A DNA stretch of 31,601 nt from a virus. Shown here one piece after another: positions 1-31,601 of this stretch. The notes under the pieces were generated by a model, which was not told the origin of the DNA, did not search any database, and saw only the letters and a list, made by a program, of their open reading frames with translations. The translations under genes were made by a program, and so were the position numbers. Location: IMG/VR virus record IMGVR_UViG_3300037672_000677, positions 1 through 31,601 of that record; one strand, given 5' to 3'. Positions within the stretch are counted from its first letter, which is position 1. The number at the start of each line of letters is the position of its first letter.

Positions 1-517
1 GATATCCTGTAGCTGAAGCAGTCTCTAGTCCAGACTCGGAATACATTGGGTTTATATAATTGACCCATTCCTGAAACATTGTAAGACTTCTGTAGTCTCC
101 TGTCAAATAATAAGTGACCGCAATATCATTAAATGTTCTTTGTGCTGCAAATTTCTCTACTATACCTTGTCTACTCCCAGTCTCCGAAGTAGTTGCAAAA
201 GTTGCTCCAGGCAATATTGCTTCAGTTGCCATTAAGGAAAATCTTTCTTGACCTAAACTATCTTTCTTATACACACCACAATCTTGTAACCACTTCTCTA
301 AAGTGCCAGCTGAATTAGTAGGTGCTAAATCTAGTCTTACTTTGTAAAAACTTGATAAAGATGGATGTCCTAGTGAGTCTAAGAAACTAGTCTCGAAGGT
401 TTCACCAACATCTAATGCGGTGTCTCGTATATCAGCAAAAGGTCTAGGACTTTGGGGATTTGCCCCCAAGTTTCCAACTTTAGTATTAAAATAAGCTTTC
501 GATTCCTTTGAGGCCAT
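1..517 (-). CDS. Tail-tube-fold baseplate protein, gp54-like (partial)
   Basis: Open frame starting at ATG 517 and running off the left edge, so only the first ~172 residues are visible. Residues ~95-160 have the pattern of T4 tail-tube-fold proteins: a stretch ending in LPGATF, then RTFNDIAVTYYLTGDY, then MFQEWVNYINP, much like the gp19 and gp54 core where a tube beta-strand is followed by a helix with W and N. Because the next genes are gp4-, gp48- and gp53-like, the best guess is the baseplate-tail tube initiator gp54; a divergent tube protein is the alternative. It diverges from the gp4-like gene with only 12 bp between the two start codons. The C-terminal half is missing, so the assignment is provisional. 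Confidence 0.6.
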   Translation of the reverse strand, partial: MASKESKAYFNTKVGNLGANPQSPRPFADIRDTALDVGETFETSFLDSLGHPSLSSFYKVRLDLAPTNSAGTLEKWLQDCGVYKKDSLGQERFSLMATEAILPGATFATTSETGSRQGIVEKFAAQRTFNDIAVTYYLTGDYRSLTMFQEWVNYINPMYSESGLETASATGY

Positions 518-524
518 CTAAATA
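517..524 (+). promoter_or_regulatory. T4-late-promoter-like octamer before gp4
   Basis: TCTAAATA differs by one base from the T4 late box TATAAATA. It lies at the divergent gp54/gp4 junction, 5 nt before the first possible gp4 start. Late virion genes are expected to use such boxes, but one octamer in AT-rich DNA is weak evidence. Confidence 0.35.
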
Positions 525-529
525 AGGTT

Positions 530-1009
530 ATGACTTACCATACTATGTATATGGCTTATAAGGGAAAATTTAAACCAAAACATATTAAAAAGTATAAAGG
601 TGATCCCACTCAGATCATTTATCGCTCTCTATGGGAGAGAAAGTTCATGGAATACTGTGATCTGACCGAGAATATAAGTCAATGGCAATCAGAGGAATTT
701 TGGATACCATACAAGAATCCTTTAGATAGAAAGATGCACAGATACTTTCCTGACTTTTTCATAAAATACACTGACTCCGATGGAAAGAAACGATCTGTTG
801 TGATAGAAGTGAAACCCAAAAAACAATGCAAGTCTCCTCCAAAGAATCCAAAAAGGAGAACTAAGTCGTGGGCACATGACGTTCAAGCATGGGTTATTAA
901 TCAAGCAAAGTGGGAAGCAGCAGAAGAATACTGTGCTGATAGAAAGTATGAGTTCAAGATCATGACCGAAGACGATTTAGGAATATCTCATGATCGTAGA
1001 AGATATTAA
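530..1009 (+). CDS. 4: Head completion protein gp4-like (PD-(D/E)XK fold)
   Basis: 159 residues if the first ATG is used. It resembles the T4 gp4 (gp50) head-completion family, which closes the packaged head before tail joining and has an endonuclease-like fold. Visible: AYKGKFKPK near the N-terminus, YRSLWERKFMEYCD at ~32-45, FPDFFIKY at ~73-80, and VVIEVKPKKQ at ~90-99. The D...E-x-K arrangement is the nuclease signature. Three in-frame ATGs compete (530, 545, 551). Starting at 551 gives MAYKGKFKP, typical of the family; 530 has AAGG only 2 nt upstream. The 3' end overlaps the next gene by 20 nt. It is first in a four-gene virion cluster. Confidence 0.8.
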   Translation: MTYHTMYMAYKGKFKPKHIKKYKGDPTQIIYRSLWERKFMEYCDLTENISQWQSEEFWIPYKNPLDRKMHRYFPDFFIKYTDSDGKKRSVVIEVKPKKQCKSPPKNPKRRTKSWAHDVQAWVINQAKWEAAEEYCADRKYEFKIMTEDDLGISHDRRRY

Positions 1010-1484
1010 ACAACAAGCTGGTAAGAAGAATAGAAGTGGGGCATGGTATATAAATGCTCTTACACAGTCTCTATCTCAAATCCAAAACCCAGACATAAGT
1101 ACAAGTGATACTAATGGAATAATCGAGGGAGATTTATTTTTCTTTTCATACAGTCCATCTTTCCCAGAAAGATATCAATTTTGGGACACTCAACCACTAG
1201 CGGTGGCACTGAAATTCTATAGAGATGGGTTTCTAGGATGCAATTTACACTATGTAAATCCATCTTATCGTGATTCTGTTGCAATTAGCTTACTAAATAG
1301 TGGCGGCGGGGCTGCAGTGCCTAAAAATACACTACACAAATACCTGTACTCTGGTGTGGGTAGTTTACTAAAAGTTCCTAAAAATGAAGACTGGGGGGAA
1401 ATTTCTAAACTTCCTACAGAACAGTTCATAGACAGGAATGGTATGAAATATCCAAAGTACCGAGCATTTAACTGGAAAAAATAA
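990..1484 (+). CDS. Conserved myovirus protein, possibly DNA-end protector gp2-like
   Basis: 164 residues, overlapping gp4 by 20 nt. It contains GDLFFFSYSP (~47-56), then YQFWDTQPLAVAL, then GFLGCNLHYVNP (~81-92) followed by Y-R. A soluble domain with F-x-Y-x-P, W/Y-D-x-x-P-L and GFLGLNLHY-type motifs recurs in many T4-like myoviruses next to gp4. I recall such proteins sometimes being labelled DNA end protector (gp2), and T4 also has gene 2 near gene 4, but I cannot confirm the name here. No membrane segment or signal peptide is visible. Position between gp4 and gp48 supports a virion or packaging role. Confidence 0.5.
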   Translation: MIVEDIKQQAGKKNRSGAWYINALTQSLSQIQNPDISTSDTNGIIEGDLFFFSYSPSFPERYQFWDTQPLAVALKFYRDGFLGCNLHYVNPSYRDSVAISLLNSGGGAAVPKNTLHKYLYSGVGSLLKVPKNEDWGEISKLPTEQFIDRNGMKYPKYRAFNWKK

Positions 1485-1485
1485 C

Positions 1486-3210
1486 ATGGCAGAACCTACA
1501 TTTGCTAACCAAGTTGAAGAGTATGGCAATGAACTTAGGCTTAAGCAAGTACTAAAACAAGATGTCATCACATCGGATGGTGGTACAGAAGAAGTAACGT
1601 ACAAAGCATTTATTAAAGGAGACCAAGTAAAAGTATGGCCTGTTGATGATAAGGGTCTAGTTATTGCTGGGTCAGAACCAATATTTGAAAATGGAGAGTG
1701 GAAGCCTGGCTCGGTAACAAGACCAATAATTACAACAAAAGGTCAAGGTGGTTCAATTAAAAGTCAGACGAATGTAACTTTTAAGGGAGTTGCTTTTGAT
1801 AAAGACGGCAATGTAGATCCAACAAACTCAATTTTACAAGAACAATTAGCTGAGAGAACAAGATCATATGCTAATGTAACAGATGAAAAAGTTGCGGAAT
1901 GGGCAGAAAACCCAGACCTTACACCTTTACAAAAAGCAGAAAAAGACTTAAAGAGACTTAGAGAAGAAGGTTATATCAAAACAGGAAACGCAAAGACCGA
2001 CATGAGAAGGTCAATGGCATATTCTAGAGCAATAAGAATTGCTCAAAAGAAAGTTGAGTCAGAAAAAGAAAATGCAGAATTTAACGAAACTCCAGGCGGA
2101 AAGAATGGTGAAGGGGGAGGTTTCTCTGGTTCAACACAAAAAATTAAATATGCTTTTGACAGGGGTGATGAGATCATGTTCTCTAGACCTGTCATATACC
2201 CACAAGACATGTCTATGAAGCAAGACCGCATGGTCATTCAGTGTTATACATATGAACCTCCATATAGTTCCGAGTTTACTAAAGACAATGGAGCTGCTTA
2301 TGGTGCTAAAAGAGGAACGGCATTTAGAAAGAAACTGGGTTCTCCAATCATGTTACCCATGCCTAATAACATGCAAGATTCTAACCAGAGAATGTGGGAA
2401 GAAAGTAATATGAATAATGCGGCACTAGATGGTATTAGAAAAGCTGGTTCTAAGACTCTTTTAAAATCTATGATTTCGGGTAGTGGTATCTTTGAAACTC
2501 TTGATGCACTAGGTAATATTCTCCAACTAACATCACAACAAGCTGGTAGAGCTGATATAGCATCAAACAAAATGAGTCAGTTACTTGCGAATCAGGGATT
2601 TGATATCAGTTCAGATCAAATACTAGCTAGAACTGGTGGAGTCATTGCAAACTCCAACACGGAACTTCTATTTGCTGGTGTGAGTTTAAGAACTTTTGAT
2701 TTTGAATGGTTACTAACTCCGAGAGATGAACAAGAAGCTCATATATGCAGAATGATTATTCGTGCATTTAAAGAGTGGTCTGCTCCAAGAAAAATGACAA
2801 AATTGGTTAAGAGTGGAAAAATGAAAGAAACTAATGAGGGTGGTACTGGACAGGCTGGAGGACCTAGTTACTTCCTAGGCACACCAAACGTATTCAGATT
2901 GAGATATGTTACTGATGGAAACAAACCTATCATGGGTGCAAACATGTTCAAAGCTTGTGCTCTGACAGATATATCAGTAAATTATACCCCAGAAGGTCAA
3001 TGGATGGCCTATGAAAGAGGTCAACCCACATCATATACGATGAAACTCAGTTTCAACGAATTAGAGCCTATATACAACACAGACTACCAAAAAGAAGGTA
3101 TGTCTGACGGTGATAACAGAATCCATAGTGATAAAAACCAAACTGGAGACTTAATGCCAATCTTTGTTGTGAGTCAGGACGATCCAAATACTTCAATGAT
3201 AGGATACTAA
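1486..3210 (+). CDS. 48: Baseplate tail tube cap gp48-like, with N-terminal extension
   Basis: 574 residues, starting 1 nt after the previous stop. The C-terminal ~350 residues fit gp48, which caps the baseplate hub and starts the tail tube: YAFDRGDEIMFSRPVIYPQD (~223-242), a glycine- and alanine-rich middle, then the tube-fold half with GVSLRTFDFEWLLTPRDE (~400-417), a long helix MIIRAFKEW, GTPNVFRLRYV, and MKLSFNELEPIY near the end. T4 gp48 is about 364 residues. The extra ~220 N-terminal residues form a beta-rich segment followed by a charged, K/E/R-rich helical stretch (~120-205). Followed 1 nt later by gp53. Confidence 0.7.
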   Translation: MAEPTFANQVEEYGNELRLKQVLKQDVITSDGGTEEVTYKAFIKGDQVKVWPVDDKGLVIAGSEPIFENGEWKPGSVTRPIITTKGQGGSIKSQTNVTFKGVAFDKDGNVDPTNSILQEQLAERTRSYANVTDEKVAEWAENPDLTPLQKAEKDLKRLREEGYIKTGNAKTDMRRSMAYSRAIRIAQKKVESEKENAEFNETPGGKNGEGGGFSGSTQKIKYAFDRGDEIMFSRPVIYPQDMSMKQDRMVIQCYTYEPPYSSEFTKDNGAAYGAKRGTAFRKKLGSPIMLPMPNNMQDSNQRMWEESNMNNAALDGIRKAGSKTLLKSMISGSGIFETLDALGNILQLTSQQAGRADIASNKMSQLLANQGFDISSDQILARTGGVIANSNTELLFAGVSLRTFDFEWLLTPRDEQEAHICRMIIRAFKEWSAPRKMTKLVKSGKMKETNEGGTGQAGGPSYFLGTPNVFRLRYVTDGNKPIMGANMFKACALTDISVNYTPEGQWMAYERGQPTSYTMKLSFNELEPIYNTDYQKEGMSDGDNRIHSDKNQTGDLMPIFVVSQDDPNTSMIGY

Positions 3211-3211
3211 T

Positions 3212-3961
3212 ATGCAAGGTTATTTTTCCTACTTACCAAATATAGATTACATCTCCAGATCTCCAGACAGGAGTTCCAATGATGAGTACATTCCAGTAAA
3301 AAATATTTTCAGAAGAGCAAAAATTCGTGAAGATCTGGAACAGGTAGCTACATCTTTTGAAGATTTCTTTGTTGTCGGTGATCTCAGACCAGATCAACTA
3401 GCATATACTTTATATGGGGATCCTAGATTTGATTGGGTTATATTAGTAACAAACAATATAACAAAAGTTAGAGATCAGTGGCCACTAAATGATATTGATT
3501 TCAGAAAATACTGCTTAGAAAAATATGGTAGTGATGAGGGATTGAGTCAGATACATCACTATGAGACTATTGAAGATACCGATTGGGCGGGAAGAATAGT
3601 TGTTCCAGAAGGATTAAGAGTGGACTCTAACTTCGATCTTAAATATTTAAAGTATAGACCAGAAGAACAAAAAATTGTCTCATATAGTAGAGTCACTCAG
3701 TTAAATGAATTATCAACCATAGATTCTGTTGGAACTGCAAAAGATGTTAATGGTAATGTAATTCAAAATCAGAACGTAGCTCCTGTAACTAACTATGAGT
3801 TTGAAGTGGCTATGAATGATGCTAAGAGAAGAATCAGAGTCCTTAGACCAATTTATCTGAGCACTATTGTGCAAGATATGAATAGAATAGGTACATATAA
3901 GAAATCATCTCAATTCAAGACTAAGAGACTTAAGAGAGCATTCAATCCTAGAACTACATAA
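3212..3961 (+). CDS. 53: Baseplate wedge protein gp53-like
   Basis: 249 residues, starting 1 nt after the gp48-like stop. The N-terminal part matches gp53, which joins baseplate wedges around the hub: FSYLPNIDY (~4-12), VKNIFRRAKI, and the signature LYGDPRFDWVILVTNN (~67-82) with WPLNDIDF downstream. T4 gp53 is about 196 residues, so this one is longer; the extra part lies after ~150 and ends in a strongly basic tail. It is the last gene of the plus-strand cluster and is followed directly by a bidirectional hairpin terminator, then by gp32 on the opposite strand. Confidence 0.8.
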   Translation: MQGYFSYLPNIDYISRSPDRSSNDEYIPVKNIFRRAKIREDLEQVATSFEDFFVVGDLRPDQLAYTLYGDPRFDWVILVTNNITKVRDQWPLNDIDFRKYCLEKYGSDEGLSQIHHYETIEDTDWAGRIVVPEGLRVDSNFDLKYLKYRPEEQKIVSYSRVTQLNELSTIDSVGTAKDVNGNVIQNQNVAPVTNYEFEVAMNDAKRRIRVLRPIYLSTIVQDMNRIGTYKKSSQFKTKRLKRAFNPRTT

Positions 3962-3964
3962 AAA

Positions 3965-3987
3965 AAAGGGGTCGCAAGACCCCTTTC
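3965..3987. terminator. Bidirectional intrinsic terminator between gp53 and gp32
   Basis: Stem GGGGTC/GACCCC (3968-3973 and 3978-3983) with a GCAA tetraloop, flanked by an A run on the left and a T run on the right, so it reads as a terminator in both directions. It sits exactly between two convergent genes. Confidence 0.85.
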
Positions 3988-4013
3988 TTATTGGCAAATT
4001 ATTTCAACTATGC

Positions 4014-4931
4014 CTATTCTTCAGCGAGTTTTTGGAAGTAACTTAGTGCGTCGTCCTCTTCCTCTGTATCCACATCAGCGGATGCAGGGGTAGCACTTGC
4101 ACGGAGGTTAGATAGTTCCTCCTCAACAGTATTTCCTCTACCCTCACTCAAGTCATCAAGATCTTCATCTTGACGTGTAGGTGTTACAACAGCCTTCCTT
4201 GAAAGAACTGTATCCAAACGTGCCTTAAGTTGTTCATATGACTTGAACTGGTCTACAGCAGTGAACTCACTAAGATCGTAAATCTTGTTATAGATCTCCT
4301 CTAGTTTGTCATCATCATCCAAAAGTGATTCGGGTCTTGCAAACTCTGAACTATCATAGTTCCAGAATCCAGCCACCTGTTTGATCTTCAACTTGAAGTT
4401 AGCACCCTTCCAGAAATCGAATGGGTTGATTGCTTCCTCGTCATCGAACTCAGGTTGCATTGCAGCAGTGATCTTATCAAAGATCTTCTTACCAAACTTG
4501 TACAGTTTTACCTGTCCTTCGTTCTCAGGATTACTAGAATCTTTTACGACATAAACATTTGCATAGTAAGAAAGCTTACGCTTTTGCTTACGAGCAATAT
4601 CTTTGTCTGATTCACGACCACTGTTCCAGAGACTGCGATTCAGTTCTCCAACAGGATCATCCTTACCAATAGTAGTTAGACTGTTCTCAATGTACCAACC
4701 GCCTGGTCCTTGAAAAGCGTGACTCCAAACTTGAGTCCATGGCAATTCACAATTAGCATGTGCAGGTAGGAATCGAACAACTGCGTATCCGTTACCCGCT
4801 TTATCTACAGCTGGTTTCCAAAGACGTTCATCAGTATTGTTGCCTTTCTCGTTGAGTTTCTCAACTTTTTTCATCAATCTCTCTGTAAGAGAGCCTGCTT
4901 TAGATTGCTTCTTTAATGCAGCAAATGACAT
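4014..4931 (-). CDS. 32: Single-stranded DNA-binding protein gp32
   Basis: 305 residues, close to T4 gp32 (301). It coats ssDNA during replication, recombination and repair. N-terminus: basic LKKQSKAGSL region equivalent to the self-assembly domain. Core: YAVVRFLPA (~49-57), WYIEN (~78-82), KLSYYANVYVVKD (~118-130), then WKGANFKLKIKQVAGF (~180-195). C-terminus: acidic tail rich in D and E, the protein-interaction domain. The zinc site of T4 gp32 is altered: the histidine survives (SHAF), but the cysteines of ETCSS and CPVC are replaced (ENSLTT and DPVG). It has its own consensus promoter and is the first gene of its transcription unit. Confidence 0.95.
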   Translation of the reverse strand: MSFAALKKQSKAGSLTERLMKKVEKLNEKGNNTDERLWKPAVDKAGNGYAVVRFLPAHANCELPWTQVWSHAFQGPGGWYIENSLTTIGKDDPVGELNRSLWNSGRESDKDIARKQKRKLSYYANVYVVKDSSNPENEGQVKLYKFGKKIFDKITAAMQPEFDDEEAINPFDFWKGANFKLKIKQVAGFWNYDSSEFARPESLLDDDDKLEEIYNKIYDLSEFTAVDQFKSYEQLKARLDTVLSRKAVVTPTRQDEDLDDLSEGRGNTVEEELSNLRASATPASADVDTEEEDDALSYFQKLAEE

Positions 4932-4970
4932 TTAGTATTCTCCGTATTTTTGTATTGTTGGATTGTTTGT

Positions 4971-4999
4971 ATTATAACAGATAATGGTGTCTGTGTCAA
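4971..4999 (-). promoter_or_regulatory. Consensus sigma70-type promoter for gp32
   Basis: TTGACA (4999 to 4994) - 17 nt - TATAAT (4976 to 4971), both hexamers perfect. The -10 box lies 39 nt before the gp32 start. The -35 box overlaps the stop codon of the DUF1825 gene. Confidence 0.9.
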
Positions 5000-5337
5000 T
5001 CTGGAATGTTTTCTTCCAGTTTGTCTAAGGTTTCAGTCAGAGTGTCAAAAAATTCTGAAATATTTTGACCTGGCTGAAGTCCCAGAAACTTGGCAGACTC
5101 TAAGATCTGCTCTTTCATCTCAAGCGCATCAGGATCATCCTTCTCTAATTGCAGTCTGAACATGAAGTTCCTCTGCTTTTCGAGTAGTGTTCTCATCTTC
5201 TTAATGTGCAAAAGGCCGTCATCCGCATTAGGATTTCGCATACCGTTTATTGCTAGGCCTGACATGATATCTTCTTGTAACTCCTGTATCTCTGCCATGG
5301 CAGCTCTTACTGGAGCAGATCTAAAAAATTCACCCAT
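4996..5337 (-). CDS. DUF1825 family protein
   Basis: 113 residues from ATG 5337 (a TTG lies one codon upstream). It matches the small, all-helical DUF1825 family of cyanobacteria and cyanophages: N-terminal GEFFRS followed by an E/Q-rich helix, a central helix with LLEKQRNFMFRLQL (~51-64), and a C-terminal FLGLQPGQNISEFFDTLTET-type ending equivalent to the host GMTPQQMFDQM motif. Function unknown; the helix-turn-helix-like bundle has been treated as a protein-protein interaction module. Located between gp32 and a small membrane protein in the same direction. Confidence 0.7.
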   Translation of the reverse strand: MGEFFRSAPVRAAMAEIQELQEDIMSGLAINGMRNPNADDGLLHIKKMRTLLEKQRNFMFRLQLEKDDPDALEMKEQILESAKFLGLQPGQNISEFFDTLTETLDKLEENIPD

Positions 5338-5358
5338 CAATCGAATCTGATACTAACA

Positions 5359-5646
5359 CTATTTATTTGTTTTTGATACCCACATAGGTAGGTATATAAG
5401 GGTAAAAGCAGTACCCCAAAATGATAGAAAAACGTATAAGTGACTACCTCTGTGAGAGGAAAATGCAAACCCTAAGGCTACAACAATTACCCAAACGTAG
5501 TCCACTATACCATGAAAGGTTTGCCAACCATCACCATATTTTTCTATAAGATTGTCTCGTTGTTTTGAAGCCCAAGGCGAGACATGGCGCATCATCACAA
5601 ATCCCTCATTGAGGAACATGATGACAAATCCTATCCAGAATATCAC
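5359..5646 (-). CDS. Small multi-pass membrane protein
   Basis: 95 residues starting at GTG 5646, whose GTGA overlaps the gp33 stop, a coupling signal that supports this start. About three hydrophobic segments: residues ~2-18, ~46-64 and ~70-87, separated by short loops; the first loop has RHVSPWASKQRDNLIEKYG. No enzyme motif is visible. Inner- or thylakoid-membrane location is likely. I do not recognise a named family. Confidence 0.65.
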   Translation of the reverse strand: MIFWIGFVIMFLNEGFVMMRHVSPWASKQRDNLIEKYGDGWQTFHGIVDYVWVIVVALGFAFSSHRGSHLYVFLSFWGTAFTLIYLPMWVSKTNK

Positions 5647-5897
5647 AGAGGTAACTTAGATTTAGAAGTACGTTTTAAGTAATTCAATTCAGTTGCTTCC
5701 GCCTTCAATTTATCCTTTAGAGGTTTTGCGATTAATTTCCCAACTGACTCAAACTCAATATTATTTTCTTCGCAATAACTAATTATTGCTTCAATATAAT
5801 TGAGCTCGGTGTCAAGTACCAGTTGTTCAACATCAGTAGTGAACTTGTGCTGGTCGAGAAATTTCTCTTTCAGCAGTTCATTAACTTCTTTCTCCAT
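5643..5897 (-). CDS. 33: Late transcription accessory protein gp33-like
   Basis: 84 residues from ATG 5897. The start is set by CGGAG 4 nt upstream and by a 17-nt overlap with the nuclease gene; the open frame upstream of it is unlikely to be used. The sequence LNYIEAIISYCEENNIEFES (~31-50), then LIAKPLKDKLKAEATELNYL, is the pattern of T4-type gp33, the RNA polymerase-binding co-activator that links the sliding clamp to late transcription. Small size, helical content and neighbourhood fit. T4-late-like boxes elsewhere in the window are its expected targets. Confidence 0.65.
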   Translation of the reverse strand: MEKEVNELLKEKFLDQHKFTTDVEQLVLDTELNYIEAIISYCEENNIEFESVGKLIAKPLKDKLKAEATELNYLKRTSKSKLPL

Positions 5898-6570
5898 ACT
5901 CTCCGAGTTTGTGGGTGACGAATTCTTTAATATACTTGGTAAGAAGCTTAATATAGTCACGTTTGTTGGTCTTTTCATAAACTTTCACATCTCCATTATC
6001 AGCAACCATTAAGGTCACAATTTTCTCCACCGCAATACCTGTCATCTCAAAGTACATACAGGCATATGCAGTTTCTTGAACGAAATAGTTTTCTAACCAC
6101 TTCTCTGGTTTAATCTTTTTAGATGTTTTGAAATCTATTACCGCTAACTCTCCATTGTATTCGGCAATACAATCAACTCTTCCAGCAATACCGAAATACT
6201 CACTATATAGGGGTTTTTCCAGAGCGTGAATATTATCAATTTTGTTTAAGGCATCTCTTGCAGCAATCCACCTTGATTTTGTGGAAGGCAGAATGTCCTT
6301 CATAGAGTTGATATCTTCATTCAAGAGATACTTCTCAACCAGATCATGAAACTTAGTACCCCTGTCGGTGGCAACTTTTGTGATCTTATTGGCTTCTTCC
6401 TCACCTACCTTCTTACGCCATTTGATAAATGTTTGGCGATTATAAAAACTAGTTATGGAAGTGATAGATGGAGCTTTCTTTCCGTTAGGAAGGGTATAAT
6501 ACCTAACTCCATCTATATTATTGGCTTCTAACTCAAAATCACCAAGTTTATTCAAATGAGTAAACGTCAT
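5881..6570 (-). CDS. PD-(D/E)XK (Cas4/RecB-like) exonuclease
   Basis: 229 residues. The order of motifs is that of the PDDEXK_1 nuclease superfamily: GTKFHDLVEKYL (~72-83) with the first-helix histidine, GRVDCIAEYNGELAVIDFKT (~130-149) giving D...D-x-K, and QETAYACMYFE (~165-175) as the C-terminal Q-x-x-x-Y motif. It probably degrades or trims DNA in recombination or host DNA breakdown. It starts with an ATGA overlap with phoH and overlaps gp33. Cyanophage relatives are commonly annotated simply as exonuclease. Confidence 0.8.
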   Translation of the reverse strand: MTFTHLNKLGDFELEANNIDGVRYYTLPNGKKAPSITSITSFYNRQTFIKWRKKVGEEEANKITKVATDRGTKFHDLVEKYLLNEDINSMKDILPSTKSRWIAARDALNKIDNIHALEKPLYSEYFGIAGRVDCIAEYNGELAVIDFKTSKKIKPEKWLENYFVQETAYACMYFEMTGIAVEKIVTLMVADNGDVKVYEKTNKRDYIKLLTKYIKEFVTHKLGEYGERS

Positions 6571-7343
6571 AAAGAAAGAGCGAGTTTAGTAACCAAGTAG
6601 TTTCTTACTAGACCAGAGCGAACAATATCATCTATACCGAATTCAACCATACCGAAATCATCTTCCATGATCTCAATAATACGTTTAAAGTCTAAGATGC
6701 CATTCTTCTCATTGGATTTTGTAAGATCCGTTTGAGTAGAGTCACCACAAAAAATTATTTTACAGTTATCTCCTACTCTTGTTATTATACTATCTAATTC
6801 ATGAAAATTCAAGTTTTGCATCTCATCTACTAACACAATGCAATTATCAAGTGTTGTTCCCCTGATAAATGATGTGCTCCAAAATGAAATAGTCTCTTGT
6901 GCTTTTAAATTACCGTATAACATTTCAAAGTCATTGTCTGATGGCATTTCAAACATGTACTTGACCATATTCTTATAAGGAATCTGGTAAAGTGATGACT
7001 TATCTTCATGGTCGCCTGGCAAGAAACCAATCTCTCTTGTGGAAACCAATGATCTGACAATGTACACCTTATCATATGGTGTCATTTCGTCAAGAACATC
7101 TTTGAGTGCGAGGTACAAACTGATAAAAGTCTTACCAGTTCCAGCACAACCGTACCCAAATATATTCTTTCCTTTTGCATAGTGATCAAAGAATACCTTC
7201 TGGTTATCTGTGATGGGTTCTACGTCAACCATCACACTATTGTTAATTGGTCTCTTCCTACGTCTCTGCTTAGCAGTCATTCCAGCACCAACATTACTAT
7301 CACGATGTTGACTATTAGTATTCCTTCTTTTTTTAGTTGTCAT
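6567..7343 (-). CDS. phoH: PhoH-like P-loop ATPase
   Basis: 258 residues. N-terminal ~40 residues are basic and low-complexity. The ATPase core has Walker A GCAGTGKT (65-72), IVRSLVSTREIGFLPGD (~95-111), Walker B CIVLVDEMQN (168-177), and FCGDSTQTD as the sensor. The family has an ATPase/RNA helicase-like fold; phoH is very common in marine phages but its role is unsettled, and a link to phosphate stress is only inferred from bacterial homologs. It lies in a tight run with a nuclease (ATGA overlap) and with thyX two genes upstream. Confidence 0.93.
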   Translation of the reverse strand: MTTKKRRNTNSQHRDSNVGAGMTAKQRRRKRPINNSVMVDVEPITDNQKVFFDHYAKGKNIFGYGCAGTGKTFISLYLALKDVLDEMTPYDKVYIVRSLVSTREIGFLPGDHEDKSSLYQIPYKNMVKYMFEMPSDNDFEMLYGNLKAQETISFWSTSFIRGTTLDNCIVLVDEMQNLNFHELDSIITRVGDNCKIIFCGDSTQTDLTKSNEKNGILDFKRIIEIMEDDFGMVEFGIDDIVRSGLVRNYLVTKLALSL

Positions 7344-7345
7344 AC

Positions 7346-7609
7346 TTAAACGATACCTCTTTTAGCTAAACGACCCTGTATTCCAGAAGATTTTTCAGTT
7401 TTCTTTAAAATTTCATTCCAGCCTGGATGTTTGTTGTTGAGTTTATCTCTCCACTCTCCAACTTCTCCCACGCCTGGTACTGTTGATGGGTCTGAATAAT
7501 CTCTGTCCCACTCTGGGTTATCAGATTTCCACTGATCCCAATCATGGACACTCATTCTAACTTCTTTCTGTTCACGAGTTTCCTTGTGAACCACAGGGTA
7601 CGTTGCCAT
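7346..7609 (-). CDS. Conserved cyanophage protein, FmdB-like without cysteines
   Basis: 87 residues; start ATG 7609 shares its A with the thyX stop (TAATG). The N-terminus MATYPVVHKETREQKEVRMS has the shape of the FmdB/zinc-ribbon N-terminus but has no cysteine. This is followed by W-x-x-DNPEWDRDYSDP, VPGVGEVGEW, then PGWNEILKK. Small soluble protein of unknown function. It sits between ThyX and PhoH in a coupled unit. Confidence 0.6.
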   Translation of the reverse strand: MATYPVVHKETREQKEVRMSVHDWDQWKSDNPEWDRDYSDPSTVPGVGEVGEWRDKLNNKHPGWNEILKKTEKSSGIQGRLAKRGIV

Positions 7610-8298
7610 TAAGATTCCTCTCCGTGAAGTTCTTTTTTAATTTGTTTTTGCATCTCAACCACACCATTTCTCCATTCTAATGCTTCAGAAACGATTGGAA
7701 ACTGTTCTATAAAGACAGTTTTACATGCCTGTGCAATGTCCATGTGTTCCTTTTGAGTTCCATGAGCGGATCTCAGTTCAATATAATGAATCCATGATCT
7801 GCAAGAGCCTGTCATATAGATTCTCGTGGGCGTGCAGAGTGGCAATACCATTCTAGCACATTCCTTTGCAACGCCCTCCTCCAACATTTGTTGATATAAG
7901 GCGGTTGCAGAACTAAACAAAGTATTAATTTGTAGTTCTAACTTTTGTTTAACAAAGGGATCAAGATCATCAGTTGAGTTCTGACGATTCTTTAGATCTT
8001 GTTTCCTAAGTTTAGGAATAGGAATAGTTCCTAATTGTGTACTATCAGCATAACGCTGAGAGAACTCTTGAAAAGTAAATGATCTATGACGTAGAATCTG
8101 GGCTGCAATAGCCCGAGTCGTTTCGATTTCAAGAGTCATGCTCGATTGTTCAAATACTGACCAGTGATTATGACTGATACAATATTTTAATAATCCAGCA
8201 AACTTTTCATTGTCTTGGTTGGCAGGGTTAGAAACTCTGGCAATGTGTGCCATGGTCTTTTCTGCATCTGGTGTGATACTTACCAGTTTTACTGTCAT
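7609..8298 (-). CDS. thyX: Flavin-dependent thymidylate synthase ThyX
   Basis: 229 residues. It makes dTMP from dUMP using methylenetetrahydrofolate, FAD and NADPH. The diagnostic ThyX motif RHRSFTFQEFSQRY is at 70-83, with NHWSVFEQSSMTLEIET (~44-60) before it and the substrate-binding LPLCTPTRIYMTGSCRSWIH region (~152-171) after it. Length is normal. The start has an ATGA overlap with a 49-residue gene upstream, indicating translational coupling. It supplies thymidine nucleotides for phage DNA. Confidence 0.95.
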   Translation of the reverse strand: MTVKLVSITPDAEKTMAHIARVSNPANQDNEKFAGLLKYCISHNHWSVFEQSSMTLEIETTRAIAAQILRHRSFTFQEFSQRYADSTQLGTIPIPKLRKQDLKNRQNSTDDLDPFVKQKLELQINTLFSSATALYQQMLEEGVAKECARMVLPLCTPTRIYMTGSCRSWIHYIELRSAHGTQKEHMDIAQACKTVFIEQFPIVSEALEWRNGVVEMQKQIKKELHGEES

Positions 8299-8444
8299 AA
8301 TTCCTCTATTTGGTCACTATATGACACTTTTTGTCTTTTATCTTCCGATGTATATTGTTCTAAATCAGAATAAACTTCGGACTCAAGTGCTTCAACAAGT
8401 AATTTTAAATTTTTTACAATTAGTTTTAGTTTTGTTTTTTCCAT
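8295..8444 (-). CDS. Small helical protein, 49 residues
   Basis: ATG 8444 to TGA overlapping the thyX start (ATGA). The product begins MEKTKLKLIVKNLKLLVEAL, a regular amphipathic helix, then ESEVYSDLEQY and a charged tail. It is as closely spaced as its neighbours (1 nt from the oxygenase stop), which argues for a real gene. Function unknown. Confidence 0.6.
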   Translation of the reverse strand: MEKTKLKLIVKNLKLLVEALESEVYSDLEQYTSEDKRQKVSYSDQIEEL

Positions 8445-8445
8445 A

Positions 8446-8928
8446 TTAGATGAAGTAATTGAGGTTAATTACGCACCTACGAAGGGTATCAGTCGGGGAG
8501 CACCCAGCATGTAGAGTATTTGAGTTAAATACTACCATCCTGTTTGCTATACTGTCAACCTTTGTACCATCTTCAAATCGTGTGTAACCATCATTTGTAT
8601 TTACATAATATATGGAAGTGATACAATCGTCAACATCTGTGTGAAGATCATATTCTTGCCTTTCGGGTGTTCTCATATTTAGATTAGCCTTAATCCTGAC
8701 TATTGAGATGGGTTGCAACTCATTAATGATAGGCATGAGATTGTAAAAGAATTGACTTCTAGGTTCAAATTGATGATAAAACACATGACAAAATTGATAA
8801 TATCCATCATCAGGTGTATTAACACCTTTACCGAATTGCCATTGAAACGAAGGATCCTCCATCATAGTTGTCTGGAGAGTCTTAAAATCTTCTGGTTTTA
8901 GAAAATCATCAATTACCTTCAGCTTCAT
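8446..8928 (-). CDS. 2OG-Fe(II) oxygenase-like protein
   Basis: 160 residues. N-terminus VIDDFLKPEDFKTLQ is typical of phage prolyl-4-hydroxylase-like oxygenases. Candidate iron ligands are H and D in DLHTDVDD (~94-101) and H in NTLHAGC (~136-142), with R in LRRCVINLNY after it as the 2-oxoglutarate-binding residue. SIYYVNTNDGYTRFEDG fits the central strands. The substrate is unknown; host or phage protein hydroxylation is possible. It is one of three such genes in the window. Overlaps the next gene upstream by 20 nt. Confidence 0.75.
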   Translation of the reverse strand: MKLKVIDDFLKPEDFKTLQTTMMEDPSFQWQFGKGVNTPDDGYYQFCHVFYHQFEPRSQFFYNLMPIINELQPISIVRIKANLNMRTPERQEYDLHTDVDDCITSIYYVNTNDGYTRFEDGTKVDSIANRMVVFNSNTLHAGCSPTDTLRRCVINLNYFI

Positions 8929-9154
8929 TCGCTTCTTTCTCTAGTTGAGATACGACCTTTTCAGTGCCGTCCATGATTTTAACTTGAAATAAGTTAGATT
9001 TCATATACTTCTTGATCTTTTTATATTTCTTCAACACCTTCTTATACTCTTGTTGATTGATCTCAATATTACCTTGTTTGGCATCTCCAGAGTATTTACT
9101 GCCAGAAACGTCTCTGCCATCTCCCACAGGAGATGATCCACTATACTCACCCAT
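8909..9154 (-). CDS. Hypothetical protein with basic coiled-coil segment
   Basis: 81 residues. A glycine- and serine-rich, polar N-terminus (~1-27, with SGSSPVGDGRD and GSKYSGDAKQG) precedes a lysine-rich helical stretch with EYKKVLKKYKKIKKYMKS (~36-53) and an acidic C-terminus. Start ATG 9154 overlaps the upstream gene by 8 nt. No family recognised; structure suggests a flexible head plus helix. Confidence 0.55.
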   Translation of the reverse strand: MGEYSGSSPVGDGRDVSGSKYSGDAKQGNIEINQQEYKKVLKKYKKIKKYMKSNLFQVKIMDGTEKVVSQLEKEANEAEGN

Positions 9155-9314
9155 TTACAATATCTCCTTCAAAGTTCATCATTGCCAACAAAGTATTATA
9201 TGGAATCCATGCAGGGTCTTCATTATCGAACTGCACTTCGACTTCCTTGACGTTTTTCTGTAAAAACCTACTATATGAAGTTCTTACATTTTTCACAACA
9301 CTTATAGGATTCAT
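9147..9314 (-). CDS. Hypothetical protein, 55 residues
   Basis: ATG 9314 overlaps the upstream stop as ATGA, and its own stop overlaps the downstream start by 8 nt. The product has basic N-terminus MNPISVVKNVRTSYSRFLQK, then an acidic VEVQFDNEDPAWIPYN segment. Both ends are coupled to neighbours, which is the main support. No function can be assigned. Confidence 0.55.
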   Translation of the reverse strand: MNPISVVKNVRTSYSRFLQKNVKEVEVQFDNEDPAWIPYNTLLAMMNFEGDIVNG

Positions 9315-9613
9315 AATTTACGTTTTGGTGGTTTTTTAGTTGGTGGTTTTTTCTTATCTGGATTGAGCATATCCTCTTTCCAAAGCTTTGGATTGACATT
9401 ACCTCTGGATTGAACCCATCCCTGTAGTCCCTTTTTATACTTGTCGTAGTAGTGGTCAAACATTTCCACTTGTTTTTGACATAAAGTTATGTCATGACAC
9501 ACTTTGTCGTCCTTTACATACGTCACAAGATATGCCGTATAAGGTAACTTTGTGTTTTCTGCTAGTTTTGGGTCACAATCTTCGTGGATAATTTTCAACT
9601 TCGGTTCCCCCAT
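9311..9613 (-). CDS. Conserved cyanophage hypothetical protein with K/P-rich tail
   Basis: 100 residues. Core LPYTAYLVTYVKDDKVCHDI (~23-42) reads as two beta-strands, followed by QVEMFDHYYDKYKKG helix and NVNPKLW. The last ~15 residues are lysine and proline only (KKPPTKKPPKRKL), probably disordered and nucleic-acid or membrane-surface binding. It overlaps the DUF6433-like gene by 19 nt and the 55-residue gene by 4 nt (ATGA). Confidence 0.6.
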   Translation of the reverse strand: MGEPKLKIIHEDCDPKLAENTKLPYTAYLVTYVKDDKVCHDITLCQKQVEMFDHYYDKYKKGLQGWVQSRGNVNPKLWKEDMLNPDKKKPPTKKPPKRKL

Positions 9614-10170
9614 GTAATTTCTGGATAGGCTTCTGCCACTAATTCCTTAGTGATATTATACTTGGTGTTGAGAGCTTTGTCTTTTACAAGAATAAGTAGT
9701 TCTGCCTCTGGTTGAGGTAGAGTTTGGAGAATATTAATAAAAATAGATTCTCTCTTGATCTTGTTAAGTTGATCGTCTCCACCCTTTACAAAGCGGTAGA
9801 ATTGTCTTGCGGCATTACGAATAGTGGTTCTTTGTGGGATACCCTGTTCTCTATTCGCTTGAACATCCCCTTCTACAGGTTGATATGGCACTTTTCCATC
9901 TGGAAGTGCAGAGATGACCGATTCATCAAAATTCCAAATCATAACCATTTTAAAAGAGTCATCTCCATGAGTGCGGAGAAGTTCTACCTTCTTAGAATTA
10001 ACTCTTTCCGAATCTACTGCTTCCAGTAGTTCATGAACCATAGGATTCGATGGCAGTTCTATCTTTTTAACTGTCACCGTCCTTGGTTTTGTTGCAGTTT
10101 TGCGAGTGGAAGTAGTTTTCTTCCTAGTTGACGCGGCTCTAGTCCTCGTCGTCTTCTTCGCTGTCGTCAT
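9595..10170 (-). CDS. DUF6433-like T4-type phage protein
   Basis: 191 residues from ATG 10170, with GAGG 10 nt upstream; a TTG three codons earlier would leave no spacing and is rejected. The N-terminal ~40 residues are a K/R/T-rich, disordered basic tail (TRKKTTSTRKTATKPR). The folded part has MVHELLEAVDSERVNSKKVELLRTHGD-type helices, IWNFDESVISALPDGKVPY, then FYRFVKGGDDQLNKIKRE and an ILQTLPQPEAELL helix. This matches a conserved T4-type phage family of unknown function known to me as DUF6433. The basic tail suggests DNA contact. Confidence 0.6.
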   Translation of the reverse strand: MTTAKKTTRTRAASTRKKTTSTRKTATKPRTVTVKKIELPSNPMVHELLEAVDSERVNSKKVELLRTHGDDSFKMVMIWNFDESVISALPDGKVPYQPVEGDVQANREQGIPQRTTIRNAARQFYRFVKGGDDQLNKIKRESIFINILQTLPQPEAELLILVKDKALNTKYNITKELVAEAYPEITWGNRS

Positions 10171-10369
10171 TGTGTTCAAACCTCACGGCTACTATTTCAT
10201 CAGGAATAAGATTCCCATTTTCATCATACATCTCAGGATGCGTGTACGCCACTTGATTTTGCATGTTGACGTAATTGTTTTGTTGGGCTAACCAGCCAAT
10301 TATACCACCCAATACCAAAAATGTAAAGCATAATATACTGAATATTACAAGAAGTACTGACGTTTCCAT
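10139..10369 (-). CDS. Single-pass membrane protein with HPEM motif
   Basis: 76 residues; a strong GGGAGG lies before ATG 10369. One N-terminal membrane segment (~4-27, SVLLVIFSILCFTFLVLGGI), then a polar part containing HPEMYDENGNLIPDEIVAVR (~44-63) and a highly acidic end (DDSEEDDED). Its layout and HPEM motif recur in the protein at 14663-14908, so the two are probably paralogs. Unknown function. The 3' end overlaps the DUF6433-like gene by 32 nt. Confidence 0.65.
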   Translation of the reverse strand: METSVLLVIFSILCFTFLVLGGIIGWLAQQNNYVNMQNQVAYTHPEMYDENGNLIPDEIVAVRFEHNDDSEEDDED

Positions 10370-10385
10370 TGGATTCCTCCCAAGG

Positions 10386-10535
10386 TTAATTACTGGTTTT
10401 CTTTTTTATATCTAGCGATAATCTATATTCTCTGTCAAATAGAGAAAGTTTGATATCGAAGAACTTTGGTGTTTGTTTTGGCGGTGCCCTTTTATCCCCT
10501 TTGAGTATAAGTTCAACGCCTTTATTTATGTCCAT
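10386..10535 (-). CDS. Hypothetical protein, 49 residues
   Basis: ATG 10535 follows the glutaredoxin stop by one base (TGACATG). Product has MDINKGVELILKGDKRAPPK at the start and SLFDREYRLSLDIKKK near the end; basic overall, mixed strand/helix. Close spacing on one side and a strong ribosome site for the next gene right after its stop support it. Confidence 0.5.
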   Translation of the reverse strand: MDINKGVELILKGDKRAPPKQTPKFFDIKLSLFDREYRLSLDIKKKTSN

Positions 10536-10536
10536 G

Positions 10537-10785
10537 TCAGGAGGCATCATCGGAATAAACCCTATGTTCTTTTAAATATTTTAATGTTTGATTTGCATTA
10601 CCTAGATTCTTACCATCCAAAACCACCTGTGGCATGGATAAAGTGTGAGGGAACTGGGTTTCAAACTCTTTTACAGTATAGTCTTTGTTTAGTTCCTTGT
10701 AAATATAGTCTTTACCCAACAGTTCAAGAACAGTTTTGATCTTGAAGCACATAGGGCATTCATCTTTTCCGTATATTACAAACAT
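10537..10785 (-). CDS. grx: Glutaredoxin (CPMC type)
   Basis: 82 residues, the normal size of phage glutaredoxins. Thioredoxin fold with active site C10-P-M-C13 near the N-terminus, cis-proline region MPQVVLDGKNLG (~50-61), and C-terminal TLKYLKEH. It would reduce ribonucleotide reductase or protein disulfides using glutathione. A second, different glutaredoxin (CGHC) is encoded at 19353-19589. Confidence 0.9.
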   Translation of the reverse strand: MFVIYGKDECPMCFKIKTVLELLGKDYIYKELNKDYTVKEFETQFPHTLSMPQVVLDGKNLGNANQTLKYLKEHRVYSDDAS

Positions 10786-10789
10786 AGTT

Positions 10790-11011
10790 TTAATAATGGA
10801 GTACTTCTACTTTTTCCCAAGTGTGCTGAAAGATAAGTAAAGAACATAATGACTTTTCATTAATACATACTGTGAAGTATGGTAAGAGTTTACTACCGTC
10901 CAATCTTCTCATGGGAGTTTCTTGAGTATCTACAAAAAGAACCCGACCTTCTAGTGGTTTCCCACCTAAAATTTCAGGCACTCTGACTATCGATCCTTGA
11001 CGAATAGATAT
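10790..11011 (-). CDS. Conserved small beta-rich protein, start codon unclear
   Basis: The coding signal runs from about IRQGSIVRVPEILGGK through GRVLFVDTQETPMRRLDG to the stop at 10790. It looks like an SH3-like small beta-barrel. No ATG occurs at the start of the conserved part. Candidates are ATA 11011, ATT 11005 or GTG 10981; GAG lies 5-6 nt before ATA 11011. The frame is open up to 11191, but that part is the shadow of the upstream 75-residue gene. The conserved part overlaps that gene's end by 38 nt if ATA is used, so translation may be coupled or depend on a frameshift. Confidence 0.5.
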   Translation of the reverse strand: MSIRQGSIVRVPEILGGKPLEGRVLFVDTQETPMRRLDGSKLLPYFTVCINEKSLCSLLIFQHTWEKVEVLHY

Positions 11012-11201
11012 CGTTCTCGCAGTATTCAAGAAAAAAGGCTTCGATTCCTTTTGTGTCTGATTTCCCCTGCGATACCCAGACATCGCAAAATTCGTACATT
11101 TGTCGGACATGATCGAGGGTGTTGTATTTTTTGAGGGCGAGCAAGGCCTTTTGACGGATGGCCATGCGTTCATCAGTGTAACGCCAGTCATTCATCATCA
11201 T
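10974..11201 (-). CDS. Conserved cyanophage hypothetical protein
   Basis: 75 residues from ATG 11201, or 73 from ATG 11195 (three ATGs in series); GAGAG about 6 nt upstream favours the first. The core MNDWRYTDERMAIRQKALL, then KYNTLDHVRQMYEFCDVWV, reads as two amphipathic helices with conserved aromatic positions. Soluble, no known function. It overlaps the 69-residue gene upstream by 14 nt. Confidence 0.65.
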   Translation of the reverse strand: MMMNDWRYTDERMAIRQKALLALKKYNTLDHVRQMYEFCDVWVSQGKSDTKGIEAFFLEYCENDIYSSRIDSQSA

Positions 11202-11397
11202 CTGCGCTCTCTTTGATTGCTTTATCTAGTTTATCAAAAAGCCCATCGGCCGAAACCAGATTTTCAATGTGAGATAACATAGCTCCCAACTCCCTACAAA
11301 TGTAGGGTCTCTCTGTTCGTGCAGCAAAGGCGAGAGCTTCTCGAATGTGTCTCTCTGCCTCTTTCATACTGTCTTCTACTTGTCTAGATAGTGCCAT
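11188..11397 (-). CDS. Conserved small helical protein, 69 residues
   Basis: ATG 11397 overlaps the talC 3' end by 14 nt. The open frame continues upstream inside talC, but that part is a talC shadow. Product MALSRQVEDSMKEAERHIREAL... is fully helical, with RTERPYICRELGAMLSHIE (~28-46) and an acidic end (SADDDE). Unknown function; probably co-translated with talC. Confidence 0.6.
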   Translation of the reverse strand: MALSRQVEDSMKEAERHIREALAFAARTERPYICRELGAMLSHIENLVSADGLFDKLDKAIKESADDDE

Positions 11398-12049
11398 CTT
11401 TTTTCTGAATTGAGTCCCAATCTTTCTGGAACAGGTCAAGGCCTTTGTCTGTAAGAATGTGGTTATACATCTTATCAAAGACACCCACAGGAATGGTACA
11501 AACGTCAGTACCAGCACCAAAACAACGTCCTACATGATGAACATCTCTCAAAGATGCAGACAAAACCTGAGTTCTTACAAGATGTTCACGATATGTCTGT
11601 GCGATTGTCTGTACAAGTGAGACTCCAGATATAGAGTTATCATTCATTCTTCCAACAAAAGGAGAGACATATGTTGCATCTGCTTTTGCAGCAAGAATCG
11701 CCTGAGAAACAGAGAATACCAAAGTTACATTAGTAGTGAATCCGTCAGATACAAGTAACTTACATGCTTTCAGTCCTTCAACTGTACATGGAACTTTGAT
11801 AGTCACATTCTTCATATCTTTGAACACTTGAGCCTGTTCAATCATGTCAAGAGCGTTTTTTGCAACAACCTCAGCAGAGATGGACTCAAAATGTGGGAAC
11901 GCCTCAGAGAGTCGTCTAATGACCTCTACAGGGTCTCCACCGTTTTTGCGGATAAGTGTGGGGTTTGTAGTTACACCGTCAATGAGACCCGACTGGTCAC
12001 GTTTGGCGATTTCATCGTATTGAGCTGTGTCAAGAAAGATTTTCATCAT
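11384..12049 (-). CDS. talC: Transaldolase-like TalC
   Basis: 221 residues (ATG ATG; 12046 would give MKIFLDT). Short class of transaldolase related to fructose-6-phosphate aldolase, the type found in cyanophages. It exchanges dihydroxyacetone units in the pentose phosphate pathway and so supports NADPH and ribose supply. Motifs: KIFLDTAQYDEI (N-terminal strand with catalytic Asp), DGVTTNPTLI (~24-33), TIKVPCT with the Schiff-base lysine at ~85, then ATYVSPFVGRMND (~125-137). Length is normal. The start region overlaps a 54-residue gene. Confidence 0.95.
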   Translation of the reverse strand: MMKIFLDTAQYDEIAKRDQSGLIDGVTTNPTLIRKNGGDPVEVIRRLSEAFPHFESISAEVVAKNALDMIEQAQVFKDMKNVTIKVPCTVEGLKACKLLVSDGFTTNVTLVFSVSQAILAAKADATYVSPFVGRMNDNSISGVSLVQTIAQTYREHLVRTQVLSASLRDVHHVGRCFGAGTDVCTIPVGVFDKMYNHILTDKGLDLFQKDWDSIQKKDGTI

Positions 12050-12194
12050 TAGATTTGTGTTTCTTATAAAGTTTTTTAATCAACTTGGCGTATTTTACGT
12101 CCTCTTCAGTATACCAGTTAGGATTCTTTTTTGCAACCTTTATTAATCGTTTTGCCGTTTTTCTTTGATCTTTTCTAATGATTTCGTCCAACAT
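12030..12194 (-). CDS. Conserved small basic helical protein, 54 residues
   Basis: ATG 12194 to TGA 12030, overlapping talC by 20 nt. Product MLDEIIRKDQRKTAKRLIKV followed by NPNWYTEEDVKYAKLIKKLY; strongly basic. I recognise the pattern DEIIR-D-R-TAKRLIKVAKK-P-WYT from other cyanophages, without known function. It may bind nucleic acid. Confidence 0.65.
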   Translation of the reverse strand: MLDEIIRKDQRKTAKRLIKVAKKNPNWYTEEDVKYAKLIKKLYKKHKSNDENLS

Positions 12195-12325
12195 GTTTGC
12201 TCTTTTTCTTTATTCCGTGTTCTGCTATTTAACATACCAGATAAGTAAAAATACGCTTTGGAACCATAACATCCAGATTCTCTTAATTTTCTGACGATCA
12301 ATAATTGTTCTTCTAATTTATTCAA
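12143..12325 (-). CDS. Hypothetical protein with TTG start, 60 residues
   Basis: Starts at TTG 12325, which overlaps the upstream stop as TTGA. Product begins (M)NKLEEQLLIVRKLRESGCYG with KAYFYLSGML after it. The last ~17 residues (lysine and glutamate rich) overlap the next gene by 52 nt, so that part may be under little constraint. The coupling pattern is the same as that of the TTG gene at 19810. Confidence 0.5.
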   Translation of the reverse strand: MNKLEEQLLIVRKLRESGCYGSKAYFYLSGMLNSRTRNKEKEQTCWTKSLEKIKEKRQND

Positions 12326-12516
12326 CGTCTTAATGTTTGTAAGTGTTCTAGGACATGCTCACGAATCCACATCAGTTCATTGTAACAACCCTGATTATGA
12401 GCACAGGATCTAAGTTGAGAGTCTGGTTGATGAACAGACTCAATGAAGATGTCTAGACCACGATTCCATTTCACATCTTGCGGCTCGTGTTTATCAATCG
12501 AATTTTGATCTTCCAT
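12322..12516 (-). CDS. Hypothetical protein, 64 residues
   Basis: ATG 12516 to TGA at 12322. Product has an acidic N-terminus, then WNRGLDIFIESVHQPDSQLR, CAHNQGCYNELMWIREHVLE (two cysteines) and a helical end. It sits 12 nt after the upstream stop and overlaps the downstream TTG gene. No family recognised. Confidence 0.5.
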   Translation of the reverse strand: MEDQNSIDKHEPQDVKWNRGLDIFIESVHQPDSQLRSCAHNQGCYNELMWIREHVLEHLQTLRR

Positions 12517-12528
12517 AAAATTAAGTAC

Positions 12529-12825
12529 TCAGTTTAGGGGGGTTTCTGGTGGGCATTCAGTGCAATATTTATCAGCACCTGTAACTACTTTTACTTGTTC
12601 AATGGTCATCCATTGTTTCTCCATCTCTTCCACCAGATATGAAATTTTTTTGTTCTGTATCTCTACAGTCTCTAAAAGATATGCAATGGTATGAGAAAGC
12701 GTTTGCCTGTTACCATCCTCATCTTTGAGGTAGATTGTATAAGTTGTGCGAAATTTACGAACCAAGTGGATCCTGAGTATAACGTACAGAATCAAATTCG
12801 TAAAAACAATCCAAAAAAAAGTCAT
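12529..12825 (-). CDS. Membrane-anchored hypothetical protein
   Basis: 98 residues; ATG 12825 overlaps the ho1 stop as ATGA. One N-terminal membrane segment (~3-20, FFWIVFTNLILYVILRI), then a soluble part: YTIYLKDEDGNRQ, a long helix ISYLVEEMEKQWMTIEQVKV (~60-79), and a short tail with CTECPP. The soluble domain would face the cytoplasm or stroma side. Function unknown. Confidence 0.6.
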   Translation of the reverse strand: MTFFWIVFTNLILYVILRIHLVRKFRTTYTIYLKDEDGNRQTLSHTIAYLLETVEIQNKKISYLVEEMEKQWMTIEQVKVVTGADKYCTECPPETPLN

Positions 12826-13508
12826 TTCTTAAATTTCGATTTAGCAAATCCAAAGGCCATTTTTGTGAGACTCCACAACACTGTCATGAAAGGGTATGGA
12901 TCTCCCTCTGACAGTTCATTAAACATGTACATGTTCAACCGAAATGCAAAGTTTGCCTCAACTATAACATTGTTCTTTTCCATAAGAGGAAGAGAATCCA
13001 ATGCAGCACGGTATTTTACCTTAAATTCCTTAGAACTGGGAATATCCTCAAATTCATAGAAATCTAAACCACCATCATATAGGTTTAGTGATTTTTGTGC
13101 GATATTCTTGAGAATCTGTCCACCAGACAAATCTCCCAAGTATCTTGTGTAGTGGTGACCTACAAGTAGTTCTGGTTCTACTTCTTCGATACGAGCAATG
13201 TACTGTTTTGCTGCTTCAGAAGGCGATATAATCTCCTTCCAATCAGAACCATAAAAATACTCGCAATCTTTTGCAAGAGTATCAACTCTTTTCAGTTCAT
13301 CAAAGGCAATCGGGGCGATTGCAGGGTGTTCCTTATTTGATTCAATCTCCTTTTCAAGAGCTTGATATACAAAGTAGAAATTGGCAATCAGTTTCCTGTA
13401 ATTCTCCTTACTAATTACACCAGAAAGAAAATTAGAGACAAATCCAGTATTCTCTGCAGCACTGTGAGAGACTTTTGTGCCTTCTTTGATTTCTTTTGAA
13501 AAATTCAT
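12822..13508 (-). CDS. ho1: Heme oxygenase HO1
   Basis: 228 residues from ATG 13508. It opens heme to biliverdin IXalpha, the precursor of phycobilins. Proximal heme ligand His15 in KVSHSAAE; FLSGVISKENYRKLIAN (~27-43); distal helix YTRYLGDLSGGQ (120-131). Length and all key motifs are normal. The frame is open 18 codons further upstream, but cyanobacterial homologs start with an S-x-x-(I/L)REGT-type sequence, matched here by MNFSKEIKEGT. No pebS or other bilin reductase is visible in the window. The -10 box is only 6 nt before the ATG, so the mRNA may be leaderless. Confidence 0.95.
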   Translation of the reverse strand: MNFSKEIKEGTKVSHSAAENTGFVSNFLSGVISKENYRKLIANFYFVYQALEKEIESNKEHPAIAPIAFDELKRVDTLAKDCEYFYGSDWKEIISPSEAAKQYIARIEEVEPELLVGHHYTRYLGDLSGGQILKNIAQKSLNLYDGGLDFYEFEDIPSSKEFKVKYRAALDSLPLMEKNNVIVEANFAFRLNMYMFNELSEGDPYPFMTVLWSLTKMAFGFAKSKFKK

Positions 13509-13514
13509 AATGTT

Positions 13515-13543
13515 ATTATAGTATATCTCAGTCTTTTTGTCTA
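13515..13543 (-). promoter_or_regulatory. Sigma70-type promoter for ho1
   Basis: TAGACA (13543 to 13538) - 17 nt - TATAAT (13520 to 13515). Only AACATT separates the -10 box from the ATG at 13508, so transcription should begin at or next to the start codon. The promoter lies inside the end of the upstream 46-residue gene. Confidence 0.7.
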
Positions 13544-13668
13544 GGGGGATGAAGAGATTCATCTATTGCTGGGTGAAAAGAGTATTCATTATTCCATTTG
13601 AACCCAGTATTGTTCATTTCTTGTTTTTTGGGTTTTATACCCAATAGTCTCTTAATTTTGTTTAGCAT
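13528..13668 (-). CDS. Conserved small protein, 46 residues
   Basis: ATG 13668 to TGA at 13528, overlapping the deformylase end by 17 nt. Product starts MLNKIKRLLGIKPKKQ, then NNTGFKWNNEYSFHPAIDES, ending in basic residues. An amphipathic basic N-terminus suggests membrane surface or nucleic-acid contact. Its last codons contain the ho1 promoter. Function unknown. Confidence 0.55.
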   Translation of the reverse strand: MLNKIKRLLGIKPKKQEMNNTGFKWNNEYSFHPAIDESLHPPRQKD

Positions 13669-14122
13669 CGAGATAATCCACAAATAAAATACCTTCTAAA
13701 TGGTCAATTTCATGCTGAACCACTCTGGCAGCAATACCATCTAGTTTCCATTTCTTATATTTACCATCTTTATTTTGGAAGGTTATTTTTATTGACTTAG
13801 ATCGTGATACTTCTCCATTTGTGTCGGGAACACTCAAACATCCTTCATCAAATAATACTTTTTCTTCGCTTTTCCAAGTTATCTTGGGATTTACCATCAA
13901 ATGAGCATACCTACCATGTTCTTCTGTCGTCTCATCTACCAATATCACTCTTTTATTAATTCCTATCTGTGGTGCTGCCAAACCAATACCATCCGCTTCC
14001 CACATAGCATCACACATGTCTGTATAGAGTTCTGCTATTTCTTTTTTATCAAAGACGACTTCCTCAGAAGTAACTCTGAGGCATCTATCTCCAATAGTTT
14101 TAATCTTCTTCGGGGAAGTCAT
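13652..14122 (-). CDS. def: Peptide deformylase
   Basis: 156 residues. Removes the formyl group from nascent proteins; in cyanophages it is thought to favour rapid D1 turnover. All three family motifs are present: GIGLAAPQIG (45-54), EGCLSVP (93-99, metal-ligand Cys), and HEIDH (137-141, HEXXH). Slightly shorter than bacterial enzymes at the C-terminus, as usual for phage forms. The start overlaps the 46-residue gene at 14100-14240 by 23 nt. Confidence 0.95.
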   Translation of the reverse strand: MTSPKKIKTIGDRCLRVTSEEVVFDKKEIAELYTDMCDAMWEADGIGLAAPQIGINKRVILVDETTEEHGRYAHLMVNPKITWKSEEKVLFDEGCLSVPDTNGEVSRSKSIKITFQNKDGKYKKWKLDGIAARVVQHEIDHLEGILFVDYLDAKQN

Positions 14123-14240
14123 AAGGTCCGTTTAATTTACGTTCTAGTTCTCTTTCATCCAAGATATCGTTAATGAGTTGTCTTAACTCAAGTCGAAGTT
14201 GAGGATGAAGGTAAGGATATTGATATTCTTCTTTTTTCAT
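14100..14240 (-). CDS. Small hypothetical protein, 46 residues
   Basis: ATG 14240 overlaps the upstream stop as ATGA. Product begins MKKEEYQYPYLHPQLRLELR, followed by QLINDILDEREL and an acidic end. Probably helical. Support comes from the coupled start; the stop lies inside def. Unknown function. Confidence 0.55.
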   Translation of the reverse strand: MKKEEYQYPYLHPQLRLELRQLINDILDERELERKLNGPYDFPEED

Positions 14241-14545
14241 AGTCCATTCCAAAATGTATCGGTAGGTGATGCCATGTTTCTTGAGATGAAGTACAGACCT
14301 ATGTTACATAGGAACCAATAGATGTTAACCATCCATGCCTGTCTGAAACAATACTTCCTGTTGACCTCTGCGATGTACTGATTTCTCTCGTTTACCTCCG
14401 CAAAATCAGATAAAGGTCTTGCTTTTAACCATTGTTCTAATAAGAATGAAATAACAGTGCCGATCGCAAAGACATAGAATAGCAGGTTCAGTAAACCTGC
14501 GATTGTGAATAAAAAACTAATCATCGTGGTCATCAAATGGGTCAT
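14237..14545 (-). CDS. Two- to three-pass membrane protein
   Basis: 102 residues from ATG 14545, preceded by AAGGA at a 4-nt gap; ATG 14524 would also give a hydrophobic N-terminus but has no ribosome site. Hydrophobic segments at ~8-36 and ~70-90 flank a polar loop (SDFAEVNERNQYIAEVNRKY). No enzyme motif seen. Located in a run of small membrane genes. Confidence 0.6.
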   Translation of the reverse strand: MTHLMTTMISFLFTIAGLLNLLFYVFAIGTVISFLLEQWLKARPLSDFAEVNERNQYIAEVNRKYCFRQAWMVNIYWFLCNIGLYFISRNMASPTDTFWNGL

Positions 14546-14666
14546 CTAATCCTTCGTTTGCAAAGAATCCTCTGTAAATGCCATAAAATATGAACAATAC
14601 AGTGATAACTGCAATTGAGATGGGTAATGTAAATTCTGGGTCAAATGTGTAATGGGAAATCATCAT
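14517..14666 (-). CDS. Single-pass membrane peptide, 49 residues
   Basis: Two ATGs (14666, 14663). One membrane segment (PISIAVITVLFIFYGIYRGF, ~15-34) and a very acidic tail (LDDPFDDHDD). Overlaps the genes on both sides. The acidic tail after one helix is shared with several nearby membrane peptides. Confidence 0.6.
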   Translation of the reverse strand: MMISHYTFDPEFTLPISIAVITVLFIFYGIYRGFFANEGLDDPFDDHDD

Positions 14667-14908
14667 CTTCTACTAATAAAAACGTCGCCTTCGCCATCAT
14701 CATCTTCATCTCTTCGAGGATTGAAGACTAATAACTGTTCTCCAGACTCTACATCTCGCATTTCTGGATGTAAATCTGATCTCTTGGTTCTTGTTGGTTT
14801 GTTCATTTCATCAAATGTCGCAGTCATGGTTTTAAACATAAATGCAAATGTTGCCCCCAATAAAGCGACAAAAAAGGTCAAATACAAAAATATCATGAAA
14901 TCGTTCAT
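14663..14908 (-). CDS. Single-pass membrane protein with HPEM motif (paralog)
   Basis: 81 residues. N-terminal membrane segment (~4-27), then TFDEMNKPTRTKRSD and LHPEMRDVESGEQLLVFNPR (~46-65), ending in an acidic stretch and FISRR. The HPEM followed by a short acidic turn and a strand matches the protein at 10139-10369, suggesting duplication. ATG 14908 overlaps the upstream stop. Function unknown. Confidence 0.6.
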   Translation of the reverse strand: MNDFMIFLYLTFFVALLGATFAFMFKTMTATFDEMNKPTRTKRSDLHPEMRDVESGEQLLVFNPRRDEDDDGEGDVFISRR

Positions 14909-15237
14909 CTGTTGAATAACTTTTGGATGGGAACTTGCCTCACTCTATCTATAACGTCATTTTCGACTCTATCTACGATCCTGTCCAATAAACCAATATC
15001 AATCTGCATGAATGGCGGAATGATACCCAATAAACGGAGTAATCCATCTACAAATAAAGCAAGAGTTGTAAATCCAAGGATCATACTGAGGACAGTTGCA
15101 TCACGATTATGTTTTGCCATTGATGCTTCATCAATCTTCCTTGCCTCGCCTATGGCATATTTGATGAGTTCATCAACCTCTTCTTTTGTGTATGTATCCC
15201 TTTTTGGTTTATATACGTCTGAAATAGGTAAATCCAT
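14905..15237 (-). CDS. Membrane protein with one or two C-terminal helices
   Basis: 110 residues from ATG 15237 (MDLPISDVYKPKRD). The frame is open to 15399, but that part encodes the 67-nt intergenic cassette and overlaps the neighbour by 83 nt, so I reject it. N-terminal half is charged and helical (YTKEEVDELIKYAIGEARKI); then VLSMILGFTTLALFVDGLLRLLGIIPPF (~55-82) as membrane segment(s), and a C-terminal part of amphipathic helix (LLDRIVDRVEND). Unknown function. Confidence 0.6.
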   Translation of the reverse strand: MDLPISDVYKPKRDTYTKEEVDELIKYAIGEARKIDEASMAKHNRDATVLSMILGFTTLALFVDGLLRLLGIIPPFMQIDIGLLDRIVDRVENDVIDRVRQVPIQKLFNR

Positions 15238-15239
15238 AA

Positions 15240-15306
15240 GCTGACCCTGTAGGACAGAAAAATACCCGAATTTTTTTACCAGCTTTTTAGGCTTTGAAAG
15301 CTGATT
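15240..15306 (-). repeat. 67-nt intergenic cassette, copy A
   Basis: Starts with a hairpin (7-bp stem CAGCTTT/AAAGCTG, 8-nt loop plus a C/A mismatch), followed by GG, a run of seven A, then TCGGGTATTTTT, and ends GGGTCAGC two bases before the ATG of the downstream gene. It aligns without gaps to 18613-18679 with about 50 of 67 positions identical. Most neighbours overlap, so a gap of this size is unusual here. Confidence 0.75.
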
Positions 15307-15316
15307 TTCGTTTTGG

Positions 15317-15586
15317 TTAGTATCTATCTGGAATTTTGTCATAACTTTTGGAGTAGTCTGAGGGTTTCGCTTGTCGGATACATCCAACAGCTTTTTCAAA
15401 ACAAACTGAATTGAATTTGCCGTCTACTCCGATCAAAGTTATCTTAGTATGCTGAGAATGAATCTCAACTTCTTCTACTAAGTATGTATTTCCTTCGATA
15501 AGTTTAAGTTGAGGATCATCATTGTTCCCCCACCTAACTTGCTCAGGTGTACAACCCAAAAATCTGACTTGATCTCCTATTTTCAT
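15317..15586 (-). CDS. Small SH3-like beta-barrel protein
   Basis: 89 residues. N-terminus MKIGDQVRFLGCTPEQVRW, then NTYLVEEVEIHSQHTKITLI, reads as an SH3-like barrel seen in many small phage proteins. C-terminal ~18 residues polar. ATG 15586 overlaps the 28-residue membrane peptide as ATGA. No specific function. Confidence 0.6.
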   Translation of the reverse strand: MKIGDQVRFLGCTPEQVRWGNNDDPQLKLIEGNTYLVEEVEIHSQHTKITLIGVDGKFNSVCFEKAVGCIRQAKPSDYSKSYDKIPDRY

Positions 15587-15669
15587 AGTCCTCTATGTGG
15601 ATCATAATATAAAAGTGTCCATGCAATGTAAATGGTTGCTAGGACACTGGGAATTAGTAATAAAGGCAT
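15583..15669 (-). CDS. 28-residue membrane peptide
   Basis: ATG 15669, 21 nt downstream of a consensus -10 box. Product MPLLLIPSVLATIYIAWTLL followed by YYDPHRGL: one membrane helix with a short polar end. Its TGA overlaps the next ATG. Promoter position and coupling support it despite the size. Confidence 0.55.
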   Translation of the reverse strand: MPLLLIPSVLATIYIAWTLLYYDPHRGL

Positions 15670-15686
15670 TGTAATGCAATGGTTAA

Positions 15687-15836
15687 TTAAATTATATCGG
15701 AATCTTGATCTTCTGTCAAGGGAAGTCCGAGTGTTTTTATGTTTAAAAGTTCTTGGAGAAATTTTATCTCCGCTTTTAGTTTCTGGTTTTCTTCTTCTAA
15801 GAAGTCGCAGTGCTCTGCGTAAATGTGAATACTCAT
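15687..15836 (-). CDS. Small coiled-coil protein, 49 residues
   Basis: ATG 15836 to TAA 15687. Product has MSIHIYAEHCDFLEEENQKL and KAEIKFLQELLNIKTLGLP, a regular heptad-like helix. It lies after a hairpin, and its last codons contain a consensus promoter for downstream genes. Unknown function. Confidence 0.5.
   Translation of the reverse strand: MSIHIYAEHCDFLEEENQKLKAEIKFLQELLNIKTLGLPLTEDQDSDII
15691..15719 (-). promoter_or_regulatory. Consensus sigma70-type promoter
   Basis: TTGACA (15719 to 15714) - 17 nt - TATAAT (15696 to 15691), both perfect. It would drive the 28-residue peptide, the SH3-like gene and genes further on. It is embedded in the 3' end of the coiled-coil gene. Confidence 0.85.
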
Positions 15837-15844
15837 AAATGCGA

Positions 15845-15868
15845 AGAGACCCCCTTTCGGAGGTCTCT
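15845..15868 (-). terminator. 10-bp hairpin with GAAA tetraloop
   Basis: Outer stem AGAGACC/GGTCTCT continues as TCC/GGG around a GAAA loop. It follows the stop of the Cys-rich gene. No U run follows on either strand, so it may terminate weakly or stabilise the 3' end of the mRNA. Confidence 0.55.
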
Positions 15869-15891
15869 GAGTTTAGTTCATTGGTTTGGAA

Positions 15892-16053
15892 TTACCGTAA
15901 GATTTCTGTACATACTTTTCGACAGTAATTGTCCGTACAATCTATCATACAGGCAAAGTATTCGTCGATTAAGTCGTCCTGAGAAAATTCAGGATTTGTA
16001 TCTTCGTGATGAATCCATTCTGCCATTTGATTGCGTGACATTCGGGTTCTCAT
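15892..16053 (-). CDS. Cys-rich small protein, 53 residues
   Basis: ATG 16053 with AGGAG about 9 nt upstream. Product MRTRMSRNQMAEWIHHEDTN..., with four cysteines in FACMIDCTDNYCRKVC (C35, C39, C44, C48), a spacing suited to two disulfides or a metal site within a helix. A T4-late box lies ~80 nt upstream and a hairpin just downstream, so it looks like a single-gene late unit. No family recognised. Confidence 0.6.
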   Translation of the reverse strand: MRTRMSRNQMAEWIHHEDTNPEFSQDDLIDEYFACMIDCTDNYCRKVCTEILR

Positions 16054-16134
16054 AAATTTCTTCTCCTCTGAATTGTGATTTACATAACGAAGTTTTTCAG
16101 CATCACTTCATTTTGTCCGTCCTAATTCTACCAG

Positions 16135-16142
16135 TATTTATA
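16135..16142 (-). promoter_or_regulatory. T4-type late promoter box
   Basis: Perfect TATAAATA (16142 to 16135), preceded by C as in many T4 late promoters. Located ~80 nt before the Cys-rich gene, in a gap with no other gene. Confidence 0.65.
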
Positions 16143-16204
16143 GAGCAATTCCCGATTTTTGTGTTGAAGTTCACACACTGTAATGGCGTATTTTTACCCA
16201 CGCA

Positions 16205-16303
16205 TTAATACTTACCTTCCTTTATATACATCATAATCAAGAAGGCCGCACTGGTGGCAACCGTTATCGACAATGCAATGATTGCCGTATGTACTATGTT
16301 CAC
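16205..16303 (-). CDS. 32-residue membrane peptide (GTG start)
   Basis: GTG 16303. Product NIVHTAIIALSITVATSAAF then LIMMYIKEGKY: one membrane helix with a short basic end, like several other peptides in this genome. A second frame (ATG 16319 to stop at 16212) encodes a 35-residue Cys-rich peptide containing CIVDNGCHQCG; which is translated, or whether both are, cannot be decided. A late box lies at 16327-16334. Confidence 0.45.
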   Translation of the reverse strand: MNIVHTAIIALSITVATSAAFLIMMYIKEGKY

Positions 16304-16326
16304 AAAATTTACTTAACATAACGTAA

Positions 16327-16334
16327 TATTTATA
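16327..16334 (-). promoter_or_regulatory. T4-type late promoter box
   Basis: Perfect TATAAATA (16334 to 16327), beginning 4 nt after the stop of the 56-residue gene and 23 nt before GTG 16303. Confidence 0.6.
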
Positions 16335-16337
16335 CCA

Positions 16338-16508
16338 TCAATCATCTTCCGTGTATGCTGATGGATTTTTCCTGAGAAATTGCTTGCAATGTCCATGAAC
16401 ATCTATCTCCTGTTCCAAGTGTGCCTTAGTATGCACAACTTCAATGAATCCTATAATTAATAGTAAAAACACTGGTGCAAACCAGAGTGGATTAGAAAGT
16501 ATTTTCAT
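16338..16508 (-). CDS. Single-pass membrane protein, 56 residues
   Basis: ATG 16508, just after a strong terminator. Product MKILSNPLWFAPVFLLLIIG has one membrane segment (~8-23); then HTKAHLEQEIDVHGHCKQFL with three histidines and a cysteine, and an acidic end (TEDD). Function unknown. Confidence 0.55.
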   Translation of the reverse strand: MKILSNPLWFAPVFLLLIIGFIEVVHTKAHLEQEIDVHGHCKQFLRKNPSAYTEDD

Positions 16509-16510
16509 TC

Positions 16511-16543
16511 ATAAAAAAAAAACCTCTACAATATGTAGAGGTT
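16511..16543 (-). terminator. Strong intrinsic terminator
   Basis: Perfect 10-bp stem (AACCTCTACA/TGTAGAGGTT), 3-nt loop, then a run of at least eight T on the minus strand. It ends the riboswitch-peptide-DUF4278 unit. Confidence 0.92.
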
Positions 16544-16573
16544 AACGACAAGTAGATGTTTGTCAACTACTGA

Positions 16574-16717
16574 TCAGCTCTTAGATGCGAACTTGCGTTC
16601 CACCTTGACACCACGATACATTAGATCGTGACGTTGCTTCTTAGCAGCTTCTTCGAGTACCTTTGCATTGTACTCGGCAGAGTCATAAGAGACTCCTCTG
16701 TATGTGACTTGTGCCAT
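16574..16717 (-). CDS. DUF4278-like protein
   Basis: 47 residues from ATG 16717, with AGGAG 10 nt upstream; the frame upstream of this is not supported by a ribosome site. MAQVTYRGVSYD at the start and LMYRGVKVERK at the end give the paired YRG motifs of DUF4278, a small cyanobacterial domain of unknown function. Basic overall. It is the second gene of the glutamine-riboswitch transcript and is followed by a strong terminator. Confidence 0.7.
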   Translation of the reverse strand: MAQVTYRGVSYDSAEYNAKVLEEAAKKQRHDLMYRGVKVERKFASKS

Positions 16718-16763
16718 CGGTTTTACTCCTGTAAGTAGTAGGGGGGTTTTAAATCCCGTTCCT

Positions 16764-16928
16764 TCAGTCGTCATTTGCGTCCCAGCACCCAGGCGTTGAC
16801 TCTTGCATAACAAGAATCAGTTCCGCCTTCTCGTTCTCACTTAACGTGTTGTTCCTAAGTATTCGATCAGTAATGTCGAATGCTTGAGAACACTCAAGTG
16901 AAGTATAGAGTAACAAGAGAGGTATCAT
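16764..16928 (-). CDS. 54-residue riboswitch-controlled peptide
   Basis: ATG 16928, 14 nt after the riboswitch aptamer. Hydrophobic N-terminus MIPLLLLYTSLECSQAFD (possible membrane or signal segment), then a charged helix (DRILRNNTLSENEKAELILV) and the end STPGCWDANDD. In hosts, the Downstream-peptide type of glutamine riboswitch precedes just such short reading frames. It could sense or signal nitrogen status, for example by binding a host regulator; this is inference only. Confidence 0.7.
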   Translation of the reverse strand: MIPLLLLYTSLECSQAFDITDRILRNNTLSENEKAELILVMQESTPGCWDANDD

Positions 16929-16941
16929 GGGATGAACGATC

Positions 16942-17002
16942 CGTTCCGTGTCGGCTTACTTGCGTCCCCTCATTCTGCCAAAGGCAACTTGGGGGATGAA
17001 CG
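16942..17002 (-). promoter_or_regulatory. Glutamine riboswitch (glnA / Downstream-peptide type)
   Basis: Read on the minus strand from 17002: P1 arm CGTTC, then ATCCCCC, an apical TGCC-TTT-GGCA hairpin, GGGGACGCAAGTAAG, a CCG-ACA-CGG hairpin, and the closing arm GAACG. This order and the conserved ACG-AAGTA core match glutamine aptamers of the glnA/Downstream-peptide classes, known from marine cyanobacteria and a cyanophage. Just downstream a second CGTTCATCC (16938 to 16930) can pair with the closing GAACG arm and so compete with P1, a visible candidate expression platform directly before the peptide start. Confidence 0.82.
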
Positions 17003-17011
17003 TGTGTGTTA

Positions 17012-17040
17012 ATTATAACACAATGCAATTATTTATGCAA
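17012..17040 (-). promoter_or_regulatory. Promoter of the riboswitch unit
   Basis: TTGCAT (17040 to 17035) - 17 nt - TATAAT (17017 to 17012). The expected start falls about at 17004, right at the first base of the aptamer, so the leader is almost entirely riboswitch. Confidence 0.8.
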
Positions 17041-17076
17041 GTTTTTTGCAGCAATAGCGTGTGTATTGTTACAATT

Positions 17077-18612
17077 TTATGAAGATTTAACATTGTCACC
17101 TAGTACTAGAGTGTCTAGACCAGTCTCATAAAATAGTTCCAAGGCATCCCCAAACCTTCCAGCTATGGGTTTACCACCATTATTTAGGGAAGTATTGAGC
17201 AAGACAGGTGATCCAGTCAACTTCTCAAACTCCTGTAGTAGACTGTAATAATCTTCTTGAGATTCATTTACTGTGTTGATTCTACATGTACCATCTACAT
17301 GTGTGATTGTAGGATATCTGTCTGGTTCTAACACATCAGTCACATATAACATGTATGGACTGGGACCATTCCAGTAGAAATTTTCACTTACCTTCTCTTC
17401 TAAAACAGAGGCACCGAATGGTCTGAATGGTTCTCTATGTTTAACCTTATTATTAATAAAGTCTTTCCCATGAGGATCAAAAGGATTCATAAGTATACTT
17501 CTATTACCTAATGCTCTAGGACCTATCTCACCATGTCCTTGATACCAACCAACAATCTCACCCTTGGCGAGTCTTTCTGCGGTCTCCTTGATAGTTTTGG
17601 TAGAAGGTCTATCAATAGGAGCCTGATCATCTTGCATAAAGGGGAATCCTTCTGTGGGGAGTGGCATCATATTGTGTTCCCTTCTTAGAAACTCTATTGC
17701 ACCAAGACTCAATCCCTGATCGTATGCGTGTGGTGGTATAACAAGATTAGGTATGGCATCTTTCAATACCTTATTAATAATAGTATTCTGTGCCACACCA
17801 CCAGAGTACCCAACAATATCATCTGGTTTAACAAACTCTAGAAAATGTTTTAGATATATCTGTTCTGTATATTCATGTGCTGTATGAATATAATCCATGA
17901 TGTATTGTTGATCGTGAAGATTATGATCTATTACATCAAAATTCCATAGTTTTTCTAGATCATCTATACCAATACCCTTAGCAGATATATCTGGATCATG
18001 TTTACCAAACGCTTTCAGAGCCATGATCTTCCCTGCCTGATCTAGGTAATGACCACCCATCTGTAAGGCAGCACCCATCCTAGTCATAATGAATCCAAGA
18101 CTAGGAGAACCCTGTTGACTTGGAAATATACCTACTGTCTTGCCATGATCTATAAGTTTATCATCTCTCCATACACTACGATACATCCAATCATCACCGA
18201 ATCCATCAAAGACGAAGTGAAGATTGGGTTTGACCTTCATAGGCCAGAAACTTAATGTATGTGCATAGTGATGATCTATCCTGTGAATAGGGCATCTAAA
18301 TCCTAAGTCTTTGAAAAAAGGTATATCTACTACTTCTGATATCTCTTGGGAATTTATAGAGAAGGATGTATGTACGACACCCATCCTTTCATATTCAGTT
18401 CCAGCACAGTCCATGATGATGCAGACACCATCAATAAACCAAGGTTGGATATTCCAATCCTCAAGTATTCTTGTCCATTGATATACTCCGTTCTCAAAAC
18501 CTACATGCTTACATTGATAGTCTCTTTCAAAAGATCTATATCTGACAGTCTCTCCGTCATAGTAAGTTACGTTTGCGTCATGAGAGTCTAGTCTTAGACC
18601 TAATAATTTCAT
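17077..18612 (-). CDS. NodU/CmcH-type carbamoyltransferase
   Basis: 511 residues from ATG 18612. Two-domain O-carbamoyltransferase that uses carbamoyl phosphate and ATP. N-terminal Kae1-like half: LGLRLDSHDANVTYYDG, HRIDHHYAHT (~110-119, metal-binding histidines), FVFDGFGDDW, YSGGVAQN. C-terminal half: GEIGPRALGNRSIL (~372-385) and KHREPFRPFGAS, then PVLLNTSLNN. Length is normal for the family. Probably carbamoylates a sugar; its co-occurrence in the window with glycosyltransferases supports a glycan target, though DNA or antibiotic-like substrates are possible. Its start is immediately preceded by repeat cassette B, and a rare gap separates it from its neighbour. Confidence 0.9.
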   Translation of the reverse strand: MKLLGLRLDSHDANVTYYDGETVRYRSFERDYQCKHVGFENGVYQWTRILEDWNIQPWFIDGVCIIMDCAGTEYERMGVVHTSFSINSQEISEVVDIPFFKDLGFRCPIHRIDHHYAHTLSFWPMKVKPNLHFVFDGFGDDWMYRSVWRDDKLIDHGKTVGIFPSQQGSPSLGFIMTRMGAALQMGGHYLDQAGKIMALKAFGKHDPDISAKGIGIDDLEKLWNFDVIDHNLHDQQYIMDYIHTAHEYTEQIYLKHFLEFVKPDDIVGYSGGVAQNTIINKVLKDAIPNLVIPPHAYDQGLSLGAIEFLRREHNMMPLPTEGFPFMQDDQAPIDRPSTKTIKETAERLAKGEIVGWYQGHGEIGPRALGNRSILMNPFDPHGKDFINNKVKHREPFRPFGASVLEEKVSENFYWNGPSPYMLYVTDVLEPDRYPTITHVDGTCRINTVNESQEDYYSLLQEFEKLTGSPVLLNTSLNNGGKPIAGRFGDALELFYETGLDTLVLGDNVKSS

Positions 18613-18679
18613 GCTGACCCTACGGTTCAAATTTTTATCCGAGTTTTTTTCCCAGCTTTTTGTGTTTTAAAAGCTGATT
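18613..18679 (-). repeat. 67-nt intergenic cassette, copy B
   Basis: Exactly fills the gap between the stop of the upstream gene and the ATG of the carbamoyltransferase. Perfect 8-bp hairpin (CAGCTTTT/AAAAGCTG, 8-nt loop), GGG, seven A, CTCGG, and a final GGGTCAGC. Same length as copy A at 15240-15306, about 75% identical. Confidence 0.78.
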
Positions 18680-18934
18680 TTACATGCCAGGTGGCATCGA
18701 AGGATCATTCATAGGCATACCAGAACCAGGCATATTATATCCCTGACCCATTCCACCCATGCCAGGAGGTCCTCCCTGTTGTCCTCCACCACCAAACTGA
18801 CGGTTGACTCCGCCTGGTTGCATCTTCTCAAACCCATGTTCAACTCTATGAGATTCTACAGTTTGTTTAATTGTTTCCAATTCTTTCTGTAGATCCTTTA
18901 ACTTATAGAGGATCAAATCAATCTTATCTTCCAT
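18680..18934 (-). CDS. Coiled coil plus Gly/Met/Pro-rich tail
   Basis: 84 residues. N-terminal ~33 residues form a coiled coil (IDLILYKLKDLQKELETIKQ); after ~40 the sequence is low complexity with GGGGQQGGPPGMGGMGQGY and repeated MP/PGM. The tail looks disordered and sticky, unlike any neighbour. It could oligomerise or form condensates, or act in adhesion; no family recognised. Starts by overlapping the upstream gene by 11 nt and is followed by cassette B. Confidence 0.6.
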   Translation of the reverse strand: MEDKIDLILYKLKDLQKELETIKQTVESHRVEHGFEKMQPGGVNRQFGGGGQQGGPPGMGGMGQGYNMPGSGMPMNDPSMPPGM

Positions 18935-19133
18935 GTTGAGACCTATTTTTTATAATGATACAGTTGTTTGCATAGTCAGGAGTAAACTCTAAGACATCAT
19001 CAGATGGCCAATCCAACTCTTCATAGAGAGCATTGAGTCTGTCCATGTCTTCCCAAAGGTCATTAACATGTTCCGTGGGAGATCGTTTAAACCAATCGTC
19101 TCCACACTCCTCTGGTTCTAAGTTTCCGTGCAT
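18924..19133 (-). CDS. Conserved cyanophage hypothetical protein
   Basis: 69 residues. Acidic; EECGDDWFKRSPTEHVNDLW then MDRLNALYEELDWPSDDVLE and YANNCIIIKNRS. Soluble. ATG 19133 lies 2 nt after the upstream stop. No function known. Confidence 0.55.
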   Translation of the reverse strand: MHGNLEPEECGDDWFKRSPTEHVNDLWEDMDRLNALYEELDWPSDDVLEFTPDYANNCIIIKNRSQHGR

Positions 19134-19135
19134 TG

Positions 19136-19351
19136 TTATCTTCCTAAGAAATAATGATTGATTACTTCAATTTTCTCATGTGCTTGAGCAACAGCAGCAA
19201 TCTCGCCATCTACTGCTGCCATGATATCAGAGTGTTCACCAATACCTACAGGTGAGTTGAGATAGACCTCAACATTCTGTCGATGTTTGGCGATTAATCC
19301 TTCATAATAACGGATTTGTGACTTTAAAATGTCATCACGCAAGTTAACCAT
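19136..19351 (-). CDS. Small helical hypothetical protein
   Basis: 71 residues. Two helices: LRDDILKSQIRYYEGLIAKH and DIMAAVDGEIAAVAQAHEKI, linked by NSPVGIGEHS, resembling a helical hairpin. ATG 19351 lies 1 nt after the glutaredoxin stop. Unknown function. Confidence 0.55.
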   Translation of the reverse strand: MVNLRDDILKSQIRYYEGLIAKHRQNVEVYLNSPVGIGEHSDIMAAVDGEIAAVAQAHEKIEVINHYFLGR

Positions 19352-19352
19352 A

Positions 19353-19589
19353 TTAAACTAGTTTGTATTCTTGTAGGTATTTAACAGTTTCTGCTGCGCC
19401 ACCAATGGTGAGGTCATCAACTGATACTTGAGGGAATGTAGATCCCTCACCAAACTGGGAAATGAATTCATTCTTGTCGAAGTCTTCGTCAAGTTTATAT
19501 TCTACGAAGTTTAGTTCAGCTAATTGTAACACAGAAATAACTTTTTTGCAATGACCACATCCCAATTTTGAGTAAACGGTAAAATTCAT
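19353..19589 (-). CDS. grx: Glutaredoxin (CGHC type)
   Basis: 78 residues from ATG 19589, which overlaps the upstream stop as ATGA; the longer frame to 19613 is not needed. MNFTVYSKLGCGHCKKV contains the active site C11-G-H-C14; FPQVSVDDLTIGG (cis-proline) and a final helix complete the fold. CGHC is the thioredoxin/PDI-type motif, unlike the CPMC of the other copy, suggesting a different redox potential or partner. Confidence 0.88.
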   Translation of the reverse strand: MNFTVYSKLGCGHCKKVISVLQLAELNFVEYKLDEDFDKNEFISQFGEGSTFPQVSVDDLTIGGAAETVKYLQEYKLV

Positions 19590-19810
19590 TTTGCCTCGTG
19601 TGTTTGAAACCACTCTTTGAGTGAAATTTGATAACCAGACTCTCGACTAGGAGGTTCTTTTATTCCTTTGATCTGCTTCCATTTATTGTGCAACGCACCC
19701 AGTTCCCATGCTTGAGACAAACTTCGAGGTCCGTTCTCTAGGAGTTCAAGATGACGTTTGTTATTACAATAGTTGTCAGCGTAATCCTTTCGCCAGGATG
19801 TATCGATCAA
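19586..19810 (-). CDS. Conserved hypothetical protein with TTG start
   Basis: 74 residues from TTG 19810; the TTG overlaps the upstream stop as TTGA. Product IDTSWRKDYADNYCNNKRHL then LSQAWELGALHNKWKQIKG and a C-terminal ISLKEWFQTHEAK. Tryptophan-rich and helical. No ATG lies near the start, so the TTG is likely real. Confidence 0.55.
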   Translation of the reverse strand: MIDTSWRKDYADNYCNNKRHLELLENGPRSLSQAWELGALHNKWKQIKGIKEPPSRESGYQISLKEWFQTHEAK

Positions 19811-19968
19811 AGAAGTATCGCTCCGATTACAAACCCCTTAGCGAAGGCAATACATGTGATTTGATAGTCTGTTAGATTAAATTTCTTTTGAAACTTCTTA
19901 ATAAGTTTCTTATCCCATTCAACTACTTTATCGAAAGCTCCTTTTGCTTTATGTTTGAAACAACTCAT
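19807..19968 (-). CDS. Small basic protein with C-terminal membrane helix
   Basis: 53 residues from ATG 19968. Basic helix (FKHKAKGAFDKVVEWDKKLI, KKFQKKF) followed by YQITCIAFAKGFVIGAILL as a membrane anchor. It follows a promoter with a 25-nt leader. Unknown function. Confidence 0.6.
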   Translation of the reverse strand: MSCFKHKAKGAFDKVVEWDKKLIKKFQKKFNLTDYQITCIAFAKGFVIGAILL

Positions 19969-19993
19969 GCTGTATATTAAAAAAACTATTTAG

Positions 19994-20022
19994 ATTATAT
20001 CACTTCAAGTTGAAAGTGTAAA
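19994..20022 (-). promoter_or_regulatory. Sigma70-type promoter
   Basis: TTTACA (20022 to 20017) - 17 nt - TATAAT (19999 to 19994), overlapping the 3' end of the Mom-like gene and driving the genes from 19968 downward. Confidence 0.75.
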
Positions 20023-20623
20023 TGTGTTTGCCTGGAGTGTTGACATAATGTGCATCTCCTGACTCCAATGCGTCTCGAAGTTTCTGTGCAAATGGTTTTA
20101 ATTTATTCTTATACTTTGTTCTGATTGCCTTATCATGATAAGTTTTATCACCGTACTGTATGAGTCTGCCTGGCGAAGTTAACCCCTCATGTTTGAAGTT
20201 AGTTGCCTTGTATATGACCCCTCTGTGACCGTGAAATGCGTCTGCATAGGACACGATGATCTTGTGGTCGGTGTTCTTTTTCAACCACCTCTGAGTCTTT
20301 CCTATGAAGTAACTCTCAGTGCATTTGGGAGTGGCATCAATACAACATAGTCTCCTGAGTTCAATGACATCACTCTCACTCTCTCCATACTTCCTCCACG
20401 CATTTGCCATACCTAGAGGACCATATATCATTGCACCTATCAAGGTAGAGTCACAGTAAAGTCCAAACACATGAGATATTCTGAGTCCATTGACACTCTT
20501 AGAGTAGTGCCATGACTCTATAAAATCTCTCACACACTGTATGTTAGTTACCTTGACATCAAAATCCTTTACCCTTTTACCCAAGGGCACTGAATAATCG
20601 TCGTAAAGAAGTGACTTCAACAT
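20000..20623 (-). CDS. Mom-like DNA-modification acetyltransferase-fold protein
   Basis: 207 residues. Matches the phage Mu Mom family, GNAT-fold enzymes that modify adenine in DNA and protect it from restriction: FIESWHYSKSVNGLRISHVF (~34-53), STLIGAMIYGPLG (~59-71), ELRRLCCIDATPKCTESYFI (~88-107), and KIIVSYADAFHGHRGVIYKA (~120-139), then SPGRLI and YHDK. Whether it modifies DNA here cannot be known from sequence. The -10 box sits 6 nt before the ATG. It lies next to the tRNA cluster. Confidence 0.75.
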   Translation of the reverse strand: MLKSLLYDDYSVPLGKRVKDFDVKVTNIQCVRDFIESWHYSKSVNGLRISHVFGLYCDSTLIGAMIYGPLGMANAWRKYGESESDVIELRRLCCIDATPKCTESYFIGKTQRWLKKNTDHKIIVSYADAFHGHRGVIYKATNFKHEGLTSPGRLIQYGDKTYHDKAIRTKYKNKLKPFAQKLRDALESGDAHYVNTPGKHIYTFNLK

Positions 20624-20629
20624 ACAATA

Positions 20630-20658
20630 AGTATATCAATCAAATGATCTTTTGTCTA
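20630..20658 (-). promoter_or_regulatory. Promoter of the Mom-like gene
   Basis: TAGACA (20658 to 20653) - 17 nt - TATACT (20635 to 20630), then 6 nt to ATG 20623. The -35 box begins at the base next to the 3' end of tRNA-Leu. Same geometry as the ho1 promoter. Confidence 0.65.
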
Positions 20659-20742
20659 TGGGAGAAGAGGGACTCGAACCCTCACGACATTTCTGCCAAC
20701 AGATTTTAAGTCTGGTGTGTCTACCGATTCCACCACACTCCC
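20659..20742 (-). tRNA. tRNA-Leu (UAA)
   Basis: 84 nt with a long variable arm as expected for Leu. Anticodon loop CTTAAAA (TAA), T-arm GAGGGTTCGAGTCCCTC, acceptor GGGAG paired with CTCCC. CCA not encoded. Confidence 0.9.
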
Positions 20743-20745
20743 GAA

Positions 20746-20819
20746 CGACTCAAGTAGGACTCGAACCTACGACCGACTGCTTAGAAGGCAGTTGCTCTAT
20801 CCATCTGAGCTATTGAGTC
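20746..20819 (-). tRNA. tRNA-Arg (UCU)
   Basis: 74 nt. Acceptor GACTCAA/TTGAGTC perfect, D-arm with AGCTCAGATGGATAGAGC, anticodon loop CTTCTAA (TCT), T-arm GTAGGTTCGAGTCCTAC. Reads AGA, frequent in AT-rich phage genes and rarer in the host. Confidence 0.93.
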
Positions 20820-20822
20820 TGG

Positions 20823-20896
20823 AGCCACTTGTCGGACTTGAACCGACGACCTACGCATTACAAATGCGTTGCTCTATCCAGCTGAGCTAAAGTGGC
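20823..20896 (-). tRNA. tRNA-Thr (UGU)
   Basis: 74 nt. Acceptor GCCACTT/AAGTGGC, D-arm AGCTCAGCTGGATAGAGC, anticodon loop TTTGTAA (TGT), T-arm GTCGGTTCAAGTCCGAC. Reads ACA. Confidence 0.93.
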
Positions 20897-20900
20897 GAAT

Positions 20901-20970
20901 AGGACTACCGAGAATTGAACTCGGTTCACACCGTTATAAGCAGTGGGCATTAACCAATATGCGATAGTCC
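20901..20970 (-). tRNA. tRNA-Ile (UAU)
   Basis: About 70 nt. Acceptor GGACTAT/GTAGTCC, short D-arm (GCAT/ATGC), anticodon stem CACTG/CGGTG with loop CTTATAA (TAT), T-arm CCGAGTTCAATTCTCGG. Reads AUA, which bacteria normally decode with a modified CAU tRNA, so a UAU tRNA is notable. Confidence 0.8.
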
Positions 20971-20986
20971 CTTGCCTCACTCTGTT

Positions 20987-20992
20987 ATTATA
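20987..20992 (-). promoter_or_regulatory. Extended -10 promoter for tRNA cluster
   Basis: TATAAT (20992 to 20987) preceded by TGG, an extended TGnTATAAT -10, about 17 nt before tRNA-Ile. No good -35 is seen at 17 nt, as the psbD terminator lies there. Confidence 0.55.
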
Positions 20993-21003
20993 CCACAGTT
21001 GAC

Positions 21004-21035
21004 ATAAAAAAAACCCCCTCAGAGAGAAGGTTTTG
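21004..21035 (-). terminator. psbD intrinsic terminator
   Basis: On the minus strand AAACCTTC pairs with GGGGGTTT (with G-T pairs) around a ~7-nt loop, followed by a run of T. It starts ~20 nt after the psbD stop. Confidence 0.8.
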
Positions 21036-21055
21036 AAAGATTTAAGATTTGAGAT

Positions 21056-22111
21056 TTACAACGCATTACCACGAGGTAATACTTCTTCTGGGAAGATGAA
21101 GTTTTCATGTGGTTGATCAGCAGGTGCCAACCAAGCACGGAGTCCTTCATTCAGAAGAATGTTCTTAGTGTAGAAGGTCTCAAATTCTGGATCCTCCGCT
21201 GCACGAATCTCCTGAGATACAAAGTCGTAAGCACGTAGATTAAGAGCGAGTCCAACAATACCGATAGAAGCAGTCCAGAGACCCATGACGGGCACGAATA
21301 GCATAAAGAAATGCAACCAACGCTTGTTACTAAAAGCAACACCGAAGATCTGTGACCAGAAACGGTTCGCAGTAACCATCGAGTAAGTCTCCTCCTCTTG
21401 CGTAGGTTCAAAAGCCTTGAAAGTATTTGATTGTTCTCCATCTTCAAACAGCGTGTTTTCTACAGTGGCACCATGAATGGCACAAAGCAATGCACCACCA
21501 AGGATACCTGCAACGCCCATCATGTGGAAGGGGTTCAGCGTCCAGTTGTGGAAACCCTGTAGGAAGAGTAGGAATCTAAATATCGCAGCAACACCAAACG
21601 ACGGTGCAAAGAACCAACTGGACTGTCCGAGTGGATAGATGAGGAATACGCTGACAAAGACAGCGATAGGCCCAGAGAACGCAATAGCATTGTATGGTCT
21701 AATTCCTACGAGACGACTGATTTCAAACTGTCTAAGCATGAAACCAATGAGAGCGAAAGCACCGTGCAGTGCAACAAATGCCCAGAGACCACCGAGTTGA
21801 CACCAGCGAATGAAATCACCCTGTGCTTCTGGTCCCCATAAAAGTAGAAGACTATGACCCATAGCATCAGCAGGAGTAGAGACTGCTGCTGTTAAGAAAT
21901 TTGCCCCTTCAAGATATGAAGATGCAAGACCGTGTGTATACCAACTGGTAACAAATGTTGTTCCAGTCATCCATCCGCCAATTGCCAGATAAGCAGTGGG
22001 TAGAAGAAGAAGACCAGACCATCCGATGAATACAAACCGATCTCTTTTTAACCAGTCATCAAGGATATCAAACCATCCCCTCCGTTGTTGTTGTAATGTA
22101 GACGCAACCAT
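21056..22111 (-). CDS. psbD: Photosystem II D2 protein
   Basis: 351 residues, the full length of D2. With D1 it forms the photosystem II reaction centre in the thylakoid membrane. Characteristic sequences: [20 protein letters not shown] at the start, [55 protein letters not shown], and the C-terminus [12 protein letters not shown]. No truncation or frameshift. AAAGG lies ~10 nt before ATG 22111. It follows psbA with a terminator between them, so some read-through or a separate promoter is implied. Confidence 0.98.
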
Positions 22112-22155
22112 TTAATTTTACCTTTAAAAACATCTAAATTATTTGTGTAAGCAAA

Positions 22156-22185
22156 AGAAAAGGGGTCGTGAAGACCCCTTTGTTT
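22156..22185 (-). terminator. psbA intrinsic terminator
   Basis: Stem AAAGGGGTC/GACCCCTTT with a 5-nt loop, 18 nt after the psbA stop and before psbD. The stem is almost identical to the terminator at 3965-3987. Confidence 0.82.
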
Positions 22186-22206
22186 TTTTGCGATGTGGTT
22201 AAGTTA

Positions 22207-23295
22207 TTAACCGATGGAAGGTGCAGTAAGAGCAACAGGAGTTGACTCAGCAGCAGCGAGATCCAAGGGGAAGTTGTGAGCGTTACGCTCGTGCATGACT
22301 TCCATACCCAGACCAGCGCGGTTAAGCACGTCTGCCCATGTTGGAATCACTTTACCACTTGCGTCTACAACCGACTGGTTGAAGTTGAATCCGTTAAGGT
22401 TGAATGCCATAGTTGACACACCCATTGCAGTAAACCAGATGCAAACCACTGGGAATGCTGCTAGGAAGAAGTGAAGTGAACGTGAGTTGTTGAAAGATGC
22501 GTATTGGAAGATCAAACGACCGAAGTAGCCATGAGCTGCAACGATGTTATATGTTTCTTCTTCTTGTCCGAACTTGTAACCATAGTTCTGAGACTCTTGC
22601 TCAGTTGTTTCTCTGATTAGAGAAGATGTTACGAGTGAACCGTGCATTGCACTGAATAATGAACCACCGAAGACACCAGCCACTCCAAGCATATGGAAGG
22701 GGTGCATTAGGATATTGTGCTCTGCCTGGAACACGAACATGTAGTTAAAAGTACCTGAGATACCAAGTGGCATTGCATCAGAGAAAGAACCTTGACCGAA
22801 AGGATACACTAAGAATACAGCGAATGCTGCAGACACTGGTGCTGAATAAGCAACACAGATCCAAGGACGCATACCTAAACGGTATGAAAGTTCCCACTGA
22901 CGACCACAGTATGCTGTGATGCCGATTAGGAAATGGAAGACTACAAGTTGGAATGGACCACCGTTATACAACCACTCATCGAGTGATGCTGCTTCCCAGA
23001 TTGGGTAGAAGTGAAGTCCGATAGCATTTGAACTAGGAACAACTGCACCAGAGATGATGTTGTTACCGTACATTAAAGAACCTGCTACTGGTTCTCTGAT
23101 TCCGTCGATGTCTACTGGAGGTGCTGCGATGAAAGCAATGATGAAACATGTTGCTGCTGCCAACAAGCATGGGATCATCAGTACGCCGAACCAGCCGACA
23201 TAGATGCGGTTGTCAACTGAGGTTACCCAGCTGCAGAATTCGTCCCATCCTGAGAGGAGACCACCGCGTTGTTTTGAACGTGAAAGAGTTGTCAT
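22207..23295 (-). CDS. psbA: Photosystem II D1 protein
   Basis: 362 residues from ATG 23295 (MTTLSRSK); the open frame extending to 23352 is 5' leader. D1 carries the water-oxidation ligands and turns over quickly under light. Residues equivalent to Tyr-Z, Asp170, His190, His198 and His215 are all present, at positions +3 because of a slightly longer N-terminus ([30 protein letters not shown]). The C-terminus [14 protein letters not shown] includes the normal processing site after Ala. No intron is seen. Preceded by a consensus promoter and a ~145-nt leader. Confidence 0.98.
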
Positions 23296-23342
23296 TTGAA
23301 AAAGGGTTAGGTAATAGTGCAGGGATACACCGATAAAATATT

Positions 23343-23412
23343 CCTTCGCCACCCTCAGGCGGAGGTATAAGAGACGTAATTTAATGACCCATAGGTCTCG
23401 GTTAGCGGGTCA
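23343..23412 (-). promoter_or_regulatory. psbA leader with two hairpins
   Basis: In the minus-strand leader, TGACCC pairs with GGGTCA (23407-23412 and 23385-23390), and further on CCT-CGCC pairs with GGCG-AGG across a 7-nt loop (23343-23365, one mismatch). No reading frame of note occurs here. It may be a stability or light-response element; comparable structured psbA leaders (PhotoRC motifs) are known in marine cyanobacteria and phages, but I cannot confirm a match. Confidence 0.5.
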
Positions 23413-23438
23413 GAAAGATGTTGGAATCAACACCCCTA

Positions 23439-23446
23439 CATTTATA
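23439..23446 (-). promoter_or_regulatory. T4-late-like box nested at psbA promoter
   Basis: TATAAATG (23446 to 23439), one mismatch to the late consensus, immediately after the early -10 box. Confidence 0.4.
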
Positions 23447-23447
23447 T

Positions 23448-23476
23448 ATGTTAACAGAACTTTACACTTCTGTCAA
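23448..23476 (-). promoter_or_regulatory. psbA promoter
   Basis: TTGACA (23476 to 23471) - 17 nt - TAACAT (23453 to 23448). It lies just downstream of the neighbouring gene's stop and ~150 nt before the psbA start. Confidence 0.82.
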
Positions 23477-23607
23477 GTGTCTTCTTGGATTTCTTTCTTT
23501 TTTCTTAACCTTTCCAGAAACTCCTCGTCAGGCGTGAATACTATAGGTCCTTCGGAGATTCTTTCCTCCAACTCATCGAGCAGTGGATCCTTTTCATTCT
23601 GATTCAT
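23473..23607 (-). CDS. Small acidic hypothetical protein
   Basis: 44 residues from ATG 23607; an ATG at 23667 is possible but would overlap the upstream gene by 74 nt. MNQNEKDPLLDELEERISEG, then FTPDEEFLERLRKKKEIQED: highly charged, helical. Its stop codon overlaps the psbA -35 box. Unknown function. Confidence 0.5.
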   Translation of the reverse strand: MNQNEKDPLLDELEERISEGPIVFTPDEEFLERLRKKKEIQEDT

Positions 23608-24253
23608 GTCGTTCTTTGCTAGTTTTCCAAAAATAATTTTCTTCTGATCCCAGTCCATCCCGATCATGACCGTTCTCTACTTGATAGTAGACAGTAGACA
23701 CCTTGAAGTCGGGGTCTGTTGGTTTCTCAGGAGTCAGACTGTTATCATAAATTCTCATCCTATTGTTAGGGTACAAAGCGAATTGTCCATTGTCAAGCTC
23801 TAAAAGATTAAAACTTTTATGTTCTGGTGGTTGTTCACTCGTAGAATAATCTATTGCGTCTATGTCCTGATGATAGTTGTCAAGAGTACAGATGTATGTT
23901 CCTGTTTGATTGCCGAAATCTCTAGTCATGATCTCGTAGTGCATTGATCCAATGAACTGTTTCTGCACTGCTACTACACCATAGTCCATACAGTTCCAGA
24001 ACTGTAAGTTGTGAAGTGTCAGGTCTGGTGTTGGTAACTCTGGTGATGCTACGAAAGCACTGATGGGTAACTTATCATACATCGCTGCATACTCTGGTAG
24101 GTATGTCTCAAAGTAAAAGGCACGGCCTGGGATAGACTTTGCAGACACCCAGTATCCCTCTACAAATTCTCCGTGGCCACTCTTATGATCTGTTAGGTAT
24201 TCTTTTCGCACCCACACATGATAGGAGGGTAAATTACAAATTAGTGCTGGCAT
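23594..24253 (-). CDS. Conserved cyanophage protein near psbA
   Basis: 219 residues from ATG 24253 (MPALICNLPSYHVWVRKEYL). Soluble, beta-rich: HGEFVEGYWVSAKSIPGRAF, FYFETYLPEYAAMYDKLPIS, LHNLQFWNCMDYGVVAVQ, and YICTLDNYHQDIDAIDYSTS. No motif of a known enzyme; no signal peptide or membrane segment. I recognise its N-terminal pattern from other cyanophages, where it lies near photosynthesis genes. Overlaps the 69-residue gene by 20 nt. Confidence 0.6.
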   Translation of the reverse strand: MPALICNLPSYHVWVRKEYLTDHKSGHGEFVEGYWVSAKSIPGRAFYFETYLPEYAAMYDKLPISAFVASPELPTPDLTLHNLQFWNCMDYGVVAVQKQFIGSMHYEIMTRDFGNQTGTYICTLDNYHQDIDAIDYSTSEQPPEHKSFNLLELDNGQFALYPNNRMRIYDNSLTPEKPTDPDFKVSTVYYQVENGHDRDGLGSEENYFWKTSKERHESE

Positions 24254-24443
24254 TTCTTTCGTATTGTGGTGGTGTGTAGTGATCATTCCAATGGCGAATG
24301 TTGCCTGCAATGATAAAACAATTAGTTACTACTAGTTGGACAAAGATAAAAGTTCTTATTAAAGCAATCTTATCGGCCTCTTTATCAGACCTACCAGACT
24401 TGTCTCCAAGTGCTTTTGCCCATACTCTCCAGATTTTTTTCAC
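24234..24443 (-). CDS. Membrane protein with GTG start, 69 residues
   Basis: GTG 24443. N-terminal basic, amphipathic part KKIWRVWAKALGDKSGRSDK, then a membrane segment TFIFVQLVVTNCFIIAGNI (~31-49) and a polar end. TATAAT boxes lie 4 and 15 nt upstream, with a gap to the previous stop of only 26 nt. Function unknown. Confidence 0.6.
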   Translation of the reverse strand: MKKIWRVWAKALGDKSGRSDKEADKIALIRTFIFVQLVVTNCFIIAGNIRHWNDHYTPPQYERNASTNL

Positions 24444-24447
24444 TCAA

Positions 24448-24477
24448 ATTATAGTTCTATTATAATGATTTATCCAA
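24448..24477 (-). promoter_or_regulatory. Tentative promoter before GTG gene
   Basis: TTGGAT (24477 to 24472) - 18 nt - TATAAT (24453 to 24448). A second TATAAT (24464 to 24459) with TTGCAG 17 nt upstream is an alternative. Confidence 0.4.
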
Positions 24478-24802
24478 CTTTCTGCAACCCCTGTACCACA
24501 TTCGACTTCACATCTAAAAGTCCTTCTGCACTAAACCAAGGAGCATTCTCCCAGCTGAAACCTTCTCCAAATGTGTTGTCTGCATTGGCAACATACCAAT
24601 GACATGATGAATCTGGTACATCTACGGCGCATTTAGACCAATCATCAGACCATTGAGGAACTTGTACCCACAATGTCTCTGCGTAAGCTGTTTGACTTGC
24701 ACCGAATAACAATACAAATACTGTTATCCAACCAAACAGTCTAGGAATAAACTCTAGTGCCATTGGGCGTTTATATACTTCCATTACATCATGGTAGTTC
24801 AT
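24470..24802 (-). CDS. Exported small protein with signal peptide
   Basis: 110 residues; ATG 24802 shares its A with the upstream stop (TAATG). Basic N-region, hydrophobic core LFGWITVFVLLFGASQ, and AYA before ETLWVQVP as a likely cleavage site (~40). Mature part ~70 residues: Trp-rich, two cysteines in KCAVDVPDSSCHW (possible disulfide), and SWENAPWFSAEG. Periplasm or thylakoid lumen are likely. A second ATG (24763, MALEFIPRL) would give a shorter signal peptide. No family recognised; not a plastocyanin (no copper-binding motif). Confidence 0.6.
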   Translation of the reverse strand: MNYHDVMEVYKRPMALEFIPRLFGWITVFVLLFGASQTAYAETLWVQVPQWSDDWSKCAVDVPDSSCHWYVANADNTFGEGFSWENAPWFSAEGLLDVKSNVVQGLQKVG

Positions 24803-24906
24803 TATATTAATCCTACTGATCCTGCTACAGTTCCTACTGCAACAAAGAACGCGAACTCTGCAAGTCCCAACCATGCAGGTGGGATGTTTAAAAATTGTTT
24901 GGTCAT
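24802..24906 (-). CDS. 34-residue membrane peptide
   Basis: ATG 24906. MTKQFLNIPPAWLGLAEFAF followed by FVAVGTVAGSVGLI: one membrane helix. Its TAA shares an A with the next ATG. Size and shape resemble small photosystem or cytochrome subunits, but no match is recognised. Confidence 0.55.
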   Translation of the reverse strand: MTKQFLNIPPAWLGLAEFAFFVAVGTVAGSVGLI

Positions 24907-24933
24907 TTAAGCTTGTACTCCTCAGCTATTAGT

Positions 24934-25008
24934 TTATGAAAATACGAACGGTAGTCCGTTGATTGCAGTAAATGCTACTGCACATGCAAATGTTAATGTG
25001 TAAATCAT
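24934..25008 (-). CDS. 24-residue membrane peptide
   Basis: ATG 25008 overlaps the upstream TAA (TAATG) and has AAGGAA 4 nt before it. MIYTLTFACAVAFTAINGLP then FVFS is a single hydrophobic helix. Very small, supported by the ribosome site and coupling. Confidence 0.45.
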   Translation of the reverse strand: MIYTLTFACAVAFTAINGLPFVFS

Positions 25009-25181
25009 TATGTTCCTTGGTATACTGGTGTCATTATCCCACCTTCGGGGTCATCATCGTCATCGTCACCCGATGCTCTTAAAAACAACTCAAACAATAC
25101 GAGAACAGTCATGGGATATAAACACCAGACTAATGCTTTCCAATACGGAAATGATTCGGCAATAAACTGATATTCATTCAT
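25008..25181 (-). CDS. Single-pass membrane protein, 57 residues
   Basis: ATG 25181. MNEYQFIAESFPYWKALVWC then LYPMTVLVLFELFLRA as membrane helix, an acidic linker (GDDDDDDPEGG) and a short tail PVYQGT. I recognise this pattern as conserved among cyanophages, function unknown. Confidence 0.65.
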   Translation of the reverse strand: MNEYQFIAESFPYWKALVWCLYPMTVLVLFELFLRASGDDDDDDPEGGIMTPVYQGT

Positions 25182-25240
25182 TTATTATCCCTTTGTGTTG
25201 AATTGTAAATTTATCCTATGTTTTTATTTAGTTTTGTAAA

Positions 25241-25271
25241 GTTCTAGGGTAAAAAAATTTGACCCTAGAAC
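25241..25271 (-). repeat. 10-bp perfect inverted repeat
   Basis: GTTCTAGGGT (25241-25250) and ACCCTAGAAC (25262-25271), 11-nt loop containing a run of A. The stop codon of the 34-residue peptide (25267 to 25265) lies in the stem. No U run follows on the minus strand, so it looks like a processing or stability hairpin between two halves of the hli operon. Confidence 0.7.
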
Positions 25272-25369
25272 ATACCAACTGCGTTAGTGGTCGTGCTTAC
25301 GATCACTGAAATCATAAAGATGTATGGTACAACCTTAAATGGTACTGGTTGTCTCTTTACTGAGTTCAT
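25265..25369 (-). CDS. 34-residue membrane peptide after hli
   Basis: ATG 25369 shares its A with the hli stop (TAATG). Basic MNSVKRQPVPFKVVPYIFMI then SVIVSTTTNAVGMF: one membrane helix. It ends inside a hairpin. Confidence 0.55.
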   Translation of the reverse strand: MNSVKRQPVPFKVVPYIFMISVIVSTTTNAVGMF

Positions 25370-25491
25370 TACACAAAGCCAGGAATTATTTGACCTGTTG
25401 TTAGATATGCACCTAACCCTGCGATGATGCCAAGCATGGCAAGTCTGCCATTAAGTTTCTCAGCAACTGATTTTGATTCCTTATCTGTCAT
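25369..25491 (-). CDS. hli: High-light-inducible protein (Hli)
   Basis: 40 residues from ATG 25491 (TAATG overlap). One helix of the chlorophyll-binding family: EKLNGRLAMLGIIAGLGAYL followed by TTGQIIPGFV. E, N and R of the ExxNxR motif are present. Hli proteins dissipate energy and protect photosystems in the thylakoid membrane. Confidence 0.95.
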   Translation of the reverse strand: MTDKESKSVAEKLNGRLAMLGIIAGLGAYLTTGQIIPGFV

Positions 25492-25598
25492 TAAAAGATG
25501 CCTGGAATAATTTGTCCTGTTAAAGCATATGCGCCTACTGCTGCAACGAAACCGAGCATAGCTGCCCAACCGTTAAATCTTTCTGCTTCTGGTGTCAT
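25491..25598 (-). CDS. hli: High-light-inducible protein (Hli), 35 residues
   Basis: ATG 25598. MTPEAERFNGWAAMLGFVAA then VGAYALTGQIIPGIF. Typical Hli, but the Arg of ExxNGR is replaced (NGWAAM), as in some cyanophage Hli proteins. Its stop overlaps the next hli start. Confidence 0.92.
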   Translation of the reverse strand: MTPEAERFNGWAAMLGFVAAVGAYALTGQIIPGIF

Positions 25599-25647
25599 GA
25601 TAGTGTACCTTTTATGTGTTTAAAATGTGTATGATTGGAATCTTCCT

Positions 25648-25839
25648 TTAGAAGATGCCTGGGATGATTTGACCTGTTGTTGTGTATGCAACAAGTAATG
25701 ATACGAAACCGAGCATAGCCCAACGTCCATTCATTTTTTCAGCGTTCTTGCCATACCCTTCATAGGATTCGTCAAGAGTCATCTGAGGTTCGATAGAATA
25801 GATATTCTGTCTTCCGCCTTGTTCTGTAACAGTTGTCAT
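25648..25839 (-). CDS. hli: High-light-inducible protein (Hli), 63 residues
   Basis: ATG 25839, first gene after a perfect promoter. The N-terminal ~30 residues are polar and extra (ending YEGYGK); then NAEKMNGRWAMLGFVSLLVA and YTTTGQIIPGIF with intact E, N, R. The C-terminal TGQIIPG motif is shared by all three Hli copies here. Confidence 0.95.
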   Translation of the reverse strand: MTTVTEQGGRQNIYSIEPQMTLDESYEGYGKNAEKMNGRWAMLGFVSLLVAYTTTGQIIPGIF

Positions 25840-25863
25840 TGAATTATTAAGAAACGTAACATA

Positions 25864-25892
25864 ATTATATAGTAAAGTTTAAATTTTGTCAA
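25864..25892 (-). promoter_or_regulatory. Consensus promoter of the hli operon
   Basis: TTGACA (25892 to 25887) - 17 nt - TATAAT (25869 to 25864), both perfect, 24 nt before the first hli start. It may serve the whole set of small genes down to the GTG gene at 24443. Confidence 0.9.
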
Positions 25893-25921
25893 GAAACTTA
25901 ACAATTAAATATTTCCAAGTT

Positions 25922-26089
25922 CTAATATTCGTACTCTTTTAAGACTTCTAGGACGCAGTTTAGAGCCTGCTGTGCTGCTGCTCTCTGTCGATCATCCCAT
26001 TCTGAATACCATGTCTTGTCATACAATCCATTCTTCATCTTTAATAGTCTGGCGGTCATGTCAACCTTTGATAGTCTACCAGTGCTCAT
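25922..26089 (-). CDS. Conserved small protein, 55 residues
   Basis: ATG 26089 overlaps the oxygenase stop as ATGA. MSTGRLSKVDMTARLLKMKN then LYDKTWYSEWDDRQRAAAQQ and ALNCVLEVLKEYEY. Helical and soluble. No known function. Confidence 0.6.
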   Translation of the reverse strand: MSTGRLSKVDMTARLLKMKNGLYDKTWYSEWDDRQRAAAQQALNCVLEVLKEYEY

Positions 26090-26625
26090 GATTGATTTGG
26101 TCCTCTAGGGGGTTCTGTAAGGTAAATGTTACCTGATATCGTAGTTCCCTCTCCGCCACTCGTTACAAAGTGTTCTATCCATGAGGGGAAGATAATAATA
26201 TTACCAGCGGGAACGTTGGGAATGAAATCCATAGAGATTGCAGTACCATACATTGCCCACTGATTCATTATTAATTTACGAGAAGGATTCATAAAAACAG
26301 TTCTGGAATGATCCACAGACTCCACAATAATGAAACTCCATTGAGCCCCTGAGTGGATGTGTGGATCTTGCCAGTCGTGTTTCTCATATTTGTTACGCCA
26401 CACCTGACCAATCACAAAATCATCTGGTATGAACTGTTGTACGCACTCTGCAATGAGTCCTTTAACATATTCATATGATTCATCAGTGAACTTATCATGT
26501 CCCAGTGTTGTAGGACAATCACTAAGGAATGTAGGTTGAAAATCCTCAGATACCAAATTGACCTCATCTAGATCGATGGATTCAACAAAAAATGGTGCCG
26601 AGAATATTGCGTGTGGATTTCTCAT
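26086..26625 (-). CDS. 2OG-Fe(II) oxygenase-like protein
   Basis: 179 residues. Phage oxygenase family with double-stranded beta-helix: VWRNKYEKHDWQDPHIHSGA (~85-104) gives the H-x-H iron-ligand region, QWSFIIVESV a strand, then GNIIIFPSWIEHFVTSGG (~145-162) with the distal H, and TISGNIYL after it. Substrate unknown. The -10 box lies 6 nt before ATG 26625. Confidence 0.75.
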   Translation of the reverse strand: MRNPHAIFSAPFFVESIDLDEVNLVSEDFQPTFLSDCPTTLGHDKFTDESYEYVKGLIAECVQQFIPDDFVIGQVWRNKYEKHDWQDPHIHSGAQWSFIIVESVDHSRTVFMNPSRKLIMNQWAMYGTAISMDFIPNVPAGNIIIFPSWIEHFVTSGGEGTTISGNIYLTEPPRGPNQS

Positions 26626-26631
26626 GTTGTA

Positions 26632-26659
26632 ATTATAACAGAAAAAAGACCCACTGCAA
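26632..26659 (-). promoter_or_regulatory. Promoter of the oxygenase gene
   Basis: TATAAT (26637 to 26632), 6 nt before the ATG. A weak TTGCAG -35 lies 16 nt upstream. It overlaps the porin-like gene's terminator. Confidence 0.5.
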
Positions 26660-26676
26660 TCACAGGGGTCTTTTTG
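26642..26676. terminator. Intrinsic terminator after the exported beta-protein
   Basis: 10-bp stem AAAAAGACCC/GGGTCTTTTT (26643-26652 and 26666-26675) with a 13-nt loop, A and T runs on both sides. Serves the minus-strand gene that ends at 26702. Confidence 0.85.
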
Positions 26677-26701
26677 TTTTTATATACTAACGTATCTATG
26701 T

Positions 26702-27052
26702 TTAGAAAACGTACTTAGCACCGACTTTAACACCGTATCCATTGTCTGCACCATCAGCAGTTTGGAAAGTTACTTCACCATAACCAAGAACTGTCTCTGA
26801 CAAATCAACAGATCCACCTGCCTTAGCAAGGAATTCTGTGTCGCCATCAGTACCGTCAGGTGAGTTTACGATAGGACCGCCTTGAACGAACCAGTTGGAA
26901 CCTTCGTAACCAAGTGCGAACTCAGTTGTATTTCCAGTGTAGTCCCCACCAGTGAATGAAGAATTGGCTTCTACATTTACATAAGGACCTGCGAACGCGG
27001 CACCAGCGAAAAGGGGTGCAGCAGCTAAAGCTGCGATTACATTTTTGAACAT
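26702..27052 (-). CDS. Exported beta-rich (porin-like) protein
   Basis: 116 residues. Clear signal peptide: MFKNVIAALAAAPLFAGAAF, cleavage after AFA; the mature part begins GPYVNVEANSSFTGGDY and continues with alternating hydrophobic residues (TEFALGYEGSNWFVQGGPIV), ending in VGAKYVF, a terminal aromatic as in outer-membrane barrels. Only ~95 mature residues, so a small or partial barrel. May alter the host outer membrane. It has its own promoter, a long structured leader and a terminator. Confidence 0.7.
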   Translation of the reverse strand: MFKNVIAALAAAPLFAGAAFAGPYVNVEANSSFTGGDYTGNTTEFALGYEGSNWFVQGGPIVNSPDGTDGDTEFLAKAGGSVDLSETVLGYGEVTFQTADGADNGYGVKVGAKYVF

Positions 27053-27075
27053 TTAAAATTTCTCTCTAATTTACT

Positions 27076-27230
27076 TGCTGATTTGTTACCAGCAGATGAT
27101 GGAAGTCTCGACATGACTTCGTGTTAGGTTTTGAACTTAACAGACCTAGCGCGAGTAATTGAGGCATTCGGAATACTTGTTCTCCCACAACACGTCTGTT
27201 ATGGAATGGTGACCCTGGCGGAATCGCCAG
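27076..27230 (-). ncRNA. Structured leader RNA upstream of exported protein
   Basis: Along the minus strand: a perfect hairpin CTGGCG/CGCCAG with ATTC loop (27215-27230); a long-range 7-bp stem AACAGAC/GTCTGTT (27194-27200 with 27139-27145); hairpin GAAGTC/GACTTC with 7-nt loop (27102-27120); and hairpin TGCTG/CAGCA with 9-nt loop (27076-27094). No gene of note lies inside. It may be a riboregulator or leader; comparison with wcaG-type cyanophage RNA leaders is worthwhile. Confidence 0.55.
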
Positions 27231-27242
27231 TTCCATTTATTT

Positions 27243-27271
27243 AGTATACCACATGATCGATATCGCGTCAA
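27243..27271 (-). promoter_or_regulatory. Promoter of the exported protein gene
   Basis: TTGACG (27271 to 27266) - 17 nt - TATACT (27248 to 27243), with TGG before the -10 box. It gives a ~185-nt leader. Confidence 0.8.
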
Positions 27272-27278
27272 GTGTTAC

Positions 27279-28085
27279 TTATCCCTGACCTTGATTTCTG
27301 GGATCACCACCAGCGATCCTACCTAGATAAGGATCAAAATCGGATAACATATCAATGGTGATATCCCCACCTCTTGTATTCCAGAGTTCTCTGAGACCAT
27401 CGTGACTACCCCTATGGAAGACCTCAATGTGTTCCTCATGGATTGAGGAACCTAGTTCGATCTTGTATAGGAAGACAGGACAGGCATAAGCTGCACCTGA
27501 GTTGTAGATCAGGTCATCAGCGACAGGTCTGGGTTTCACGCCATTGTCGAGTTTGTATTTCTCTCCTCTGACATGAAGTTTCAATAGTTTCTGAGCATGA
27601 TGTCTAGTTATTACATAACATGCAGTAGAAAAGTCATTAATAAATCTACGATGAACCTGTACATGTAATTCGCCAGGGCAAATTACTGCAACTTGGACTG
27701 TATCCCAGTCGTATGGCATCCTAGAGATGAATTGTCTCCATGTAAATGTCCAGAACTGTGCGATACTAATATCACAATCATCTTCCATGATGATTGCATA
27801 GGGTTCATCAGTCTCTTCAACAAAATGTTTGAGTGCTTTGAGGTGTGATGTTACACATCCTATCTCTCCAGCAGTAATACTATCTGGATACTTACCAGTT
27901 AATATATCACTTAGATCATCCCCTGTAGAGGGTCTACCATCGTATGCAGAGATACGAGTATAGTTTTCTATCTCCCATTCCTTAAGTTGATTTGACATCC
28001 ACTCCATTCTCTCTGGCTGTTCATCCAGATTAATAATGTAAAGAGGACCGAATCCTTTAAGTTTGTATGCGGCTTTATTTGACAT
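27279..28085 (-). CDS. Family 25 glycosyltransferase
   Basis: 268 residues. LPS biosynthesis-type GT25: YIINLDEQPERMEWMSNQLK (~16-35), SAGDG-like region RISAYDGRPS, GEIGCVTSHLKALKHFVEE (~73-91), and IIMEDDCDI (~98-106) as the D-x-D metal site. These enzymes often transfer galactose or glucose to sugars or collagen-type peptides. Starts within the oxygenase gene (11-nt overlap). First of the surface-glycan cassette. Confidence 0.85.
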   Translation of the reverse strand: MSNKAAYKLKGFGPLYIINLDEQPERMEWMSNQLKEWEIENYTRISAYDGRPSTGDDLSDILTGKYPDSITAGEIGCVTSHLKALKHFVEETDEPYAIIMEDDCDISIAQFWTFTWRQFISRMPYDWDTVQVAVICPGELHVQVHRRFINDFSTACYVITRHHAQKLLKLHVRGEKYKLDNGVKPRPVADDLIYNSGAAYACPVFLYKIELGSSIHEEHIEVFHRGSHDGLRELWNTRGGDITIDMLSDFDPYLGRIAGGDPRNQGQG

Positions 28086-28584
28086 CGAAAAAGAATGTTT
28101 GTGTGAGTCTACTTGTTTCTAATGTGTTCCCGAAGCCAGGAACTATACTTCTATGATACAACACTTTGCCGCGATACGCAACCAGTCTATTGTAAATATT
28201 TCCTACACCGATATTCATATCACTATCGGGAGACTGATAGATAGCAGTTCCAGAATCAAGAATAGGATTGGGAGTCAGATATAATACTGCTGCCCACTCT
28301 CCTTGATCTTCTCCCTGACTATCAACATGAACCCAAGTTTCTGTTCCTTCTTGGCATGATTGAAAACAAAAACTATCCTGTGTCCAATCCCATACTATCT
28401 CTCCTCCGAGAGTAGTCTTTAGTTTGGTCTCTACCTCTGTCTGTAGATCACCACCCAAAGCAGTATTTGATCTGACACCTGGCACAGATTTTTGAATCCT
28501 ATCATAATCTAAGGATAAGGCATGAAACCTTATCCTGTCTGGGTCATCTAAAAAATTATCTATTACAATTAGATTACGTTCCAT
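28075..28584 (-). CDS. 2OG-Fe(II) oxygenase-like protein
   Basis: 169 residues. NLIVIDNFLDDPDRIRFHAL at the start, TWVHVDSQGE (~82-91) with H and D ligands, EWAAVLYLTPN, SGTAIYQSP, then YRGKVLYHRSIVPGFG (~137-152) with distal H and RLTQTFFF. This is the DUF6445-like phage oxygenase group. It sits between GT25 and GT11 genes and overlaps GT25, hinting at sugar-related or glycoprotein modification. Confidence 0.8.
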   Translation of the reverse strand: MERNLIVIDNFLDDPDRIRFHALSLDYDRIQKSVPGVRSNTALGGDLQTEVETKLKTTLGGEIVWDWTQDSFCFQSCQEGTETWVHVDSQGEDQGEWAAVLYLTPNPILDSGTAIYQSPDSDMNIGVGNIYNRLVAYRGKVLYHRSIVPGFGNTLETSRLTQTFFFDVK

Positions 28585-28652
28585 TGCTCAACCTGACAGA
28601 CCAAAAAATAGCCAGAGATTTTTTTACGGTATTTTTGAAACTAAAAGTGAAA
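28585..28652 (-). repeat. Intergenic cassette, degenerate copy C
   Basis: Occupies the whole gap between the GT11 stop and the oxygenase ATG. It has GTAAAAAAAT, then CTGGCTATTTTTTG and a final AGGTTGAGC before the ATG, matching the 3' half of copies A and B, while the hairpin is weak (TTTT/AAAA only). Confidence 0.5.
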
Positions 28653-29510
28653 TTAGGTAACGATCCAACCATCACAATATAAATCCTTTAGATTTTTATC
28701 TTTGTAATCTGGCCCGAACCATTGCTTAGGTGCAACAACTTTACCTCTACCATTTTGTAACCATGCACCCCACCATGATAAGGAGGAGTTGGCGATGATT
28801 GCACCAGAGCATAAACTCATGATGCAAATATCAACAAATGGTTCATAAGATCCATCAGGATATTTGTCTGTTGGTTCTGATATGAGGAACCTATCATCAG
28901 CAAAGAACTCTTGTTCTTTTACCCACTCAGGAGAGTCCGAACATACAACCACAGGTTGATCCTCTGGGAACTCCTTGAGTGCCTTCTCATAGTATTCTAC
29001 GGGTTGTGGAGGGTGTTGACCAGAACATTCGGTGTAAGACCATTTGAATCCTCTGGCATCGACTAGGTTGGGATCTCCTCTCCTAACATGCAGAAACAAT
29101 GGAGCCTGATCTAATGAATCTACCATCTCCTTACAAGGTCCTAGAATAGAATCATGAAAAGTAAAATCTCTCCTGATATCTTGTTCTATATTTTTAAAAT
29201 ATTTTTCTGTCTGAAAGAATCCAAATAAACTTACATCATTAGGACACATCCTATGGAGTTCTTCATCAAACTCAAAATGTTTTTCGATTACAACAGGAGC
29301 ATGACCTCTATCAAGAACTGCAAGATTACTTCTTCCCACACTCTCTAATGTAAATGCTCTGTGTAAACTATAATTATCTACTCTCTTGGATTCAAAAGGT
29401 GGAATACCAAACTCGTATCCACGCATCGCAGAGATACCCCTAACGGCAGCATATTGAAACATCTGATTACCTAGTCTGCCTAGGTTTCCCATTTGATTAA
29501 AGGCCAGCAT
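28653..29510 (-). CDS. GT11 alpha-1,2-fucosyltransferase-like protein (copy 1)
   Basis: 285 residues. GNLGRLGNQMFQYAAVRGI (~8-26), the GT11 N-terminal motif; FLHVRRGDPN (~138-147), GDP-fucose binding; VVVCSDSPEW (~186-195); ANSSLSWWGAWL (~240-251). Start ATG 29510 aligns with that of the paralog at 30333-31259. Probably transfers fucose or a related sugar onto a glycan. Overlaps the GT gene upstream by 14 nt. Confidence 0.9.
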   Translation of the reverse strand: MLAFNQMGNLGRLGNQMFQYAAVRGISAMRGYEFGIPPFESKRVDNYSLHRAFTLESVGRSNLAVLDRGHAPVVIEKHFEFDEELHRMCPNDVSLFGFFQTEKYFKNIEQDIRRDFTFHDSILGPCKEMVDSLDQAPLFLHVRRGDPNLVDARGFKWSYTECSGQHPPQPVEYYEKALKEFPEDQPVVVCSDSPEWVKEQEFFADDRFLISEPTDKYPDGSYEPFVDICIMSLCSGAIIANSSLSWWGAWLQNGRGKVVAPKQWFGPDYKDKNLKDLYCDGWIVT

Positions 29511-30333
29511 TTAGTTCTTCCCCCCTACGTTTGATGTAGTCTAGTTTTGAATAATATTGTGTAACGGACTCTTTATCTTGAGTCCTAATCCAGTTCCACA
29601 ATCTATCGTTGTCTTGAAACTTAGGATTGTGGTAGTGTGAATTGAATGTTCTACCGTGTTCAAAGTGGTAGATGTCATCAATAACTCTGCCAACTTTAAA
29701 TCCAAAAAGATTTAGTCTGTAATAAAACTCACAATCTTCTGCACCCCATGAGATAAATTCTTCATTCCATAGTCCAGCAGATACTTCTGCGGTTTTAGTT
29801 ATCATCTGACCCCATCCAATAGACGACGGAATCCTAACTTTAGCATCTTTCAGAACTTCAAAGTCAGCATCAGATCCATCATGTGATGATAGAAAATTAT
29901 CCAATAGTTGATCAGAATAAGTTACTGCCCACTGATAGATACCACATCCGAAAGGATAGACAGCATCAGATCCTTCCCTCGTGATGGCACGGTGAGCAAG
30001 TTCATGTGAGTTCTTCGGAACAACAACGTCCACATCATGATTATAAATGATGGGAGTGTCAGCGAGAACACATAGGTCATTAAGGATTCTAGTTTTATGA
30101 AAGAACGTCTCGGTACTCTGTTCAAAAACATGTTTGAGTTGTGATGTGTCCTTTACATAATTTTTAATACGAGGTAAAGCACTCTCACTAAAGTGTGATT
30201 GAGTGTCAACTTCTTTAACAATAATCTTTGCTTCGGGGAAACATTTTAAGATATAGGTAACAGAAGTAATAACATTACGAAGTCTATCTTCTGTCTCAAT
30301 CCTACATGGAAGTAGGTAGGTGAGGTCTTTCAT
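29497..30333 (-). CDS. GT-A glycosyltransferase (galactosyltransferase-like)
   Basis: 278 residues. TYLLPCRIETEDRLRNVITS at the N-terminus, PIIYNHDVDVVVP (~94-106) as D-x-D, and GWGQMITKTAEV, then ISWGAEDCEFYYRLNLFGFK (~204-223), and IYHFEHGRTFNSH: the C-terminal W-G-x-E-D motif of the GT2/Glyco_transf_7C type. Lies between two GT11 paralogs; ATG 30333 shares its A with the upstream stop (TAATG). Confidence 0.82.
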   Translation of the reverse strand: MKDLTYLLPCRIETEDRLRNVITSVTYILKCFPEAKIIVKEVDTQSHFSESALPRIKNYVKDTSQLKHVFEQSTETFFHKTRILNDLCVLADTPIIYNHDVDVVVPKNSHELAHRAITREGSDAVYPFGCGIYQWAVTYSDQLLDNFLSSHDGSDADFEVLKDAKVRIPSSIGWGQMITKTAEVSAGLWNEEFISWGAEDCEFYYRLNLFGFKVGRVIDDIYHFEHGRTFNSHYHNPKFQDNDRLWNWIRTQDKESVTQYYSKLDYIKRRGEELNAGL

Positions 30334-31259
30334 TATTCTGGTTCAATATATGATGGATCATTATGTAATTTAACCCAACGTGGAGGAATCAAATCGCTCA
30401 TGTCATACATGTCATACTTAATTCCAAACCAAGGATCGGGGGCAACAACTTGCCAGTGTCTTTGGATAGAGTTTTTACCCATCTTATCTCCACCTTTCTG
30501 CAACCATGCACCCCACCATGATAATGATGAGTTAGCAATGATACCACCACCGCATAGTGTCATAAGACAGAGATCAATGTATGGTACAGATGCACCATCT
30601 CCAAACTCCTCATACGAGGCATCAGAGAACAGGAATCTATCCCCCTGTAACCATTCTTGTTCCTTACACCAATCAATAGTATCAGAAACAACTACAACAT
30701 TCTTATCTTCTGGAAACTTTGATAGTGCCTGAATGTAATATTCTTTCTTACAAATAGGATGATACTCTTGCACCATTTGATAAGACCATTTCTCTCCTCT
30801 TCTGCCTGTCACATTAGGATTACCTCTGCGAACATGTAGGAAGATATTATTATCTTGTCCACCATTCCCATCAATAAATTCTTGACATGGTTCTAGATAT
30901 TCTTTCTTGAATGTAAAGTCATGTCTAATGTCGGCAGAGATACTTTCAAAATAATATTCTGTCTGAAAATTACCAGAGAAGTTAGTGTTGTCTTCACACT
31001 CATTATAGATCTTCTCATTGAAAGCCATGTCTCTATAGACTTCCTGTTTAGCAAAGAATGGTTCTCCCTGATTCTCTGGGAGACAACCACTCAATTCAAA
31101 GGCATCAAACAAACCATAGTTGTCTAACCTATCTGCATTTGGGCCTGGTACTACCCAATTAAACCCACGGTGTGCAGCAACACCTCTTACAAAAGCATAC
31201 TGGAACATTTGATTCCCAAGTCTACCTTCGTTACCTAATCCTTGAAATGAAATAGCCAT
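30333..31259 (-). CDS. GT11 alpha-1,2-fucosyltransferase-like protein (copy 2)
   Basis: 308 residues. Same motif order as copy 1: GRLGNQMFQYAFVRGVAAHR, FLHVRRGNPN (Gly-Asn replaces Gly-Asp), VVVVSDTIDW, ANSSLSWWGAWLQ. About 20 residues longer at the C-terminal half (KMGKNSIQRHWQVVAPDPWF). Clearly homologous to copy 1, so a local duplication with divergence; acceptors may differ. Start overlaps the upstream stop (TAATG). Confidence 0.9.
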   Translation of the reverse strand: MAISFQGLGNEGRLGNQMFQYAFVRGVAAHRGFNWVVPGPNADRLDNYGLFDAFELSGCLPENQGEPFFAKQEVYRDMAFNEKIYNECEDNTNFSGNFQTEYYFESISADIRHDFTFKKEYLEPCQEFIDGNGGQDNNIFLHVRRGNPNVTGRRGEKWSYQMVQEYHPICKKEYYIQALSKFPEDKNVVVVSDTIDWCKEQEWLQGDRFLFSDASYEEFGDGASVPYIDLCLMTLCGGGIIANSSLSWWGAWLQKGGDKMGKNSIQRHWQVVAPDPWFGIKYDMYDMSDLIPPRWVKLHNDPSYIEPE

Positions 31260-31601
31260 TATTTAATCAATTTAATGTAGGGATACTCATCAGACATTCG
31301 ACCATCATAATTCTTAAACTCATCATTTGATTCTAAGTCATAATAGAAGAATTGTCTACCATATCTAGGTACAGTTTTCTGCCATCCTAGAAAATTTATA
31401 ACACCACTTGGAGTGGAAGTAATTGATTGATCTATAAGATCTTCATTACCATTCCAACTCCAAGGAACACAAGAGTCAACAGTAATGATAGTTGATTTAC
31501 TTTTGAAAGCAGTCATTCTGAGGAACCCCTCACTATAACCACTAAAAGCATCATTCCTTTTATCATTTCTATTCCATTTCATACCATTAGTAGCGTGAAA
31601 T
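31259..31601 (-). CDS. C-terminal part of an unknown protein (truncated by window edge)
   Basis: Open frame from the right edge to the stop at 31259. The frame continues upstream of the internal ATG at 31582 (FHATNG before MKWNRN), so the real start is outside. Visible: EGFLRMTAFKSKSTIITVDS, CVPWSWNGNEDLID, INFLGWQKTVPRYGRQF, and DEYPYIKLIK. Position in the glycosyltransferase cassette suggests a related function, but no motif confirms it. Confidence 0.6.
   Translation of the reverse strand, partial: FHATNGMKWNRNDKRNDAFSGYSEGFLRMTAFKSKSTIITVDSCVPWSWNGNEDLIDQSITSTPSGVINFLGWQKTVPRYGRQFFYYDLESNDEFKNYDGRMSDEYPYIKLIK

Follow-up and report, generated by a model that had tools for sequence, protein, structure and literature searches.

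A probable composite glutamine-type aptamer holding a peptide gene in the loop of one of its stems in cyanophages

The window, that is, the whole stretch of 31,601 bases analysed here, is a cyanophage fragment from an IMG/VR virus record, and its gene content, read by eye, is that of a T4-like cyanophage. Rfam thresholds were passed in the window by PhotoRC-II and four tRNAs; the PhotoRC-II RNA lies at 23330-23423 (72.1 bits), ahead of a gene that we named psbA-like by eye. On the minus strand, we found by sequence comparison what we read as a composite glutamine-type aptamer of 246 nt (16757-17002) with a peptide gene inside it. Its outer stem P1 opens with the 5' strand CGTTC (16998-17002), whose partner GAACG lies at 16757-16761. 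Behind this strand come the P2a hairpin (16965-16996; TCCC at 16993-16996 and GGGA at 16965-16968), supported by covariation, the core CGCAAGTA (16957-16964; Rfam consensus CGGAAGUA), and the 5' strand of P3, AGCCG (16952-16956), whose partner CGACT is found at 16766-16770. They are followed by the inner hairpin P1' (16934-16946), made of GAACG (16942-16946), a GAT loop and CGTTC (16934-16938), and by the 5' strand of P2b, TCCC (16929-16932), which abuts the start codon of the peptide gene and has its partner GGGA at 16780-16783.

The peptide gene occupies the loop of P2b (16764-16928), and encodes 54 amino acids of the phrog_504 family (E 2.4e-17). The 3' part of the aptamer (16757-16783) consists of the P2b strand GGGA, CGCAA, the P3 strand CGACT, GAAG and the P1 strand GAACG, and overlaps the last codons and the stop of this gene. 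A second CGTTCATCC is located at 16930-16938 on the minus strand, and its partner GGGACGCAAATGACGACTGAAGGAACG at the far end of the 54-codon gene. Downstream, the Shine-Dalgarno-like sequence AGGAG (16726-16730) belongs to a gene for a 47-residue DUF4278-like protein with two YRGV motifs (16574-16717, ATG at 16715-16717; phrog_5049, E 1.2e-22), and a hairpin with a T run, resembling an intrinsic terminator by its sequence, lies at 16513-16543. On the other side, the inverted repeat TGTGTTA-TAAT-TAACACA (17005-17022) abuts the aptamer as a 5' hairpin, and its loop region holds the -10 box of a sigma-70-like pair on the same strand (TTGCAT at 17035-17040, 17 nt, TATAAT at 17012-17017). A box resembling T4 late promoters, CATAAATA (17030-17037), overlaps the TTGCAT of this pair.

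A sequence-only reading of the same DNA had described an RNA of the glutamine-riboswitch type followed by a short peptide and a DUF4278 gene; this description was borne out, and the peptide is conserved among phages. The parts it named, CGTTC...GGGGACGCAAGTAAG...CCG-ACA-CGG-GAACG at 16942-17002 on the minus strand, the second CGTTCATCC, the two ORFs and the terminator-like hairpin, all lie where it put them. It took the aptamer for this 61-nt piece, with the peptide simply downstream, and missed the 3' part at 16757-16783; the element spans the peptide gene, which sits in the P2b loop. The hairpin CCG-ACA-CGG exists in the window but is not general, since 241 of 305 units carry AGTCGC at this place.

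That reading had also proposed a hit above an Rfam threshold as a test. The 5' part of the window scored 25.2 bits against RF01739 (glutamine type 1; gathering score 35, E 0.0042) and 25.1 bits against RF01704 (type 2; gathering score 33, E 0.00056), the latter with mismatches in the second stem. Both scores are below gathering, so this test fails for the window, and the inserted gene is the likely reason. Among the seven short-loop relatives scanned with RF01739 (L014, L075, L111, L113, L114, L235, L237), six reached its gathering score (40.2, 37.8, 36.2, 36.0, 35.7 and 35.4 bits); unlike them, L075 stayed below it. Against RF01704, L014 reached the score of 33 with 35.7 bits and 4 mismatched pairs, and L237 only just did so with 33.0 bits and 1 mismatched pair. 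In L014, the reading that Rfam scores highest is the composite, at 40.2 bits.

In the composite, the outer P1 would pair the first CGUUC with the last GAACG, and P2a would be a local hairpin. P3 would connect the bases that follow the first CGCAAGUA with those that precede the last GAAG, bringing CGCAAGUA and GAAGGAACG together in a match to the Rfam consensus. At the tip of P3 there would be a second, permuted junction, formed by the hairpin P1' (GGAACG-GA-CGUUC) and the stem P2b. The loop of P2b would be the peptide gene, which would begin with its start codon at a foot of this stem and end with its stop inside the 3' strand of the aptamer. The type-1 features P1 (CGUUC/GAACG), P2, the CGNAAGUA core and the closing GAAGGAACG are all present when the element is read in this way, and for the type-1 P3 helix, which links the AGUA side to the GAAG side, there is an AGTCG/CGACT-type pairing that covaries as a whole.

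A pattern search of IMG/VR for the 5' aptamer returned at least 120 stretches. Among the matches listed, CGTTCATCC-ATG starts a small gene in the downstream DNA, and GGGACGCAAA..GAAGGAACG overlaps the end of that gene. By the strict pattern, both halves are present in 75 of the 123 matches listed, which include L001, a duplicate of the window; 7 of the 75 have cut downstream DNA. With the relaxed pattern, 234 sequences yielded 218 unique places that bear a gene; at three of these (L177, L180, L208), the ORF lies in another frame. A short loop stands in place of the gene in L014, L111, L113 and L114, and a DUF4278-like frame then comes in the last three.

We examined the stem P2b, which joins the two feet of the gene, in the window and in L002-L126, loci that were found mostly by their first half; the pattern fixed only the G of pair 2. 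Pairs 1-4 are standard in 92 of 92 second-half units. Pair 4 covaries, being kept in 33 of 33 distinct strand pairs, a result reached by 0 of 5000 shuffles, and the strand types are TCCC/GGGA, TCCT/AGGA and CCCC/GGGG. In two units, a change of U-A to C-G (CACCCC/GGGGCG) turns the peptide ending WDAND into WGAND. The RNA motif is kept despite a frame shift (L094, L102) or an early gene end (L040, S-CAM1). At loci that were not selected by the RNA motif, WDAND has its Ala encoded by GCA in 72 of 72 cases, compared with 80 of 212 upstream Ala codons, and its Asn by AAC in 72 of 72, compared with 52 of 169 upstream Asn codons. As judged from these sequences, the peptide ending WDANDD* is encoded by the aptamer core.

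The same flanks were found when loci were chosen by protein. The best 80 of 262 loci matched by the peptide gave 55 distinct phrog_504-type genes, with CGTTCA (41) or CGTTGA (14) as the 5' flank and the 3' flank present in 54 of 55; the other carries GATGCA. For the other loop, P2a, the best 80 of 559 loci matched by the phrog_6471 protein in L161 gave 65 distinct genes. All 65 have the 5' flank and 64 the 3' flank, the remaining gene being cut by the contig end, and the second half follows the gene directly in 63 of 64. The P2a pairs at these genes often reach seven, AUG included. The conservation of the peptide in related phages, which the sequence-only reading had expected, goes far beyond chance: tblastn (E up to 0.01) matched it in 287 phage records, and the flanks are nearly always present.

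These results bear on the view that a single short glutamine aptamer lies upstream, the peptide is simply downstream of it, and GAACG/CGTTC forms a switch hairpin. That the 5' part matches the two Rfam glutamine models, if below threshold, would fit this view, and so would the P1' pairing, which is kept by a double change, but it leaves the fixed codons and the gene-less relatives unexplained. Because it also accounts for neither the 3' part nor P2b nor P3, we rejected it as very improbable. As had been noticed, there is a pairing between the second CGTTC and the first GGAACG, but in the best-supported fold it forms a standing inner hairpin, P1', which is at most a putative on/off switch.

Next to P2b, the composite reading rests on P3 and P1'. 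Across 305 units, the segment after the first CGCAAGTA and the segment before the last GAAG pair in 12 strand combinations, including AGTCG/CGACT, AGTCA/TGACT, AATCG/CGATT, AGACT/AGTCT and AGTTG/CAACT. Pairs 1, 2 and 4 of P3 are kept in 305 of 305 units, pair 5 in 303 and pair 3, as U-A or A-U, in 260; the third pair is non-standard in the other 45 (C.A in 44, A.C in 1), and is C.A in the window itself. That this mismatch is nearly always C.A looks as if a fixed-shape mismatch were tolerated or wanted. In the 31 distinct P3 segment pairs, 141 of 155 cells are paired, which none of 5000 shuffles reached, and when the partner is slid by 1-3 positions at most 66 of 139 cells pair. Taken singly, the P3 pairs covary weakly (the observed value is reached by 9 to 628 of 5000 shuffles). 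The inner strands that form P1' are GGAACG/CGTTCA in 291 of 305 units and GCAACG/CGTTGA in 14 of 305; by a looser count, there is also one GCAACG/CGTTAA. All 14 variants have CGTTCA as their first outer strand, and they may go back to few events.

A different explanation of the locus would be a tandem of two ordinary glutamine aptamers that have separate P1 stems: the peptide gene would be an over-long P2 loop of the second aptamer, or an alternation between tandem and composite folds would be the switch. Tandem glutamine riboswitches are known, and the part of the survey available to us gives 157 doublets and 4 triplets (PMC9481103). In addition, the second half alone is the best RF01739 reading, over gathering, in L111, L113, L114, L235 and L237. 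The tabulated units argue against it, since their first half is without the GAAG side of the core and their second half without the AGUA side, and P3 covaries between the two halves. In the 14 GCAACG/CGTTGA units, with CGTTCA first and GGAACG last, each of the two tandem P1 stems would lose its inner pair, while P1' and the outer P1 are kept.

Folding energies were compared in 295 units. The composite is lower in energy than the tandem fold in 272 of them, and the tandem fold is lower in 23, including the window (-77.4 vs -77.0 kcal/mol). Unconstrained minimum free energy (MFE) structures contain the outer P1 in 272 of the 295 units, the first tandem P1 in 9 and P1' in 251. For 55 short-loop units, the numbers are 52, 3 and 37, respectively; these leave out 76 unparsed places, among which the core CGGAAGTA or a gene in P2a sometimes occurs. 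For L014 and L075, the predicted fold is exactly the composite. We gave up the simple tandem model because of the P3 covariation and the P1' variants, and consider the tandem or alternating explanation unlikely as a whole, although composite and tandem folds may both exist.

The composite was also recovered in part by RNAalifold. For 39 natural short-loop units, a diverse pick of the 55 that forms alignment A5, the consensus contains the outer P1, P2a, P1' and P2b; P3 was not called in these units, and P1 and P1' show no variation across them. With P3 included in the structure, 96.8% of cells pair and 11 of 23 pairs have double changes. Of the five measures, four lie above every one of the 500 shuffles; the fifth, the number of pair types, does not (101/500). 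P3 alone is paired in 85.1% of cells in the 39 units, with 17 double-changed cells against 5.4 in shuffles and a non-standard third pair in 25 of the 39, and two of its five measures do not exceed shuffles (matched by 173 and 305 of 500). A covariance model built from short-loop units, R1, does not span the gene, matching the 5' part (37.4 bits) and the 3' part (13.2 bits). It matched each of 19 named-phage loci once (17.8-88.3 bits), and spanned the whole unit in the gene-less phage Bellamy.

To sum up these comparisons, the anatomy is that of a composite aptamer, which looks as if it had been built from two merged copies. The whole reading, namely a single type-1 glutamine aptamer of composite build, in which an inner junction is nested and the P2b loop holds a gene, together with glutamine-coupled expression, is in our judgement probable.

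The element is widespread among cyanophages. Paired halves are present in all 17 phage records first fetched, which were picked from similarity lists; P-TIM68 and AG-345-P14 have no loop gene, and P-HM2, S-CAM1 and S-IOM18 have genes in both P2 loops. In eight further records, picked for variety, the RNA is without a loop gene in S-PM2, Bellamy, S-H34, ACG-2014f and MA10, and has one loop gene in P-SSM2, S-B05 and Syn1. Within the sample of 295 units, which were selected by pattern and protein, a gene lies in P2b in 283, in P2a in 84 and in neither in 7; one unit has a long gene-free loop. The phrog_504-like gene in the P2b loop of P-SSM2 (L406, 800-949) is without annotation, and the loop genes of P-HM2 are annotated as plain hypothetical genes. 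In S-RIM2 (L242), the P2a stem is kept around an apparent short remnant of a second gene, apparently a stage of gene loss. A scan of genome contigs for the gene-bearing pattern found five, none of them labelled cyanobacterial, with the peptide only in L131. This contig, from a MAG labelled Euryarchaeota TMED129, carries the cyanophage element and is probably a misbinned phage contig; the four others look like chance matches.

A homing-endonuclease-related gene interrupts the P1' loop in L216 (1590-2398) and in L228 (= L308), and thus a third loop of the aptamer RNA has taken in a gene. The L216 protein, which was the one searched, matches the homing endonuclease family phrog_314 (E 2.5e-8); in Pfam, it matches DUF7467 alone, under the cut-off (E 0.056). 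Inserts of this type are partial in L164 and L196, and a short remnant is left in L179. After the first element, L216 has a second hairpin with TATAAATA, plus a CGTTCATCC (2399-2440), and may on this sequence evidence carry a second riboswitch downstream.

Such insertions, the homing endonuclease in the P1' loop included, are what would be expected if the aptamer had decayed and no longer bound glutamine, its stems being kept for mRNA stability or for clasping start and stop, with the loop genes as passengers, as homing endonucleases are in intron loops. The core of the window also lacks one G of the Rfam consensus, having CGC in place of CGG. However, some relatives do read CGG there (L514, L515, L522), and CGCAAGUA and the closing AAGGAACG are present in all 31 segment combinations in 305 units, although the pattern fixed only CGCA and GGAACG. 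Furthermore, the downstream gene is still DUF4278-like in the eight cases tested. We regard decay as highly improbable.

In the window, DUF4278 (PF14105) scored 26.4 bits on the extended ORF and 28.8 bits on a 46-residue piece, against a Pfam cut-off of 25.3. Three of the eight downstream proteins pass this cut-off, the window's included, and the other five score below it (16.3-23.1 bits) with DUF4278 still the best match. In cyanobacteria, DUF4278 is reported as the N-terminal part of IF17, the inactivating factor of glutamine synthetase, and host glutamine aptamers, according to the sections of that paper accessible to us, mainly precede DUF4278 genes, whose expression is activated by glutamine (PMC6316151). 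A PII-interacting peptide, which the earlier reading had placed under such riboswitches, found no support there; the accessible text names DUF4278 genes and IF17 instead (PMC6316151).

The peptides of phrog_504 have C13, C48, D50 and A51 invariant in 30 sequences. AlphaFold2 predicted two helices for the peptide (mean pLDDT 82.5), and the best named viral matches in a structure search were cyanophage proteins, none under E 0.001. The loop proteins shown start with a hydrophobic stretch and keep two cysteines, and the start of the S-B05 protein looks by eye like a signal peptide. By profile, the loop protein families are weakly alike (A1-A2 probability 74%, A1-A3 91%, A2-A3 2%).

An inverted repeat with arms of at least 5 lies beside the aptamer in 161 of 191 distinct upstreams, compared with 64 of 573 shuffles; its arm sequences vary among upstreams, and the pairing is kept. 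We applied a test for the TATAAATA-like box of T4-type late promoters. The late-promoter-like TA[ACT]ATA is present in 243 of 261 upstreams (19/261 shuffled), yet a sigma-70-like pair is present in 232 of 261 (4/261 shuffled). The TTGCAT/TATAAT pair that had been named as the promoter does exist, but its role is doubtful, since TATAAT lies in the loop of the 5' hairpin and the late-like box is as frequent. The hairpin, overlapping the apparent -10 box, could be a structure of the RNA 5' end or a promoter feature.

How the element would work can be proposed from its anatomy and from what is known of the family. Glutamine would stabilise the composite fold and favour expression of the DUF4278 protein, in line with reports on type-1 and type-2 glutamine riboswitches in hosts. 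To judge from the anatomy, the start or end of translation on the loop gene would have to melt P1', P2b and P3, so that translating the peptide and forming the sensor would work against one another. At high glutamine, less peptide and more DUF4278 protein would then be expected. This protein belongs to the family found at the N-terminus of IF17, and its target may be the glutamine synthetase of the host. Predicted accessibility with and without P1/P3 showed no difference for the DUF4278 Shine-Dalgarno sequence (0.41 vs 0.41) or the peptide start (0.31 vs 0.31), in 103 usable of 111 sampled rows with the window counted twice.

We tentatively suggest, as an idea that has somewhat less than even chances, that the element is a protein-coding riboswitch, with genes in the ligand-binding fold and with ribosome traffic and glutamine binding competing for one RNA. 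The start and stop regions of the gene would be parts of stems, its last amino acids would be dictated by the aptamer core, and the aptamer would hold a natural permuted copy of its own junction. By this competition, the phage would read nitrogen status and its own translation together. If this is true, RNA models can miss riboswitches because a gene occupies a loop, and a conserved protein ending, WDAND, exists because of an RNA. In a widespread group of marine viruses, nitrogen sensing would be tied to a relative of a glutamine-synthetase inactivating factor, the DUF4278 protein, and this link would offer phages a possible way of acting on the nitrogen metabolism of the host.

Cyanophage glutamine riboswitches have so far been listed by Rfam matches, and the gene-bearing form in the window falls below threshold. 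S-CREM1 has an Rfam glnA match of 99 nt (44.0 bits) in the available part of its description (PMC9964418), a span that would fit a gene-less composite. The accessible text on S-SCSM1 mentions glutamine riboswitches in T4-like cyanophages (PMC9602691), and Melnitz, Mosig and AG-345-P14 appear, in the section available, among tmRNA-encoding phages listed with one glutamine riboswitch (PMC9004378). In the portions of the literature that our search returned, glutamine riboswitches of cyanophages are thus known, and we found no earlier description of a gene inside a glutamine aptamer.

The phage element resembles RF01704 (Downstream-peptide) in its P1, P2 and core, in having short ORFs nearby and in the similar score of its 5' part. 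Unlike in RF01704, the second stem is poorly formed in the window, and the ORF lies inside the aptamer, whereas RF01704 has it downstream in the part of the description available (PMC2864571). As in tandem glutamine riboswitches, going by the available part of the survey, two consensus copies stand a few bases apart (PMC9481103), but covariation joins the two copies of the phage element into one fold. The coupling of a riboswitch to the translation of a small ORF is shared with the uORF-linked B12 riboswitches of Mycobacterium, whose small ORF, unlike the phage peptide gene, is not described as the loop of an aptamer stem in the text accessible to us (PMC11260477).

The likeness to RF01739 comprises P1 (CGUUC/GAACG), P2, CG[CG]AAGUA, P3 and GAAGGAACG, and the position ahead of DUF4278-like genes, as in hosts. 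The phage element differs from it in having two merged copies, a P3 that is capped by a permuted second junction, and protein genes of about 49-75 codons inside the P2 loops. Group I introns carry homing-endonuclease ORFs in their peripheral loops, and the phage element is like them in that a protein gene is lodged in a loop of a structured RNA. It differs from them in that a riboswitch-type aptamer takes the place of the intron, and its loops usually carry genes for small proteins.
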